From positions 1 to 64,000 of the forward strand of contig JAJPIM010000036.1 of the NCBI GenBank assembly GCA_021324775.1: a DNA stretch of 64,000 bases. The letters run 5' to 3'. The notes beneath the pieces are model-generated. The model was not told where the DNA came from. It ran no database searches and worked only from the letters and a program-made list of their open reading frames with translations. Below, piece by piece: positions 1-64,000 of the stretch. This DNA is from Gemmatimonadota bacterium (lineage in GTDB: Bacteria > Gemmatimonadota > Gemmatimonadetes > Gemmatimonadales > Gemmatimonadaceae). Position 1 is the stretch's first letter; each line of letters starts with the position of its first letter. The translations under genes and the position numbers were made by a program.

Positions 1-87
1 ATCGCGATGGATGAGGGGCTGCGCTTCGCGATTCGCGAGGGCGGCCGCACGGTGGGTGCCGGCGTCGTGACGAAGATTCTGAAGTGA
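1..87 (+). CDS. tuf: Elongation factor Tu, C-terminal end (partial)
   Basis: Only the last 28 codons and the TGA stop are in the window; the rest lies upstream. The reading IAMDEGLRFAIREGG followed by RTVGAGVVTKILK matches the very conserved end of domain 3 of EF-Tu, the GTPase that brings aminoacyl-tRNA to the ribosome. Its position directly before rpsJ is the usual end of the str operon (rpsL-rpsG-fusA-tuf) running into the S10 operon. Confidence 0.97.
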   Translation: MAMDEGLRFAIREGGRTVGAGVVTKILK

Positions 88-240
88 AGGGGAATGGGGA
101 TTAGGGACTGGGGACTGGGGACTGGGGACTGGGGACTGGGGACTGGGTTCGATCCCGAATCCCGAATCCCGAATCCCGAATCCCGAATCCCGAATCCCCA
201 ATCCCTAATCCCCAGTCCCCAGTCCCTAATCCCCAGTTCC
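88..240. repeat. Heptanucleotide array with inverted arms (array A)
   Basis: Between tuf and rpsJ the left part (about 88-147) repeats GGGGACT in tandem. The right part (about 153-240) repeats the opposite sense, AATCCCG, AATCCCC and AGTCCCC. The two halves are complementary in large part, so the transcript could fold into one long G/C-rich hairpin, or the left arm into a G-quadruplex. The unit is the same as in the array at 4917-5108. Confidence 0.9.
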
Positions 241-275
241 TCATCTCCAATCACCAGCCACTTATTGGTGCTCCT

Positions 276-584
276 ATGGCAGGAAGAATTCGCATTCGTC
301 TCAAGGCTTTCGACCACGCCGTGATCGATCAGGCGTCGGCCGACATCGTGCGCACGGCGGAGAAGACCGGCGCGCAGGTGTCGGGGCCAATTCCGCTGCC
401 GACCAAGACCCAGCGATGGACGGTCTTGCGCTCGCCGCACGTGGACAAGAAGTCGCGGGAACAGTTCGAGCTGAAGACCCACAAGCGGGTGATCGACATT
501 CTCGATTCACGCGCACAGACGGTTGATGCGTTGACCAAGCTGGATCTCCCAGCGGGTGTCGACGTGGAGATCAAGGTCGAGTAG
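276..584 (+). CDS. rpsJ: 30S ribosomal protein S10
   Basis: S10 (uS10), 102 residues, the usual length. It is a small-subunit head protein and in many bacteria also NusE, a partner of NusB/NusG in antitermination. The N-terminus ([16 protein letters not shown]) and the segment [24 protein letters not shown] are family hallmarks. It is the first gene of the S10 operon and sits 35 nt after the heptad array that separates it from tuf. No good Shine-Dalgarno sequence is visible before the ATG. rplC follows after 2 nt. Confidence 0.98.
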
Positions 585-586
585 CC

Positions 587-1270
587 ATGATCGGAATCAT
601 CGGGAAAAAAGTCGGGATGACCCAGATCTTCAACGACGAGGGCCAGCAGATCCCGTGCACGGTCGTCGAGGCACCGCCCAACCCGGTCCTGCAGGTCACG
701 GATCCGGCAACGGCGGGCATCGCCCAGGTCCAGCTCGGGTACGGGGTCCTGCGCGTGCGGCGTGAGAGCGGCAAGGGTGAGCGGGACCCCAAAGGCCGCC
801 GCGCGTCGCGCGCGGCCATCGGGCACGCCGCGAAGGCGGGTCTCGCGGCGCCGCCGCTGGTGCTCCGCTCGATCCGGCTGGACGATGCGCCGGGCAAGAA
901 TCCGGAGATCCCCGTGTTGAAGGTCGGCGACACCGTCGGTATCGGGATCTTCGCGGTGGGTGATGCCGTGAAGGTGACCGGCACGAGCAAGGGGCGCGGG
1001 TTCCAGGGCGTGGTCAAGCGCCACAGCTTCGGCGGTGGCCCGAACACGCATGGCAACACCAAGCACCGGCGTCCGGGCTCGATCGGACCGGGCACCGATC
1101 CGTCGCGCGTGATCAAGGGCAAGCGCATGCCCGGACACTACGGCGCCGAGCAGCACACGCAGACGCATCTGCGCGTCGAGCGCGTGGATCTCGAGCGTCA
1201 CCTGCTCTACATCCGCGGCGCGGTGGCCGGTCCGAAGAACGGACTGGTCGTCGTGCGCAAACAGCAGTAG
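587..1270 (+). CDS. rplC: 50S ribosomal protein L3
   Basis: L3 (uL3), 227 residues, binds 23S rRNA near the peptidyl transferase centre and acts early in 50S assembly. The start [15 protein letters not shown] and the long loop around residues 130-170 ([12 protein letters not shown], then [13 protein letters not shown]) are typical. Its ATG lies 2 nt after the rpsJ stop, so translation is probably coupled. Normal length and no tail. Confidence 0.98.
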
Positions 1271-1278
1271 AGGATCGC

Positions 1279-2205
1279 GTGCCTGACACTCACGAGACGA
1301 CGGGAGCGGGTCCGCGCCCCATGACGTTCGAAGCAGAGACGTTCACCGCACTCGGCACGCCGCGGTCCGCGGTGCCGCTGCCGGGCGAGCTGTTCGACGG
1401 CACGATCAACCTGCCGGTGATGCACCAGGCCGTGAAGGCGTTCCGCGCCAATCAGCGCCAGGGCAATGCGGCGACCAAGATCCGGAAGTTCGTGACCGGC
1501 GGAAACCAGAAGCCGTGGAAGCAGAAGGGCACTGGCCGCGCGCGGCAGGGTTCGACGCGGGCGCCGCACTGGGTCGGTGGCGGAACGGTGTTCGGCCCGA
1601 CCCCGCGGAGCTACGCGCAGTACGTGCCGCGGCAGGTGCGGGCGCTGGCGCGGAAGAGCGCACTGAACGCGCGGGCGCGCGAAGGTGCGGTGAAGGTGAT
1701 CGACGCGTTCCACTTCGATGCGCCGCACACACGCAGGATCGTGGAGTTGCTGGCCGCGCTCGGCGTATCGGACCGGAAGGTCCTGATCCTCACCGACGGC
1801 GCACAACCGAACGTGTATCTCAGCGGCCGGAACCTGCCGCTCGTGCAGGTGCTGCCGTACTCCGACGTCTCGACCTATCACGTCCTGTGGTCCGACGTGG
1901 TCCTGATCGAGGCTTCGGCAATCGGCCATGCGCTGGAGCCGGTTGCGGAGACCGGGCGGGCGGTGCCGGCGCGCAAAGCGCGGGCGGTGACGCACGGCGA
2001 GCCGCGAGCGGGCGGTGCCAAGGCGGCGGGCGGCGCGAAGGCGGCCAAGAAGGCGGCCACGAAGTCAGCCACGAAGTCAGCCACGAAGGCGAAGCCGGCG
2101 GTCAAGGCGCAGCAGACCAAATCGGCAGGGAAGAGCGCTTCGGCGCCCGCGGCCAAGAAGCGGCCGGCGGCGAAGAAGGCGGCTCCCAAGAAGAAGAGGA
2201 GCTAG
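1279..2205 (+). CDS. rplD: 50S ribosomal protein L4 with long basic C-terminal tail
   Basis: L4 (uL4) lines the peptide exit tunnel and in some bacteria represses its own operon. The core (about residues 25-225) carries the tunnel loop segment with [15 protein letters not shown] and the conserved end IGHALEP. At 308 residues it is about 90 longer than usual, because an Ala/Lys-rich tail repeats [14 protein letters not shown]-type units. The start is taken as GTG at 1279, behind AGAGGA; an in-frame ATG at 1321 would remove 14 residues. The rplC gap is 8 nt and the rplW gap 3 nt. Confidence 0.95.
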
Positions 2206-2208
2206 GCG

Positions 2209-2496
2209 ATGTCGACGCTACATCGTACGATCGTGCGCCCGATCATGACCGAGAAGACGTCGGCCGGTTATCAGGCGCGTGGCGAGTACACGTTCGAAGT
2301 CGCGCCCGACGCCAACAAGGCGGCGATCCGGGACGCGATCCAGCGGTTATTCGGCGTCAAAGTCACGGGGGTCTGGACCGCGAACGTGCGCGGGAAGCTG
2401 CGCAAAGTCGGGAAGACATCCGGGCGGCGGCCCAACTGGAAGAAAGCCATCGTGAAGCTGCGTTCGGGCGACACGATCGACGTATTCGAAGGTTAA
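2209..2496 (+). CDS. rplW: 50S ribosomal protein L23
   Basis: L23 (uL23), 95 residues, sits at the tunnel exit and docks trigger factor and SRP. The motifs IVRPIMTEKTSAGYQ at the N-terminus and FGVKVTGVWTANVRGK in the middle identify the family. Length is normal. It starts 3 nt after the rplD stop and is followed by rplB after 12 nt, where GAGGAC gives a clear ribosome binding site. Confidence 0.97.
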   Translation: MSTLHRTIVRPIMTEKTSAGYQARGEYTFEVAPDANKAAIRDAIQRLFGVKVTGVWTANVRGKLRKVGKTSGRRPNWKKAIVKLRSGDTIDVFEG

Positions 2497-2508
2497 GAGG
2501 ACATTCCG

Positions 2509-3339
2509 ATGCCCGTTCGCCAGTTCAAGCCGGTCACCAAGAGCTCGCGCTTCCGGTCCGTTCCGGATTTCGCGGAGATCACCCGGACGACGCCCGAGAA
2601 GTCGCTGCTGGAGCCGCTCAAGAAGTCGGGCGGCCGCGACAATCACGGGCACATCGCCATGCGGCGCCGTGGTGGCGGCCACAAGCGGATGTATCGCGTC
2701 ATCGATTTTCGGCGCAACAAGTTCGGCGTGCAGGGCACGGTGCGCGAGATCGAGTACGATCCGAACCGCTCGGCGCGCCTCGCGCTGATCGAGTACACGG
2801 ATGGTGAGAAGCGCTACATCCTGCATCCGCGGGGCCTGGCCGTGGGCGACACGATCGTGTCGGGTCCGGGCTCGGACGTGCGGACGGGGAACGCGATGCC
2901 GCTGCGCGAGGTGCCACTGGGCACCGACGTGCACAACATCGAGCTGAGGGCCGGCAAGGGTGGCCAGCTCGCGCGGTCCGCGGGTGCGTCGGCCGAAGTG
3001 GTGGCCAAGGAAGGCGAATACGTGACCGTGCGGCTGCGCTCGACCGAGATGCGGCTGGTGCACGGGAACTGTCTGGCGACCGTCGGGACCGTGGGGAACG
3101 CCGAGCACGAGCTGTTGTCGTGGGGCAAGGCGGGCAAGACGCGGTGGATGGGGCGGCGTCCGAAGGTTCGCGGCGAGGTCATGAATCCTGTCGACCACCC
3201 GCACGGTGGCCGGACGCGTGGCGGGCGCAACGTCGTGAGTCCGTGGGGCAAGAAAGAAGGCGTCAAGACGCGTCACACCAAGAAGGCGTCGCAGCGACTG
3301 ATCGTCCGTGGCCGGAAGCGCGGCCGGGCGACGCAATAG
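2509..3339 (+). CDS. rplB: 50S ribosomal protein L2
   Basis: L2 (uL2), 276 residues, is needed for subunit joining and peptidyl transfer. The N-terminal OB-fold part has the conserved [19 protein letters not shown] stretch. The C-terminal part has [17 protein letters not shown], which contains the histidine near the catalytic centre. Length is normal. The 15 nt gap before rpsS is ordinary for the operon. Confidence 0.98.
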
Positions 3340-3354
3340 GAATCCGAGCACACT

Positions 3355-3720
3355 ATGGCGAGAAGTCTCAAGAAAGGCCCGTACGTGCACGAGAGCCTGC
3401 TGAAGAAAGTGGGCGCTCTGAACACGCGTAACGAGAAGCGGGTGGTGAAGACCTGGTCCCGTGCCAGCACCGTGATCCCCGATTTCGTGGGGCACACGTT
3501 CGCCGTGCACAACGGGAACAAGTTCATCCCGGTCTACGTCACCGAGAACATGGTCGGCCACAAGCTCGGCGAGTTCTCGCCCACGCGGTTGTTCCGGGGG
3601 CATTCGGGCAAGGCCGTGGACAAGAAGGCGGCCGGAGTGCCGGTCGCGGCGGCGCCGGGATCGAAGCCGGCGGGCGGCGGCAGTAGTGGCGGTGGTGGCG
3701 GTGGGGGGGGAGGCCGGTAA
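3355..3720 (+). CDS. rpsS: 30S ribosomal protein S19 with glycine-rich tail
   Basis: S19 (uS19) forms a head complex with S13. The core is recognisable from [17 protein letters not shown] to [16 protein letters not shown] (about residue 88). It is 121 residues, about 30 more than usual, because of a C-terminal extension that ends in a run of glycines (GGGSSGGGG-type, 3660-3717). The tail is in frame and ends at a normal stop, so it is not an obvious frameshift. rplV starts 2 nt later. Confidence 0.96.
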
Positions 3721-3722
3721 CC

Positions 3723-4247
3723 ATGACCGACGTGCGGGCATTCCAGCGGACGACGCGGCAGTCGCCGTACAAGATGCGCCTCGTGATCGACCAGATCCGT
3801 GGCAAGGACGTCAACGATGCGCTGGCCCTTCTCCGATTTTCGAAGAAGCACGCGGCCCGTCAGATCGAGAAAGTGCTGAATTCGGCTGTCGCCAACGCCG
3901 AGTACAAGGGGCGTGCGTCGAACGAGCCGGTGGATGTGGACACGTTGTATGTGAAGCACGCGGTGATCAACGAGGGGCCGAAGCTCAAGCGGTTCACGCC
4001 CGCGGCGATGGGGCGTGCGACGCCAATCCAGAAGCGGACGAGCCACGTCGAGATCGTGCTCGGCCCGCGTGCGGTGCGGGTGAAGCCGCAGCCGAAGGCG
4101 GCGGCGGCTGGTGCGGGTGCGGCCAAGAGCAGTGCGAAGGGCAGCGCCAAGGGCGGAGCCAAGGGTGGAGCCAAGGACGGGGAGAAGGCGAAGGGCGCGG
4201 AGAAGGCGGCGGCTGCGAGGCCGGGCACTCGCAAGAAGGGGGCATAG
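3723..4247 (+). CDS. rplV: 50S ribosomal protein L22 with Lys/Ala-rich tail
   Basis: L22 (uL22) lines the exit tunnel; its hairpin loop is a known macrolide-resistance site. The core covers about residues 1-118 ([19 protein letters not shown] near the start, TSHVEIVLG near the end). The remaining 55 residues are a low-complexity Lys/Ala/Gly tail, making 174 residues against a usual 110-120. It lies between rpsS and rpsC in the standard order, 5 nt before rpsC. Confidence 0.95.
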
Positions 4248-4252
4248 GGAGT

Positions 4253-4912
4253 ATGGGACAGAAGACGAATCCGATCGGCTTTCGGCTGGGCATCTCCAAG
4301 CAGTGGCGTTCGCGGTGGTATGCGAACCGGGATTTTCCGCAGCTCCTGAAGGAGGACGAGCTGCTGCGAAAGTACCTGAAGGCGCGCGTGGGGCATGCGG
4401 CGATCTCCGACATCCACATCGAGCGGAAGCCGGGCAAGGTGGTGGTGACGATCCACACCGGCCGGCCGGGCGTCGTGATCGGGAAGAAGGGTGCGGAAGT
4501 CGACAAGCTGCGCGACGAGCTGACGCAGCTCGTGGGCAAGGAAGTCGGGATCAACGTCGAGGAGATCAAGCGTCCGGAGCTGGACGCGCAACTGGTGGGT
4601 GACAACGTCGCCAATCAGTTGGCGCAGCGTATCTCGTTTCGCCGGGCGATGAAGCGTGCGGTGCAGAGCGCGATGCGCATGGGCGCGCAGGGGATCAAGA
4701 TCAAGTGTGGCGGGCGGCTCGGTGGTGCGGAGATCGCGCGGGTGGAGGGCTACCATGAGGGACGGGTGCCCTTGCACACGTTGCGGGCCGACATCGACTA
4801 CGCGACATCGACGGCGAAGACCACCTTCGGCACGATCGGTGTGAAGGTCTGGATTTTCAAGGGAGAGATCGTCGAAGACCGTCGTGGCAAGACGTACTCG
4901 ACCGGGTCGTAG
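4253..4912 (+). CDS. rpsC: 30S ribosomal protein S3
   Basis: S3 (uS3), 219 residues, forms part of the mRNA entry channel. The start at 4253 is chosen because the protein then begins [14 protein letters not shown], the conserved N-terminus; the same frame is open further upstream through rplV but that part has no coding meaning. The KH domain (about residues 38-106) holds [14 protein letters not shown]. The C-terminus ends normally just before a G-rich heptad array, which separates it by 244 nt from rplP. Confidence 0.97.
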
Positions 4913-4916
4913 AGTA

Positions 4917-5108
4917 GGGGATTGGGGATTGGGGACTGGGGATTGGGGACTGGGGATTGGGGATTGGGGATTGGGGATTGGGGATTGGGGATTGGGGACT
5001 GGGGACTGGGGACTGGGGATTGGGGACTGGGGATTGGGGACTGGGGATTGGGGACTGGGGATGGGGATTGGGGATTGGGGATTGGGGATTGGGGACTGGG
5101 GACTGGGG
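4917..5108 (+). repeat. G-rich heptanucleotide array inside the S10 operon (array B)
   Basis: After an initial GGGG there are 27 units of GGGGATT or GGGGACT in direct tandem (one unit is a hexamer lacking a T). All G-runs are on the coding strand, so the rpsC-rplP transcript would carry some 28 runs of four Gs spaced by three bases, the classical pattern for parallel RNA G-quadruplexes. The array fills most of the 244 nt between rpsC and rplP, which in other bacteria are nearly adjacent. All three frames on both strands read through much of it, but the resulting GDWGLG repeats are not genes. Confidence 0.95.
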
Positions 5109-5156
5109 AATAGAGCGCGGGCGTAAGGCGATTCACGACACTACGCACACCTAATC

Positions 5157-5582
5157 ATGCTGAGTCCGAAGCGGGTCAAGTTCCGGAAGATGTTCAAGGG
5201 GCGCACGCGGGGGCTGGCGACGCGGGGGAACACCGTCGTCAACGGCCACTACGGGCTGCAGGCGCTGGAGCCCGGCTGGGTTTCGAACCGGCAGATCGAG
5301 GCGGCGCGCGTCGCGTTGACGCGGCACATCAAGCGGGGCGGGAAAGTGTGGATCCGGATTTTTCCCGACAAGCCGATCACCAAGAAGCCTGCCGAGACGC
5401 GCATGGGAAAGGGGAAGGGATCGCCGGAGGGATGGGTGGCGGTGGTGAAGCCTGGCCGTGTGATGTTCGAGCTCGAGGGCGTGACGCCGGAGATCGCGGT
5501 CAAGGCCATGGCGCTCGCGGCGGCCAAACTGAGCGTGCGGAGCAAGTTCGTGACTCGTGACGAGGCGCACACCGATGCCTAA
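5157..5582 (+). CDS. rplP: 50S ribosomal protein L16
   Basis: L16 (uL16), 141 residues, shapes the A-site tRNA elbow binding region. It has the classical start [16 protein letters not shown], the [22 protein letters not shown] segment with the modified-arginine region, and [14 protein letters not shown]. Length is normal. It is the first gene after the heptad array. Its last 8 nt overlap the start of rpmC. Confidence 0.98.
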
Positions 5583-5805
5583 GGGGCTGGAGGCGAGCGA
5601 GATCCGGGAGTGGGTCGATGCCGACATCCAGGCGCGCGTCGCGGAGTTGGAGGAGGAGCGGTTCCGGCTGCGCTTTCGGGCGGCGACGGAGACGCTGGAG
5701 GATGCGTTACGGTTGCGCTGGTTACGCCGCGACATCGCGCGGCTCAAGACCGTGTTGCGGGAACGTGAACGGGGCGCGCAGGCGTCCCGCGGTGAGGGCA
5801 CATGA
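5575..5805 (+). CDS. rpmC: 50S ribosomal protein L29
   Basis: L29 (uL29) sits near the tunnel exit beside L23. It is 76 residues from the ATG at 5575, a two-helix protein ([19 protein letters not shown], then [18 protein letters not shown]). It starts inside the end of rplP (8 nt overlap) and its stop overlaps the rpsQ start (ATGA, 4 nt), so translational coupling is likely on both sides. The motif RRDIARLKT is the family signature. Confidence 0.93.
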
Positions 5806-6128
5806 CGGAGATGCACAACCCGCTACACCAGTCGGTGCCGGGCGGGACGGCGCATGAGTCGCCGGCTGCACGGCGCGTTCGACGGGCGCGGAAGACGCGC
5901 GTCGGCACGGTCGTGAGCGACAAGATGCAGAAGACGGTGGTGGTCGCGATCGAGCGTCGCCTCGCGCATCCGGTGTACGGGAAGATGATCACCCGGACGA
6001 CCCGGCTGAAGGTGCACGATGAGGAGAACGCGGCCAAGACCGGGGATACGGTTCGTATCATGGAGACCCGCCCGCTGTCGAAGGACAAGCGGTGGCGTGT
6101 GATCGAGATCGTCGACCGCGCGCGCTAA
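5802..6128 (+). CDS. rpsQ: 30S ribosomal protein S17
   Basis: S17 (uS17), an OB-fold primary 16S rRNA binder. The core runs from about residue 30 ([22 protein letters not shown]) to the end and includes [23 protein letters not shown]. At 108 residues it has about 25 more at the N-terminus than common S17 proteins. The ATG at 5802 overlaps rpmC by 4 nt, which supports this start; a later in-frame start cannot be ruled out. Confidence 0.96.
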
Positions 6129-6152
6129 CCGCCACGGACGAGGCATCCGCAA

Positions 6153-6521
6153 ATGATTCAGCAGGAATCGATGGTCAAAGTGGCGGACAACTCGGGCGCC
6201 AAGACGGCGCTCGTGATCCGCGTGTTGGGCGGGACGCGCCGGCGGTACGCCGGTCTTGGCGACACGGTGATCGTGGCCGTCAAGAACGCGCTGCCCAACG
6301 GCACCGTGAAGAAGTCCGATGTCGCGCGCGCCGTGGTGGTGCGTACCGCGAAAGAGACGCGGCGGAAGGATGGGACGTACATCCGATTCGATGAGAATGC
6401 CGTGGTCATCATCAACGAGGAGGGCGAGCCGCGAGCGACCCGCATTTTCGGGCCTGTCGCGCGCGAGCTGCGCGAGAAGAAGTACATGAAGATCGTGTCT
6501 CTCGCCCCCGAGGTCATCTAG
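6153..6521 (+). CDS. rplN: 50S ribosomal protein L14
   Basis: L14 (uL14), 122 residues, the usual length, contacts 16S rRNA in bridge B8 and L19. The start [17 protein letters not shown] and the end [16 protein letters not shown] are diagnostic. It begins the classical spc operon segment rplN-rplX-rplE-rpsN. The gap to rplX is 2 nt. Confidence 0.98.
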
Positions 6522-6523
6522 CC

Positions 6524-6928
6524 GTGCGGATACTCACACAGCGAAAGACGGCCGGCATCCGGAACCGGAAGCGCCACGCCATCGCGGCGGAGCGGACGCC
6601 GATCCACGTCATGACCGGCGACAAGGTTCGGGTGATGCGCGGGGAGGACAAGGGCAAGGAAGGGAAGGTCCTGCGGGTGTTCCGGAAGACCGGGCGCGTG
6701 ATGGTCGACGGTGTGAACATCGTCAAGAAGCATCGGAAAGCGCGCCGGCCCGACGAGCAGAGCGGGATCATCGAGCAGCCGGCGCCGATTCATGCATCGA
6801 ACGTGATGTTGATCGATCCCAAATCCGGCGACCCGACGCGGGTCCGGATGCGCATCAACGATGATGGCACGAAGGAGCGGCTGGCCGTGAAGAGCGGCGA
6901 TGCCATCCCACACGTGCACGCGCGTTAG
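6524..6928 (+). CDS. rplX: 50S ribosomal protein L24
   Basis: L24 (uL24), 134 residues, an assembly initiator protein with a KOW motif ([20 protein letters not shown], about residues 27-46). The start is GTG at 6524, 2 nt after rplN, and gives a basic N-terminal stretch of about 25 residues before the KOW domain, so the protein is somewhat longer than the roughly 105-residue norm. Confidence 0.95.
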
Positions 6929-6936
6929 GAGACGGT

Positions 6937-7722
6937 ATGGCGACGACAGATGGGGACAAGAAGCCCGATCGGAAGAGCGGCGCGAGCAAGAGTGGCGCGA
7001 GCAAGAGCGGCTCGGGAGCTGGGGGTGGCGGCGAGACTGGCGGTGGCAAGGCGTCACGCGCGCAGCGCCGCGAGGCCGCGACCGCGGCGCCGCGTCCGCC
7101 GCACGCTGGCATCGGGCGTCCGGTCCCGCCACCGCGGCTCCGGAACCAGTACCAGCAGACCGTCAAGCCGAAACTGATGGAGCAGTTCGGGTTCTCCAAC
7201 CCGCATCAGGCGCCGACGTTGTCGAAGATCGTGATCAACGTGGGTGTGGGCGAGGCGATCAAGCAGCCCAAGGTCCTGGACAAGGTCGTCGAGGAGCTCG
7301 CGATCATCACGGGACAGCGGCCGGTCCGCCGGCGGGCGAAGAAGTCGATCGCCAACTTCGGCTTGCGAGAGGGGCAGGAGATCGGCGCGGCGGTCACGCT
7401 GCGTGGCGCACGGATGTGGGAGTTCCTCGACCGGCTGGTGAGCGTGGCGATTCCGCGGATCCGCGATTTCCGCGGGCTGCCGACCCGGTCGTTCGACGGG
7501 CGCGGCAACTATTCGCTCGGTCTCAAGGAGCAACTGATCTTTCCCGAGATCAGCTACGACATGGTGGAGCAGGTGCACGGGATGGATGTCACGTTCGTCA
7601 CGACGGCGCAGCGGGACGACCAGGCACTGGCACTGCTGCGGGGGCTCGGCATGCCGTTCCGGATCGAACAGGACAAGACGCAGGGCGCGCGGCGCAGTGG
7701 TGCGACCGCCGCCGCGCACTGA
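6937..7722 (+). CDS. rplE: 50S ribosomal protein L5 with N-terminal extension
   Basis: L5 (uL5) holds 5S rRNA and contacts P-site tRNA. The L5 fold starts near residue 65 ([18 protein letters not shown]) and includes [14 protein letters not shown] and [20 protein letters not shown]. The first 60 or so residues are a Gly/Ser/Lys/Ala low-complexity extension ([14 protein letters not shown]-type repeats), giving 261 residues against about 180. The ATG at 6937 follows GGAGACGGT. A GTG or ATG nearer the core is not obvious. Confidence 0.94.
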
Positions 7723-7744
7723 CACATTTTTCGGCGAGAAACCG

Positions 7745-7930
7745 ATGGCCCGTAAGGCGATGATCGAGAAGAGCAAGCGGAAGCCGAAGTTCCGCGTGCG
7801 GCAACACAACCGGTGCCAGCGTTGTGGCCGGGCACGCGCGTATCTGCGAAAATTCGGCTATTGCCGGATCTGTTTCCGCGACCAGGCGCTGAACGGGTTC
7901 ATCCCGGGCGTTCGCAAGGCCAGTTGGTGA
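7745..7930 (+). CDS. rpsN: 30S ribosomal protein S14, zinc-binding (type Z)
   Basis: S14 (uS14), 61 residues, starting at the ATG at 7745 ([16 protein letters not shown]). It is the short, zinc-binding form with two CxxC pairs (CQRC and CRIC) spaced by 12 residues. The long zinc-free form of Escherichia coli is about 100 residues. The ending IPGVRKASW is typical. It lies in the standard slot between rplE and rpsH. Confidence 0.97.
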
Positions 7931-7943
7931 GAGGACCGCAACC

Positions 7944-8336
7944 ATGACGATGACTGATCCCGTGGCCGACATGCTGACCCGCATCCGCAATGCGTGCGGG
8001 TCGAAGCATCGGCGCGTCGACGTGCCACTTTCGCGGCTCAAGCTGGAGATCGCGCGAGTGTTGAAGGAGAACAGCTACATCCAGGACTACAAGGTCCTGG
8101 CCGAAGAGCGGATCCTGCGGCTCATCCTGAAGTACGCACAGGGCGGGCAGCCGGTGATTCGCGAGCTGCATCGCGTCTCGTCGCCGGGCCTCCGGAAGTA
8201 CGTCGCGGTGGCGGAGCTGCCGCGCGTGCGCAATGGGCTGGGGATGGCGATCGTGAGCACCTCCAAGGGCGTGATGACGGACCGCGAGGCGCGCCAGGCG
8301 CGCCAGGGCGGCGAGTTGCTCGCGCTGGTCTGGTAG
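7944..8336 (+). CDS. rpsH: 30S ribosomal protein S8
   Basis: S8 (uS8), 130 residues, binds 16S rRNA helix 21 and in Escherichia coli is the translational repressor of the spc operon. MTDPVADMLTRIRNA at the N-terminus and GLGMAIVSTSKGVMTDREAR near the C-terminus are diagnostic. An AGAGGA site precedes the ATG. Length is normal. Confidence 0.98.
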   Translation: MTMTDPVADMLTRIRNACGSKHRRVDVPLSRLKLEIARVLKENSYIQDYKVLAEERILRLILKYAQGGQPVIRELHRVSSPGLRKYVAVAELPRVRNGLGMAIVSTSKGVMTDREARQARQGGELLALVW

Positions 8337-8346
8337 GAGGCTGGCC

Positions 8347-8886
8347 ATGTCACGTATCGGCAAGAAACCGGTTCCGGTCCCGAAGGGCGTCACGGTGTCG
8401 GTCGACGGGCTGACCGTGAAGGTCAAGGGACCGCGCGGGGAGCTCACGCGTGTGGTGCACCGCGACATGCGGGTCTCGGTGGATGGCGCAACGGTGGTCG
8501 TCGCGCGGCCATCGGATGAGCCCAATCACAAGGCGCTGCACGGCCTCACGCGGACGCTGGTCGCCAACATGGTCGAGGGCGTCACGGCTGGGTTCAAGAA
8601 GCAGCTCGAGATCGTGGGCGTGGGGTTCAAGGCGGAGGGCCGGCCCTTCGGGCTGCAGCTCGCGCTCGGGTTCTCGCATCCCGTGGACTACCGCGCGCCG
8701 GCCGGCATCAAGCTGACGGCGCCGCTGCCCACGTCGATCGTGATCGAGGGGGCGAACAAGGAAGTGGTCGGCCAGGTGGCGGCCGAGTTGCGCAGCCTGC
8801 GTCCGCCCGAGCCGTACAAGGGCAAGGGCATCAAGTATCTCAACGAGCAAGTCCGCCGGAAGGCGGGCAAGACGGGAGCGAAGTAA
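8347..8886 (+). CDS. rplF: 50S ribosomal protein L6
   Basis: L6 (uL6), 179 residues, near the sarcin-ricin loop. It has the expected start [15 protein letters not shown], two L6 repeats, and the C-terminal signature [24 protein letters not shown]. An AGGAGG site precedes the ATG. The TAATG junction puts the rplR start on the last base of the stop codon. Confidence 0.98.
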
Positions 8887-9245
8887 TGGGCCGGATAGGC
8901 ATTCCGAAGTCGCGCGACGCGAAGCGCGTGCGCCGGCATCTTCGGGTCCGCAAGAAGGTGACGGGCACTCCGGAGCGCCCGCGGCTCGTCGTCTACCGCT
9001 CGGCGAAGCACATCACCGCGCAACTGGTGGACGACGTGGCGCAGCGGACGCTGATGACCGTCACCAGCCAGGCCGTGGCCGAGGGGAAGAAGACGGAGAA
9101 GTCGGCGGTGGTCGGCCGCACGCTCGCGGCCCGCGCAAAGGATGCCGGGATCCTGCGGGTGGTGTTCGACCGCGCGGGCTACAAGTACCACGGCCGGGTG
9201 AAGGCGGTGGCGGACGGCGCCCGCGAGGGCGGGCTCGAGTTCTAG
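8886..9245 (+). CDS. rplR: 50S ribosomal protein L18
   Basis: L18 (uL18), 119 residues, binds 5S rRNA together with L5 and L25. [20 protein letters not shown] and [27 protein letters not shown] are family hallmarks. Its ATG overlaps the rplF stop by one base. After it comes a 53 nt gap before rpsE, longer than most gaps in this operon. Confidence 0.97.
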
Positions 9246-9298
9246 AGCCTGATCGGTGTTGATCGGAATTCACGCAGCGCGACGGAGCGACGAGGCAT

Positions 9299-10081
9299 AT
9301 GGCAGAGAATGAAACTCCCGCAGCCGGCACGCCGGCCACACCGCGCTCGGCCCGTTCGGGCGGTGCGCGGTCTGGCGGTGGGCGCGGAGGCCGAGGCGGA
9401 CCTGGTGGCGGCCGAGGTGGGCCCGGAGGCGGGCGTGGTGGGCCCGGGGGCGGGCGCGGTGGTCCTGGGGGCGGCGGGCGCTCCGGAGGCGGTGGCGGTG
9501 GTGGCGGCCGGGATGGTGACCGGCGCTCGCGGGGTGGCGATGGCCGCGGCGACGGAGGCCGCGAGGGCGGCGAGCTTCTCGAGAACGTGATCGCGATCAA
9601 CCGTGTCGCCAAGGTCGTCAAGGGTGGCCGCCGGTTTTCGTTCAACGCGCTCGTGGCGGTCGGCGACGGCCAGGGCAAGGTCGGGTTCGCGACGGGCAAG
9701 GCGAACGAAGTGTCGGAGGCCGTCCGCAAGGCGGTGGACGCCGCACGCCGGCGCATGGCGGCAATCCCGCTGACGGGCAGCACGATCCCCCACGAGGTGA
9801 TCGGCGAGCACGGTGCGGGGCGGGTGCTCATGAAGCCCGCGGCGCCAGGTGCCGGTGTCATCGCCGGCGGGGCGGTGCGCGCGATCATGGAATGCGCGGG
9901 CATCTCCGACATCCTGACGAAGAGCCTGGGCTCGACCAACCCGCACAACATGGTGCTGGCCGCGCTGGATGGGCTGCATCAACTGACGACGGTCGAAGAC
10001 ATCGCGCGCGAGCGCGGAGTCGACGCGGCGAGCATCGGGTACCGTTCCCGCGCCCGCTCCAAGGAGACGGTGCATGCCTAG
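9299..10081 (+). CDS. rpsE: 30S ribosomal protein S5 with Gly/Arg-rich N-terminus
   Basis: S5 (uS5), important for decoding fidelity. The core starts near residue 95 ([21 protein letters not shown]) and includes GHGAGRV-type loop [12 protein letters not shown] and [13 protein letters not shown]. The preceding 90 residues are almost pure Gly/Arg/Ser/Pro (repeating GGRGGPGG units), so the protein has 260 residues against about 165. The composition resembles RGG-type RNA-binding tails of other proteins, but function is unknown. The last 8 nt overlap rpmD. Confidence 0.94.
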
Positions 10082-10325
10082 ACGATTCGTTTGGCATCCG
10101 GGCCGCGGCCCGGACTACACACCCAAGGCGACCACCACGACGGGCAAGGTCGAGATCCGGCAGGTCCGCAGCGGGATCGGCCATTCGTCGCGCATGCGCG
10201 AGACGCTGCGGGCGCTGGGATTGCGACACCACCAGGCGGTGGTGATCCGGGAGCACACGCCGGCCGTGGCCGGCCAGATCAAGCGCGTGCGCCATTTGGT
10301 CCGCGTCACGCCAGTGGGGAAGTAA
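10074..10325 (+). CDS. rpmD: 50S ribosomal protein L30
   Basis: L30 (uL30), 83 residues. The central [30 protein letters not shown] matches the L30 fold. The N-terminus has about 20 extra residues relative to the common 60-residue protein. The ATG at 10074 lies within the end of rpsE (8 nt overlap), and the stop is 1 nt before rplO, the usual rpsE-rpmD-rplO order. Confidence 0.93.
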
Positions 10326-10326
10326 G

Positions 10327-10800
10327 ATGGCAGACGATCGTTCGAAGCACATCGGGCTCGACAGCCTGCCACCGGCACTCGGGTCGCATCGCAACCGGAA
10401 GCGGCTCGGCCGGGGTCCCGGGTCCGGGACAGGCAAGACGTCGGGCAAGGGCACGAAGGGTATCAAAGCGCGGGCCGGGCATCACGGACCGGGCGGCGGC
10501 AAGCCACATTTCGAGGGTGGCCAGATGCCGCTCACCCGCCGGGTGCCGAAGCGCGGCTTCACGAATCCGTTCCGCGTCGAGTCGCAACTGGTTCGTCTCG
10601 ATGCACTGGGACAGCTTCCGGCGGATGCGGAGGTGACGCGCGAGACACTGGCGGAGGCGGGATTGATCCGGACGGTGAAGGGACCGGCGAAGCTGCTGGC
10701 GAACGGCGCGGTGCCGCGGGCGGTGACAGTGCGCGGGGTGAAAGTCAGCGCCGGTGCGCGCGACAAGATCCTGGCGGCGGGCGGCCGGGTCGAGGAGTAG
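10327..10800 (+). CDS. rplO: 50S ribosomal protein L15
   Basis: L15 (uL15), 157 residues. The Gly/Lys-rich N-terminal arm ([19 protein letters not shown]) and the motif [20 protein letters not shown] identify it. The C-terminal globular part ends [16 protein letters not shown]. It is the last ribosomal protein gene in the window and is followed by a strong hairpin before secY. Confidence 0.97.
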
Positions 10801-10812
10801 GGATCCAGAAGC

Positions 10813-10836
10813 GCGGGCCGCCGGCTGGCGGCCCGC
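10813..10836 (+). terminator. Hairpin between rplO and secY
   Basis: A perfect 10-bp stem (GCGGGCCGCC and GGCGGCCCGC) with a GGCT loop, followed by CGTCTTT. The T tract is short, so this is more likely a partial terminator, attenuator or RNA-stability hairpin than a full stop. secY starts 22 nt further on. Confidence 0.6.
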
Positions 10837-10857
10837 CGTCTTTACGCAGGGGCAGTC

Positions 10858-12198
10858 ATGGCGAAACCCAATCCCGCGGCCGCGGTCGCGAACATCTGGA
10901 AGACGACGGAGCTGAAGGACAAGATCGTCTTCACACTGTTGTGTTTGCTGATCTACCGTGTCGGCTCGCACATCACGGTTCCGGGTGTGAACGTGCTTGC
11001 ACTCACGGACTTCTTCGCCAATCAGGGGAAGGGCGGGCTTCTCGGGTTGTACGACCTGTTCGTCGGCGGCGGCCTGTCGCGGGCGACGGTGTTCGCGCTC
11101 GGCATCATGCCGTATATCTCCGCCAGCATCTTCATGCAGATCGCGGGCGCGGTCCTGCCGCAGATCGACAAGATGCAGAAGGAGGAGGAGGGGCGGCAGC
11201 GGATCAACCAGTGGACGCGCTACATCACGGTCGCGCTGGCGGTCGTGCAGGGATACGGCTTCGCGCTGTTCACGGAGACGCTGCCCAACGCGGTCGCGAA
11301 TCCCGGCCTGACGTTCAAGGTCCTGATGGTGCTCTTCCTCACGACAGGCGCGATCTTCGTGATGTGGCTCGGTGAGCAGATCACCGAGCGCGGCGTTGGA
11401 AACGGCGCCAGTCTCATCATCTTCTTCTCGATCGTCGAGCGGTTCTGGCCCGGGATCTTCGACACCGTCCGGTACATCCAGACGGGCGCCACGAACGTCG
11501 TGAAGCTGCTCGCGCTCGGCGCGATCATGGTGGGTGTCGTCGCCGGCGTCATCGCGATTACGGTCGCCGCGCGGAAAGTGCCGATCCAGATTCCGCAGCG
11601 TACGATGGCGCGGGGGCGCATGCGCGATGGCGCCAAGAGCTTCATCCCCCTGCGCATCAACTCCGCGGGCGTGATGCCGATCATCTTCGCGCAGTCGGTA
11701 GTCGTCGTGCCGGGCGCCCTCGCGCAGTTCAGCGGCAAGCCGTGGGCTCGTGATGCCGCCGACTACATGCGCCCCGGCTCCTGGCTCTACTTCGCGCTCA
11801 TGGCGATTCTCATCGTCTTTTTCACCTACTTCTACACGTCGATCATCTTCAATCCCGTCGATCTGGCCGAGAACCTCAAGAAGCAGGGCGGGTTCATTCC
11901 AGGGGTGAAGCCGGGCTCGAAGACCGCCGAGTACATCGATGAGGTGATGTCGAGGATCACGCTGCCGGGCGCGGTGTTTCTCACGTTCATCGCGCTGTTG
12001 CCGGTGTGGATCGCGGATCAGATCAACGTGCCGTTCCGGTTCGGTGGCACCTCTCTGCTGATCGTGGTGGGCGTCGCGCTCGACACGGTCACCAACATGC
12101 AGCAGCATCTGCTGCTGCGGAAATACGACGGGTTCATGAAGAAGGGTGGGCGTGCGCCGCGTGGTGCCGGCATGGGGTCGCCGGTCGGCGGTTTCTGA
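10858..12198 (+). CDS. secY: Preprotein translocase subunit SecY
   Basis: SecY, 446 residues, the channel-forming subunit of the Sec translocon in the inner membrane. Ten membrane segments can be traced. FTLLCLLIYRVGSHITVPGV is the first; the cytoplasmic loop with KVPIQIPQRTMARGRM and the segment PLRINSAGVMPIIFA are conserved. An insert-free, normal-length protein. It keeps its usual position after rplO and is followed 2 nt later by adk. Confidence 0.98.
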   Translation: MAKPNPAAAVANIWKTTELKDKIVFTLLCLLIYRVGSHITVPGVNVLALTDFFANQGKGGLLGLYDLFVGGGLSRATVFALGIMPYISASIFMQIAGAVLPQIDKMQKEEEGRQRINQWTRYITVALAVVQGYGFALFTETLPNAVANPGLTFKVLMVLFLTTGAIFVMWLGEQITERGVGNGASLIIFFSIVERFWPGIFDTVRYIQTGATNVVKLLALGAIMVGVVAGVIAITVAARKVPIQIPQRTMARGRMRDGAKSFIPLRINSAGVMPIIFAQSVVVVPGALAQFSGKPWARDAADYMRPGSWLYFALMAILIVFFTYFYTSIIFNPVDLAENLKKQGGFIPGVKPGSKTAEYIDEVMSRITLPGAVFLTFIALLPVWIADQINVPFRFGGTSLLIVVGVALDTVTNMQQHLLLRKYDGFMKKGGRAPRGAGMGSPVGGF

Positions 12199-12200
12199 CC

Positions 12201-12869
12201 GTGCCCGGCGCCGCCGCCGGAGACGGCGAGCGAACGATCGTCGTGCTGCTCGGTCCGCCGGGTGCCGGGAAGGGCACGCAAGGCGAGCAACTCGCGGCGG
12301 CCCTGGGGATTCCGAAAATCTCGACCGGTGATGTGCTGCGTGCGGCCGTGCGCGATGGCACCGCGCTGGGGCGCGAAGCCAAGGCGTTCATGGAACGCGG
12401 TGATCTCGTCCCGGATCCCGTGATTCTCGGGATCATGAAGGATGCGTTGAGCCAGCCGTCGGCCGCGCGGGGCGCGATCCTCGATGGCGTGGTGCGCACG
12501 GTGCCCCAGGCCGAGGGGCTGCAGACGGCCTTGAGCCAGCTCGGGCGGGTCACGACGGTCGTGCTGGTATTCGCGATCGACGACGACGTACTGGTTCGGC
12601 GGATCAGTGAGCGCACCGTGTGTGAAGCATGCCAGACGCCCTACACCGGGCACATGCCCGGCAGCGCGTGCCCCAAGTGCGGCGGGAGGCTCGTGCGGCG
12701 GGCTGACGACGAGCCGGACGCGGTGCGCCAGCGTCTCAAGGTGTATCACGCGCAGACCGCGCCGGTGATCACCTGGTACGCGACGCATGGCGTGCGCGTC
12801 GTACCGATCGACGCCGTGGGTACGCGCTCGGAGGTGCAGGCCCGTGTACTTCGCGCATTCTCGCGCTGA
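12201..12869 (+). CDS. adk: Adenylate kinase, zinc-lid type
   Basis: Interconverts ATP + AMP and 2 ADP. Taken from GTG at 12201 (2 nt after secY) it has 222 residues. The P-loop GPPGAGKGT is at residues 18-26. The lid has four cysteines (C141, C144, C157, C160), a structural zinc site. An oddity: the AMP-site motif, normally DGFPRT, reads DGVVRT (residues 95-100). The catalytic arginine R99 is kept but F and P are replaced. The sequence after it (VPQAEGL) is normal. secY-adk-map is the classical order. Confidence 0.95.
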   Translation: MPGAAAGDGERTIVVLLGPPGAGKGTQGEQLAAALGIPKISTGDVLRAAVRDGTALGREAKAFMERGDLVPDPVILGIMKDALSQPSAARGAILDGVVRTVPQAEGLQTALSQLGRVTTVVLVFAIDDDVLVRRISERTVCEACQTPYTGHMPGSACPKCGGRLVRRADDEPDAVRQRLKVYHAQTAPVITWYATHGVRVVPIDAVGTRSEVQARVLRAFSR

Positions 12870-12913
12870 CTCGATCCGTGCCGTCCGGCCCGCAGCGCTT
12901 CGGTAGCGGCTCA

Positions 12914-13666
12914 ATGATACAGCTCAAGTCTCCGCGCGAGATCGAGATCATGGCACGTGGCGGCCGCATCCTCGGCGAGGCGCTCCGCCTGGTCGCGGCC
13001 CGGACCGCGCCGGGAGTCACCACCGGCGACCTGGACGATCTCGCCGATGACTTCATCCGGAGCCATGAAGGAGCCGTGCCGGCCTTCAAGGGCCTCTATG
13101 GGTTTCCCGGGAGCATCTGTTTGTCGATCAACCAGGAGATCGTGCACGGGATCCCGTCGCCGAAGCGCGAGCTGCGAGAGGGCGACATCCTGTCGATCGA
13201 CGTGGGCGTGAAGTACCAGGGGTACTACACGGACGGCGCGGTCACCGTGCCGGTGGGTGCGGTACCGAAGGAATCCGAGCGGTTACTCGCCGTCACGCAG
13301 GAAGCGCTCTCCGCCGGGATCTCGGCGGCGACGCCGGGCAACCATCTCGGGGACATCGGTGCCGCGATTTCGGCCGTCGTGTCGCGGGCTCACCTGTCGC
13401 TGGCCAAGGATCTCGTAGGCCACGGTGTCGGCCTCGAACCGCACGAGGAGCCTCAGGTGCCGAACGAGGGGAAGCCGAAGCGGGGCACCCAACTCGTCCC
13501 CGGCCTCACGATTGCGATCGAGCCGATGGTCAATCTCGGCGTGGCGGCGACGCGGACGCTCTCCGACCGGTGGACGGTAGTGACGGCGGATGGCAAACGG
13601 TCGGCCCATTTCGAGCACACGGTGGCGATCACCGGTGAAGGGCCGCGGATCCTGACGGCGGCGTAG
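12914..13666 (+). CDS. map: Methionine aminopeptidase, type I
   Basis: Removes the initiator methionine from nascent proteins. 250 residues from the ATG at 12914 (MIQLKSPREIEIMARGG); a GTG at 12878 in frame is less likely because the ATG gives the standard N-terminus. Metal ligands are visible in IDVGVKYQGYYTDGAVTVPVG (two Asp), in GHGVGLEPHEEP (His) and in TIAIEPMV and FEHTVAIT (Glu). It follows adk by 44 nt. Here the spc-operon run ends; a convergent gene follows instead of infA. Confidence 0.96.
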   Translation: MIQLKSPREIEIMARGGRILGEALRLVAARTAPGVTTGDLDDLADDFIRSHEGAVPAFKGLYGFPGSICLSINQEIVHGIPSPKRELREGDILSIDVGVKYQGYYTDGAVTVPVGAVPKESERLLAVTQEALSAGISAATPGNHLGDIGAAISAVVSRAHLSLAKDLVGHGVGLEPHEEPQVPNEGKPKRGTQLVPGLTIAIEPMVNLGVAATRTLSDRWTVVTADGKRSAHFEHTVAITGEGPRILTAA

Positions 13667-13725
13667 AGAGCGGCGCAGCCGGCGCCGGGGGCGTCGCTGG
13701 AGGCGCATCGGGCAATCACCGACGA

Positions 13726-13767
13726 GGGGCCGTTCGAGAACGGCCCCTGCTGCCCTCGACGACTGGG
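13726..13767 (+). repeat. Dispersed palindromic element, copy 1 (between convergent genes)
   Basis: A perfect inverted repeat (GGGGCCGTTC, centre GA, GAACGGCCCC; 13726-13747) followed by TGCTGCCCTCGACGACTGGG. The same tail follows similar palindromes at 43708 and 49246. A second hairpin (GGTTTCG, GTG, CGAAACC; 13784-13800), followed by a shorter CCTGCTGGACGATTGGG, looks like a degenerate further copy. Between convergent map and ftcD it may act as a bidirectional terminator, although no T-run is present. Confidence 0.8.
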
Positions 13768-13833
13768 AATTGCGGCTGCGACTGGTTTCGGTGCGAAACC
13801 GTCGCGCGCACCTGCTGGACGATTGGGGGCTTC

Positions 13834-15351
13834 CTACAGGTGCCTCTCTACTTCCTCGGTCGCCATGGATGCCGCGTGGGTGGTTGCACCCACCAGCCGC
13901 TCGGCTTCTTCGGCCAGCTCGCGGCCGCGGGCCGGGTCGCCAAGGCCGGCCACATTGATCCGCACGTTGTAGGCGGCACCGCGGCACGCGGCCTCGGCGA
14001 GCAGCGCCGCGACCCCGGCATCGGAGACCGCGTTGGGGTTGCCGCTGATGGCCGCGGTGGCCGCGAGCTGTGCGACTCGCAGGCACGCCTGCGCTGTCTC
14101 CAGCGGGACGCGTGCGGCGCCCAGGAGCGCCTCCGTGATCGCCTCGCGGCGCGCTGCGGCTGCGGCTTCCGGCACCTTGGGCATCTTGTACGCGGCCGAG
14201 ACGGCGGCGTAGGAGTCTGCGTCGCGCGCGACGAGGCCGGACAGGGTGGCCGCCAGCGCCGAAGATTGCTCGAGGACGCCGCGCATCTCCGCGTCGGCCT
14301 GCGCGAACTTCGGCCGGCCGACCGTGAGACCGGCGACCATCTGTGCGAGAGCCGCGGCGAGGGCGCCGACGTGCGCCGCAACGCTGCCGCCGCCGGGCGT
14401 GGGGGCAGGGGACGCGACGGCCGCCGTGAAGGCGGACAGGGAGGGCTCGGCCGAGCCCGACGAGCGGATCTGATGCTCGAGCAATTGTTCCGGTGTGAAC
14501 CCGCGGAGCTGGATATGCCGGACGCCCGCATCGAGCAGCACCCGCTCTGGGATGAGGCCGACCAGCTCACTCCAGGTGGGCGTGACGCCAAGCGCTTGCG
14601 CCTCGGTGCGGACGGCCTCGAATGCGCGATGCAGCGGTGTCTGGTCGGTGTCGACCAGATTCATCGACACCTGCGCCTGGCCGTCGACTTCGAGGCCGAG
14701 CGCCTTGACGTAGCGCAGGCCGCCGGATGAGCCGCGCACGGCTTTGGCGACCTGTTTGGCGATTGCGAGGTTACTGGCGGGGCCCAGGTAGACGTTGAAG
14801 GCCACGAGGAATGGCCGGGCGCCGATGGCAACCGCGCCGGCCGTGGGGTGCATCTCACGGGGCCCGAAGTCCGGCGCGCGTTTGGGGTCCGTGCGGATCA
14901 GGTCGCGAAGGCCCTCGTATTCGCCGCGCCGCACGTCGGCCAGGTTCTCGCGATCGGGGCGGGTGGCGGCCCGCTCGTAGAGGTACACCGGGATCGAGAG
15001 CTCACGTCCGACGCGTTCGCCGAGTGTTCGGGCGAGGCCGACGCAGTCCTGCATCGATGCGCCCTCGAGGGGGACGAAAGGGACCACATCCGTTGCGCCG
15101 ATGCGTGGGTGCGCGCCGTGGTGCGTCTGGAGATCGATGAGCGTCTGTGCCGCGCGGATGCCCGCGAAGGCCGCGTCGGCGGCCGTGGCGACGGGTGCGA
15201 CGAACGTGACCACCGTGCGGTTGTGCGATGTGTCGGACGACACGTCGAGAATCGTCACCTGTGGGACGGCGGCGATCGCGTCGCGGATCTGGCGGATGAT
15301 CTCGGGGCGCTGGCCCTCGGAGAAATTGGGAACGCATTCGACGAGCGGCAT
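13834..15351 (-). CDS. ftcD: Bifunctional glutamate formimidoyltransferase / formimidoyl-THF cyclodeaminase
   Basis: A fusion of both activities of the last steps of histidine degradation: transfer of the formimino group from formiminoglutamate to THF, then cyclodeamination to 5,10-methenyl-THF. Residues 1-300 are the transferase (VECVPNFSEGQRPE, VLDVSSDTSHNRTV-like stretch, HHGAHPRIGATDVVPF). Residues about 310-505 are the cyclodeaminase (ASPAPTPGGGSVAAHVGALAAAL, SGNPNAVSDAGVAALLAEAA). At 505 residues it is close to the animal-type fused enzyme. No other hut genes are near. Confidence 0.95.
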   Translation of the reverse strand: MPLVECVPNFSEGQRPEIIRQIRDAIAAVPQVTILDVSSDTSHNRTVVTFVAPVATAADAAFAGIRAAQTLIDLQTHHGAHPRIGATDVVPFVPLEGASMQDCVGLARTLGERVGRELSIPVYLYERAATRPDRENLADVRRGEYEGLRDLIRTDPKRAPDFGPREMHPTAGAVAIGARPFLVAFNVYLGPASNLAIAKQVAKAVRGSSGGLRYVKALGLEVDGQAQVSMNLVDTDQTPLHRAFEAVRTEAQALGVTPTWSELVGLIPERVLLDAGVRHIQLRGFTPEQLLEHQIRSSGSAEPSLSAFTAAVASPAPTPGGGSVAAHVGALAAALAQMVAGLTVGRPKFAQADAEMRGVLEQSSALAATLSGLVARDADSYAAVSAAYKMPKVPEAAAAARREAITEALLGAARVPLETAQACLRVAQLAATAAISGNPNAVSDAGVAALLAEAACRGAAYNVRINVAGLGDPARGRELAEEAERLVGATTHAASMATEEVERHL

Positions 15352-15363
15352 GGCGGGACGGGC

Positions 15364-15525
15364 TAGGGAATTAGGGGCTAGGGACTAGGGATTAGGGACT
15401 AGGGATTAGGGACTAGGGATTGGGGACTAGGGATTAGGGACTAGGGATTAGGGACTAGGGATTAGGGACTAGGGATTGGGGACTAGGGATTAGGGACTAG
15501 GGATTGGGGACTAGGGATTAGGGAA
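15364..15525. repeat. GGGAYTA heptanucleotide array (array C)
   Basis: Tandem heptads GGGATTA / GGGACTA on the plus strand between ftcD and the inositol-phosphatase family gene, both of which are on the minus strand; a transcript of those genes would be C-rich here. The unit is a variant of the GGGGAYT arrays at 88 and 4917 and includes TTAGGG, the vertebrate telomere repeat, by chance of composition. Confidence 0.93.
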
Positions 15526-15538
15526 AAACAGTAGAGAG

Positions 15539-16372
15539 TCATGGCGGGCCGGCGCTGGCGCGGGGCTGCGAAAGCGTTTCGAGCAGCCATTGGTGTATCG
15601 CGGGATTGCCGGCGACGACCGACGTGTGAGCGACCGGAGCGGGTGCACCGGACAGATCGGTCACCACGCCGCCGGCCTCACGGATGATGAGGACGCCGGC
15701 CGCGATATCCCAGGGGGCGAGGGTCAGCTCCCAGAACCCTTCGAACCGGCCGCAGGCGACGTCGCACAGATCGAGGGCGGCCGAGCCCGCGCGCCGCAGC
15801 CCGGAGACCTGGCTGCTTACCGCCGCGAATTGCGGCTGGTATTCGGCGAGGCGTTCGAGGTGTGAGAATGGAAATCCGGTGCCGATGAGGGCACGCGACG
15901 GCGTGGTGATCGGTGAGACGGCGATGGGCTGTCCGTTGCGGAAGGCGCCTCCGCCCACGGTGGCCGTGTAGACATCATTGGTGACGGCGTGGTAGACGAC
16001 GCCGGCAGCGAGCGTTCCGTCCGCCACGACGGCGACGGAGACCGCGTACTGCGGATAGCCGTGGAGGAAGTTCGTCGTGCCGTCGAGCGGGTCAGCGACG
16101 AACACGATGCCGCGCCGCGCCGCGAGCGGCGTCGTTCCGGCGAGCTGGGGACTCAACTCTTCCCCCAGCATTTCGGCGTCCGGCAGCGCATCCGCCACCG
16201 TCCGGCGAATGATCCGTTCGGACTCGCGATCGACGTCGGTCACGAAGTCGGCAAAGCCCTTTTCTTCCCATCGTATGTGCGACCGCGACGATGCGAGCGC
16301 CTGGACACGCTGTCCGGCGGTCGTGGCGGCGTGCACCGCGACGGCGAGGAGCGCGGCCGGATCGTGCCGCAT
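15539..16372 (-). CDS. Inositol monophosphatase family protein
   Basis: A Mg-dependent, Li-sensitive phosphatase family member (IMPase/SuhB/HisN-like), 277 residues. Metal-binding motifs are ADFVTDVDRESER, DPLDGTTNFLHGYPQY and the C-terminal WDIAAGVLIIREAGG. The ATG at 16372 is preferred over one at 16417, which would overlap the divergent trpS start. The substrate cannot be read from sequence; inositol-1-phosphate, histidinol phosphate or a housekeeping SuhB role are all open. Array C lies between it and ftcD. Confidence 0.9.
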   Translation of the reverse strand: MRHDPAALLAVAVHAATTAGQRVQALASSRSHIRWEEKGFADFVTDVDRESERIIRRTVADALPDAEMLGEELSPQLAGTTPLAARRGIVFVADPLDGTTNFLHGYPQYAVSVAVVADGTLAAGVVYHAVTNDVYTATVGGGAFRNGQPIAVSPITTPSRALIGTGFPFSHLERLAEYQPQFAAVSSQVSGLRRAGSAALDLCDVACGRFEGFWELTLAPWDIAAGVLIIREAGGVVTDLSGAPAPVAHTSVVAGNPAIHQWLLETLSQPRASAGPP

Positions 16373-16398
16373 CGCTTGCGACGCGCCGGCGTCGTGTC

Positions 16399-16404
16399 TA
16401 GCTT
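16399..16404 (+). promoter_or_regulatory. Candidate -10 box (TAGCTT) for trpS
   Basis: TAGCTT ends 6 nt before the trpS ATG, so transcription would start at or next to the A of the ATG. No Shine-Dalgarno sequence fits in the gap. Boxes of the form TAnnTT stand at the same distance before several other genes in the window. Confidence 0.55.
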
Positions 16405-16410
16405 CGCGCG

Positions 16411-17436
16411 ATGGCACTCGCCACGCCCCGCGTCTTCAGCGGCATCCAGCCGTCCGGTGAGCTGCACATCGGCAATTTCCTCGGCGCGGTTCAGGCCTGG
16501 GTGGAGATCCAGCACCGGTACGAGTCGTACTTCTGCGTGGTGGACTACCACGCCATTACGGTGCCGTACGTCCCACCGGAACTTCGCAGCCGCACGCACG
16601 AGATGGCGATTTCGCTGCTTGCCGCGGGTATCGACCCCAGCGTGGCCACGCTCTTCGTTCAATCAGCGGTGCCGGAACATACCGAGTTGGCGTGGATTTT
16701 CAACACGATCACGCCCCTCGGCGAGCTCGAACGCCAGACACAATTCAAGGACAAGGCGCAGCGGCAGGAGAGCGTTCCCGCCGGGCTGCTCAATTATCCG
16801 GTGTTGCAGGCGGCGGACATCCTTCTCTATCGGGCCGACAGCGTGCCCGTGGGAGAGGACCAGGTGCAGCATCTGGAGCTGACGCGCGAGATCGCGCGGC
16901 GGTGGAATGCGCGGTTCACGCCGGATACACCGTTCTTTCCGGAGCCGAAGGCGCTGTTGACGCCGGCGCGGCGCATCATGGGTCTCGACGGCCAGGCGAA
17001 GATGTCGAAATCGCTCGGCAATACAGTCGGGCTTCTGGAATCACCGGACGAGGTCTGGGCCAAGCTGCGTCCGGCGGTGACGGATCCCAAGCGCGTGCGG
17101 CGCACGGATCCCGGCACGCCGGAAGTCTGCAACATCTACCACCTCCACAAGGCGTTCAATCCGGAGAGTACGGTGGAGATGGTGGCTGGGCAGTGCCGGA
17201 CAGCGGGGTGGGGGTGCCTCGACTGCAAGAAAGTGTTGTTCGAGGGAATGGAGCGATCGCTGGCGCCGATGCGCGCGCGTGCGGCGGACATCCGCAGCCG
17301 GCCGGGTCACGTCGAAGCGGTTCTCGGGGACGGCGCCGCCACGGCGCGGCGGATCGCCCGCGACACCCTGCGCGACGTGAAAGAGATCATGGGCTTGGCA
17401 CCTGACGCCGGTCTCAGGCCTCGCGCGGTGAAATAG
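16411..17436 (+). CDS. trpS: Tryptophanyl-tRNA synthetase
   Basis: Class I synthetase charging tRNA-Trp, 341 residues, the usual bacterial length. The two ATP-site signatures are HIGN (residues 19-22) and KMSKS (197-201). IQPSGELHIGNFLGAV and the middle segment with QLE-like DQVQHLELTREIARRWN are typical. Divergent from the phosphatase gene upstream (38 nt apart). Probably monocistronic, read from a leaderless start. Confidence 0.97.
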   Translation: MALATPRVFSGIQPSGELHIGNFLGAVQAWVEIQHRYESYFCVVDYHAITVPYVPPELRSRTHEMAISLLAAGIDPSVATLFVQSAVPEHTELAWIFNTITPLGELERQTQFKDKAQRQESVPAGLLNYPVLQAADILLYRADSVPVGEDQVQHLELTREIARRWNARFTPDTPFFPEPKALLTPARRIMGLDGQAKMSKSLGNTVGLLESPDEVWAKLRPAVTDPKRVRRTDPGTPEVCNIYHLHKAFNPESTVEMVAGQCRTAGWGCLDCKKVLFEGMERSLAPMRARAADIRSRPGHVEAVLGDGAATARRIARDTLRDVKEIMGLAPDAGLRPRAVK

Positions 17437-17512
17437 CCGCACAAGACCACCAGGCTACAACGACACGGCCACCACCGCAGAGCCGATGGTGGCCGCTCTC
17501 GTTACGTCGCTG

Positions 17513-17932
17513 TCATTTCGAACGGGTGGCCTCCTGCTTGCCCTTGACGACATCTCCGGAGGAGTAGTGCGCCTCGAACCAGCCCGTCATCGTGTCACCC
17601 TTGTAGTGTCCCACGCTGTGGAGGAGCGTGACGGTCTGGCCCTTCCTCAGCATGCTCGGGTACGGGCCCACTTCGGTGACGATGCTGTCTCCGCCCGACG
17701 CCACGACTCGCATCGGGAGGGGGTCCCGATTCGGGTACGTCAGAGTCCACGTCTTCGGGTTTGCGGTCGCGTTCACCACGCTGGTTACGACCACACTGTC
17801 GTTCGGGCCGACCGAGCCCTTGACCGTCCACTTGCCGGCCACGTCGGAAAGCTTGATACCACTCCCCTGCGCGCCGGCGGTGGTAGCGAAGCCGGCGATG
17901 AGGGCAGCAGCCGCGAGGAAGGTGGTGTGCAT
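17513..17932 (-). CDS. Secreted protein of unknown function
   Basis: 139 residues from the ATG at 17932, chosen because AAGGAG lies just upstream and the protein then starts with a clean signal peptide (MHTTFLAAAALIAGFATTAGAQ). The mature part is a small beta-rich domain with 'GKWTVKG' and 'GWFEAHYSSGDVVKGKQEA'. I do not recognise a family. A run with tagged phrases such as SVVVTSVVNATANPKTWTLTY suggests a periplasmic or surface beta-sandwich. It is convergent with trpS and divergent from purA. Confidence 0.8.
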   Translation of the reverse strand: MHTTFLAAAALIAGFATTAGAQGSGIKLSDVAGKWTVKGSVGPNDSVVVTSVVNATANPKTWTLTYPNRDPLPMRVVASGGDSIVTEVGPYPSMLRKGQTVTLLHSVGHYKGDTMTGWFEAHYSSGDVVKGKQEATRSK

Positions 17933-18067
17933 GGTCACGCTCCTTATAGAGGGACGGGGCAAATCCTATGGGGCGAACCTACCCATTCCTGGCGCGAGCG
18001 CGAGGAGGGAACCCTGTTGACGTTGCGGGTGGCATGGGTGCCGGTGCGGCTGCATCCCTGGGCGCGC

Positions 18068-18073
18068 TAGATT
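18068..18073 (+). promoter_or_regulatory. Candidate -10 box (TAGATT) for purA
   Basis: TAGATT stands 7 nt before the purA ATG with no ribosome binding site between them, again consistent with a leaderless transcript. Confidence 0.55.
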
Positions 18074-18080
18074 ACCTCTC

Positions 18081-19379
18081 ATGTTCGACACCAACACCCG
18101 GACCCTGGTCGTCGTCGGCGCGCAGTGGGGAGATGAGGGGAAGGGGAAGCTGGTCGACGTGCTGGCCGAGCGTGCCGACTGGGTCGTGCGGTACCAGGGC
18201 GGGGCCAATGCCGGGCACACGGTCGACCTGGGGACGTCGTGCTTCATCCTCCAGCAGATCCCGAGCGGGATCCTGCATCCGGGCGTCCGTTGCGCGATTG
18301 GGAACGGGGTGGTGCTGGATCCCGAGACCCTGTTTACCGAGATCGAGCGTCTGGTGAAGACCGGGGTGGACGTCGAAGGGCGCCTCTACGTCAGCGAGCG
18401 TGCCCATCTCGTCCTGCCGTACCACAAGCTGCTCGATGCCGAGAGCTCGGCGAGCCGGCAGATCGGCACGACGGGCCGCGGGATCGGGCCGGCGTACGAG
18501 GACAAAGTCGCGCGGCGCGGGGTCCGCGTGCTGGACCTCCGGCATCCGGCCCACTTGGCGAGTCTCGTCGAGCGCGGAGTCGATCACGCGAACGCGCGGC
18601 TTGCGCATTTCGGCTCGGCCAAGCGCGCCGACGTCGCGCAGACCGTGGCGACACTGGAAGCGCTCGCCCCCCGGCTCCTCGCGATCGCGGAGGATGTCGG
18701 CCTTGCGGTGCACCGCGCGATCGGGACGGGGGCGGCGATCTTGCTGGAGGGGGCGCAGGGCTCGCTGCTCGACGTGGACCACGGCACCTATCCGTTCGTG
18801 ACTTCCAGCAACACGACGTCGGGCGGGGCGGCAGTCGGTGCGGGCATCGGGCCGACCGCCATCGACGCCGTGCTGGGCGTAGTCAAGGCGTACACGACGC
18901 GGGTGGGCAATGGCCCGCTGCCGACGGAGTTCAACGAGCCGCTGGCGACGGAGATGCGCGAGCTGGGGCACGAGTATGGCGCGGTGACCGGGCGGCCGAG
19001 GCGTTGCGGGTGGTTCGACGCGGTCGTGGCGCGGTACGCAGCGCGGATCAACGGCTTGAGCGGGCTGGCGGTGACGAAGCTCGACGTGCTCGACACGCTG
19101 GACCGCATCGGGATCTGCACGGGTTACGAAGTCGGCGGCGCCGTCCACACGGAGTTTCCTGGCGACCTCACGGCGCTCGAACACGTTGTCCCGCGCTACG
19201 AGTGGTTCGACGGCTGGAAGCAATCGACCGCCGGCACCCGCCGGATGGACGACTTGCCGGGTGAAGCACGCCAGTACCTCGACCGCATCGAATCGCTGGT
19301 CGAGGCGCCGATCCGGTTCGTAAGCGTCGGTACCCGCCGGGACCAGATCATCGAAGTCACGGGGGCGGTGCCCGCGTAG
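18081..19379 (+). CDS. purA: Adenylosuccinate synthetase
   Basis: GTP-dependent condensation of IMP and aspartate, the first committed step to AMP. 432 residues, normal. The N-terminal GTP-binding loop GDEGKGK is at residues 17-23, with the catalytic Asp and the following NAGHTV. GTTGRGIGPAYEDK and VTGRPRRCGWFD are family signatures. It is followed 2 nt later by a YpdA-like flavoprotein gene. Confidence 0.98.
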   Translation: MFDTNTRTLVVVGAQWGDEGKGKLVDVLAERADWVVRYQGGANAGHTVDLGTSCFILQQIPSGILHPGVRCAIGNGVVLDPETLFTEIERLVKTGVDVEGRLYVSERAHLVLPYHKLLDAESSASRQIGTTGRGIGPAYEDKVARRGVRVLDLRHPAHLASLVERGVDHANARLAHFGSAKRADVAQTVATLEALAPRLLAIAEDVGLAVHRAIGTGAAILLEGAQGSLLDVDHGTYPFVTSSNTTSGGAAVGAGIGPTAIDAVLGVVKAYTTRVGNGPLPTEFNEPLATEMRELGHEYGAVTGRPRRCGWFDAVVARYAARINGLSGLAVTKLDVLDTLDRIGICTGYEVGGAVHTEFPGDLTALEHVVPRYEWFDGWKQSTAGTRRMDDLPGEARQYLDRIESLVEAPIRFVSVGTRRDQIIEVTGAVPA

Positions 19380-19381
19380 GC

Positions 19382-20398
19382 ATGGTCATGACACGCGGGG
19401 CCGCCGCGGGTACGGCATCGGTGGCGGTGATCGGGGCGGGGCCATGCGGCCTCGCCGCGGCGATCGCGCTCAAGCAGGCCGGATTGCGAGTCGAGGTTTA
19501 CGACCGGTCGTGCGTGGCGAGCAGCGTCGCCAGCTATCCCACCTACATGACCTTCTTCTCGACCGCGGAGAAGATCTCGATCGGCGGCCTGCCGTTCGTG
19601 ACCGCGGGCGAGAAGCCGACCCGCCGCGAGGCACTCGCGTACTACCGGATGGTGGTCCAATACTTCAATCTCGTGCTGCGTCTGTACGAGCCGGTGTCCG
19701 AGATCGTGCGCGACGGCGAACATTTCGTGGTCCGCTCGCAAACGCCGCGAGGCGTCACGGAGACGCCTTTCGAGGCGCTGGTCGTGGCAACCGGTTATTT
19801 CGGCACGCCGAACCTGCTGCACGTGCCGGGGGAGTCACTCCCGCACGTGACGCACCTGTACCACGAGGGGCACGATGCATTCCGCCGGGATGTGGTCGTC
19901 GTCGGCGGCGGCAACTCGGCCGTCGATGCGGCCCTCGACCTCTGGCGGTGCGGCGCCAGGGTGACGCTGGTGCATTTCCGTGAGCACCTCGATGACAACG
20001 TCAAACCGTGGGTGCTGCCCGACATCACCAACCGGCTCAAGGATGGCAGCATCGCCGCGCGGTGGACCGCACGCGTAACACGGATCGACGTGGACACCGT
20101 GTCGATCGAGGGACCGCAGGGGCCACAGATCCTCCGGGCGAACCACGTGTATCTCATGACGGGGTTCACGCCGAGCACGGGGCTGCTCCAGCAACTCGGG
20201 GTGTCGATCGATGCCGCCACGGGGATCCCGGCGCACGACCGGTCCACGATGGAAACGGACGTGGAGCGTGTGTTCGTGGCGGGGGTGCTGGCGAGCGGCT
20301 ACGACGCCAATAAAGTCTTCATCGAAAACGGCCGCGGGCACGGCGCGCTGATCGCGCGGCGCCTGGGCGCCAGCCGGCCAGTTGCGGCTCACGGATAG
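19382..20398 (+). CDS. YpdA-family flavoprotein (putative bacillithiol disulfide reductase)
   Basis: A 338-residue FAD/NADPH oxidoreductase. The N-terminal FAD motif is IGAGPCGLAAAIALKQAG (about residues 17-34) and the second dinucleotide motif is VVVGGGNSAVDAAL (about 175-188). There is no CxxC redox pair of the thioredoxin-reductase kind. YTYMTFF-like SYPTYMTFFSTAEKISIGG and the end VFIENGRGHGALIARRL match the YpdA/Bdr family, which reduces bacillithiol disulfide. Coupled to purA (2 nt gap). bshABC genes would be needed elsewhere to support the role. Confidence 0.85.
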   Translation: MVMTRGAAAGTASVAVIGAGPCGLAAAIALKQAGLRVEVYDRSCVASSVASYPTYMTFFSTAEKISIGGLPFVTAGEKPTRREALAYYRMVVQYFNLVLRLYEPVSEIVRDGEHFVVRSQTPRGVTETPFEALVVATGYFGTPNLLHVPGESLPHVTHLYHEGHDAFRRDVVVVGGGNSAVDAALDLWRCGARVTLVHFREHLDDNVKPWVLPDITNRLKDGSIAARWTARVTRIDVDTVSIEGPQGPQILRANHVYLMTGFTPSTGLLQQLGVSIDAATGIPAHDRSTMETDVERVFVAGVLASGYDANKVFIENGRGHGALIARRLGASRPVAAHG

Positions 20399-20477
20399 CC
20401 GCGCGCTCGTCCTGCCGTTCCGATCACCGTAGCACCACACCCCATTCTTTCATTTCGCTTCCCGCGACCGCCGCACG

Positions 20478-21827
20478 ATGCCTTCTTCCCGACCCGATGT
20501 GATGGACAAGCTCGTGTCGCTGTGCAAACGACACGGCTTCATTTTCCAGTCGTCGGAGATCTATGGCGGCACGGGGTCGGTGTGGGATTACGGCCCGCTG
20601 GGCGTCGAACTCAAGCGGAACATCAAGGATCACTGGTGGCGCGCGATGGTGCGGTCGCGCGACGACATCGAAGGTCTCGATGCCGCGATCCTGATGCATC
20701 CGCGGGTGTGGGAGGCGAGCGGTCACGTGGCCGGGTTTACCGATCCGCTCGTGGACTGCAAGACCTGCAAGGGCCGATTCCGCGCCGATGCCCTGCACGA
20801 TGCGCGGTGCCCGCAAAAGCCCAGCAAGCGGCCCGGCGAGTGGGAGGCGTGCGACTTGACGGCGCCCCGGCAATTCAACCTGATGTTCAAGACCTTCATG
20901 GGTCCCGTCGAGGAGAGCGCGTCGGTGGTGTACCTCCGGCCAGAGACGGCACAGGGCATCTACGTCAACTTCCTCAACGTCCAGCAGTCAACGCGGCAGA
21001 AGATCCCGTTCGGCATCGCGCAGATCGGAAAGGCATTCCGGAACGAGATCACGCCCGGCAACTTCATCTTCCGGACTCGCGAGTTCGAGCAGATGGAGAT
21101 GCAGTTCTTCGTCGAGCCGGGCACCGACATGGAATGGTTCGAGCGGTGGAAGGCGGAGCGTATGACCTGGCACCTCAGGCTGGGGCTCGATGCGGAGCGG
21201 CTCCGATACCATCAGCACACGCCCGAAGAGCTGGCGCACTATGCGCGTGCGGCCTACGACGTCCAATTCGATTTCGGCGGCACGCTGGGATTCCAGGAGA
21301 TCGAAGGCGTGCACAACCGGGGTGACTTCGACCTGACGCGCCACCAGGAGTATTCCGGGAAGAAACTGGAGTACTTCGACCAGCCCACGAACCGCCGCTA
21401 TGTCCCCTGGGTGATCGAGACATCGGTGGGCGCGGACCGCGTCACGCTGGCCGTCCTCGTGAACAGCTATCGCGAGGAAACGGTCGAAGGAGAAGCGGAG
21501 GGACGGACCGTACTCGGATTGCATCCGGCGCTAGCGCCAATCAAGGCGGGAGTGTTCCCGCTGGTCAAGAAGGATGGCATGCCGGAGTTCGCGACATCGC
21601 TCGCGGCCGATCTGCGGGCCCGGTTTCCGGTGTTCTACGACGAATCGGGATCGATCGGCCGGCGATACCGGCGGCAGGACGAAGTGGGGACGCCGTATTG
21701 CATCACGATCGACGGGCAGACCGCAACGGACCAGACGGTGACGATTCGCGAGCGGGATACGCTGCGACAGGACCGTGTCGCGGCGGTCGCGGTGGGGGAC
21801 TACATCCTCGAGCGCCTCGCCCGGTGA
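20478..21827 (+). CDS. glyS: Glycyl-tRNA synthetase, dimeric (alpha2) type
   Basis: Class II synthetase of the single-chain archaeal/eukaryotic-like type, 449 residues. [23 protein letters not shown] near the start, the zinc-like [11 protein letters not shown] (about residues 94-103), motif 2 [21 protein letters not shown] and the C-terminal anticodon-binding domain are visible. This is not the alpha2beta2 glyQ/glyS pair. The first ATG (20478) is used; a second at 20502 begins MDKLVSL. The M3-like peptidase starts 19 nt later. Confidence 0.96.
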
Positions 21828-21846
21828 CGACCGCGCAGGGGAGGCC

Positions 21847-23361
21847 GTGGGGTTGACGCCGGAGCGGCTACGCGCGGATGCGGACGCTTTCATGGAAGAG
21901 GTGTCGCGCGAGTTCCTGATGGTGCATTCGGGTCTCAAGCCGACGGCGGAGCTGCAGCCGATCTACGAGCGGTACGCGCGAGTACTGGGAACGGCGGCGC
22001 TCGATCTGGTGCGGGCGGAATTTCAGGATTCGAAACCCGGCAGCGAGTCGCATCGTGGCGCGAGGCTGATGCTGGAGTGGGAAGTCGAGTCGCAAACGGG
22101 ACGCGCACTCGCGGAGATCGAAGAGCGCGAGATCGCGTGGGAGTCATCGGCGGTGGTCTCGCTTCCTGACGGCCGCCAATACCCGTACCTGCAAGCCGGC
22201 ATCGAGATCGCCAATGCCAGCGACCGGCGGGACCGGTTGGCGATCGACGACGCCCGGGCCTCGATTGTCGAAACCGGGCTCGTGGCGATTCGCCGCGACC
22301 GGCTCCAGCGGGAGCGCGATTTCGTGGAGTCGCTGGACCTCGCGCCGAATTACAACGCGGCGTTCACGCTGTTGAGCGGGATATCGCTCGACGAGCTCGT
22401 GGACCAGTGCCGCCAGTGTCTCACGGACACCGAAGCCGTCTGGCGCGATCTCCTGCCTCGTGCCGCGCATCACTCCCTCGGCGTCGCCGTTTCCGATCTC
22501 ACGAGAGCCGATGCGCTCGCCCTCGTCCGCGCGCCGGAGTTCGACCGGTATTTCCCTGGTGCGGCGATGGAGGAATCAGTGCGCCGCCAGGTGACGGAAA
22601 TGGGTATCGATCCGGACGCGGGCGGCCGCGTGCGATACGATACGGGCGAGCGTGCCGGAAAGCGGGCGCGGGCGTTTTGCGCGCCGGTGCGGGTGCCGGA
22701 CGAAGTGTATCTCGTGATGCGTCCGCACGGCGGGCAGACGGACTATCAGACACTGCTGCACGAACTCGGGCACGCGCTCCACTTCGCCTACACGCGCGCG
22801 GACCATCCGTTCGAGTATCGATGGGTCGGAGACAACTCCGTGACCGAGTCGTACGCGATGCTGTTCGACCACCTCATGCAGCATCCCGGGTGGCTGCTGC
22901 GGTATTCCGGGCTCGGCAAGCGCGAGCTGTCGCCATTCCTCCGCGCGGCGGCGCTCGAGGAGCTGCAGTTTCTGCGGCGCTACTGCGCGAAACTGACCTA
23001 CGAAGTGCAGCTCTATGGCGGCCAACTGCCGTGGGATCTGGTGCCGGATCTGTACGTGGAGACGCTGACGGAGGCGACATCCTTCCGGTACCGGCGGGCT
23101 GATGCGTTCATCGACGTGGATGCGCGGTTCTACGCGGCTCGGTACCTGCGTGCATGGCAGCTCGGTGCGTTACTGGCCGAGTCGTTGAGGGAGCGATTCA
23201 ACGAGGACTGGTACCGGAATCCGGGCGCGGGGCCGTGGATCGTCGAGGAACTCTTCGCGGAGGGCCAGCGCGAACTGGCGGATGAGATCGCGCAGCGCGT
23301 GGCGGGCCGGGCCCTATCGTTCGCGCCCGTCATCGCGGCGGTCGAGCGGTTGGTGGCATAG
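21847..23361 (+). CDS. M3-like zinc metallopeptidase (oligoendopeptidase-like)
   Basis: 504 residues from the GTG at 21847, which follows GGGGAGG at a good distance. The zinc motif HELGH is at residues 305-309 (in TLLHELGHALHFAYT), and the downstream glutamate is in SVTESYAMLFDHL, the gluzincin arrangement of the M3 family. The N-terminal half is mainly helical. No signal peptide, so cytoplasmic; a peptide-degrading role is likely but the substrate is unknown. Confidence 0.87.
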   Translation: MGLTPERLRADADAFMEEVSREFLMVHSGLKPTAELQPIYERYARVLGTAALDLVRAEFQDSKPGSESHRGARLMLEWEVESQTGRALAEIEEREIAWESSAVVSLPDGRQYPYLQAGIEIANASDRRDRLAIDDARASIVETGLVAIRRDRLQRERDFVESLDLAPNYNAAFTLLSGISLDELVDQCRQCLTDTEAVWRDLLPRAAHHSLGVAVSDLTRADALALVRAPEFDRYFPGAAMEESVRRQVTEMGIDPDAGGRVRYDTGERAGKRARAFCAPVRVPDEVYLVMRPHGGQTDYQTLLHELGHALHFAYTRADHPFEYRWVGDNSVTESYAMLFDHLMQHPGWLLRYSGLGKRELSPFLRAAALEELQFLRRYCAKLTYEVQLYGGQLPWDLVPDLYVETLTEATSFRYRRADAFIDVDARFYAARYLRAWQLGALLAESLRERFNEDWYRNPGAGPWIVEELFAEGQRELADEIAQRVAGRALSFAPVIAAVERLVA

Positions 23362-23474
23362 CAACCTCGGCAGTATTGGGTGCTGCGTCACCGGCGAGTA
23401 CCGGTCGGCGGATTCGTCTGTTCCCGGCGCAACTGACATTGTACATTGGTGTTAGTGCCTTACCTGAGCCCTTC

Positions 23475-24848
23475 GTGACCAAGTCGTTCTCGGCTGCTGC
23501 CGAGCGCATCCGGCTGGCATCGCCGACAGGGAGTGCGCCGACGGGTTCCGAGGCCGCGGTGCGCGAGCTCATGGCGGTCCGAGAGATCGTTCATGCGTTT
23601 CTGACCGCCGACCGGCCTGAGGAAGTCTTCCGGTTCGCGCTCGAGCGCGTCAGTCCGGTCGTGGGCGCGACGTTCGCGTCGGTGTATCTGGTCGACGGTG
23701 CGTCCGAGCTGATGCGGCTGGCGGCCGCGTACAACTGGCCCCAGCGCTACGAGCCCTGGCTCGGTGAGATGCGGGTCCGGCTGGGCTTCGGGCCCAGCGG
23801 CGAAGCGGCCAGCGAGCGCCGGGCAATCGAAGTCCCGGACGTATTCGCGGATCCCAGCCTCGAGGACTGGCAGGAAGTCGCGAACGAACTCGGCTTCCGA
23901 GCTCTTGTGGCACTTCCGCTTCAGACCAGCAGCCGGGTCCTTGGCGCCGTGACGTTCTACTTCGCCGATGCGCGCGGGTTCAGCACGGAGCGGCGCGGTC
24001 TGCTCCGCATCGTGGCGGCGCAGATGGCCGCGACGGCGGAGAAGGCGGCGCTGATCGACGATTTGCGCCGGGCGAATGCCGCGCTCACCGAATCGAAAGC
24101 GGAACTCGAGCAGCAGTATCTGGCGGTTCTCGAGGCGCGGCGGGTCAAGGACGAGTTCCTGACCAACGTGACGCACGAGCTACGGACGCCGCTGACAGCG
24201 GTCATGGGATACATCTCTCTCCTGCAGGAAGAGTTTTCGGGGCCGCTCACCGACCATCAGCGGAACGACCTCGCGCTCGCCCGTGATGCGAGCGACCGGC
24301 TGCTGGCACTGATCGACAACCTGCTAGAGATGACCACGCTCAAGCGGGGCGGGATGGACGTCCAGGTCGAGACCTTCGACCCCCGCGACCTGTTGCGCGA
24401 TGCCGCGACCGCGACGAAGGGGCGTCCCGACAGCACCGAGCTGCGGATTGAAGTCCCCCCCGATCCTGTTCAGTACATGCGCAGCGACCGGCGCAAACTC
24501 GTGAAAGTGTTGTCGAGCCTCATCAGCAACGCGTACAAGTTCACAGCACGCGGCGTGGTGACGGCGTCGCTCGAAGTGGCGAACGGCCGCGCGCTCTTCC
24601 GGGTGCAGGACACCGGCATCGGCGTGCCCCTCGCGTCGCAGCGTCTCATCTTCGAGGAGTTCCGCCAGGTGGACGGCTCCCTCACGCGCCGTTACGGCGG
24701 GACGGGACTCGGCCTCGCGCTGTCGCGCCGTCTCGCGCGACTGCTGGGTGGCGACATCGAACTCGTGTCGGTGCCGGGCGAGGGCGCCACATTCACGCTC
24801 GAGATCCCACTCGAGTATCAGCCCGCGGACTCGGCGATCCTCGCGTAG
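23475..24848 (+). CDS. Sensor histidine kinase with GAF domain
   Basis: 457 residues from the GTG at 23475; a TTG in frame at 23376 would add 33 residues. Order: short N-terminal helix, GAF-type sensor (about residues 40-190), coiled coil, then HisKA with the phospho-acceptor in NVTHELRTPLTAV (H234) and an HATPase_c domain (N-box SSLISNAYKFT, DTGIGV, GGTGLGLALS). There are no membrane segments, so it senses a cytoplasmic signal. No partner response regulator is adjacent; the nearest receiver is at 34032. TACATT at 23442 is a possible -10 box. Confidence 0.92.
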   Translation: MTKSFSAAAERIRLASPTGSAPTGSEAAVRELMAVREIVHAFLTADRPEEVFRFALERVSPVVGATFASVYLVDGASELMRLAAAYNWPQRYEPWLGEMRVRLGFGPSGEAASERRAIEVPDVFADPSLEDWQEVANELGFRALVALPLQTSSRVLGAVTFYFADARGFSTERRGLLRIVAAQMAATAEKAALIDDLRRANAALTESKAELEQQYLAVLEARRVKDEFLTNVTHELRTPLTAVMGYISLLQEEFSGPLTDHQRNDLALARDASDRLLALIDNLLEMTTLKRGGMDVQVETFDPRDLLRDAATATKGRPDSTELRIEVPPDPVQYMRSDRRKLVKVLSSLISNAYKFTARGVVTASLEVANGRALFRVQDTGIGVPLASQRLIFEEFRQVDGSLTRRYGGTGLGLALSRRLARLLGGDIELVSVPGEGATFTLEIPLEYQPADSAILA

Positions 24849-24862
24849 CCGGCGGCGGTCGC

Positions 24863-24868
24863 TAGCTT
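24863..24868 (+). promoter_or_regulatory. Candidate -10 box (TAGCTT) for the 24875 gene
   Basis: TAGCTT ends 6 nt before the ATG at 24875, identical in sequence and distance to the trpS box. It suggests that this gene and those after it start a new transcript rather than only continuing from the kinase gene. Confidence 0.55.
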
Positions 24869-24874
24869 ACCCGC

Positions 24875-25183
24875 ATGCCTTCCTTCCCGAACCGCACGCT
24901 GCAGCAAACCCGCACGTCGCTGTCGCCCGGCGACGTCCTCTCGTCGGCGAAGCAATTCTTCCTGCGGCGGAACACGCTGTATCCGGCCTTCCTCGAGAAG
25001 GAGGGGCCGAGCTACGTGACGTTCCGGGGACAAGGCGGGGAAGAACTCGTGATCGGAGTGGTGCGCGACGTCGGCGCGACCGCCGTCACGGGGTCGACCT
25101 ACATGTTCGACCAGCAGATCGCGCGCTTCTTCACGACGCTTCCGCCCGTGCTGCCGGCGCCCAAGACCGAGGGACTGGCGTGA
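24875..25183 (+). CDS. Small conserved-looking protein of unknown function
   Basis: 102 residues, cytoplasmic, no membrane segment. The body SPGDVLSSAKQFFLRRN, FLEKEGPSYVTFRGQGG and TYMFDQQIARFF looks like a real folded domain with one helix and a short beta sheet, but I do not recognise it. Its stop overlaps the start of the next gene (GTGA), so the two products are likely made together and may act as partners. It carries a leaderless-type -10 box. Confidence 0.75.
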   Translation: MPSFPNRTLQQTRTSLSPGDVLSSAKQFFLRRNTLYPAFLEKEGPSYVTFRGQGGEELVIGVVRDVGATAVTGSTYMFDQQIARFFTTLPPVLPAPKTEGLA

Positions 25184-25551
25184 CATCTTCGGCCGGCAAT
25201 CCCGGACGCGATGCGGATCCCGCGCCGGTCCCGTTCGTGGCGTCGCTCGGTGTCGCGCCTGGCGTCATTCGCCTCGGCGCGGAGGGAGACCCGCGCATCA
25301 GCATTCGCGTCGAGATCCCCGAGGTATGGGATGCCGTCCGAGTGGATGCGCCGCTCACCGAGTCTGTTTTCACCGTGAAAGTCCGGGCGTTGACCGCCCT
25401 GTATCCGGACCACGCGACGCCTGAGGAGTTCGTGGTGAAGCGGAACGGGATCGCGATTCAGGACGAGACGGTGACACTCGGCACCGCCGGCGTCAGGAGC
25501 GGTTCGACCCTTCTGGTGACGCTGCTGCGGCGCCGGCCCGTCCGGAGTTGA
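25180..25551 (+). CDS. Ubiquitin-like (beta-grasp pattern) small protein
   Basis: 123 residues from the GTG at 25180, overlapping the previous stop by 4 nt. After a Pro-rich leader (1-37), residues 38-119 read like a ubiquitin fold. Beta strands come at ISIRVEIP and VRVDAP. A helix is suggested at ESVFTVKVRALTALYP, then FVVKRNGIAIQDETVTLGTAG and finally VRSGSTLLVTLLRRR, which parallels the ending STLHLVLRLR of ubiquitin. The C-terminus is basic (PVRS) and has no di-glycine, so conjugation is not implied. YukD/EsaB-type folds are another possibility. The assignment rests on pattern reading only. Confidence 0.5.
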   Translation: MTSSAGNPGRDADPAPVPFVASLGVAPGVIRLGAEGDPRISIRVEIPEVWDAVRVDAPLTESVFTVKVRALTALYPDHATPEEFVVKRNGIAIQDETVTLGTAGVRSGSTLLVTLLRRRPVRS

Positions 25552-25601
25552 GCCGGGCCGGACTCGCGGTATCGAGCGGCTGACCAGCACCACGCGTCCC
25601 G

Positions 25602-26543
25602 ATGCCGGTCGCGCTCGTCTCACACTCCGATTGCGGCAGGCACGACACCGGGTGGGGCCACCCGGAGCATGTTGGCCGGCTGCGCGCGATCCCGTCGGCG
25701 CTACGCACCGATCCCGAGTTATACCAGGTGCTGCTCCACATCGAGGGGCGGCACGCCACGGCGGCGGATTTGGCCCTTGTGCACGATGCCGCGTACGTCG
25801 CGGGCATCGAGCGATCGGTGGCGGCGGCCGAAGCGGCGAACACCGTGACGCATCTGGACCCGGACACCGTCGTCAGCGGCGGATCGTGGTGTGCGGCGAC
25901 GGCTGCCGCAGGCTGCGTGATGGACGCTGTGGACATGGCGGCCGATGGCCGGGCGATCCGGAGCTTCTGCGCCATCCGGCCGCCGGGGCATCATGCGGTT
26001 CGCGACCGGGCGATGGGATTCTGCCTGTTCGGCAGCGTGGCGCTGGCGGCGCGCTGGGCGCGGCAACACCACGGGATGGATCGCGTGTTGATCGTGGACT
26101 GGGACGTTCATCACGGCAACGGCACGCAGGCCATCGTCGAGGCGGACGAGGGGATTCACTACGTGTCGATGCATCAGTGGCCCTGGTATCCCGGGACCGG
26201 CGCGGCGGCCGATCGTGGCCCATACGGGACCATCTGGAACGTGCCGATGCCGGGCGGACTCGACCGGACCCAGTATACCGGGGCATTACTGGCTGCCATC
26301 GATCGAGCGGCTGTGGGGTTCACGCCGGACCTCGTCCTGCTCTCGGCGGGGTTCGATTCGCTCCGTGGTGATCCGCTGGGTGGCTTCACACTCGAGCTCG
26401 AAGACATTGACCTGCTGACGCGCGAGCTACGACAGCGCGCGGAGGTGTGGTGCCGGGGGCGTGTGGTCAGTGCCCTGGAAGGCGGCTACGCCGTCGAGCG
26501 GACTGCTGCGGCATGCGTCGCCCACCTTCGCGCGATGGTGTAA
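25602..26543 (+). CDS. Histone deacetylase family protein (AcuC/HDAH-like)
   Basis: 313 residues, a zinc-dependent deacetylase of the arginase/HDAC fold. HPEHVGRLRAIPSAL at the start, RPPGHHAVRDRAMGFC (catalytic His pair), VDWDVHHGNGTQ (zinc ligands Asp and His) and LLSAGFDSLRGDPLGG (second Asp) are all present and intact. In bacteria such enzymes act on acetylated small molecules, polyamines or proteins; no acetoin genes are adjacent. Its last bases overlap a -10-like box for the next gene. Confidence 0.93.
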   Translation: MPVALVSHSDCGRHDTGWGHPEHVGRLRAIPSALRTDPELYQVLLHIEGRHATAADLALVHDAAYVAGIERSVAAAEAANTVTHLDPDTVVSGGSWCAATAAAGCVMDAVDMAADGRAIRSFCAIRPPGHHAVRDRAMGFCLFGSVALAARWARQHHGMDRVLIVDWDVHHGNGTQAIVEADEGIHYVSMHQWPWYPGTGAAADRGPYGTIWNVPMPGGLDRTQYTGALLAAIDRAAVGFTPDLVLLSAGFDSLRGDPLGGFTLELEDIDLLTRELRQRAEVWCRGRVVSALEGGYAVERTAAACVAHLRAMV

Positions 26544-26546
26544 GTT
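26541..26546 (+). promoter_or_regulatory. Candidate -10 box (TAAGTT) for the methyltransferase gene
   Basis: TAAGTT begins with the TAA stop of the deacetylase gene and ends 7 nt before the ATG at 26554. It fits the leaderless pattern seen elsewhere in the window, but readthrough from the upstream gene is just as possible. Confidence 0.45.
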
Positions 26547-26553
26547 GCCCGCA

Positions 26554-27459
26554 ATGAGCGCGTCTCGGCGCGTCCCGATCAAGACCCGTCCTCCGGCGCC
26601 TCCGGCGCCAGCCATCCTTCGCCTGGTACAGCTCGTGGTACTCGGTCGCTGGCGAGCGACCGGGGAGCAATTGTATCGCGAAGTAGCGCGGGTCACCGAG
26701 ATTCAGCCCGGACAGGAAGTACTGGTTTCCGGCTGTGGCGACGGCGTGACGGTCGAATGGCTGGCGAAGCGCACCGGAGCCTCAGTTACGGGCGTGGATC
26801 CGGATGCGGCGCGAATCGAGCGGGCGGAGGCCCGGGCGCGGCTGCCTGCGGCCGCGCGGAGTCGTCCGGTGCACCTGTCCTATCAGCAGGCACCGCTCGA
26901 CGACCTCCCGCACGAAACTGCGGTCTTCGACGCGGCGATCGGGGAGCCGGCGATCGCGGGCGCCGCAGACCCAGCGCGTGCCGTGGCCGAGCTGGTGCGC
27001 GTCACGAAGCCCATGGGCACGGTGGTCCTGCTCCAGCTCACCTGGGGGTCCGAACTGTCCGCGGACGAGCGGGAGTTGCTCGTGGAGCGGCTCGGGCTGC
27101 GTCCCCATCTCCCGGTGGAATGGAAGCGGATGCTCCGGGTCGCCGGCGTGGTGGATGTGCGGGTCCAGGATTGGACCTCGGGCGAGCCTGGTGGGCCGTC
27201 GACGGCGTCAGCGTCTCGTGATGCGGCCGACGCCGCACAACTCACGTGGCAGCAGAAGGTGCAGATCGTGACTCGCTCGTGGCGGAAGTGGGGCGGAGGG
27301 TGGCGGGCGGCGCGGGCGGCGGTCGAGCGCGAGATGGAGCTACTGCGTGATCTGTCGGACGAGCGCGCGATCGGGTTTCAGCTCATCACGGGCGTGAAGT
27401 GGCCGCACGCGCGGACGGACCGGCGCGACACGCCTCCGGAGGCACCGGTTCCTTCGTGA
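26554..27459 (+). CDS. Class I SAM-dependent methyltransferase
   Basis: 301 residues from the ATG at 26554. The SAM-binding core has motif I as VLVSGCGDGVTVEWLAKR (about residues 57-74), the acidic end of strand 2 at VTGVDPDAARIERAE, and motif IV-like region FDAAIGEPAIAGA. The fold resembles UbiE/ArsM-like enzymes (ALSELVRVTKP-type AVAELVRVTKPMGTVVLLQ). The last 80 residues are helical and basic. The substrate is not evident. It is 10 nt from both neighbours' ends on the downstream side. Confidence 0.85.
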   Translation: MSASRRVPIKTRPPAPPAPAILRLVQLVVLGRWRATGEQLYREVARVTEIQPGQEVLVSGCGDGVTVEWLAKRTGASVTGVDPDAARIERAEARARLPAAARSRPVHLSYQQAPLDDLPHETAVFDAAIGEPAIAGAADPARAVAELVRVTKPMGTVVLLQLTWGSELSADERELLVERLGLRPHLPVEWKRMLRVAGVVDVRVQDWTSGEPGGPSTASASRDAADAAQLTWQQKVQIVTRSWRKWGGGWRAARAAVEREMELLRDLSDERAIGFQLITGVKWPHARTDRRDTPPEAPVPS

Positions 27460-27469
27460 GCCGCTTCTC

Positions 27470-28177
27470 GTGAAGCGACCGCGAGCCGCGCAGGCGTACC
27501 GGCTGTTCGGGCTCATTGCGGCACGCGCTCACCGCGATCTGCCGAAACTGTCGCACGCGCGGGCCGAGCGGTACGAGGATCTGGCCGCGGTGGTGGTGGA
27601 GCACCCGGATGGGCGCAACCCACCTGCGCCGGAAGTCGAGCGGCACCGGGCGGTGGTCGCGGACGTGTTCGCGCAATGCGCGATCCTGCCGGCGCCTCCG
27701 GGGACGGTGTTCCGATCGATGGGCGCCCTGCGCCGGTGGCTGGAACTGCATCACACGGCGTTGCTGGGCGGGCTCGCGTACATCGACGGACGTGCCGAGG
27801 GGCGCGTGCACGTGCGGCGGGCGGTAGGATCCATGCCGGCATACGTGGCGGCGGCTACGGCGAAGCGGCCGGGGGTGACCGGGGAGCATGTGGCGGCTGC
27901 CGGGGCGGCGCCCGGAGATGGGGCCAGCTTCGAGGCGACAGCCGCCCACATCTTCCACGTGCTGGGGAAAGATCAGGCGGCCTGGGTGGTGTCGCCCGTG
28001 GCGCCGCTCGCGCGTGACGCGCGCGAGGCCAGCGCGTCGTTCCTCGTAGATCGGTCACGCTGGCACGCTTTCGCCGACGCCGTTGCTGGGGAGCAGCATC
28101 GGGACCCCGAACTCGAGGTCCGGCTCACCGGTCCCTGGCCACCGTACGACTTCGTCCGCCTGCAGTTCGGAGGGTAA
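27470..28177 (+). CDS. GvpL/GvpF-family protein (orphan)
   Basis: 235 residues from GTG at 27470. The C-terminal signature RLTGPWPPYDFVRLQF is the hallmark of GvpL/GvpF gas-vesicle proteins. The middle CAILPAPPGTVFRSMGALRRWL (matching the PVRFGTVF.. region) and ASASFLVDRSRWHAFADAV (AFLVDRE-like) also fit. No gvpA, gvpN or other gas-vesicle gene is near, so a structural role in gas vesicles is unproven. Such orphan family members occur in other non-floating bacteria. It directly precedes a Ser/Thr kinase gene (4 nt). Confidence 0.8.
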   Translation: MKRPRAAQAYRLFGLIAARAHRDLPKLSHARAERYEDLAAVVVEHPDGRNPPAPEVERHRAVVADVFAQCAILPAPPGTVFRSMGALRRWLELHHTALLGGLAYIDGRAEGRVHVRRAVGSMPAYVAAATAKRPGVTGEHVAAAGAAPGDGASFEATAAHIFHVLGKDQAAWVVSPVAPLARDAREASASFLVDRSRWHAFADAVAGEQHRDPELEVRLTGPWPPYDFVRLQFGG

Positions 28178-28181
28178 CGCA

Positions 28182-29192
28182 CTGTTCTGCCCAGACTGCG
28201 GCACCTGGAACCGCGCAGTGGCGGTGCAATGCGCGCGGTGCTCGAACGCGCTCCCGGCAGTCACGCCGGTGGCCGCGGAGCCGCCCGACGCCGAGATCTC
28301 ACAGCTTCGCCGGTTGACGGGCAACCGCTACCGGATCGTGCGCCGCCTGGGCAGCGGCGGGATGGCGCACGTGTACTATGTGGAGCAGACGGCGCTCGGC
28401 CGGCCGCTCGTGATCAAAGTGCTCCACGCCCAGCTCGCGCGCGAATCCGAGATGCGCGAGCGATTTCGGCGCGAGGCCGAGGCGGCCGCGCATCTGACCC
28501 ATCCATTCATCTGCCCGATTCTCGACTACGGCGCGTCGGACGATGTCGTCTACCTTCTGATGCCGTTTCTGTCGGGCGGGTCGCTGGCCGACCGGCTGGT
28601 GAAGGAGCGCACGCTGCCGGCCGTCTTCGCCGCGTCAACGGCCGCGCAGGTCGCCTGTGCGCTGGACTACGCGCACCGCCGCGGCGTGATCCATCGCGAC
28701 ATCAAGCCGGACAACATCCTGTTCGATGACGACGGGTACGCCATCGTGACGGATTTCGGAATCGCGACGGCCCGCCGGCACGGGCGGTTGACGGGGACCG
28801 GGCGGGCGATGGGGACCCCGCACTACATGTCCCCCGAGCAGGCGATGGGCCGGATGGTGGATGGCCGCAGCGATCTCTATGCGGTCGGCGTGATGCTGTA
28901 CGAGATGCTGCTGGGGATCCCGCCATTCGACGGTGCGGACTCCTACTCGGTGGGGTACAAGCACGTCCACGAGACGCCGGTGGCACCCGAGATCGTGGAT
29001 TCGCGCACGCCGCCGACGCTAGCGGCGATCGTCATGAAGTGCCTCGACAAATCGCCCGACGACCGATTCCAGCGGGGCGTCGATCTGGCTGACGCGCTGA
29101 TCGGCTTCCTCGCGCAGAACACCTCACCGAGCGCCAGCCGGCTGTCGTGGCTCGCGCGCCGGGCGGGCGGGGAGCCGGTTCCCGCGGCGTAG
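28182..29192 (+). CDS. Serine/threonine protein kinase with N-terminal zinc ribbon
   Basis: A Hanks-type kinase. Upstream of the kinase domain is a zinc ribbon (C3, C6, C17, C20 if the start is the CTG at 28182). The glycine loop is RLGSGGMAHVYYVEQ, the catalytic Lys is in LVIKVLH, HRDIKPDN has H171-D173, and DFG is in VTDFGIAT. There is no membrane segment and no sensor domain, so it is cytosolic. No ATG or GTG is in frame between 28083 (a TTG inside the previous gene) and the ribbon; CTG at 28182 or the TTG are the only choices. 336 residues from the CTG. Confidence 0.88.
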   Translation: MFCPDCGTWNRAVAVQCARCSNALPAVTPVAAEPPDAEISQLRRLTGNRYRIVRRLGSGGMAHVYYVEQTALGRPLVIKVLHAQLARESEMRERFRREAEAAAHLTHPFICPILDYGASDDVVYLLMPFLSGGSLADRLVKERTLPAVFAASTAAQVACALDYAHRRGVIHRDIKPDNILFDDDGYAIVTDFGIATARRHGRLTGTGRAMGTPHYMSPEQAMGRMVDGRSDLYAVGVMLYEMLLGIPPFDGADSYSVGYKHVHETPVAPEIVDSRTPPTLAAIVMKCLDKSPDDRFQRGVDLADALIGFLAQNTSPSASRLSWLARRAGGEPVPAA

Positions 29193-29234
29193 AGCGGGGC
29201 CGCGCGGGGGGCGGCGGCACCGGCTGCCACCCAT

Positions 29235-29240
29235 CATATT
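29235..29240 (+). promoter_or_regulatory. Candidate -10 box (CATATT) for the multicopper oxidase gene
   Basis: CATATT ends 6 nt before the GTG at 29247. It matches the distance of the other candidate leaderless boxes, though the first base differs from the TAnnTT pattern. Confidence 0.35.
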
Positions 29241-29246
29241 CGGTTC

Positions 29247-31442
29247 GTGCGCAGCGCCGTGTGTGGTTTTCTGGCAGGCTTGGTGGCCGCCCAGATGGCC
29301 AGTGCCCAGATGTGCGATCGCCGCGACAGCTCCGGCGACAGGAACGTGGCCAGCCGCGATCTCTACTGCCTGACGCTGATCGCGGTGCCGGGCGAATCCG
29401 CTGCAGTGGCGGGGCACGTCGATCTGAGCCGGGTGCCGGGGCCGTTCACGGTCGCGGTGACTGCGGACGGCCGCGAGGTCTACGAGCCTGTCATGACTGT
29501 CGAGGGCCTGCCCGCGCCCGGGTCGCTCGGCGACTACACGGTCTTCATCGCCTGGGTCGCGCCGCCAACGATGTATCCCGCGATCAAACTCGGCGTGATC
29601 TCCAACGGCACCACGACCGTGCACCGGTTCGCGCTCGATCCGTTCGTCATTCTGGTAACCGCGGAGCCGAATGCCAACGTGACCGAGCCGGGCGCTCGCG
29701 TGGTGCTGCGAGCGGGGTCGCCCAGCACGCGGCTACTGCCCCCCGACATGCTGCAGTTCGCGGCCGGTGCGCTGCGGGATACTGACGCGAGAGGATCCTC
29801 GATGGCGATGCCCGGGATGCCGGGGGGCGGCACGCCGGCGGCCGTCGCGGACAGCTCCGAGCGATGGACCGGTGTACCGATGCCTGCCGGACTCGCGATG
29901 GTGCCCGGTGAAATGGCGCTTCGCCCGGGTACGGCGCCTCTCCTGCCTGATTCGAGAGTCGATGCGCCAGATGCGAGGCCGAACGGGGTGGTCCGGGTCG
30001 CCGACGGCGACACCCTGCATCTCACGGCGGGGCTCGTGTCGCGCGTGATCGATGGCCGGCGTGTCCGGATGTACGCATATAACGGGCAATATCCCGGGCC
30101 CGTGATCTCCGTGCGGCGCGGAGCAACGATCGTGGTGGACCTCACGAATCAACTCGACCAGCCGACGACCATCCACTGGCACGGTGTCCGTCTCGACGCG
30201 GCGTTCGATGGTGTCCCGGACCTCGCGCACCCGGCGGTGCCGCCGGGCGGGCGCCTGGCGTACCGGGTGCATTTCCCGGATGCGGGGGTCTACTGGTACC
30301 ACCCGCATGTCCGGGAAGACATGCAGCAAAATCTCGGACTGGCGGGCGCGATCGTGGTGACCGACACGGTGCGGGGCGGAGCGGGCGCTGGCGGACCACC
30401 CACTGGACGCATCGAGACCGTCGTGCTGAGCGATCTGCTGTTGGGGGATGGGGGATTGGTCCCGTTCGGCCGGACGGCAACCACCCATGCGCTCATGGGG
30501 CGATTCGGCAACGTTTTCCTGGTGAACGGCGTGGTGCGGCCCGGATATACGGTCCGGCGAGGGGAGGTGGTGCGTTTCCGATTCATCAACGCCGCCAACG
30601 CGCGGACCTTCAACCTGTCGTTTCCCGGGGCGCGGATGAAACTCATCGGCGGCGACGCGGGGTCGTACGAGCACGAGCAGTGGGTCGAGAGCGTCGTGAT
30701 CGCTCCGGCGGAGCGCTACGCCGTGGACGTGCAATTCAGCCCGCCGGGCCGATTCGTGCTGGCCAACCGGGTGCGGGCGCTCGACCATTTCTTCAACCGT
30801 TTTTTCTTCGAGGCGGACACGCTGGCGACGGTCCGGGTGCCAGACGGGGCGGGCGGGCCTGGCGCGGCGGAGCAGGCGGCGCGATTCGCGATGGCCCGCA
30901 CCGATGCCGCCGCCGTCTCGGAGATCGAGCGGTACCGCCGCTACTTCAGCGGGTCCCCTGACCACACGCTGGAGCTGACGATGGAGTCCCGTGGGCTTCC
31001 GTTCGTAACGCGGATGCTGATGCAGCTCGATTCATCGTATTTCGCCCCGGCCGAATGGAGCGGCACGATGCCGGGCATGAACTGGGCGGCGACGACCGAC
31101 GAGGTGCGGTGGGTTCTGCGCGACCCGGACACCGGGCGTGAAAACATGGACATCGGCTGGAGCTTCGCGCGGGGCTCCGTCGTCAAACTGCGGCTGGTCA
31201 ACCAGCGCCACGCGTTCCATGCCATGCAGCACCCGATTCACGTCCATGGGCAGCGGTTCCTGGTGCTCGCCGTGAACGGCGTTCCCGTTCGCGATCTGGT
31301 GTGGAAAGACACGGTTCTCGTGCCCGCCGGCGGCACCGTGGACATCCTCCTGGACCTGTCCAACCCGGGGCGATGGATGCTACACTGTCACATCGCGGAG
31401 CACCTCGCAGCGCAGATGATGACGGAGTTCACGGTGCAGTGA
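29247..31442 (+). CDS. Secreted multicopper oxidase (laccase-like) with long N-terminal region
   Basis: 731 residues with a signal peptide (about 1-21). Residues 22-240 are an extra region with a beta-rich part and a linker carrying GMPGMPGG-like stretches. The three-cupredoxin oxidase follows. All copper motifs are present: HWHG (310-313), HPH (352-354), HPIHVH (662-667) and HCHIAEHLAAQM (713-724), with M724 as likely axial ligand of the type 1 site. It should couple oxidation of a phenol, Cu(I) or similar donor to reduction of oxygen in the periplasm. The donor cannot be told. Confidence 0.9.
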   Translation: MRSAVCGFLAGLVAAQMASAQMCDRRDSSGDRNVASRDLYCLTLIAVPGESAAVAGHVDLSRVPGPFTVAVTADGREVYEPVMTVEGLPAPGSLGDYTVFIAWVAPPTMYPAIKLGVISNGTTTVHRFALDPFVILVTAEPNANVTEPGARVVLRAGSPSTRLLPPDMLQFAAGALRDTDARGSSMAMPGMPGGGTPAAVADSSERWTGVPMPAGLAMVPGEMALRPGTAPLLPDSRVDAPDARPNGVVRVADGDTLHLTAGLVSRVIDGRRVRMYAYNGQYPGPVISVRRGATIVVDLTNQLDQPTTIHWHGVRLDAAFDGVPDLAHPAVPPGGRLAYRVHFPDAGVYWYHPHVREDMQQNLGLAGAIVVTDTVRGGAGAGGPPTGRIETVVLSDLLLGDGGLVPFGRTATTHALMGRFGNVFLVNGVVRPGYTVRRGEVVRFRFINAANARTFNLSFPGARMKLIGGDAGSYEHEQWVESVVIAPAERYAVDVQFSPPGRFVLANRVRALDHFFNRFFFEADTLATVRVPDGAGGPGAAEQAARFAMARTDAAAVSEIERYRRYFSGSPDHTLELTMESRGLPFVTRMLMQLDSSYFAPAEWSGTMPGMNWAATTDEVRWVLRDPDTGRENMDIGWSFARGSVVKLRLVNQRHAFHAMQHPIHVHGQRFLVLAVNGVPVRDLVWKDTVLVPAGGTVDILLDLSNPGRWMLHCHIAEHLAAQMMTEFTVQ

Positions 31443-31486
31443 CGTCAAGCGATCGATCCTGTGCCGCCGTCGTGATGCGAGGTGCG

Positions 31487-31539
31487 ATGCCCGTTGTAAT
31501 GCCCGTTGTAATGCCCGTGTGATGCCCTGTGATGCCCAG
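31487..31539. repeat. Short tandem repeat ATGCCCGTTGTA
   Basis: Two perfect 12-bp units (31487-31498, 31499-31510) followed by shortened versions (ATGCCCGTGTG, ATGCCCTGTG, ATGCCCAG). It fills the space between the multicopper oxidase and amidohydrolase genes. It encodes an open MPVVMPVVMPV frame that I do not take as a gene. Confidence 0.8.
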
Positions 31540-31576
31540 ACGCCATTCGTGCGACCGATTCCCGGAGGATCACTCA

Positions 31577-33046
31577 GTGCGTTTCCCCGCTGGTAGCCTT
31601 CAGCGCCCCGCGGTATCCGGGTGCGCGCTCGCAGCCCTGTTGTTCGTTTCGGCGTCTCCGGTGGCCGGGACGCTTGGCGCCCAATCGGCCGCGACGCTGT
31701 CGTCCGAGGCGCGGGACTTCGTGTCGGTGAGTGATCCCGTCGTCGTGCTCTCGCACGTCACGGTGATAGACGGCACGGGCGCGCCGCCTCGGGAGGACCA
31801 GACGATCGTGATTCGCGATGGGCGGATCGCCGAAGCCGGAGCGGCGGCGAGCGTCACGGAGCCGGCGGGAGCGCGGGTCATGGATCTGACGGGCAAGACG
31901 GTGATTCCCGGCATTGTCGGAATGCACGACCACCTGTTCTACACGGCGGCAGGCGGCCGTGAAGTCGGGGTCTCGTTCTCCGGACCGCGCCTCTACCTCG
32001 GGTCGGGCGTCACGACGATCCGGACAACGGGTACGTCGGCGCCGTACGCGGACATCAACACCAAGCACGCCGTCGACGCGGGCCAGATTCCGGGACCGCG
32101 GATCCACATCACCGCACCGTACATCACCGGTCCGGCGGGTGGCGGGAACATGGCCGAGCTGGCGTCACCCGAGGCCGCGCGCCGCTTCGTCGCGTACTGG
32201 GTGGCCGAGGGTGCGACGTGGATCAAGGCGTACACAGACATCCGGCGGGCGGAACTCGGGGCGGCGATCGCGGAAGCGCACCGGCTCGGTATCAAAGTGA
32301 CCGGTCATCTGTGCTCCGTCTCGTACCGGGACGCGGTCGATCTCGGGATCGACAACCTGGAGCACGGATTCATCACGTCCGAGGATTTCGATCCGCAGCA
32401 CAAGCCCGATATCTGTCCGGCGGGGAGCTTCTTCCGCGTCGGCGTAGCGAATCCGACGGGCGACACGGCGCACGCGGTGATCAAGAAGATGGTCGACCAC
32501 AAAGTCCCGATGACCTCGACCCTCGCGGTGCTGGAGCCTTTCTTCCCGCACCGCCCGGTGACGGAAGCGCGTACGCTCGAGACCATGGCGCCCGAAGTGC
32601 GCACGGCGTACCTGGCCATGCGGGCGCACATCGATTCGGGCGGGACGTGGCCGTTCACGAGCGAGATGCTCAAGAACGCGATGGCGTTCGAGAAAGCGTT
32701 CGTCGATGCGGGCGGCATGCTGGCTGCGGGTGTGGACCCGACGGGCATCGGTGGAGCGCTGCCGGGATTCGGTGACCAGCGGAACTACGAGCTGCTGACC
32801 GAGGCGGGATTCACTCCGTCGCAAACCGTGCAGATCATGACCGCGAACGGCGCCAAGATCCTCGGCGTGTACGACAAGCTGGGATCCGTGGAGCGAGGCA
32901 AATTGGCCGATCTCGTCGTGCTGGATGGAAAGTTGGCAGCGGATCCGGCGGCGATTCACAGAGTAACGGTCGTGTTCAAGGACGGCGTGGGCTACGATTC
33001 GCCGAAGCTGATCGCGTCCGCCAAGGGGCGCGTCGGGATCGACTGA
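31577..33046 (+). CDS. Secreted amidohydrolase family protein
   Basis: 489 residues from GTG at 31577, preceded by GGAGGA at good spacing. A signal peptide (about 1-35, ending VAGTLGAQ) sends it to the periplasm. It is a metal-dependent TIM-barrel hydrolase of the imidazolonepropionase/prolidase-like group. HDH (in GMHDHLFYTAAGG), the bridging Lys in WIKAYTDIRR, the His residues in VTGHLCSVS and NLEHGF, and the Asp in AAGVDPTG are in place. The C-terminal composite beta-sandwich shows LGSVERGKLADLVVLDG. Likely cleaves a peptide or amide outside the cytoplasm; substrate unknown. Confidence 0.9.
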   Translation: MRFPAGSLQRPAVSGCALAALLFVSASPVAGTLGAQSAATLSSEARDFVSVSDPVVVLSHVTVIDGTGAPPREDQTIVIRDGRIAEAGAAASVTEPAGARVMDLTGKTVIPGIVGMHDHLFYTAAGGREVGVSFSGPRLYLGSGVTTIRTTGTSAPYADINTKHAVDAGQIPGPRIHITAPYITGPAGGGNMAELASPEAARRFVAYWVAEGATWIKAYTDIRRAELGAAIAEAHRLGIKVTGHLCSVSYRDAVDLGIDNLEHGFITSEDFDPQHKPDICPAGSFFRVGVANPTGDTAHAVIKKMVDHKVPMTSTLAVLEPFFPHRPVTEARTLETMAPEVRTAYLAMRAHIDSGGTWPFTSEMLKNAMAFEKAFVDAGGMLAAGVDPTGIGGALPGFGDQRNYELLTEAGFTPSQTVQIMTANGAKILGVYDKLGSVERGKLADLVVLDGKLAADPAAIHRVTVVFKDGVGYDSPKLIASAKGRVGID

Positions 33047-33129
33047 ACGCATCGGTTCCCGCCATCGCGCGTACCGTGGCGCTCAATGCGACGTCTGGTA
33101 CGACTTCTGCGCACGTCCGCCACACTCCC

Positions 33130-33801
33130 ATGAACCTGTTCGAGAGTTTTCGCGATGGCCTGTCAGTGGTGCCGCTGGCCGGGCGCCTGGCACGACTTGG
33201 CGATTCGCCGACTCCCGAGGCGCTCGTCGGCATCGCGATGTCCTATAAAGTGATCCGGCCGTTGCAGGTGCGGACGGAGATGCTGGAGCTCGCGCGCATC
33301 GTCGCGGATGCACGTCCCCGCGCGCTGCTCGAAATCGGGACCTTTCGCGGCGGCACGTTGTTCGTGTGGTCGCGCCTCGCGGCGCCCGATGCCGTGATCA
33401 TCAGCCTGGATCTGCCGGTCTCGCTGCGCGGGAAGCTCGTGCGCGTGGCACAGGGGCCGCTCTTCCGGCAATTCACCTACGGGCACCAGTCCATGCACCT
33501 GCTGCGCGAGGACTCGCACAATCCGGCGTCGGTGGCGCACGTCGGCACCATCAGGGGAGACCGCCCGCTGGACTTCCTCTTCATCGACGGGGACCATGCG
33601 TACGAAGGGGTGAAAGCGGATTTCGAGCTTCATTCGCCAGCGGTCCGGCCGGGCGGGATCGTGGCGTTCCATGACATCGCGATGAAGCCGCCGTGCGGAG
33701 TGCCGCAACTCTGGACGGAGATCAAATCCAGGTACCGGCACACCGAGATCGTGCACGAGACAGGGCCCAAGTCGATGGGCGTCGGCGTGCTCTGGGTGTA
33801 A
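33130..33801 (+). CDS. Class I methyltransferase-like protein (cephalosporin-hydroxylase type)
   Basis: 223 residues from the ATG at 33130. The Rossmann core has LLEIGTFRGGTLFVWSRLA (motif I), VIISLDLP at strand 2, and DFLFIDGDHAYEGVKADFELHSPAVRPGGIVAFHD, the pattern of Methyltransf_24 / CmcI-like enzymes often found in glycan or natural-product loci. No sugar genes are adjacent. An alternative GTG start at 33076 adds 18 residues. Confidence 0.78.
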   Translation: MNLFESFRDGLSVVPLAGRLARLGDSPTPEALVGIAMSYKVIRPLQVRTEMLELARIVADARPRALLEIGTFRGGTLFVWSRLAAPDAVIISLDLPVSLRGKLVRVAQGPLFRQFTYGHQSMHLLREDSHNPASVAHVGTIRGDRPLDFLFIDGDHAYEGVKADFELHSPAVRPGGIVAFHDIAMKPPCGVPQLWTEIKSRYRHTEIVHETGPKSMGVGVLWV

Positions 33802-34031
33802 GGCGGGTTCGCGCGTCGCCGGCCGGCGTAGCCTGGTGCTTGCGGGGCGTTTCGAGGCGGGCGCCGGATGGCTTCAGGTGCGGCGAGCCCGAGCGCGGCG
33901 GCCCTGCGCCGGCGGGAGGGACGATGAACACGGCCGGCGGCGGCCCCTTTAACGTTGGCGGCCACCCTCGCCCAGGCATGATTCGCCCCAATTCCATCGC
34001 GTGCGGCGGGGCCGGATCCAATCTTGCCCAC

Positions 34032-34418
34032 ATGATACGTCTGCTTGTGGCGGACGACGAGCCGTTGGCGCGAGCGCGCCTTCGCGAGCTCGTCGCCGAC
34101 GATCCCGAACTCGAGATCGTCGGTGAGTGTGGCAACGGTGCCGACGCCGTGACGGCCATTGGACGCCTACACCCCGATCTGGTGCTGCTCGACATCCACA
34201 TGCCGGAGCTCGATGGCCTCGAAGTCGTGCGGCGCGTCGGCATCGACCGCATGCCGGTCGTGGTGTTCGTGACTGCGCACGAGCAGTACGCCGTCCGGGC
34301 GTTCGACGTGCGGGCCGTTGACTACGTGCTCAAGCCGGTGGACGACGAGCGCTTCGCGGAAGTGCTGCAGCGGGCGAAGCAGCAGGTCCACGCACGGGCG
34401 CGGGCGAGATCCGGCTGA
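34032..34418 (+). CDS. Stand-alone response regulator receiver
   Basis: 128 residues: just a receiver domain of the LytTR/AlgR type. DDE acidic pocket is ADDEP, the phospho-acceptor is D54 (in VLLDIHMPELDG), the conserved Thr is in FVTAHEQYAVRAF and Lys is K101 (VLKPVDDERF). There is no LytTR DNA-binding domain, so it acts by protein contact or lost its output half. The gene stands apart, with 230 nt upstream that hold nothing I can assign. The histidine kinase at 23475 has no other partner in the window. Confidence 0.9.
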   Translation: MIRLLVADDEPLARARLRELVADDPELEIVGECGNGADAVTAIGRLHPDLVLLDIHMPELDGLEVVRRVGIDRMPVVVFVTAHEQYAVRAFDVRAVDYVLKPVDDERFAEVLQRAKQQVHARARARSG

Positions 34419-34468
34419 GCGGCAACGCCGGCGGGGGTGAACCGCTCGCCTCACGGCAGCAAACGACA

Positions 34469-34494
34469 CGGGCCTGAACAACTGTTCAGGCCCG
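34469..34494. terminator. Bidirectional hairpin between the receiver and cupredoxin genes
   Basis: A perfect 11-bp stem (CGGGCCTGAAC and GTTCAGGCCCG) with an AACT loop, centrally placed between the two convergent genes. T-rich tails are weak on both sides, so termination would rest on the stem. Confidence 0.65.
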
Positions 34495-34539
34495 CAGTGC
34501 TACGAGGGAACGACCAACGAGCCGGTCGTCACGTCATCC

Positions 34540-34944
34540 TCATTTTACGACGATCGTGCCCGTGAAATGGTGATTGAAGCATTCGATCGTGTACGTGCCG
34601 GGCGTGGTGAGCGTGCGCATTGCCGAGCTATTGCTCGTCAGCGCGACGCTGTCCGGCGTCGTCGCGCCAGCGGGCACGGATATGAAGTGCACGCTGTGGG
34701 GAACACTGCCAATAGCGAATGTTACGGCCGCGCCAGAGGCAACGGTGTCCGGGTCGGGGCTCCAGAAGTAATTGCCACCGGTGCCGTAGGCGCCGCCGGT
34801 CGTTGTCGTGCTGCCGGTGATCGTGGTGCTGTTGCCGCCGCTGCCAGCGCCGGTACCCGGGCTGGTGCTGCTGGTGCTACTGCAAGCGGTCACCGCGCAG
34901 ACCGCGGCGATGAGGGTTCCGACTACCATGGCCTGTGGGCGCAT
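34540..34944 (-). CDS. Cupredoxin-like lipoprotein
   Basis: 134 residues from the ATG at 34944 (MRPQAMVVG), preceded by GGAGTGAAGG. The lipobox AVTACSS gives a lipid-anchored mature protein with a Ser/Thr/Gly linker, then a plastocyanin-like domain. It has one His in IGSVPHSVHF and the Cys-His pair in TIECFNHHFTG. The residue in the place of the usual axial Met (CxxHxxM) reads Thr, so copper binding may differ. A role in periplasmic electron transfer or copper binding is inferred. Confidence 0.82.
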   Translation of the reverse strand: MRPQAMVVGTLIAAVCAVTACSSTSSTSPGTGAGSGGNSTTITGSTTTTGGAYGTGGNYFWSPDPDTVASGAAVTFAIGSVPHSVHFISVPAGATTPDSVALTSNSSAMRTLTTPGTYTIECFNHHFTGTIVVK

Positions 34945-35163
34945 GACCTTCACTCCGTACAAAGGGTTACTAGGGTTCGTGTTCAGTGTGTGAGCGTATG
35001 CTCGCCGGGTGCCCGACAACTCGCATCCCCTTTGGGGCGAACGACGTACCGGCGGGGGTGAATACCGGGCCTGCGGGGCCTAAGAGGCTGCGTCGGCGAG
35101 CGTCCTGTTCCGGGCGCCGGCGGCCGGGGCGGCCAGGATCTCACCATCGGCACGCACGCCGGA

Positions 35164-36558
35164 TCAGACAGTGATGCGCTTCCAGCGTCCGCGGCGAAAA
35201 AGGATCACTGCAGCGACCGCGAGGGTGGAGAACGCGATCGAGACGGCGACGAAAAGGCCTCGTGGTCCGAAGTGCATCGGGATAGCGAGCGCATACGCGA
35301 GAGGAATTTCCCAGATCCAGAAGATCACGAAATTGAGCCACGTGGGAGTCCACGTGTCGCCGGCGCCGTTGAAGGCTTGCGTCACCACCATGCCGTAGGC
35401 ATAAAACGGAAACCCGAGCGCGATCAAGCGGAGACAGTCAGTGCCGGCGCGGAGCACATCGGGCTCCGTCGTGAACAATCCGACGATCGGACGCGCGAAT
35501 GCGACGAACAGCGCCCCGATCACGGTGAGCACGGCGCAGTTGTACAGCGCCGTCAATTGCACGGCGCGTGCGCCGCGTTCCGGGCGGCTGGCGCCGAGGG
35601 CCTGGCCCACCATGGTCGCCGCGGCGTTGCTGAGGCCCCACGATGGGAGCAGCGCGAACACCACGACGCGGATCCCGATCGTATAGCCGGCGAGCACCGA
35701 GCTGCCGAACGTCGCCGCGATGCGCACGAGGCCGATCCAGCTCGCGCTGCCGATGAGCGTCTGGAGCGCTCCCGCCCCCGAGAGGCGGAGCAGCCGGCCC
35801 ATTACTCGCGCATCGATGCCGAGGTCGCGGAGCCGGACCTTGACACGGCTCCCCGGGCGTACGAGACGGCTCAATGCGTAGAGCGCGCCTATGCTGCGGC
35901 CCGTGGTCGTCGCGACGGCGGCGCCGGTTACACCGAGGTGTGGGAACGGGCCGAGTCCGAAGATGAGACAGGGGTCGAGCACGATGTTGATCGCGTTGGC
36001 GAGCCAGAGCACGCGCATCGCGATGGCGGCGTCGCCTGCTCCCCGGAAGATCGCGTTGACGAGGAACAGCATCAGAATCGAGCCGCTGCCACCGAGCATC
36101 ACGCGGGTGTAGCCGGTGCCGGTCGCGATGACGGATGGACCGGCGCCCATGACCGCGAGCAATCGTGGCGCGAGGGCGGCGCCGGTGGCGCCCATCACGA
36201 GTGCGACGAACAGTCCCAGCACGACCGACTGGCCGGCCGCGTGCGATGCCGCGCCGGCATCGTGCTCTCCGATGCGGCGGGCGACCAGGGCGGTCGCGCC
36301 GACGCCGAGTCCGAGCGCGGCAGCGTAGAGGAGCGCCAGCATCGATTCGGTCAGGCCGACCGTCGCGACGGCGTTCGCGCCGAGGCGTCCGACGAAGTAG
36401 ACGTCGACGACCGCGAAAACGCTCTCGAGGGTCATTTCCAGGACCATGGGCACGGCGAGCAGGAGAATGGCTCGCGAGATGGAGCCTTCCGTGTAGTCCT
36501 GTCGGGATCCGTGCAGTGCTTCGCGCACCGCGGCCCAGAATCTCGGGCGTGAGGCCAT
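35164..36558 (-). CDS. MATE family multidrug/Na+ antiporter
   Basis: 464 residues with 12 predicted membrane segments in two MatE halves. RAILLLAVPMVLEMTLESVFAVVDVYFVGRLG at the N-terminus and QAFNGAGDTWTPTWLNFVIFW in the second half are typical of the NorM/DinF-like group. It exports organic cations or drugs by ion exchange. The gene starts 5 nt from a GCCGGCG palindrome that opens repeat block D. It is in line with panE upstream (minus strand), 130 nt apart. Confidence 0.9.
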   Translation of the reverse strand: MASRPRFWAAVREALHGSRQDYTEGSISRAILLLAVPMVLEMTLESVFAVVDVYFVGRLGANAVATVGLTESMLALLYAAALGLGVGATALVARRIGEHDAGAASHAAGQSVVLGLFVALVMGATGAALAPRLLAVMGAGPSVIATGTGYTRVMLGGSGSILMLFLVNAIFRGAGDAAIAMRVLWLANAINIVLDPCLIFGLGPFPHLGVTGAAVATTTGRSIGALYALSRLVRPGSRVKVRLRDLGIDARVMGRLLRLSGAGALQTLIGSASWIGLVRIAATFGSSVLAGYTIGIRVVVFALLPSWGLSNAAATMVGQALGASRPERGARAVQLTALYNCAVLTVIGALFVAFARPIVGLFTTEPDVLRAGTDCLRLIALGFPFYAYGMVVTQAFNGAGDTWTPTWLNFVIFWIWEIPLAYALAIPMHFGPRGLFVAVSIAFSTLAVAAVILFRRGRWKRITV

Positions 36559-36562
36559 GCGT

Positions 36563-36686
36563 GCCGGCGGGCGCCGGCTAGAAAGGAGAAGTACTGAAAG
36601 GAGAAAGGAGACGAGCCGGCGCTTCGCGCCGGCTAGAAAGTAGAGGTGCTGAAAGTAGAAAGTAGAGCCCCGGCGGCTGCGCCGGC
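36563..36686. repeat. Composite palindrome plus GAAAGTA/GAAAGGA heptads (block D)
   Basis: Two clear GC palindromes (36563-36578 with arms GCCGGCG and CGCCGGC; 36615-36633 with arms GCCGGCGC and GCGCCGGC) are each followed by TAGAAAG and tracts of GAAAGGA or GAAAGTA. A third, imperfect palindrome lies at about 36666-36688. The block fills the whole space between the MATE start and the panE stop. The same palindrome-TAGAAAG join is found at 63402-63440. Confidence 0.85.
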
Positions 36687-36688
36687 TC

Positions 36689-37681
36689 TCAAATTCCGCT
36701 GAGGGCGACGACCGCAGTGTCGTGGACGGGAGTGTCGACGCCGAACTTGCGTCCGAGCCGGGCCACCGAGCCGCTCAGTGTATCCAATTCGGTTGGACCG
36801 CCGCGCTCGACATCCAGCAGCAAGCTGGGTTTCGCGTCCGGGCGCAGCGCATCGAAGCGCTGCATCGCGTCGTCGATGATCGCCTCGGCGCCGGCGTCGC
36901 CGAGGGCGACGCCCGATGCGCGGCCGACGGCGACGACCTCGCGCACGGCGCGCTCGAAAACCTCGCGGCCGAAGGGGGCGGCGCGGACGGGACCGGCCGG
37001 ACGCCGGGCGAGCCCGCAGATCGCGGCGAGCGGTGCGATGAACGCGAGCTTGCGCCACAACTCGGCCTCGATGTCGCGGGTGACCGTCACTTCGACCCCG
37101 GCATTGCGGAGGGCGGCCGCGAGGGGATCGAGACGATCGGACGCCTGGCCGCGAAACTCGCCGACGATAATGCGCGCGAAAGGGCTGAACCGCTCGACCA
37201 CACCGGGCGCGGTGCGGGCGGCGACGATGTACGTGAGGCCACCGGCGATCGACGTGCGGTTGACGCCAAGCGTCGCGAGCCGGTCATCGATGCCGACGCC
37301 ATTGAGGAGGGGAACGATGACCGACCCGTGTGCGGCGAGCTCGCGGAGGACCGGTGCGACCTCGTCCAGCGAGTAGCTCTTGACCGCGACGATGACGAAC
37401 GCCGATCCCGCGAGCGCCGCCGGGTCGCCGGTGGCGCCGACGTTGGCCGTGTGGCGAGCGCCGCCGGGCTGCACGATCTCGAGACCGCCATTGGCCAGGA
37501 TCGCGTCGAGGTGCTTGCCGCGGGCCAGGAGGTGGACCTGCTGTCCCGCGAGGGCGAGTGCGCCGGCAAAATACCCGCCGACGCCTCCGGCGCCGACGAC
37601 CGCGATGCGCGCCGGCGCGATACGGCCCCGCGCGATGGGCGCGCCTGCGATGCGTTCGGCTGGCGAACCGGGGCCGATCAT
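36689..37681 (-). CDS. Ketopantoate reductase family protein (PanE/ApbA)
   Basis: 330 residues. NADPH-binding VVGAGGVGGYFAGALALAG (about residues 28-46), the catalytic Lys in KLAFIAPLAAICGL and the C-terminal helical domain with PSLLLDVERGGPTELDTLSG match ketopantoate reductase, which makes pantoate for coenzyme A. Homologues also reduce other 2-oxo acids, so a pantothenate role is likely but not certain. The first 20 residues before the Rossmann fold are extra and the start may be further in. Its stop lies in the last palindrome of block D. Confidence 0.87.
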   Translation of the reverse strand: MIGPGSPAERIAGAPIARGRIAPARIAVVGAGGVGGYFAGALALAGQQVHLLARGKHLDAILANGGLEIVQPGGARHTANVGATGDPAALAGSAFVIVAVKSYSLDEVAPVLRELAAHGSVIVPLLNGVGIDDRLATLGVNRTSIAGGLTYIVAARTAPGVVERFSPFARIIVGEFRGQASDRLDPLAAALRNAGVEVTVTRDIEAELWRKLAFIAPLAAICGLARRPAGPVRAAPFGREVFERAVREVVAVGRASGVALGDAGAEAIIDDAMQRFDALRPDAKPSLLLDVERGGPTELDTLSGSVARLGRKFGVDTPVHDTAVVALSGI

Positions 37682-37759
37682 GGCGCGGGCGAATGCCGCC
37701 GGAACATGAGCGGCAGCAGCGCGGCCGGCGGTCGTGCGGCGGATCTACGTGCGGCGAGT

Positions 37760-38137
37760 CTAGCTGTTGGCACTCCGGCGGCGCCGGGGGAGGACGGCGT
37801 GCGTGCCTGCGGCATCGTACGCGGCGAGGGCCCACGCGGCGACGTCACCTGGGGCGTAGGCGGCGCCGACGGCACCGGGCAGGCGAGTGCTCGCGCGGCG
37901 CATGACCGCGGTGATACCACCGAAAAGCTGCTGGCGCCGGATGCCGGTGGCGCGCAGCACGCGCCCATACGCGGCGACTGCCGCACGCAGCCGCGCGCGA
38001 ACCGCGCGCCATTCACGGCGCTGTCCGCGCTCCGGCATGGGGCGTGTCAGCACGGCCAACACGCGTGCGCAGACCGCATCGACCGTGGGAGTCGGCTGGA
38101 CCCCGCGAACGACAGCCGGGTCGGATCGGACGGACAT
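37760..38137 (-). CDS. Small hypothetical protein
   Basis: 125 residues, taken from the ATG at 38137 with GGAGG 8 nt upstream. It is Arg/Ala-rich and helical (VCARVLAVLTRPMP, RLRAAVAAYGRVLRATGIRRQQL), without membrane segments. I do not recognise it. The strong ribosome binding site and its position at the head of a minus-strand run (panE, MATE) support it as a gene. Confidence 0.6.
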   Translation of the reverse strand: MSVRSDPAVVRGVQPTPTVDAVCARVLAVLTRPMPERGQRREWRAVRARLRAAVAAYGRVLRATGIRRQQLFGGITAVMRRASTRLPGAVGAAYAPGDVAAWALAAYDAAGTHAVLPRRRRSANS

Positions 38138-38753
38138 CGGGGACTCCTCCAAAAACGGGACCTGCCCATCGTGAGCGCATCAAAGGTACGTCAAAGCGAC
38201 GCGCGATTACCTCATTGAGTAATACACGATTGTACGGCGTCGTGCACGTCCCCTTGCGGGTTGGGGGTGCCAGCCGCCGGTCTACCGCCCGCGGCGCCCG
38301 GATTTGGCGGACGTACTCCAGGGCTTGCCGGACGCCTTTTGGCGGCCGCCGGGGACAGGTTGACCGGGCCGCCGGTGCGGTGGAGGGTGGGCAGAGCCTG
38401 CTGGCCGATTTGATACCGTGCGTGACGGAGGCGTTACGTGCGGCGGTATGCCCGAAGGCGATGGGCCCAAAGCGGGCCGAGGTTTGCGCGGGGCCATGGT
38501 TTTTCCACTCAATCTGCGGTCCGGTGCGGGCTGAAACCTTTTTTCCCGCTTCCCGTACGGTTAACCGAGAGACGCGACGGCACGATGCGGCGAAAAAAAG
38601 AAGAGCGGACGGCGTAACCTTTGTCGCTTTTCTGGTGTCCAAGCTTGCAACAGCGAGACCCTCAACTGCACCACCACGAATTGCAGGAATCCGACGCGAA
38701 GCAGCAGAGACAGTACCACCAAAGTACCACAGAAAGTGTCACTCGGAGGAGTC
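38138..38753. other. Gene-free stretch with candidate control sites
   Basis: No convincing gene in 616 nt; the open frames here are shadow frames of low meaning. Sites: a dyad ATTACcTCATTGAGTAAT (38206-38223); on the minus strand a TACAAT -10-like box (38234-38229) that would serve the 37760 gene; and a pair of AGTACCAC direct repeats 11 nt apart (38712-38719 and 38723-38730) just before the zinc-ribbon gene. AT content rises near 38530-38610. I see nothing more. Confidence 0.5.
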
Positions 38754-38972
38754 ATGGAAGCACCGTGGAAAGCTGGAGATACCGTGTCCGCGATCTGCCC
38801 GCACTGCAGCGATCTGGTCACTGCCCAATATGCCCATCGGTCGGTGCGGATCCCGCGCACCCGGCTGAGCGTGCGGCACGTGCTCGTCAGCGTGTGCCCG
38901 ACCTGCGACGCCATGCTTGCGCTTCCGCGGCAGTCCATGGCGCAGCTTCGCGAGGTCAGTGTCGGTAAGTGA
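38754..38972 (+). CDS. Small zinc-ribbon protein
   Basis: 72 residues from the ATG at 38754, which follows GGAGG; an upstream ATG at 38736 lacks this site. Two CxxC pairs (CPHC and CPTC) lie 30 residues apart, so one zinc is likely held between two short strands. It has no other motif I know. Two AGTACCAC repeats upstream look like an operator. Block E of GAAAGTA-type repeat follows directly. Confidence 0.75.
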   Translation: MEAPWKAGDTVSAICPHCSDLVTAQYAHRSVRIPRTRLSVRHVLVSVCPTCDAMLALPRQSMAQLREVSVGK

Positions 38973-38973
38973 G

Positions 38974-39048
38974 CGAGGAGACGGTAGCGAGGAGAAAGGG
39001 GAATAAGAACAGAAAGTAGCAAGGCGGAAAGTAGAGAGTAGAAGATTC
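38974..39048. repeat. Degenerate GAAAGTA-type purine tract (block E)
   Basis: Purine-rich sequence with variants of GAGCGAGGA, GAGAAAG, GAAAGTA and GTAGAGA, a looser form of the heptads at 36563, 40990 and 63421. The rest of the gap up to 39224 holds nothing I can assign. Confidence 0.6.
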
Positions 39049-39224
39049 AGAGCGAGGCCGGGTGCTCATTGCATCCGGTCTTTTCGTTTCTGGTGCCCAG
39101 GAGACTGGGGGGTTGCGGCGGATCGGGATGCCGAGGCATTCATCTGCGGGCATTGTGGTGCGGGCGTTGTGGTGCGGGCGATGTGGCGATGGCGCATTCC
39201 AACCTGGCATGGGTGGTGTAGCGA

Positions 39225-40484
39225 GTGTCACTGCGACCTGGTGTGAGACGGCGTCTGGTGCGGGCGAGTGCGGCCGGGCTGGCAGTCGCCGGGGCGGCCG
39301 GGGCTCGGGGCGCTTGGGCGCAGGCCGTGCACGGGCCCGTGGTGCTCAAGGCGGGTCCGCCGCTCGGGTGGGTGTCTTTCACCAAGGGCGTGGACGCGTT
39401 CGCGGGGCGGGACAGCGTCGTCGGTGCGGCAGTGCTGCTGTTGCGGAGCGGGCAGGTCGTCGCGCATCACGAGTACGGTGACGCGGACCGGGCGGCGCAC
39501 CAGGCCGTCACGACGCGTACCCTTTTTCACTACGGGTCGATCACCAAGACCTTGACCGCGATCGCGATCATGCAACTCCGCGACCGCGGGCGGCTGCGGC
39601 TCGACGACCGCGTCGTGACCTACGTGCCCGAGCTCCGGCTGGTGCACGACCCGTTCGGCTCGATCGACAGTCTCACCATCGCGATGCTGCTCTCGCACGC
39701 GGGCGGTTTCCAGAATCCGACGTGGCCGTACACCGAGGGCAAGCCGTGGGAGCCGTTCGAGCCGACGACGTGGGCTCAACTGGTGGCGATGATGCCATAT
39801 CAGGAGCTGCGCTTCGCGCCCGGCTCGCGATACGGGTACAGCAATCCAGGATTCCTCTACCTGGCGCGCATCATCGAGTCCATCACGGGTGATCCTTGGG
39901 AGGTGTACGTCGACAAGAACATCCTCAAGCCGCTCGGACTCGAGCACAGCTATTTCGGTGTGACGCCGTACTTCATGGCCGCGGACCGCGCCAACAGCTA
40001 CGCCGTGGAGCGCGACTCGGGAGGACGCATCTCGGTGCGGGCGTTGGGCCGGGAGTTCGATCCGGGCATCACGATCCCCAACGGCGGGTGGAACGCACCG
40101 CTGACCGATCTCGGCCGGTACAGCGCATTTCTCACCGGCGCACCGGCGAGTGACACCGCGCTCCGCCGGCTCTACGACACCGTGCTCTCCCGGGCGTCGC
40201 TGGCCGAGATGTGGCGGCCGCGGTATCCGACGGCGGCCGACCCGGAGACCGCATCGGCGCCCGGCGAGACCGTGGGATTGTCGTTTTTCGAGGTGCCGCA
40301 CGGGGGGACGACGTTCGTCGGCCACATGGGCTTTCAGGCTGGGTTTCGCGCGTTCCTCTACATCAACCCCGAGAGTGGCGCTGCGGTGATCGCGGCGCTC
40401 AACACCCGGAACGACGCCGACCCGGCGGGGTCGCAGGCCGCGTGGCTCGCCGTGCGTGACGCCGCGCTCGATCTGATCAAGTGA
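39225..40484 (+). CDS. Secreted serine hydrolase, beta-lactamase/DD-peptidase family (class C fold)
   Basis: 419 residues from GTG at 39225, with a signal peptide (about 1-33). The catalytic SxxK is S105-K108 (GSITKTLTA) and the YxN motif is Y205-S206-N207. The third box reads HMGFQAG near residue 365 (HxG-type, instead of KTG). This set is that of the penicillin-binding-protein-like or esterase members of the family, not of drug-hydrolysing AmpC in particular. Substrate unknown; beta-lactam resistance should not be assumed. Confidence 0.88.
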   Translation: MSLRPGVRRRLVRASAAGLAVAGAAGARGAWAQAVHGPVVLKAGPPLGWVSFTKGVDAFAGRDSVVGAAVLLLRSGQVVAHHEYGDADRAAHQAVTTRTLFHYGSITKTLTAIAIMQLRDRGRLRLDDRVVTYVPELRLVHDPFGSIDSLTIAMLLSHAGGFQNPTWPYTEGKPWEPFEPTTWAQLVAMMPYQELRFAPGSRYGYSNPGFLYLARIIESITGDPWEVYVDKNILKPLGLEHSYFGVTPYFMAADRANSYAVERDSGGRISVRALGREFDPGITIPNGGWNAPLTDLGRYSAFLTGAPASDTALRRLYDTVLSRASLAEMWRPRYPTAADPETASAPGETVGLSFFEVPHGGTTFVGHMGFQAGFRAFLYINPESGAAVIAALNTRNDADPAGSQAAWLAVRDAALDLIK

Positions 40485-40535
40485 TCTGGTTAGGTTCTCC
40501 GTTCCGGCACTCCGTTCCTTCTCGCGAGGACCGAT

Positions 40536-40991
40536 ATGCTCAAAGACTTCAAAGCGTTCATCATGCGGGGCAACGTCGTCGACCTGGCGGTGGGTGTGAT
40601 CATCGGCGCGGCGTTCGGAACGATCGTGAAGTCGCTGGTGGACGACATGCTGATGCCGGTGCTCGGGTTGCTCACGGGCGGCATCGATTTCTCGAACATG
40701 TTCGTGCTGCTCAAAGCGGGCGCCAAGGCTCCTGCGCCCTACGCGTCGCTCGCGGATGCGAAGGCGGCGGGCGCGGTCACCGTGAACTACGGCGTATTCA
40801 TCAACGCGGTGATTGCGTTTCTGATCGTGGCCTTCTGCGTGTTCCTGCTCGTCCAGGCCGTGGCGAAGCTCCACAAGGCGCCGCCTCCTGCGCCGCCGAA
40901 CACCAAGGATTGCCCGTATTGCAAGCGCGCCATTCCGAAAGACGCGACGCGGTGTCCCGAATGCACGTCGCAACTCTCGGAAGCCGCGTAG
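40536..40991 (+). CDS. mscL: Large-conductance mechanosensitive channel, with C-terminal zinc ribbon
   Basis: MscL, 151 residues, an inner-membrane pressure valve. [37 protein letters not shown] (TM1) and [20 protein letters not shown] (TM2) are clear. After TM2 there is an added zinc ribbon with C126, C129, C140 and C143, found in a subset of MscL proteins. A GAGGA site stands before the ATG. TAGGTT at 40492 is a possible -10 box. It ends in repeat block F. Confidence 0.95.
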
Positions 40992-41043
40992 AGCGAGAAA
41001 GTAGAGAGTACAAAGTAGAGAGTAGAAAGTAGATAGAAAAAGT
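40990..41043. repeat. GAAAGTA heptad tract (block F)
   Basis: Degenerate heptads (GAAAGTA, GAGAGTA, CAAAGTA, GAAAGTA) directly after the mscL stop. On the minus strand the end of the tract gives CTTTTT and acts as the T-run of the terminator next to it. Confidence 0.8.
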
Positions 41044-41077
41044 GAGAGGGCCGGCTGGGGTTACAGCCGGCCCTCTC
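41044..41077 (-). terminator. Strong terminator between mscL and moxR
   Basis: A perfect 14-bp stem (GAGAGGGCCGGCTG and CAGCCGGCCCTCTC) with a 6-nt loop. On the minus strand it is followed by ACTTTTTC, a good rho-independent signal for the moxR transcript. On the plus strand GTCTTCCTCT follows, so it may serve mscL too. Confidence 0.8.
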
Positions 41078-41097
41078 GTCTTCCTCTCTGCGGGGCG

Positions 41098-42117
41098 CTA
41101 CGTCCCGCTCTTCAACTGGATCAACTGGTCAACCGTGATACCCTCGGCCTCGGCCTGGAAGTTCATCACCACGCGGTGGCGGAGGACCGACAGCGCGACG
41201 CTCTGCACGTCTTCGAGATCCGGGATCGCGCGGCCTTCCATCGCCGCGCGCGCCTTGGCGCCTAATACCAGGTATTGCGACGCGCGGGGGCCTGCGCCGT
41301 AGCTCACATACCGTTTGACATCGGGCGTCGCCTCGGCGGCCACGGGACGTGTGGAGCGGGCCAGGCGGACCGCGTACGCGACGATGCTCGGAGGCGCGGG
41401 AAGGCGGCGGACGAGGTGTTGCAGGGCGAGCAGCCGGTCCGCGCGGAGGACGGGCGCGACACTGCCGCGCGAGTCGCCCGTCGTGGCCGTGACGATCGCC
41501 TCCTCTTCGGTCCGTGAGGGGTAATCGACGCGAAGCTCGAACATGAAACGGTCCAACTGTGCTTCCGGCAGGGGGTACGTGCCTTCCTGCTCGATCGGGT
41601 TCTGAGTCGCGAGGACGAAGAACGGCTCGGGCAGCGCGTGGGTCTGGCCCGCGGTCGTGACCGCGTGTTCCTGCATCGCCTGGAGGAGGGCGGCCTGCGT
41701 CTTGGGCGGCGCGCGGTTGATCTCGTCGGCCAGGACGACATTGGCGAAGACCGGACCGTGCACGAAGCGGAACGCGCGGTGCCCGGTGGCGTGGTCTTCC
41801 TCGAGCAGCTCCGTGCCCGTGATGTCGCTGGGCATGAGGTCGGGAGTGAACTGGATGCGCGAGAACGTCAGCTCCAGGGCTTGGGCGACCGTCTGCACCA
41901 GCAACGTCTTTGCGAGGCCCGGGACCCCGACGAGGAGCGCGTGGCCACCCGCGAGCAGCGCAGCGACGAGGTTGTCGACAACCGTCTGCTGGCCGACGAT
42001 ACGTTGCGCGATCTGCGCCATGAGCGCAGTTCGGGCGCGTGCGAGCTCGTCGAGCAACTCAATGTCGCGTTCGTCGCCGGCGGACGCGGCGGGGCCCCGG
42101 GAAGTCGTCGCAGTCAC
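41098..42117 (-). CDS. MoxR family AAA+ ATPase
   Basis: 339 residues from GTG at 42117. Walker A is GVPGLAKT (residues 64-71), the form usual in MoxR; Walker B is [19 protein letters not shown] and sensor 1 is [26 protein letters not shown]. MoxR proteins act as chaperones that insert cofactors or assemble complexes, commonly with VWA-domain proteins, none of which is adjacent. TAGATT stands 7 nt before the GTG. A longer frame starting at 42168 is less likely. Confidence 0.93.
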
Positions 42118-42124
42118 GCACAGG

Positions 42125-42130
42125 AATCTA
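42125..42130 (-). promoter_or_regulatory. Candidate -10 box (TAGATT) for moxR
   Basis: On the minus strand TAGATT ends 7 nt before the GTG at 42117, the same box and distance as at purA. It favours this start over 42168. Confidence 0.5.
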
Positions 42131-42172
42131 GCAGGTGACGACCGAGAGCCAGTGGCTGGTGCCGGCACCAGC

Positions 42173-42778
42173 CTACGGAAGCGCGAAGACCGCCCTGGAT
42201 TCGAGAGGGTAGTTGGTGCTCGTGAGCGTGGCGATTGCGATGAGCGGTCCGTGGGCGCGTGGGCGGTGCCAGTGCATCGAGTAACTCAGGGACGCCTGCG
42301 GAGCGAGCGGCTGGTTGCGAAGCGCCTGCGTGAACATCTGCCCGCTGCTCCAGCGCCATACCTCGCTGCCGGCGGCGTCCATCACCGCGATGTCGTGCGT
42401 CTGCCCGCTGGGGAACGTGACCTCGAGTTTCCTGGCGGTGTGATTCATCACGTGCATGACGAAGTGCACATCCTCGCCGTTCACCGACACGTCCATCGAT
42501 GATTCGAGCGTCGTGGCGACCGGTCGCGGGTGCGACGCGGCGAAGGCGGCGACCATACGGTTGTTGGTGGCGGCTGCCGCGGTCGCGAGGGAGAACGGGT
42601 GCTCCTGAGACCCACATGCCGTAGCGAGGGTGACGGCAGCGGCCAGTCCCGCGACCTGTCTGGCGAGGTGCGAGGCGGTTCGCGGAGCGCGTACCGACGG
42701 CTGCGCTGGCGGCGGAACCAGCGGACAAAATGTCTCAAGCCCGCTCTCTGGCGACCGCGCGCGCCCATCGGAGAACAT
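42173..42778 (-). CDS. Lipoprotein with BsuPI-like domain
   Basis: 201 residues from the ATG at 42778. After a long n-region comes a lipobox ([10 protein letters not shown]). The C-terminal 110 residues form an Ig-like beta sandwich that matches the intracellular-proteinase-inhibitor BsuPI family: [32 protein letters not shown], then [17 protein letters not shown]. Such domains also occur in many uncharacterised secreted proteins, so inhibition of proteases is not implied. The unusually long stretch before the lipobox makes the start uncertain. Confidence 0.78.
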
Positions 42779-42950
42779 CACAAATCTTTTACCACAGAGT
42801 TATCAACACGGGTTCACTTCATCATCGAGACGCCGCGTGTAAGTGATATATAGGCTACCACTTGCCATTCGTCCACCCTCAATCGCGAATCCACATTTTT
42901 GCGAACTGGGCAGACGCGGCTTCAAGGTTGCAAAAGACCTCCGGCGCCGG

Positions 42951-42956
42951 TACATT
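42951..42956 (+). promoter_or_regulatory. Candidate -10 box (TACATT) for the atp operon
   Basis: TACATT stands 9 nt before the ATG at 42966, slightly further than in the other cases. The 180 nt between the BsuPI gene and the atp operon also hold TATATAGGCT near 42850, another possible promoter. Confidence 0.4.
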
Positions 42957-42965
42957 CCGCGCGCG

Positions 42966-43256
42966 ATGGCCGAGGGGAGTGGACGGCCCGGCCCGGCGGC
43001 CGGCCAGCGAGGGCGGGATTCCCGCTCGCCGCGCCTTTCGACCGTGGCGGGGGGAGGGCTGGAGTTCGCGGTGGCCATTCTGCTCGGCGTCTTCGGCGGG
43101 CAGTGGCTGGACCGGCGGTGGGGTACGAGCCCGTGGCTGGTGGTGATCGGAGCGATGCTCGGTGCGGGAGCGGGCTTTTACAAGCTGTACCGCGACCTCA
43201 CGGCCAGCCAGCGACGTCCGCCCGCGAATGGCGCAAGCGACGACACGCACGGGTAG
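42966..43256 (+). CDS. AtpZ/AtpI-family ATP synthase accessory membrane protein
   Basis: 96 residues from the ATG at 42966. Two membrane segments (LEFAVAILLGVFGGQWLDRRWG and WLVVIGAMLGAGAGFYKLYRDL) match the AtpZ/F0F1-ATPase subunit pattern 'G..lG..lD...gt.P...l.g...G..ag'. AtpI/AtpZ proteins assist c-ring assembly or ion supply. It heads the F0 genes, as in many operons. Confidence 0.82.
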   Translation: MAEGSGRPGPAAGQRGRDSRSPRLSTVAGGGLEFAVAILLGVFGGQWLDRRWGTSPWLVVIGAMLGAGAGFYKLYRDLTASQRRPPANGASDDTHG

Positions 43257-43263
43257 TGGTGCG

Positions 43264-43656
43264 GTGACGCCGCCCAGCGCGATTCAGCGGCCGGCGGCGG
43301 CGCCCCGTCCCGTGATCGTGCTCCTGTTCGCAGTGGTGTCGGGCGTCGTGATCGGTCTCGCCGGCATGTTGTTCGGGCTGGCGTACGGCGGTGACGCCGC
43401 GCGGCGGGCGATCGTGGCGAGCGCAGTGCTCGCGTGGTTGGCGCAGGTGTTGGCATTCACGATCGTGTGGCGGCTGCGCACGTGGAACGTGATGGCTGCT
43501 TGGACATTGGGGATGGTGCTCCGGCTCGTGGTGCTGCTGCTCTACGGGTTGGCGGGGGTGCGCGCGTTATCGCTCCATCCCGAGGCGGCACTGGTGAGCA
43601 TGGCGGTGTTCTTTTTTCTTTCGACGTTGATCGAACCATGGTTTCTGCGATCGTGA
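43264..43656 (+). CDS. AtpI-like membrane protein
   Basis: 130 residues from GTG at 43264, just after the stop of the previous gene; an in-frame ATG at 43228 would overlap it by 29 nt. Four membrane segments (VIVLLFAVVSGVVIGLAGMLFG; RAIVASAVLAWLAQVLAFTIVW; NVMAAWTLGMVLRLVVLLLYG; AALVSMAVFFFLSTLIEPWFL). Size and position fit the 'ATP synthase I' family. Its last 19 nt overlap the proposed atpB start. Confidence 0.72.
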   Translation: MTPPSAIQRPAAAPRPVIVLLFAVVSGVVIGLAGMLFGLAYGGDAARRAIVASAVLAWLAQVLAFTIVWRLRTWNVMAAWTLGMVLRLVVLLLYGLAGVRALSLHPEAALVSMAVFFFLSTLIEPWFLRS

Positions 43657-44774
43657 CATCGGCGGGCGACGGATTGCGATGGCTGATTACGTGGGGGCTG
43701 ACAGGATGCGCCGTTCTCGAACGGCGCCTGCTGCCCTCGACGACTGGCGCATTTGCCGGGCCGGCTCGGACATACGCTGGGCGGGTTCTGGCGCGAGCGG
43801 CGGTCGTGTGCGCGGGGTTCGTGGCGCTGGCGGCAGGACCTGCACGGCTCGGAGCGCAGCAGTATCCCAATTGCTTCAGCCAGGGGTCGGCGGCGACCGA
43901 CGAGCACCGTCTGCGGGTGCTGGCGGGCAAGCCGGAGTCGATCGACTTCATCACGCCGCACATCACGGACTCGCACGATCTCGATCTGCCGTATCCGCAC
44001 TCGCCATTCGTCTGCATCGTCGAGTTGCCGCGGTGGGCGCCGGTGCACGTGGGCGGTCTCTCGATCGATCTGTCGCCGACCAAGCACGTCGTGTGGCTGC
44101 TGATCGCGTCCATCCTGTGCGTCGCGACCCTGTTGTCCGCCGCGGCATTCCATCGGCGCCGGACCGCCGATCCGGGCGTGGCAGGCGGCTTCTCGGCCGG
44201 CATCGAGGCGCTGGTGTTGTATCTCCGCCAGACCGTCGTGCTGCCCAATGTGGGTCCCCACCCCGATGCGTACACGCCGTACATCCTTTCGGTGTTCTTC
44301 TTCATCCTGTTCGCCAATCTCGTCGGCCTCATCCCGTACGGGTCGACGGCGACGGGCAACATCGCCGTTACGGCGACAATGGCGATCATCTCCTTCGTCG
44401 TCATCGAGGTATCCGGGATGCGCGCCCTGGGCGCCGGATACTGGAAGACCATCGTCTACTGGAATCCGGACCTCGGCATCGTGGTGCGCATTCTCATGAC
44501 GATCATCATGACGCCGATCGAGATCCTGTCGAAGTTCACCAAGCCGTTCGCCCTGACGATCCGGCTCTTCGCGAACATGACCGCGGGGCACATTGTGCTG
44601 CTCGCGCTCATCAGCCTGATCTTCACGTTCAACAGCTATTTCATCGCGTTGGTGCCCGTCGCGATGGGTGTCGCGGTCTCGTTGCTGGAAATCTTCGTCG
44701 CGTTTCTGCAGGCATTCATCTTCGCGTTGCTGACGGCGGTCTTCATCGGCCAGATCCGGCAGGCGGCCCACTAA
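43638..44774 (+). CDS. atpB: ATP synthase F0 subunit a, with long N-terminal leader
   Basis: Subunit a forms the proton half-channels. The core has NLVGLIPYGSTATGNIAVTATMA, the essential Arg in KPFALTIRLFANMTAGH, and the C-terminal helices. Ahead of the core are about 80 residues. First comes a leader of about 45 residues, into which the dispersed palindrome is read as CAVLERRLLPSTTG (repeat at 43708-43748). Then there is a signal-peptide-like segment (VVCAGFVALAAGPARLGAQQ) and a soluble part. Starting at the ATG at 43638 (19 nt overlap) it has 378 residues. Since a signal sequence would normally be at the N-terminus, a later GTG (43807 region) may be the real start. Confidence 0.88.
   Translation: MVSAIVTSAGDGLRWLITWGLTGCAVLERRLLPSTTGAFAGPARTYAGRVLARAAVVCAGFVALAAGPARLGAQQYPNCFSQGSAATDEHRLRVLAGKPESIDFITPHITDSHDLDLPYPHSPFVCIVELPRWAPVHVGGLSIDLSPTKHVVWLLIASILCVATLLSAAAFHRRRTADPGVAGGFSAGIEALVLYLRQTVVLPNVGPHPDAYTPYILSVFFFILFANLVGLIPYGSTATGNIAVTATMAIISFVVIEVSGMRALGAGYWKTIVYWNPDLGIVVRILMTIIMTPIEILSKFTKPFALTIRLFANMTAGHIVLLALISLIFTFNSYFIALVPVAMGVAVSLLEIFVAFLQAFIFALLTAVFIGQIRQAAH
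43708..43748 (+). repeat. Dispersed palindromic element, copy 2 (inside atpB 5' region)
   Basis: GCGCCGTTCTCGAACGGCGC (palindrome, 43708-43727) and CTGCTGCCCTCGACGACTGG. It matches copy 3 at 49246 almost base for base over some 40 nt and copy 1 at 13726 in the tail. It lies in the reading frame of the atpB leader. Confidence 0.85.
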
Positions 44775-44971
44775 CCGAGGGATGGACATTTGTCGGGCGC
44801 GCGGGAGCCGCTCCCCCCGCGCGTGAGCAACTCGTAGCCGGCCGAATGGCTGGTGATACCCGTTGAGGCCCGGGCCTCGCTGACGGGTGGCGGTGTGCCG
44901 GGACGGCACCGCGGAGCATGTAGCCACCGCGAGCGGTGTGAGCCGCTCGCGATCACGACTGGAGAACTCGT
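44775..44971 (+). promoter_or_regulatory. Structured leader before atpE
   Basis: The 197 nt between atpB and atpE hold no gene but several dyads: GCGCGGG...CCCGCGC at about 44799-44823, the palindrome GAGGCCCGGGCCTC (44865-44878), and a 9-bp stem (CGCGAGCGG, 6-nt loop, CCGCTCGCG; 44928-44951) that ends 20 nt before the atpE ATG, with GGAGAA between. In Escherichia coli atpE also has a special leader that raises its translation to supply many c subunits; a similar role is an inference. Confidence 0.5.
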
Positions 44972-45247
44972 ATGACGGTCCTTGCACTCCTGCAGCAGGC
45001 TGTAGATCCCGCGGTCGCCGCGTCGCGCAGCGGTGGGCTCATGGGCGCGGGCATTGGCGCCGGGTTGGCGGCGATTGGGTCCGGTATTGGAATTGGTTTG
45101 ATCGGCGGGCGGACGAGTGAAGCAATGGCTCGCCAGCCGGAGCTGGCGGGAACGATTCAGACCGCCGCCCTGATTCTCGCCGCGCTGATCGAAGGTGTGG
45201 CGCTTTTCGCCGTCGTGATCGCGTTCATCATCCAGCTCAAGTTCTGA
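44972..45247 (+). CDS. atpE: ATP synthase F0 subunit c
   Basis: 91 residues, two helices: GGLMGAGIGAGLAAIGSGIGIG and AALILAALIEGVALFAVVIAF. The ion-binding carboxylate is E74. TM1 has no Gln and the residue after E74 is Gly, so the motif is of the H+-type, not the Na+-type. The N-terminus has about 20 residues before TM1, longer than in Escherichia coli, which could be a targeting extension. Confidence 0.96.
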   Translation: MTVLALLQQAVDPAVAASRSGGLMGAGIGAGLAAIGSGIGIGLIGGRTSEAMARQPELAGTIQTAALILAALIEGVALFAVVIAFIIQLKF

Positions 45248-45315
45248 GCTCGGCGTTCGGGGTGCGGCGGACGAGCCCGGTGCTCGTGCCGCCGGCTCCC
45301 ACCGGGAGAAATTGC

Positions 45316-45921
45316 ATGACGATCTGCATGCGTCGAATTGGTGTCGTTGGTGCAGGCGTGCTGGCGGCCGTCGCCGCTGCCGCGGGTCCACTGCACGCCC
45401 AGGAGAGCGGCTCGGGCAGAAACATCCTGACCCCGAACGGCGGCCTGATGGTCTGGACGCTGGTGATCTTCGCCGGACTTCTGTTCGTCCTGTCGAAGTA
45501 CGCGTTCCGCCCGATCACGGCCGCGGTCGCGGCTCGCGAGAAAGCGCTCGAGGACGCGCTGGAGCAGGCCAAGACGGATCGCGCTGAAGCTGCAGCGCAT
45601 CTCGCCGAACAGCGTCAATTGCTGGAGCGGGCACACGGGGACGCGCAGCGGCTGCTCGCCGAGGCCCGGACCACGGGGGACACCGTGCGGCAGCAACTGC
45701 TCGCGCAGACGCACGCGCAGCAGCAGGACCTTCTGGAGCGCGCGCGGAAGGAGATCGACGACGAGCGCATGCGGGCGATCGCCGATCTGCGTCGTGAGGC
45801 GGTGGATCTCGCGATCCTGGGTGCCGGCAAAGTGATCGAGAAGAACCTCGATGACGCCACGAACCGCAAACTGGTGGACGAGTTCCTCGCCGGGCTCAAG
45901 CCGCCGGCGCCGCGCCGGTAG
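45316..45921 (+). CDS. atpF: ATP synthase F0 subunit b with signal-peptide-like N-terminus
   Basis: 201 residues from the ATG at 45316 (site GGGAG upstream). Residues 1-32 look like a cleavable signal (RRIGVVGAGVLAAVAAAAGPLHAQ). The true b membrane helix follows (LMVWTLVIFAGLLFVLSKYAF), then the long charged helix that reaches F1 (AREKALEDALEQAKTDRAEA). A signal sequence before the anchor is not found in model F-ATPases. The atpH start follows the stop directly. Confidence 0.92.
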   Translation: MTICMRRIGVVGAGVLAAVAAAAGPLHAQESGSGRNILTPNGGLMVWTLVIFAGLLFVLSKYAFRPITAAVAAREKALEDALEQAKTDRAEAAAHLAEQRQLLERAHGDAQRLLAEARTTGDTVRQQLLAQTHAQQQDLLERARKEIDDERMRAIADLRREAVDLAILGAGKVIEKNLDDATNRKLVDEFLAGLKPPAPRR

Positions 45922-46470
45922 ATGCGCGAAGTCTCGATCGCCGCGAACTACGCGGAGGCACTCCTGGCACTGGCGCAGCAGGCGAAGGCGCCCGGCGAGT
46001 GGGGCGAGATGTTCGGGGACGTCGCGGCGGCGATCGAGCAGGATCCACGTCTCAAGCAGTTCCTCGAATCGCCGCGGGTAAGCGAGTCGCGGAAGCGGGA
46101 GATCATTGGCGCGGCGTTCGGCACGCGGATGCCGAACATGCTCGTGCGATTCCTGCAGATCCTCGTGCACAACCGGCGCCAGATGCTGATCCCGTCGATC
46201 GCCTCCGAGTATACCCGGCTGCTGGACGATCTCGAGGGGCGGATCCACGCCGACGTGACGGTTGCCCGGCCGATGGACGGGGCCGCGCAGGCGGCGCTGG
46301 CCGAGCGGCTGACGAAGACGATGGGCGGCGGGAAGCGAGTCACGCCGGTCATTCGGGTCTTCCCTGCGATCATGGGTGGTGCCATCGTGCGGATCGGCGA
46401 CACCGTGGTGGACGGATCGGTGCGGACGCGGCTGGGGCGGCTTCGCCAGCTGCTGGCGGCGGCGCAATAG
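45922..46470 (+). CDS. atpH: ATP synthase F1 subunit delta (OSCP)
   Basis: 182 residues. NYAEALLALAQQAK at the N-terminus and RVTPVIRVFPAIMGGAIVRIGDTVVDGSVRTRLGRLRQLL at the C-terminus are the delta signature. It adds F1 to the b stalk. The ATG comes directly after the atpF TAG. Next in the usual order would be atpA, atpG, atpD and atpC; here a cupin gene follows, so the operon is cut here. Confidence 0.95.
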   Translation: MREVSIAANYAEALLALAQQAKAPGEWGEMFGDVAAAIEQDPRLKQFLESPRVSESRKREIIGAAFGTRMPNMLVRFLQILVHNRRQMLIPSIASEYTRLLDDLEGRIHADVTVARPMDGAAQAALAERLTKTMGGGKRVTPVIRVFPAIMGGAIVRIGDTVVDGSVRTRLGRLRQLLAAAQ

Positions 46471-46484
46471 ACGCGAGGGCGAGC

Positions 46485-46883
46485 GTGGCGGATCCAGCGG
46501 CGCGGGTGAGCGGGCGTGTGACGGTGCGAATCGTCCCGAAGCCCTGGGGCCACGAGCTGATCTGGGCAGCGACCGACCGGTACGTCGGCAAACTGCTCCA
46601 TATTCGGGCAGGGCATTCGTTGTCCGTCCAGTACCACGAGCGAAAGGACGAGACCATCCACCTGCTGTCCGGCTCGATGATCTATCGCGTCGGCGATGCG
46701 GCGGGCGCCGAGTTGCGGGACGTGCGCCTCAAGCCCGGCGAATCGTTTCGCAACGTGCCCGGCACGGTCCACCAGATGGAAGCGCTGACCGATTGCGACG
46801 TGCTGGAGGCGTCCACGCCCGATCTCGACGACGTCGTTCGTCTCAGTGACCGGTACGGGCGGGAGGGGACCAATGCGCCCTGA
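46485..46883 (+). CDS. Cupin, mannose-6-phosphate isomerase type II-like
   Basis: 132 residues from GTG at 46485. A single cupin: KPWGHELIWAATDRYVGKLLHIRAGHSLSVQYHERKDETIHLLSG carries the His/His/Glu set of motif 1, and LKPGESFRNVPGTVHQMEALTDCDVLEAST has motif 2. It matches the isolated phosphomannose-isomerase-like cupins found next to sugar-nucleotide genes. The next gene is a nucleotidyltransferase, so the pair may act in activated-sugar supply. Confidence 0.8.
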   Translation: MADPAARVSGRVTVRIVPKPWGHELIWAATDRYVGKLLHIRAGHSLSVQYHERKDETIHLLSGSMIYRVGDAAGAELRDVRLKPGESFRNVPGTVHQMEALTDCDVLEASTPDLDDVVRLSDRYGREGTNAP

Positions 46884-46925
46884 CCCGCATGACTGCTCGC
46901 CTCATCGTTTCGGCCGAGGTGTCCG

Positions 46926-47915
46926 ATGAAAGTGATCATCCCGCTCGCCGGCAAGGGGACGCGGTTGCGTCCCCACACGCACGTGACGCCCAAACCGATG
47001 CTCTCCGTGGCCGGTAAGCCGGTCATGTCGTACCTGCTGGACGATCTCCGCACACTGGGCAGCATCGAGGAGATCATCTACATCACCGGCCATCTGAAGG
47101 AGAAAGTCGAGAGCTACGCGAGACAGGCGCTCGACGTCCGATCCGTCTTCGTGGAGCAGCAGACCCAGGACGGCACCGCCGGCGCGGTTGCCCTCGCTCG
47201 ACCGTACATCGACCAGCCGGTCCTCATCATCTTCGTCGACACGATCTTCGACGCCGACCTCTCCGTCATCGATCGCACCGATGCGGATGGGATCATCTGG
47301 ACCAAGGAAGTCGAGGACTATCAGCGATTCGGCGTGGTGGTGACCGATGCGCAGGGGTACATGACGCGCATCGTCGAGAAGCCATCGACCCCGATCTCGA
47401 AGCGCGCGAACATCGGCCTGTACTACATCCGCGACTGGCAGCTCCTCTTCGACGGCATCGACCACGTGCTGGCCTCACCGCCCAACCAGGGCGAGTTCTA
47501 CCTCACGGACGCCTTCCAGTACATGATCGAGCATGGCGCGCGGCTCAAGGTGATCGACGTCGAAGGCTGGTTCGACGCGGGCAAGCTGGACGCGTTGCTG
47601 GAGACGAACCGCGCGATGCTGGAGCGTGGGCGGGCGCGCCGTCCGGCGGACATCCCGGGCTCCACGATCGTGGATCCGGTGCACATCGAGGACGGCGTCC
47701 AGATCCAGCGTTCGCGGATCGGCCCCAACGTCTCGATCGGCGCGGGCACGATCATCGACGGGTCGGAGATTCGCGACTCGATCATCGGCGTGAAGTCGGC
47801 GATCCGCCGGTCGGTGCTCGAGAACTCACTCATCGGCGACCATGTCGTGCTGGAGGGCGTCCACGGCGACGTGACCGTCGGCGATCATTCCGAAGTGAGA
47901 ACCCGCGGGTCGTAA
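46926..47915 (+). CDS. NDP-sugar pyrophosphorylase with left-handed beta-helix tail
   Basis: 329 residues. The nucleotidyltransferase domain (1-230) has PLAGKGTRLRPHTHVTPKPML, the G-x-G-x-R-x9-K signature, and EKPSTPISKRANIGLYYIRD. The C-terminus is a left-handed helix (TIVDPVHIEDGVQIQRSRIGPNVSIGAGTIIDGSEI). It links NTP to sugar-1-phosphate; the sugar (glucose, mannose) is not determined. The gene follows the cupin by 42 nt. Confidence 0.9.
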   Translation: MKVIIPLAGKGTRLRPHTHVTPKPMLSVAGKPVMSYLLDDLRTLGSIEEIIYITGHLKEKVESYARQALDVRSVFVEQQTQDGTAGAVALARPYIDQPVLIIFVDTIFDADLSVIDRTDADGIIWTKEVEDYQRFGVVVTDAQGYMTRIVEKPSTPISKRANIGLYYIRDWQLLFDGIDHVLASPPNQGEFYLTDAFQYMIEHGARLKVIDVEGWFDAGKLDALLETNRAMLERGRARRPADIPGSTIVDPVHIEDGVQIQRSRIGPNVSIGAGTIIDGSEIRDSIIGVKSAIRRSVLENSLIGDHVVLEGVHGDVTVGDHSEVRTRGS

Positions 47916-47927
47916 GGGGCGGGCCCC

Positions 47928-49130
47928 TCAGCCGGGTGACACCAACCCGGCGGCCGAAACGATCGTGGTGAGGGCTCGGGCGAGTCCGAGCGTCCCACCC
48001 GCGTTGTCGTACCACTCGTTTGCCGTGTGCGCATCGCCGCCGGTGCCGCCGGCGCCGATGGCAACCGCCGGGATGCCGAGGCTGATGGGAATGTTGGCAT
48101 CCGTGGAGGCGGTGGCCAGGTCGGGTTCCCGGCCGATGAGGCGCGTGGCCTCGATGGCGGCGAGCACCAGCGGATCGTCGGCCGGCACGTCGCCGCAGGG
48201 ACGATCGCCGATCACTTCGATCTCGACCGCCAGCGGGCGGGTACCGGGGGCGCGCCGCGCGTTTTCCGCCGCTTCCGCCGCCAGGGCGGCCGCGCGGATT
48301 TCGCGATCGTAGCGCTCGAGGATCTCAGCCGATGCGGAGCGCAGATCGACCTCGAACCATCCCCATTCAGGGATCGCGTTGACCGCGATGCCGCCGCCGA
48401 TCCGGCCGACCGTCAAGGCGGTACGCGGTTCCCGTGGGAGCGCCTGCGCACCCAGCGTCGCGACCGCGGCGGCGGCTGCGTGCACGGGATTGGCGACGCC
48501 ATAGGCTGCCCAACTATGGCCGCCCGTGCCGCGGTACGTCACGCGAAAACGGCGGGCGCCGAGCGCACGGTGGACGACGCGTTCGTCGCCGGCGCCGTCG
48601 AGCGCAACCGCAGCCGCGACCTGTCCCACGGCGCCGGCGAAGAACGCCTTGGCTCCTCGGAGATCGCCCGCACCTTCTTCGCCAGTGGTCGCGACGAAGT
48701 CGACCGGCGTGCGGAGGCGGATCCGCACGCCGTCGATCTCCCCGGCGAGTGCGAGCATCGCCGCGAGTCCTCGGCCGTTGTCGCCGATCCCCGGGCCGGC
48801 CAGCCGCGAGCCGTCGCGGCGCACCTCGAGTGTCGTATTGGCCGGGAAGACCGTATCCAGGTGCGCGCACACCGCGACGGCCGGCCCATCCTCTGCGCCC
48901 GGGCGGCGTCCGATCACATTGCCCGCGTGGTCCGTCCGGACATCCGCGAGACCCAGCGCCGTGAACTGGCCAGAAACCCACGTCGCGCGCCGAGATTCGT
49001 CGCCGGTCGGGGCAGGGATTTCGGAGACCGCGATCTGGGTGCGTAGAACGTGCTCGTCGCGGGCCGCGAGGCGTTCGCGGGCACCAGTGAGCGCCGCGTG
49101 GACACGGGCCGCCGACGCCGAGACTCTCAC
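47928..49130 (-). CDS. M20 family metallopeptidase/deacylase
   Basis: 400 residues from GTG at 49130. Zinc ligands: H in VAVCAHLDTVFP (HxD), D in GIGDNGRGLAAML, catalytic EE in ATTGEEGAGDLRG, and the C-terminal His in GDAHTANEWYDNAGG. The dimerisation domain has GGHSWAAYG-type RYTGTGGHSW-like residues. This is the ArgE/DapE/peptidase-T group; no signal peptide, so cytoplasmic. The substrate is open. Confidence 0.9.
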   Translation of the reverse strand: MRVSASAARVHAALTGARERLAARDEHVLRTQIAVSEIPAPTGDESRRATWVSGQFTALGLADVRTDHAGNVIGRRPGAEDGPAVAVCAHLDTVFPANTTLEVRRDGSRLAGPGIGDNGRGLAAMLALAGEIDGVRIRLRTPVDFVATTGEEGAGDLRGAKAFFAGAVGQVAAAVALDGAGDERVVHRALGARRFRVTYRGTGGHSWAAYGVANPVHAAAAAVATLGAQALPREPRTALTVGRIGGGIAVNAIPEWGWFEVDLRSASAEILERYDREIRAAALAAEAAENARRAPGTRPLAVEIEVIGDRPCGDVPADDPLVLAAIEATRLIGREPDLATASTDANIPISLGIPAVAIGAGGTGGDAHTANEWYDNAGGTLGLARALTTIVSAAGLVSPG

Positions 49131-49245
49131 GAGGCTCTCATCTGCACGTTGGAGTAAATGGTTGCCGCGGCCGCGTGGCGCAAGGGTGTCAGGCGGGCGA
49201 CGTCTGCGCTGGCCACCGGCAGCGAAATGTGCGGCAACGACAGAC

Positions 49246-49287
49246 GCGCCGTTCTCGAACGGCGCCTGCTGCCCTCGACGACTGGCG
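49246..49287 (+). repeat. Dispersed palindromic element, copy 3
   Basis: GCGCCGTTCTCGAACGGCGC (49246-49265) and CTGCTGCCCTCGACGACTGG, in the 190-nt gap between ybdD and the M20 gene, both on the minus strand. It is the best match to copy 2. The rest of the gap holds nothing I can assign. Confidence 0.85.
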
Positions 49288-49320
49288 ATTGTGGGACGGC
49301 AACCACGCTACTACAAGGGC

Positions 49321-49548
49321 TCAACAGCATCGCGAGCCCGGCTGGTCGTAGCGGCGGGAGAGACGTTCGCGTGTGAATTCCTCGCGCGTCATCGGCGTCG
49401 CACCAGGGTGGCAGGCGTGCAGATGGCGCCGGTAGCGTTCGTAATCGGGGGCACCCGCAATCGTGCGAAGGGCGCGCACGAGACGCGTCATTCCCGTTGA
49501 GAGACGAGCGGGCCAGCGGCCTGACGAGCGGGTCGTTGTCGCGGGCAT
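49321..49548 (-). CDS. YbdD/YjiX family small protein
   Basis: 75 residues from the ATG at 49548, which overlaps the cstA stop by one base (TGATG). The stretch APDYERYRRHLHACHPGATPMTREEFTRERLSRRYDQPGSRCC, in parts, lines up with Escherichia coli YbdD, including the ending RCC. YbdD/YjiX accompany the CstA/BtsT peptide or pyruvate carriers. A later ATG at 49491 would give a 56-residue protein that is closer to family length. Confidence 0.85.
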   Translation of the reverse strand: MPATTTRSSGRWPARLSTGMTRLVRALRTIAGAPDYERYRRHLHACHPGATPMTREEFTRERLSRRYDQPGSRCC

Positions 49549-51644
49549 CAGTCAGCCGCCACCGGTGCGGCGCCCGGCCAACGGGCCTTGCTTGGCCGGT
49601 AGGGAATCTCCGTCGAGGCGCGCTGCGAGGTTCCGCGGAGGACGCGGATCCATTCGCGGATCGATTCCCAGAGGATTATGACCACGGACAGCAGGAAGAT
49701 CGCGGCGACTGCCGCGTCGAGGCGGTCGTTGAATGCCGCGCGCGCGGCGCCGGCAGCCGATGCGAAGCCGGGAACCGGGGTGCCGGCTGCGATGGCGGCA
49801 TCCATCAGCCGGGCGTGCGCGAGGAAGCCCAGGGCAGGGTCCGGCGAGAAGATCTTCAGGCATCCCGCGGTGCCAGTCACGACGACGAGCCAGGCGAGCG
49901 GTAGCAGTGTGATCGGTACGTACCGTGCCTTGCCCATCTTGATGATTACCGTGGTGCCGACACAGAGGGCCACGCTGGCGAGCAGTTGGTTGGAGATCCC
50001 GAAGAGTGGCCAGAGCGAGTTGATCCCCCCGAGCGGGTCGGTGATGCCCTGATAGAGAAAGTGTCCCCAGAGCGCGACGAACAGCGCACTCGAGAACACG
50101 ACCGCCGGGTACCACGATACGCGCCCGAGAGGTGCCCAGGCGTGCTTGAGGAGGTCCTGGAGCATGAATCGTCCGACCCGTGTGCCGGCGTCCAGCGTCG
50201 TGAGCAGAAACAGCGCTTCGAACATGATCGCGAAGTGGTACCAGAGCGCCATGGCCGTGGTGCTCGCGCCGCCCATGAATCCGGTGAAGATGTAGGCCAT
50301 GCCGACCGCGAGGCTCGGCGCGCCTCCCGTGCGTGACAGGAGTGTGCGCTCACCGACCTGGCGGGCGAGCGACGAGATCTGGTCCGGGGTGACGGTAAAT
50401 CCCCATGCCTGAATGGCGTGGGCGGCGGATTCCGCGGTGCTGCCGAGGGCACTCGCGGGGGCGTTGATCGCGAAGTAGACGCCGGGGGTCAGGGCGCAGG
50501 CGGCGATCAGGGCGAGCACGGCGACCATCGACTCAGTGAGCATGGAGCCGTACCCGATCATCCGTGCGTCCGGCTCGCGCTGCAGCAGCTTGGGCGTCGT
50601 GCCCGAAGCGATGAGCGCGTGGAATCCGGAGATGGCGCCGCACGCGATCGTGATGAACACGAACGGAAAGACCCGCCCCGCGAATACCGGGCCGGTCCCA
50701 TCGACGAACCGGGTAAGGGCCGGCATTTGCAGCGGCGGGAGGACAATGAACACGCCTACCGCGAGCGCCACCACGACGCCGATCTTGACGAACGCCGACA
50801 GGTAGTCGCGTGGCGCGAGCAGCAGCCACACGGGCAGTATGGACGCCGCGAGCCCGTAGCCCATGAGCCACCACGCGAGCGTCGTGGAACCGAGCGTGAA
50901 CATCGGAGCCAGGTCCGGCCGGCCGGCGACCCACCGTCCCGCGAGCAGCGCGGCGACCAGGAGTGCGACGCCGATGGCGGTGGCCTCGAGAATCCGGTCG
51001 GGGCGGAGCCATCGCAGGTAGATGCCGAGGAACATGGCGATCGGGATCGTGAGCGCGAGCGTCACCGTGCCCCAGGGGCTGGCCTTGAGCGCGTTCACGA
51101 TGACGAGGCCGAGCACCGCCACGAGAATGATCATGATCCCGAGCACCGCGACGAGCGCCGTGTAGCCGGCGACTGGTCCGATCTCATCCTTGGCCATCTG
51201 TCCGAGCGACTTGCCGTCGCGGCGGATGGATGCGGCGAGGATCACGAAGTCCTGGACCGCGCCCCCGATGGCGACACCGACGATGATCCACAGGGCACTG
51301 GGCAGGAATCCGAACTGTGCGGCCAGCGTCGGACCGACGAGCGGGCCGGGGCCGGCGATTGCGGCGAAGTGGTGGCCGAACACGATCCACCGGTTCGTCG
51401 GCACGTAGTCGCGGCCATCTTCGAGGCGTTCGGCCGGTGTCTGGCGGGTCGCGTCGAGCGCGAACACGTTCCGCGAGATGATGCGGCTGTAGAAGCGGTA
51501 AGCGACCGCGTACGTGCACAACGCGGCGGTGAGGAGCCACGCGGCACTCACCGGCTCGCCGCGAACGAGGGCGAGTACGGCGAACGCGCCGGCGCCGAGG
51601 ATGGCGATCGCGCCCCACAGGATAACCGACACCACCTTCGGCAT
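49548..51644 (-). CDS. cstA: Carbon starvation protein CstA (pyruvate/peptide transporter)
   Basis: 698 residues, an inner-membrane carrier with some 16-18 helices. RFYSRIISRNVFALDATRQTPAERLEDGRDYVPTNRWIVFGHHFAAIAGPGPLVGP (in parts) and GYGSMLTESMVAVLALIAAC are diagnostic CstA motifs. In Escherichia coli CstA takes up pyruvate and peptides when carbon is scarce. The gene forms a coupled pair with ybdD. The divergent lipoprotein gene is 56 nt away. Confidence 0.95.
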   Translation of the reverse strand: MPKVVSVILWGAIAILGAGAFAVLALVRGEPVSAAWLLTAALCTYAVAYRFYSRIISRNVFALDATRQTPAERLEDGRDYVPTNRWIVFGHHFAAIAGPGPLVGPTLAAQFGFLPSALWIIVGVAIGGAVQDFVILAASIRRDGKSLGQMAKDEIGPVAGYTALVAVLGIMIILVAVLGLVIVNALKASPWGTVTLALTIPIAMFLGIYLRWLRPDRILEATAIGVALLVAALLAGRWVAGRPDLAPMFTLGSTTLAWWLMGYGLAASILPVWLLLAPRDYLSAFVKIGVVVALAVGVFIVLPPLQMPALTRFVDGTGPVFAGRVFPFVFITIACGAISGFHALIASGTTPKLLQREPDARMIGYGSMLTESMVAVLALIAACALTPGVYFAINAPASALGSTAESAAHAIQAWGFTVTPDQISSLARQVGERTLLSRTGGAPSLAVGMAYIFTGFMGGASTTAMALWYHFAIMFEALFLLTTLDAGTRVGRFMLQDLLKHAWAPLGRVSWYPAVVFSSALFVALWGHFLYQGITDPLGGINSLWPLFGISNQLLASVALCVGTTVIIKMGKARYVPITLLPLAWLVVVTGTAGCLKIFSPDPALGFLAHARLMDAAIAAGTPVPGFASAAGAARAAFNDRLDAAVAAIFLLSVVIILWESIREWIRVLRGTSQRASTEIPYRPSKARWPGAAPVAAD

Positions 51645-51700
51645 GGGGGCGCAATTTCGGTTAGTTTATCGGCGGTCGCTAGCCACTGACGTCATCGTTC

Positions 51701-52462
51701 ATGCCGACACTTCCCCAAACCACGCGTCTCGTCCGGTCCACTGGGCGGTTGGCCTGCCTCGCGGCGGTGATCGGCGCAGCGGTGCTGGGCTGCCGGCACG
51801 ATGCGGCGCCGCCGGTCATGGCGATCCGTCCGATGCCGTATCACCCCGGCGGGGGACTGACCGGGGCGCGCGTGATCGTGCTTCCGCTGGAGACGATACG
51901 CGGCGGCGATCTGGACGGGTGTGCGGCTTCGATTACGAGTCCCCGTGATTTCCTCGTGGACGCGAACGCGCAGATCTCGCGGGCGCTGGTGGCGAAGGCG
52001 CCGCACACCACCTGGCTGCTGCCGGCCGACCTCGCGAAGATGGCCGACAAGGCGGCGGGGTACGCACCCGACCCGTACAGCGTGGACGTCTCGCAGTTGC
52101 TGCCCGACCGGTGGAGGTCGCGCGGCGAGGTGGCGGATCCGCTGGCGTCGGAGCTGCGCCGGCTCAACTCGTTCACGGATGCACCGGTGGCGCTCATCCC
52201 GGTGGAGATCCGCTTCTATCCTCGTGCCTCCGTGGTGGCGCGTCCCGGGTCGGCGGACGAACCACCAGCGCCGGCACCAGACGCCGGTCATCCCCGCTCT
52301 CATGCCGGCTGCCGCCCCGTGCTGCGAGTCGCCGTGGCCGACACCCGGGCGCTGGTGGTCGCGTGGGCGGGCGATGTGGTGGGCGACTCGGCGGCGGTGG
52401 TCTCACCCGCGTCTCTCGCCGCGCTCGCCGACCGGCTGGCGCAAGCGGTCGCGACGCCCTAG
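51701..52462 (+). CDS. Lipoprotein of unknown function
   Basis: 253 residues. The n-region, hydrophobic stretch and lipobox (CLAAVIGAAVLGC) give a lipid-anchored mature part starting near residue 31. The body has the pattern of a two-layer fold with GARVIVLPLETIRGGD near its start and VADTRALVVAWAGDVVGD near its end, resembling the DUF4136/CsgG-like lipoproteins in style, but no firm family. It ends TAG directly followed by the ATG of the isocitrate dehydrogenase gene. TAGCCA (51680) is a possible -10. Confidence 0.8.
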   Translation: MPTLPQTTRLVRSTGRLACLAAVIGAAVLGCRHDAAPPVMAIRPMPYHPGGGLTGARVIVLPLETIRGGDLDGCAASITSPRDFLVDANAQISRALVAKAPHTTWLLPADLAKMADKAAGYAPDPYSVDVSQLLPDRWRSRGEVADPLASELRRLNSFTDAPVALIPVEIRFYPRASVVARPGSADEPPAPAPDAGHPRSHAGCRPVLRVAVADTRALVVAWAGDVVGDSAAVVSPASLAALADRLAQAVATP

Positions 52463-53527
52463 ATGGGGATTCCGGTCACCCTGATCCCAGGCGACGGGAT
52501 CGGGCCCAGTATTGCCGAAGCAACGGTGCGGGTGCTCGCGGCGTCGGGGGCGCCGATCGAGTGGGATGTCCAACTCGCCGGGCTGGCGGCGCTCATGCAG
52601 TATCACGATCCCTTGCCGGAGGCGACGCTGGATTCGATCCGGCGCACCCGCGTCGCGCTCAAGGGCCCGCTGGAGACGCCGATCGGCGACGGGTATCGCT
52701 CGGTCAACGTGGCGCTCCGGACGACGTTCGACCTCTACGCCAACGTGCGTCCCGCGCACGTCGTGGTCCGCGGGGGCCGTTTCGACAAAGTGGACATCGT
52801 GCTGGTCCGCGAGAACACCGAGGGCCTGTACGTCGGATTCGAGCATTTCATCAAGATCGGTGACGACCCGAGGGCGGCCGCCGAATCGCTCGCGCTGATC
52901 ACGCGAGCCGGCTCGGAGCGCGTGATCCGGTACGCGTTCGAATACGCGCGGTTGCACGACCGGCGCAAAGTCACGCTCGTACACAAGGCGAACATCCTGA
53001 AGTTCTCGCAGGGGTTGTTTCTGGAAGTCGGGCGCCAGGTCGCGGCCGAGTACGAACCGCTCGGCATTGTCTTCGAGGACAAGATCGTCGACGCGATGGC
53101 GATGAACCTCGTGCTGCGCCCCGAGCAGTACGACGTGATCGTGACGACGAACCTGTTTGGTGACATCCTTTCCGACGAAATCTCGGGGCTGGTCGGGGGA
53201 TTGGGGCTGGCGCCGGGCGCGAACATCGGCCGGCACGCCGCGATCTTCGAGGCCGTGCACGGCACCGCCCCCGACCTCGCGGGGAAAGGCGTGGCCAATC
53301 CGGGCGCGCTGATTTTCGGCGCGTGCATGATGCTGGATCATCTCGGGGATGGGGCGCGCGCCGGCCGGATCCGCGCGGCGCTGGAGGCGACGATCCGCGA
53401 AGGGACTCGGGTGACCCGCGATCTGGGTGGCACGGCGAGCACGGATGAGTTCACCGACGCGGTCATTAGCGAGCTGCGGGCATCCGGGCCTCACCTGCGC
53501 GCATCCGGTGCGGCAATTGGGCGGTAG
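52463..53527 (+). CDS. NAD-dependent isocitrate/isopropylmalate dehydrogenase family
   Basis: 354 residues of the beta-decarboxylating dehydrogenase family. TLIPGDGIGPSI near the start, TPIGDGYRSVNVALRTTFDLYANVRP (substrate loop), DIVLVRENTEGLYVGFEH, VHKANILKFSQGLF and FGDILSDEISGLVGGLGLAPGANIG are intact. The loop with 'RSVNVALR' and the short length point to NAD-linked isocitrate dehydrogenase (IDH3-like, TCA cycle) rather than LeuB, since no leu genes are near. Homoisocitrate activity is another option. Starts on the base after the previous stop. Confidence 0.88.
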   Translation: MGIPVTLIPGDGIGPSIAEATVRVLAASGAPIEWDVQLAGLAALMQYHDPLPEATLDSIRRTRVALKGPLETPIGDGYRSVNVALRTTFDLYANVRPAHVVVRGGRFDKVDIVLVRENTEGLYVGFEHFIKIGDDPRAAAESLALITRAGSERVIRYAFEYARLHDRRKVTLVHKANILKFSQGLFLEVGRQVAAEYEPLGIVFEDKIVDAMAMNLVLRPEQYDVIVTTNLFGDILSDEISGLVGGLGLAPGANIGRHAAIFEAVHGTAPDLAGKGVANPGALIFGACMMLDHLGDGARAGRIRAALEATIREGTRVTRDLGGTASTDEFTDAVISELRASGPHLRASGAAIGR

Positions 53528-53548
53528 CGGCGGCGGGGCAGACGCCTG

Positions 53549-54391
53549 ATGATCCGCATCCTGCACCTCTCCGATGTGCATTTCGGGTGGCCGGCCGTGC
53601 CGGTGCAGGCCGACGCTGTCGAAGCGGTGGCGCAGGGGGAGCATTTCGACGTGGTTGCCGTGTCGGGCGACCTCGCCCAGCGGGCGCGCGCGGGCGAGTT
53701 CCAGCGAGCGGCGGTTTTTCTCCGGGACATCTCGCGGCCGTTTCCGCCCGGCGGCCCTCCGCCGGCGGTGATCACGGTCCCTGGAAACCACGATGTCGCC
53801 TGGTGGTTCGCGCCATTCGGCGTGGGGTGGCGGGATCGGGTGTATGAGAAATACCGCCGGTACATCACCCCCGAGCTCGAGCCGGTCGTCCGCGCGCCCG
53901 GCGTCACGCTGGTCGGGCTCAACACGGCGCCCGGCGTCCACTGGTTTACCCTCACGTGGGATCCGCACGACGTGTCGGTCGTGGGAGCCCTGCGGCCGCG
54001 CCAGCTCGAGCATGCCGCATCGGTGTTCGCCGAGGCGCCTGCATCCGACGCGCGCGTCGTGGTCATGCACCACAACCCGTTGCGCGGGGCGATCTCGAGC
54101 CGGATCGGGTTGCTCCGCAGCATGCGCGTGATGCGGGCGTTCGGGGCGATGGGAGTCGATCTCGTCTTGTGCGGCCACGACCATCAGGAGTCCGTGCACG
54201 GCGTCCAGGAGTCGGGAAAGCGCATCGTCGTCTCGACGGCGGGTACCTTATCGAGCCGGTCTCGCGGCGGGCGTCCGTCATCGTTCAACGTCGTCAGCGT
54301 GAATCCCACCACAATCGAAGTGGAGACGCGTCTGTGGTCGGCCGCGACCGGACGCTTCGAGCCTGAGCCGGCCCAATGTTTCGCGCGCTGA
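53549..54391 (+). CDS. Calcineurin-like metallophosphoesterase
   Basis: 280 residues. The five blocks of the family are seen: HLSDVHFGW (DxH), VSGDLAQRARAGEF (GDxxx), VPGNHDVAWWF (GNHD), VVMHHNPLRG (H) and LCGHDHQESVHG (GHxH). The fold is like CpdA/YfcE, which act on cAMP or other phosphodiesters; the substrate is unknown. Its stop overlaps the start of the next gene by 16 nt. Confidence 0.9.
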   Translation: MIRILHLSDVHFGWPAVPVQADAVEAVAQGEHFDVVAVSGDLAQRARAGEFQRAAVFLRDISRPFPPGGPPPAVITVPGNHDVAWWFAPFGVGWRDRVYEKYRRYITPELEPVVRAPGVTLVGLNTAPGVHWFTLTWDPHDVSVVGALRPRQLEHAASVFAEAPASDARVVVMHHNPLRGAISSRIGLLRSMRVMRAFGAMGVDLVLCGHDHQESVHGVQESGKRIVVSTAGTLSSRSRGGRPSSFNVVSVNPTTIEVETRLWSAATGRFEPEPAQCFAR

Positions 54392-54981
54392 GGCGTCTCC
54401 TCCAGCGAGGAATCTTCGATCCCGCGCAACTGACGTTGCGCCTGTTCAATCCGAACGAGGCGCCGGAGAGCGGCGACAGGGTGAGCGAGCCTCGGCGTCC
54501 GCCAGTCCGGCGCCGCCGGCCCCGCGCACGGCATCCCGCGCCTCCGCCTGGCGTCCCTCCGGTGGAAACCGCGCCGCCTGCGGGGGCGGCGCGGTCCGCC
54601 GTGCGCGTGCGGCGTGCCCGGGCTCCCGAGCAGGACGATGCGACCGTCGTGGCGAAGTTGATGGCCCAGCACGCCGAGTACAATGCAGCGCGGTTCGGGG
54701 GCGCACTGGGAGCGGTGCCGATCGCCGTATCGCGCCGCATGCGGAGCCGTCTCGGGTACTATCGTCTGGCCGGCAAGACACTGCCGGCCATGATCATGAT
54801 CAGCCGCGGTCATCTGCGCCGGCACGGTTGGGAGGAGGTCTTCCAGACATTGCTGCATGAGATGGTGCACCAGTGGCAGGCGGAGAATGGCCACCCGGTC
54901 GATCATGGTCCGCAGTTCCGGGCGAAGGCGCGTGCGGTCGGCGCGGTACCTCGGGCGAAACGTCCAGTCGGTCGCGAATAA
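54376..54981 (+). CDS. SprT-like metalloprotease domain protein
   Basis: 201 residues. The N-terminal 80 are Arg/Pro-rich and likely unstructured. The SprT-like domain (about 90-190) has the zinc motif HEMVH (161-165) in TLLHEMVHQWQAENG, and a third His in HPVDHGPQFRAKA. In eukaryotes SprT (Spartan) cuts DNA-protein crosslinks; the bacterial members are mostly uncharacterised. It is coupled to the phosphoesterase gene (overlap 16 nt). Confidence 0.83.
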   Translation: MFRALRRLLQRGIFDPAQLTLRLFNPNEAPESGDRVSEPRRPPVRRRRPRARHPAPPPGVPPVETAPPAGAARSAVRVRRARAPEQDDATVVAKLMAQHAEYNAARFGGALGAVPIAVSRRMRSRLGYYRLAGKTLPAMIMISRGHLRRHGWEEVFQTLLHEMVHQWQAENGHPVDHGPQFRAKARAVGAVPRAKRPVGRE

Positions 54982-55061
54982 CCAAAGGGGACTCCCCGGG
55001 CATGCGAAATGCTTTCCGGGCCCGATAGGGCGACAGCCACATCACTTTCGGAGCGGCCCAC

Positions 55062-55310
55062 ATGTTCCTTGTCATCGGCCTCGTACTACTTGGCATCTGG
55101 CTCATTGGATTCGGACTGTTTCGCGCTGTTGTGGGCGGTATAATCCACGTCGTGCTCATCTTCGCGCTGTTCGCACTTGTGTGGCATTTCGTGTCACATG
55201 CCAGCCATGCCACCGGTGGCAGGGTGAGTGCCAACGTCATGCTGTCGAGCATGGGAGCACCGGCTCCGTCGGCCCCGGGTCACGTCCACGCTGAGGTCGT
55301 CGTCACCTGA
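55062..55310 (+). CDS. Small membrane protein (Lmo0937-like)
   Basis: 82 residues. Two short membrane segments (FLVIGLVLLGIWLIGFGLFRAV and GGIIHVVLIFALFALVWHFV) with the GG-IIHVLL turn match the Lmo0937/DUF5670 type, often stress-induced in other bacteria. A cytoplasmic or periplasmic tail of 30 residues follows. GGAG stands 9 nt before the ATG. Monocistronic by its gaps. Confidence 0.75.
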   Translation: MFLVIGLVLLGIWLIGFGLFRAVVGGIIHVVLIFALFALVWHFVSHASHATGGRVSANVMLSSMGAPAPSAPGHVHAEVVVT

Positions 55311-55361
55311 AAGAGGTAGCGGCATCAACCCAACAAAGTGCGAGCGCGATGAGAACAGCCG

Positions 55362-56576
55362 ATGACGCCTGAGACGCCGCAGCCCGACGCGCCGCATCCC
55401 GATCTCGCCGAGACCATCCAGGAGGCGGAGTCACCGCAGTCGCGGTCGGTTTCGCTGATTGTCATCGCGACCATCCTGGTGTTCGGCGCGCTGTACTTCG
55501 CCAGGGACTTCTTCATTCCGGTGGCGCTGGCGGGGCTTCTGAGTCTCGTGCTCAGCCCGATCGTGCGCCTGCTGGCCCGCTGGCGGCTCCCGTATCCGGC
55601 GGGGGCCGCCCTGGTCCTCGCGCTCGTCGTGGGCGCGGTGGGCGGCGGCGGCTACATGATCGCCGGTCCGGTCCGGGCGTGGGTCTCGGCGGCGCCGGTC
55701 GCGCTTCCCAAGGCTGCCCGGAAGCTCAGGGCAGTCGTTCGGCCGGTCGAGCAGGTGAGCCGCGCCGCGTCACAGGTCGAGCAGGCTACGGGCGCGAGTC
55801 CGGTACGAGACGTCGTGGTGCAGGGGCCGAGTCTGGGCAGCAGACTCGCGGGCATCAGCGCGACGGTTCTGGGCGGGATCATCGAAGTCCTGCTGCTGCT
55901 TTACGCGCTGCTCGCGGTGGGAGACCTGTTTCTCCAGAAACTCGTGGGAATGCTTCCTCGCCGCGGCGATCGGGAGAAAGCCGTCTCGATCGCACGAGCG
56001 ACGGAATCGTCGATCTCCGCGTACCTCGGTCTTACGGCGCTGATCAACATCTCCGAAGGAGCGGTGGTGGCGGCCGCGATGGCCCTGCTCGGGATGCCGA
56101 CGCCGCTCGTGTGGGGCACGATGGTGGCGCTGGCCGAGTTCATCCCGTACCTCGGCATGCTGACGATGTCGGCGGTCCTCATGGTGGCGGCGCTGACGAC
56201 ATTCGATACCGTCCCACACGCCGTCGTCGTGCCAGCCGTGTATCTCGCGATCAACTTTGTGCAGGGCTACATCGTCACACCGCTCGTGATGAGCCGCCGG
56301 CTGACACTCAATCCCGTGGCGATCTTCATCTCGCTGGCTCTGTGGTGGTGGCTCTGGGGGATCGCGGGCGCACTGCTGGCGGTCCCGTTGCTCGCGACGT
56401 TCAAGATCGTGTGCGACCATGTCGAGCCGCTCGCGAGCATCGGCGCGTTTCTGGGAGAGCGCGAGGAGGCCGAGCGGCGGCGGACGGTACGGGTGCGGCT
56501 ATCGGGGCTCACGGCGCGCCGTCGGCCCGGCGGCGCGGCGACGGCCGCGGCCGAAGGGGTTGCCGGCGAGGATTAG
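55362..56576 (+). CDS. AI-2E family transporter
   Basis: 404 residues. Seven or eight membrane helices with a soluble domain between the second and fourth. RSVSLIVIATILVFGALYFARDFFIPVALAGLLSLVLSP, then LRLLARWRLPYPAGAALVLAL and VLLLYALLAVGDLF, PTPLVWGTMVALAEFIPYLG and GYIVTPLVMSRRLTLNPVAIFISL are the classical PF01594 motifs. Members export AI-2, or act as Na+/H+ antiporters; the role here is unknown. Confidence 0.9.
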   Translation: MTPETPQPDAPHPDLAETIQEAESPQSRSVSLIVIATILVFGALYFARDFFIPVALAGLLSLVLSPIVRLLARWRLPYPAGAALVLALVVGAVGGGGYMIAGPVRAWVSAAPVALPKAARKLRAVVRPVEQVSRAASQVEQATGASPVRDVVVQGPSLGSRLAGISATVLGGIIEVLLLLYALLAVGDLFLQKLVGMLPRRGDREKAVSIARATESSISAYLGLTALINISEGAVVAAAMALLGMPTPLVWGTMVALAEFIPYLGMLTMSAVLMVAALTTFDTVPHAVVVPAVYLAINFVQGYIVTPLVMSRRLTLNPVAIFISLALWWWLWGIAGALLAVPLLATFKIVCDHVEPLASIGAFLGEREEAERRRTVRVRLSGLTARRRPGGAATAAAEGVAGED

Positions 56577-56644
56577 CGCTGAGACCCGTCCGGCCGGGTT
56601 AGCGGCGGGCTGGCGGGACACCGTCGCGGGGAGACTGCCGGCGT

Positions 56645-56650
56645 TAGTTT
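56645..56650 (+). promoter_or_regulatory. Candidate -10 box (TAGTTT) for the acyl-CoA dehydrogenase gene
   Basis: TAGTTT ends 6 nt before the ATG at 56657, as at trpS. It would start the transcript of the acyl-CoA dehydrogenase to EtfD run. Confidence 0.55.
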
Positions 56651-56656
56651 TGACCC

Positions 56657-57829
<1,173 letters not shown>

Positions 57830-57864
57830 GCGTCGCGGGCCGCGCCGAGCGGCCGTGACCACGC

Positions 57865-59580
57865 ATGTCTGAAGCGGCGCCGCTACGCCGGCAGATGCTG
57901 TGGCTCATCGGCATTGGCATCGCAATCCGGGCCGGACTCGCGATCCCGCTGGGGCTGGGTGTCGACGAGTCGTACATGGTCGCCGTGGGGCGGAGGGTGA
58001 GCCTCAGCTACTTCGACCATCCGCCGCTGGCGTTCTGGCTGGCGCACGGCGCGTCGGTGTTGCTGGGCAGCGAATCCCACCTCGCAGTGCGGCTGCCGTT
58101 CGTGCTGCTGTTCGCGGGCACGACGTGGCTGATGTACCAACTCGGCGCGCAGACATTCGGCCCGGTCGCCGGGTGGTTTGCGGCGCTCCTCCTCAACGTG
58201 TCAGCCGTGTTCAGCGCCAGCACCGCGAGCTGGGTACTCCCCGACGGGCCGCTCATGTTCGCATTGGTGGCGAGCGCATGCTGTCTAGCCCGGGTGTTGT
58301 TCAATCCGGCGGAAGAGCAGCATGCATGGCGGTGGTGGCTGGGCGCTGGCGTATGCGCGGGGCTCGCTGCGCTGTCGAAGTACCAGGCAGGACTGTTTCT
58401 CGCGGGCGTCCTGCTCTTTCTCGCCGTGCGTCCAACCCAGCGCCGGTGGCTGCGGCGCCCCGAGCCATACGTCGCGCTCCTCGTGACCCTGGTCATGTTT
58501 GCGCCTGTGGTGGCGTGGAACGCATCGCACGGGTGGGTCTCAATCGCGTTTCAACTCGGCCGCGGCAGTACGCCTGGGCACGTGACGATCGTGCGGCGCC
58601 TCGCGGCGTTTGGGCAGAACATCGCTGGACAGATCGTGTGGGTTCTTCCGTGGATCTGGGTGATTCTCGCCGGCGCGCTGTTCCGCGTGCTGCGGCGGCG
58701 CCCTGCTGACGACCGCGAATGGTTCTTCGCGTGTCTCGCGCTCGTGCCGATCGCGCTGTTCTCGCTGGTGTCGCTGGGTGGCCAGGCCGGGCTTCCGCAC
58801 TGGCCGGCGTCCGGGTACCTGTTTCTGTTTCCGCTCGCCGGGAATCTCCTCTTTCTGCAGCTCCATAGCGTGCCAATGGCGCCTCGCACACACGTATGGC
58901 TATCTCGCGAATCGGTGCCTGCCGGGTACAGGCCGCGACTGGTGCTGCGGTTGCTCACCGGCAGCGTGCTCGCATTCCCGCTGTTGCTGGCGTTCGCCGC
59001 AAGCGCCGCGATTACCGGATGGCCGGCCCGCGTAGCGCCGTCATTGTTCCAGAAGGGGGATCCGACGCTCGAAGCGCTGGACTGGAGCCAGTTGCGTCCG
59101 GGTCTCGACTCGCTTGGCCTGCTGGCTGGCCCGCGGACGTTTGTCGCCGGGACGAGCTGGGTGCAGGCCGGCAAGATCGCGTACGCGCTCGGCCCTTCCG
59201 TTCCGGTATTGTGTCTGAGCGGTGATCCGCGCGGGTTCCAGTACGTCTTCGACCAGAATTCGTTCGAGGGGGAGGACGCCGTGATCGTGGACCGGCTGCC
59301 TGCGCGCCATGACGTCATGGCGATGTACGGGGCGTATTTCCGGCGGCTGGCGCCGGTTGGCCAGATCGGCATCCGGCGGGATGGGCGCCCGGCGTTCGAC
59401 GTAGCCGTGTACGTTGGGCGTGGATTCCGGGGGCCATATCCGCATGAGACGGTGCCGGTGATCGGGGCGGCATCCGTAGGGGCCGGTCACGACCGTTTGT
59501 TGGCCGGCACCCGGCCCGCGATGGGTGATTATCTTCCGCGCGACGCAATGCATTCAACTCATCCGGAGCCAGCGCCGTGA
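57865..59580 (+). CDS. ArnT/PMT-like membrane glycosyltransferase
   Basis: 571 residues with about 10-12 membrane helices. The first periplasmic loop has DESYMVAVGRRVSLSYFDHPPLAFWL, the acidic-plus-YFDHPPL signature of the GT-C glycosyltransferases of the PMT_2 type, which move sugars from polyprenyl phosphate to lipid or protein. The C-terminal soluble part of 150 residues faces the periplasm. It overlaps etfB by 4 nt, an odd position for such an enzyme within a fatty-acid oxidation set. Confidence 0.86.
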   Translation: MSEAAPLRRQMLWLIGIGIAIRAGLAIPLGLGVDESYMVAVGRRVSLSYFDHPPLAFWLAHGASVLLGSESHLAVRLPFVLLFAGTTWLMYQLGAQTFGPVAGWFAALLLNVSAVFSASTASWVLPDGPLMFALVASACCLARVLFNPAEEQHAWRWWLGAGVCAGLAALSKYQAGLFLAGVLLFLAVRPTQRRWLRRPEPYVALLVTLVMFAPVVAWNASHGWVSIAFQLGRGSTPGHVTIVRRLAAFGQNIAGQIVWVLPWIWVILAGALFRVLRRRPADDREWFFACLALVPIALFSLVSLGGQAGLPHWPASGYLFLFPLAGNLLFLQLHSVPMAPRTHVWLSRESVPAGYRPRLVLRLLTGSVLAFPLLLAFAASAAITGWPARVAPSLFQKGDPTLEALDWSQLRPGLDSLGLLAGPRTFVAGTSWVQAGKIAYALGPSVPVLCLSGDPRGFQYVFDQNSFEGEDAVIVDRLPARHDVMAMYGAYFRRLAPVGQIGIRRDGRPAFDVAVYVGRGFRGPYPHETVPVIGAASVGAGHDRLLAGTRPAMGDYLPRDAMHSTHPEPAP

Positions 59581-60329
59581 AGATCGCGGTGTGCATCAAG
59601 CGCGTACCGGTCATGGACCAGCGGTTGCCGATTGCCGCCAGCGGTATCGCGATCGACGAGAGTGGCCTGAAGTTCGACGTCAACGATTTTGATCTGTGGG
59701 CGGTCGAGGCGGGCCTGCAACTGAAGGAGAAGCTCGGGCAAGGCGAGGTGGTGATCGTTTCGCTGGGCAGCGACGCGGTGCAGGAGCAGATCCGCAAGGC
59801 GCTCAGCATGGGAGCGGACCGTGGCATCCACCTCAAGGCTGCGGCTGTTCCGCCTGATGCCCGGGTGGTGGCGCGGGCGCTCGCCGACGAGCTCAAGCCC
59901 GGCGGATTCGATCTCATTCTCTTCGGCCGCGTGGCGGTGGACGTCTCGAATGGGGCGACCGGCGCCATGGTGGCGCAACTTCTGGGACTCCCGTGCGTGA
60001 CCGCCGTCTCGAAACTCGAGATCAAGGACGGGCGAGGCCGCGCTCAGCGCGAGCTCGAGGGCGCGCAGGAGATGGTGGAGTTCCCTCTGCCGGCAGTCCT
60101 GACGATCGATGAGGGCCTCAACCGGGAGCGTCTGCCGTCGCTCAAGGGCATCATGGCGGCCAAGAAGAAACCGCTCGAGGTCAAACCGGTGACGCTCGGC
60201 GAGTCGCGGATCACGGTGCGGCGGCTGCAACCGCCGCCCGAACGGGCGGCGGGCCGCATCATCGGCGAGGGATCGGCGGCGGTCCCCGAACTCGTTCGCC
60301 TGCTCCAGACGGAGGCCAAGGTACTCTGA
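59577..60329 (+). CDS. etfB: Electron transfer flavoprotein, beta subunit
   Basis: 250 residues. KIAVCIKRVPVMDQRLPI, the WAVEAGLQLKE region and AVQEQIRKALSMGADRGIHL bind the AMP/FAD side. ETF carries electrons from acyl-CoA dehydrogenases to the membrane quinone pool. The ATG overlaps the glycosyltransferase stop (4 nt) and the stop overlaps etfA by one base (TGATG), so all three are coupled. Confidence 0.95.
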   Translation: MKIAVCIKRVPVMDQRLPIAASGIAIDESGLKFDVNDFDLWAVEAGLQLKEKLGQGEVVIVSLGSDAVQEQIRKALSMGADRGIHLKAAAVPPDARVVARALADELKPGGFDLILFGRVAVDVSNGATGAMVAQLLGLPCVTAVSKLEIKDGRGRAQRELEGAQEMVEFPLPAVLTIDEGLNRERLPSLKGIMAAKKKPLEVKPVTLGESRITVRRLQPPPERAAGRIIGEGSAAVPELVRLLQTEAKVL

Positions 60330-61321
60330 TGCCGAACCTTCTGGCATTCGCCGAAACGCGTGCCGGCGCAATCCGCAAAGCGGGGTTCGAAGCCGTCACG
60401 GCGGCTCGCGCCTGCGCCGACGCATCGGGCGGCGGCGAGGTGCACGCTCTGCTCGTTGGCGCGCCCGGGATCGCGGCCAAAGCTGACAGCCTGGGCGAAC
60501 ATGGCGCGAATGTCGTCATCGTCACCGAGCATCCGGCGTTCGAGCGGTACAACCCTGAGGCGACGGCGGCACTCGTGGCCGATCGGATCCGAAGTGGCGG
60601 GTATCGTGTCGCGGTGTTCAGCTCGACCGCTCAGGGCCGTGATCTGGCGCCCCGTGTGGCGGCGATTCTCGATGCCGCGATCGTGACTGACGTGATCGCG
60701 ATGGCAATCGAACAGAACGACATCGTCGTGACACATCCGGTCGATACGGGGAAGCTGATTGCGACGTGGGCAATCGGTGGCTCGCCGGCGATCATCGCGA
60801 TGCGGCCTGGCGCGGTGCTCCTGGCGCCGAGTGCGCGGGCGGTGCGTGTCGAACGGGCGGAGCCCGTGGGCGATCCGGCAGCCGTCCGCGTCGTCACGAC
60901 GGAACTCCGGATGGGCGACGGCGCGACGATGGATCTGGGTGACGCGCCGGTGATCGTGAGCGGCGGGCGCGGGCTCAAATCCGCCGAGAATTTCCGTCTG
61001 GTCGAGGAACTAGCCGCGGCGTTCGGGAATGCCGCCGTCGGCGCGACGCGGGCGGTGACCGACGACGGCTGGCGTCCGCACAGCGATCAAATCGGCCAAA
61101 CCGGCCGGCTGGTGAGCCCTGATCTCTACGTCGCGGTCGGGATCTCCGGCGCGATCCAGCATCTGGCGGGCATGCGGACGTCGAAGACGATCGTCGCGAT
61201 CAACAAGGATCGCGAGGCCCCGATCTTCAAAGTCGCGGACTACGGGATCGTTGGGGACGTGTTCGACGTCGTTCCCGCGCTCACGGCGGCGGTCCGCGCC
61301 GCGCGCGCCGCCTCGGCATGA
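60329..61321 (+). CDS. etfA: Electron transfer flavoprotein, alpha subunit
   Basis: 330 residues. The C-terminal FAD domain has [61 protein letters not shown] and ITAINKD-like [26 protein letters not shown], all diagnostic. It pairs with EtfB. The next gene starts within its last bases (61318, 4-nt overlap), which ties the soluble ETF to the membrane oxidoreductase. Confidence 0.96.
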
Positions 61322-63401
61322 GCGGCGGGGTGGGCGCGACGACCGCCTACATCGTCATCGTGGTGCTGGCGGCCGGGTTCTTCTTCTACAACGCGCACCG
61401 CCTCATCACGTATCTCGGAGTCGGCCGTCCTGCCGATCGCACCGACGCGCCGATGGTGCGCATCGGCAACCTGCTGGGGATCGGCATTGCCCAGAGCAAG
61501 ATCCTCAGGGATCCCCTGGCTGGGGCGATGCACGCGGCGGTGTTCTGGGGATTCATCGTCCTGACGGCCGGGACCGTCGAACTGCTCGTGCAGGGGGTCT
61601 GGCCGCAGTTCTCGTATGGTCTGGTGCTCGCGCGCCCGCTGTACGCGCCCTACGTGATGTCGCAGGAAGTGTTTGCGGTACTCGTGCTGGGGGCGGTCGG
61701 GTGGCTGTTCTACCGCCGCCTCGTGCTCAAGCCCAAGCGGCTGCGTGGCGACGCCCTCGAGCAGATGGATGCGATGATCATCCTCTCGCTGATCGCGCTG
61801 CTGATGCTCACGCTCCTGCTGATGAACGCCAGCGCGGTGATCGCGCGTCCCGATCAGGCAGAACCGGCGCGCGTGATCTCGCGGGGACTCGCCATGGGAC
61901 TGGCGGGGATGAGCCCAGCGACCGCAGCGGGGGTGGCCACGGTCGCGTGGTGGATGCACATCCTGCTGGTCCTCGCATTCCTCAACTATCTGCCGTACTC
62001 GAAGCATCTGCACGTCATCACATCGCTACCCAACGTCTACCTGTCCAATACCAGCGGTCCGGGGCGGCGCGGGGCGATGTCCGCGATGGATCTGGAGGCG
62101 GAGGGCGTCGAGCAATTCGGTGCGGCGGATGTCGAGCAGCTTTCGTGGAAGAACCTGCTCGACGGGTATTCGTGCACCGAGTGCGGGCGGTGTACAGCGG
62201 CCTGTCCCGCGAACATCACCGGAAAGACGCTCAGCCCGCGCAAGATCGTGATCAACGTGCGCCAACGGCTCCTGGAGAAGGCGCCCCTCCTCGTCCACGA
62301 GTCGCCCGCGGGGGCACATCGCGACCTCGTGCACGGCGAGGGTGATCCCGGCAACGAGACGACGACCGCCGGTGTCATGGACCACCGCCTCCTCGACAAT
62401 TTCATCACCGAGGAGGAACTCTGGGCGTGCACGTCGTGCCGGGCCTGCGTGCAGGAATGTCCGGTGTCGATCGATCAGCTCGAGGTGATCAACGAGCTGC
62501 GCCGGGATCTCGTGCTGATGGAATCCCGGTTTCCCCCCGAGATTCAACCGGTTTTCCAATCGCTGGAGCGGAACGGGAGTCCGTGGGCGTTCGATCCCGC
62601 GAACCGCGCGGATTGGGCAGAGGGGCTGGGCATACCGACCTTCGCCGAATGTGCGGCTCGGGGAGACACCCCGGAAGTGTTGTTCTGGGTCGGGTGCATG
62701 GGATCGTTCGACGCGCGGGCGAAGAAGATCACCGTGTCCTTCGCGCGCATCATGCAGGCCGCCGGCATCCGGTTCGCGATCCTCGGACAGGAAGAGAAGT
62801 GCAACGGTGATGCAGCGCGGCGCATGGGGAACGAATACCTGTATCAGATGCTGGCGAAGGACAACGTGGCGGTGTTGAACGGGTACCGCGTCAAGACCGT
62901 CGTCACCATCTGCCCGCACTGCTTCCATCAGATCGGGAACGAATATCCCCAGCTCGGCGGCAACTACGAAGTAATTCACCACTCGGTCTACATCGAGCGG
63001 TTGCTGGCTGAGGGGCGGGTCCCGATGGATGCGGAGAACGAGCAGGGCGATCCCGAGCGCATCGTGTATCACGACAGTTGCTATCTCGGGCGCTACAACG
63101 ACGTGTACGAGGCGCCCCGGGACGTGCTGCGCCGTGCGCTACCGATCGTCGACCTGGTGGAGGCGCCGCGCAACCACAGCCGCGGGCTGTGCTGCGGGGC
63201 GGGCGGGGGGCGCATGTGGATGGAGGAGCGCCAGGGCAAGCGCATCAACATCGAGCGCACCGAGGAGCTGCTGGCCACGGGGGCGACCGCGATCGCGGCG
63301 GCATGTCCATTCTGCATGACGATGCTGAGCGACGGCGTCGCGGCGAAGGATTCGCCGGTACCGGTCTACGACATTAGCGAGGTCGTGGCGGCGCGACTGA
63401 A

Positions 63402-63423
<22 letters not shown>
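61318..63423 (+). CDS. Membrane iron-sulfur ETF:quinone oxidoreductase (EtfD/HdrD-like)
   Basis: 701 residues. Five or six membrane helices (1-235) resemble the NarI-type heme/quinone domain. Next come two [4Fe-4S] sites ([18 protein letters not shown] and [16 protein letters not shown]) and a C-terminal pair of CCG domains ([49 protein letters not shown]). This layout is that of the membrane protein that links ETF to menaquinone in many bacteria. The last codons, PARGAG and TAG, are read from the palindrome at 63402-63420, so the tail was set by the repeat. Confidence 0.93.
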
Positions 63424-63527
<104 letters not shown>

Positions 63528-63528
<1 letters not shown>

Positions 63529-64000
63529 TAGGTGGTGGGCTTGATGACGGGCACACCCATGGCGGGCGTGCGGAGTGTGTAGTGCAGCGTCACCGTGAGG
63601 CGGTCACCGTCGACGTGGGCCGCCACACGGCGGGAGCAGCCTGGGCAGCGCGACATCAGCAACGGCACGTCGGCGCGTTTGCCGATCGGAGTGCGGCAGA
63701 CGGGGCAGTGGATGGACCCTGACACCAGCGCCGCGTGCGGCACCGCTTCGTCCGCCGGATCGAGCGCGATAGCCGCCGCGGTCGCAGCGGCCATGGCACC
63801 GCCGGTCCCGTGAGTCTGTGTCATCAGCCGCGGTTTGGCGGCGTCACCGAGCTTGGCGCCCACGGTGGAGAGGAAGAACTCCCGTTCGGCCGGCGACATG
63901 CTTGCCAACTGTTCCCCGGCGACCAGGCCACGCTCGGCGAGCGTGCGCACCACGCCATCCGCTCGGACCGGACCGCCGGCGTACGCGCCACCACCGCTAC
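63528..64000 (-). CDS. Zinc-ribbon protein of unknown function (5' end outside window)
   Basis: Reads ADGVVRTLAERGLVAGEQLASMSPAE, a domain with an Ala-rich middle, then a zinc ribbon with CPVC and CPGC, and ends VIKPTT. The frame stays open to the end of the window, although a GTG at 63953 is the first possible start inside it; upstream codons (GGGAYAGGPVRADG) look like a continuing Gly-rich protein. At least 157 codons are seen. I do not recognise it. Its stop codon falls in the closing palindrome of block G. Confidence 0.65.

Follow-up and report, generated by a model that had tools for sequence, protein, structure and literature searches.

Heptad arrays oriented by replication strand in a Gemmatimonadota genome, one of them within the S10 ribosomal operon

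Why should two neighbouring ribosomal protein genes be held apart by a long array of G-rich heptads, and does that array serve the operon in which it lies? The question touches a wider one, the preference of bacterial simple repeats for seven bases and the role of those heptads that form G-quadruplexes (G4s). The locus belongs to a Gemmatimonadota MAG, a draft genome, and was noticed in a stretch of 64,000 nucleotides, hereafter the window. There, rpsC (ribosomal protein S3; 4256-4912, + strand, ending with TAG at 4910-4912; assigned from its ORF, the gene call and 80-100% identity to Gemmatimonadota S3) and rplP (ribosomal protein L16; 5157-5582, + strand, with ATG at 5157; assigned from its ORF, the gene call and comparison with relatives) are separated by 247 nt, stop codon included. 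The same gap measures 5-47 nt in relatives and 96 nt in one further locus (L032), and the one described here is exceptional among them.

The array between rpsC and rplP

A GGGGATT/GGGGACT heptad array occupies 4917-5109 (+ strand), starting 4 nt past the rpsC stop codon and ending 47 nt ahead of the rplP start. TRF describes it as 27.7 copies of period 7 with 92% matches, and the lag-7 score of the gap (138) was reached by none of 200 shuffles. Its units comprise 16 GGGGATT, 10 GGGGACT, a single 6-nt GGGGAT at 5057-5062 (+) (run spacing 140 to 146), which puts the array out of its 7-nt register, and a last GGGGAAT. The initial annotation, which had reported an array at this place with about 28 G-runs, all on the mRNA strand, is upheld in these respects by the sequence and by TRF: 28 GGGG runs were counted, every one on the + strand, which is the sense strand of both genes and, as shown below, the leading strand. 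The array also yields spurious open frames at 4798-5148 (-) and 4884-5126 (+), which automatic annotation may call as proteins.

The unit had been likened to a cyanobacterial CCCCART/GGGGAYT (STRR-type) repeat, and the match is borne out, since the GGGGA(C/T)T repeats of Nostoc sp. PCC7120 have an identical unit, 26 copies of which stand in its pec operon (Rehm et al. 2015, PMC4692102). By CD, (GGGGACT)4 and (GGGGATT)4 form K+-dependent G4s, and 4-G oligonucleotides resist full denaturation at 95 C (PMC4692102). A G4-aware RNA fold of the window array predicts seven tandem G4s, at -216 kcal/mol versus -37 kcal/mol without G4s. The G4-forming pattern proposed earlier is thus supported by the published CD of the same units and by this prediction.

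A dispersed family and its relatives

A genome-wide search, suggested by the initial annotation, placed the array in a much larger set. The 21-bp core of three exact units, (GGGGAYT)x3, has 128 matches, with none for a reversed-pattern control, and the array is one of about 80: in 1.55 Mb of its own genome, 81 period-7 arrays were found, both unit classes taken together. In the period spectrum of 1.16 Mb of the same genome, period 7 accounts for 79 arrays, compared with 4 for period 6, 1 for 8 and 10 for 9; additional peaks stand at 14, 21 and 28, and a separate one at 12 probably represents coding repeats. Period 7 is therefore nearly exclusive among the arrays of this genome. The G-type class, [AG]GGGAYT, averages 95 bp and reaches 204 bp; the purine-type class, KAGARAG-like, averages 39 bp and makes up nearly half of the arrays. 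Intermediates between the two occur, such as GGGGAAA. Two purine-type arrays came out at zero in the same G4-aware fold.

Further members lie within the window. An inverted pair between the end of tuf and rpsJ consists of a GGGGACT array at 89-147 (+) and an AATCCCC/AATCCCG array at 152-257 (-), the second arm being just upstream of rpsJ (276). An AGGGAYT/GGGGAYT array at 15372-15524 (+) has a minus-strand gene on either side, to both of which it is antisense, and is still on the leading strand, and a purine-type TAGAAAG array at 63461-63499 (+) lies between convergent genes. More purine-rich repeats, of GAAAGGAGA/AGAAAGT units, are present at 36571-36687 and 40988-41048, one of them with a 55-bp period.

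The arrays are mostly non-coding, with overlap to a gene call in only 5 of 78. By gap type they number 20 in convergent, 6 in divergent and 40 in co-directional gaps, a distribution that departs from the expectation by length (p=0.001), with about 17.7 expected in divergent gaps. Between co-directional genes the median distance is 19 nt to the upstream stop codon and 68.5 nt to the next start. Most arrays of this family thus follow a stop codon, and divergent promoters are avoided; the placement near stop codons agrees with the rule published for Xanthomonas and Nostoc (PMC4692102).

The comparison with related genomes that had been called for gave a divided answer. The rpsC protein is 100% identical to that of palsa_1248 (L031, apparently the same genome as G131), with operon DNA identity of 85-89%, yet the same-genus gaps measure 20-34 nt and hold no array, whereas other relatives carry heptads of other sequence; the G131 gap offers no alignable flank for an empty-site comparison. 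Elsewhere, across 179 family genomes and 395 sampled from the phylum, the (GGGGAYT)x3 core has at most 9 matches per genome, and none in the two same-genus genomes. The purine heptad KAGARAG has 11 overlapping matches in one of these (G131) and is absent from the other (G132). Two members of the same family are also rich in period-7 arrays, with 25 in 187 kb (G083) and 19 in 220 kb (G013), and have essentially none at periods 5, 6, 8, 10 and 11. Their units are diverse and genome-specific (GTGAATC, CGAGTCA and GCATCAG in G083:C16, L258-L267; AGGGGTT, CACCAAC and GGGCTGA in G013:C4, L189 and L268-L277), and purine-first inverted pairs are frequent in both.

Some of these unlike heptads fill the very same operon gaps. 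In the rpsC-rplP gap, L032 has CAGATGG-like heptads and L033 has CGAGTCA, and the tuf-rpsJ gap holds inverted repeat pairs whose unit differs by genome (window 60-275; L033 582-672; L046, L039, L032 and L037). The period of the latter pairs is 7 in the window, L033 and L046, 8 in L039 and 9 in L032, and the two arms match each other in each case, as if the hairpin had been kept and its sequence replaced. It follows that sites and unit length recur while the sequence turns over: related genomes keep the length of the repeat and change its letters.

We found no report of Gemmatimonadota heptads in the open-access literature, and three described systems invite comparison. The Nostoc repeats share with those described here long, dispersed, mostly intergenic arrays that form G4s (predicted in the present case), a few inverted pairs and the avoidance of divergent gaps. 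They differ in belonging to another phylum and in their plus/minus counts of 43/57, with no strand polarity reported (PMC4692102), whereas all G-type arrays outside inverted pairs are here G-rich on the leading strand and are accompanied by a second, non-G4 purine class. Given 128 core matches in this genome, at most 9 in any other Gemmatimonadota genome sampled and none in the same-genus genomes, an origin independent of the cyanobacterial repeats appears more likely than the alternative, horizontal transfer. The GGGAATC repeats of Xanthomonas likewise have period 7, are G-rich, lie near stop codons and form inverted pairs, but their unit is different, and a leading/lagging preference is reported to be absent; their unit count differs between species (PMC4692102). 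The TAACTGA direct repeats of Beggiatoaceae, for which a translational role has been suggested, resemble the present arrays in period, in intergenic location, in patchy distribution among relatives and in occurring inside ribosomal-protein operons, and differ in having no G4 potential and usually 2-6 copies, placed immediately before start codons (MacGregor 2015, PMC4679880).

Orientation with respect to replication

Replication strands were assigned from GC skew in this draft genome. On contig C37 the skew switches sign around 140-180 kb, with dnaA at 228 kb of that contig; a switch near dnaA, as at an origin, identifies the G-rich strand as the leading strand. The G/purine-rich strand of the arrays is the positive-GC-skew strand in 74 of 81 cases, and 4 of the 7 exceptions belong to inverted pairs. 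When inverted pairs are excluded, it is the leading strand, and so the lagging-strand template, in 38 of 38 G-type and 32 of 35 purine-type arrays. On single contigs nearly all arrays are oriented alike, irrespective of gene direction. Arrays sharing a contig are not independent, and a contig-level test was added, in which 18 of 19 contigs agree with local GC skew (p=8e-5). Contigs were partly picked for having matches, which influences density and not orientation; a whole-genome purine-pattern search that extends to contigs beyond this set found 33 of 34 concordant within contigs, matched by none of 200000 permutations.

Gene direction can be ruled out as the cause of this polarity, as arrays between lagging-strand genes have their purine strand on the leading strand in 14 of 14 cases. 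Single intergenic copies of [AG]GGGAYT split 44:37 (Fisher p=2e-8 versus arrays), and polarity therefore belongs to the arrays and not to the word. As a counterpoint, even outside arrays the leading strand carries 79% of intergenic purine runs of 10 (665:175), well above what the GC skew of the genome would suggest. A second counterpoint comes from the two other heptad-rich family members, where polarity is not clear (8 arrays agree with skew and 3 disagree in G013; 4 agree and 6 disagree in G083). In G131, three purine-type arrays, too few to weigh, are oriented as expected from the skew over the first 20 kb of their own contigs. On clustering of arrays near the origin, mapping of 27 protein pieces to the complete genome of a relative (G043) gives a mixed picture: array contigs C4, C7, C25, C38 and C40 fall together near 0.89-1.06 Mb, but C8 lies distally and several array-poor contigs lie near the origin.

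The new element here is array polarity set by replication strand, independent of gene direction; we found no report of such polarity for heptad arrays in the open-access literature. The G-runs lie on the mRNA strand of the S10 operon because transcription and the replication fork move the same way there, and the idea that they were chosen for that strand is not supported, arrays elsewhere being antisense to genes. The question posed by G4-forming heptads accordingly shifts from transcription to replication, and this genome offers a natural, direct reading of strand-dependent G4-array survival (38:0), with the non-G4 class as a built-in comparison.

Origin and maintenance of the arrays

We consider it probable, with some reserve, that the rpsC-rplP array belongs to a GGGGA(C/T)T simple-sequence repeat, lineage-specific and replication-polarised, whose copies are scattered through intergenic gaps, and that this repeat is produced by slippage and sorted by a G4 filter. 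At the replication fork, slippage or unequal copying would lengthen arrays seven nucleotides at a time, in non-coding gaps that may tolerate them with little harm. G-rich arrays would survive only if the leading-strand template is the C-rich strand, since a G4 on that template is proposed to block the replisome. In a reconstituted eukaryotic system, G4 arrays do stall the replisome when they are on the leading-strand template, but not when they are reversed (PMC10646557). When the S10 operon is transcribed, tandem G4s would then enter the mRNA as a by-product; there they may have a modest slowing effect on RNA polymerase or ribosomes, or shield RNA ends, but the position of the array shows no sign of selection for such effects. 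The G4 filter leaves the polarity of the non-G4 purine type unaccounted for, and some broader polar process may have to be invoked. Slippage and filter together account neither for the step of seven nor for the recurrence of one unit at dozens of loci. A bolder and quite tentative proposal traces bacterial heptad arrays to a process at the replication fork that inherently advances by seven nucleotides and has a fixed strand polarity; this genome, whose two unit classes both point along the leading strand, would then show that process at work.

A regulatory role in the S10 operon, of the sort put forward by the initial annotation, now seems unlikely. In such a role, tandem mRNA G4s would act as a brake on RNA polymerase or ribosomes, or govern mRNA stability, and so tune the upstream against the downstream genes. 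It could draw on the 28 runs on the sense strand and the seven stacked G4s predicted for them, on a position 4 nt past a stop codon, the site preferred in Xanthomonas and Nostoc (PMC4692102), on the TAACTGA heptads within Beggiatoaceae ribosomal operons (PMC4679880), and on the 47-nt unique leader of rplP (5110-5156, +), which has no Shine-Dalgarno-like purine run beside the ATG. The rplP gene of G131, however, likewise lacks a Shine-Dalgarno-like sequence, though it has no array. The site is not conserved within the genus, about 80 similar arrays of two classes occupy unrelated loci, and orientation follows replication even where arrays are antisense to genes. Nearly half of the arrays, those of the purine class, have no G4 potential. 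A role specific to the S10 operon is thus disfavoured, and the G4s predicted in its mRNA are probably a by-product.

Two other accounts were considered. In one, pyrimidine-rich fragments displaced at the fork would anneal and be incorporated at other lagging-strand gaps, a form of single-strand copying that would keep polarity and share the unit. It would account at once for the shared unit, for polarity in both classes and for the independence from gene direction, but it leaves the seven-base step unaccounted for, and we regard it as unlikely. An origin through reverse transcriptase was rejected, as no RVT_1 reverse transcriptase was found in the genome, which also removes a retro-copying enzyme of that kind.

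The other account holds that the arrays are selected polar chromosome signals, similar to KOPS or AIMS, that guide a DNA translocase or another strand-reading protein. KOPS and AIMS are single short words, rich in G or purines, that are strongly biased to the leading strand and have a conserved reader. The arrays share this bias, extreme in two unit classes, and their density increases with |GC skew| (Spearman 0.60, on contigs partly chosen for having arrays). They are, in contrast, long and tandem with lineage-specific units; a signal should track a conserved protein, and the units differ in or are absent from the same-genus and same-family genomes G132, G083 and G013, with a few purine-type arrays in G131. 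No arrays occur at 140-240 kb of C37, and a KOPS-like word has only 61% intergenic bias. We therefore judge this account improbable.

An assembly artefact is scarcely credible as the explanation of the rpsC-rplP array: although contig ends cluster at arrays and the array is about one short read long, its flanks are unique, its internal T/C variation and 6-nt unit argue against a pure artefact, many independent arrays exist in the genome, and long GGGGA(C/T)T arrays are published in Nostoc. Contig ends fall within 350 bp of a heptad array at 5 of the 46 ends examined, compared with 0.84 expected (C13, C16, C19, C24 and C25), and array lengths need caution for this reason; since assemblies break at heptad arrays, such arrays are probably under-counted in MAGs. 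A chimeric bin was also rejected, as contigs with arrays have the same GC as the others and a tetranucleotide distance within the permutation range. Repeats of another kind occur within genes of the S10/spc region, where ribosomal-protein genes have low-complexity extensions built from 12-24 bp repeats (2008-2183, 4122-4208 and 9389-9475 of the window), encoding Ala/Lys-rich tails and a Gly-rich N-terminal stretch before S5.
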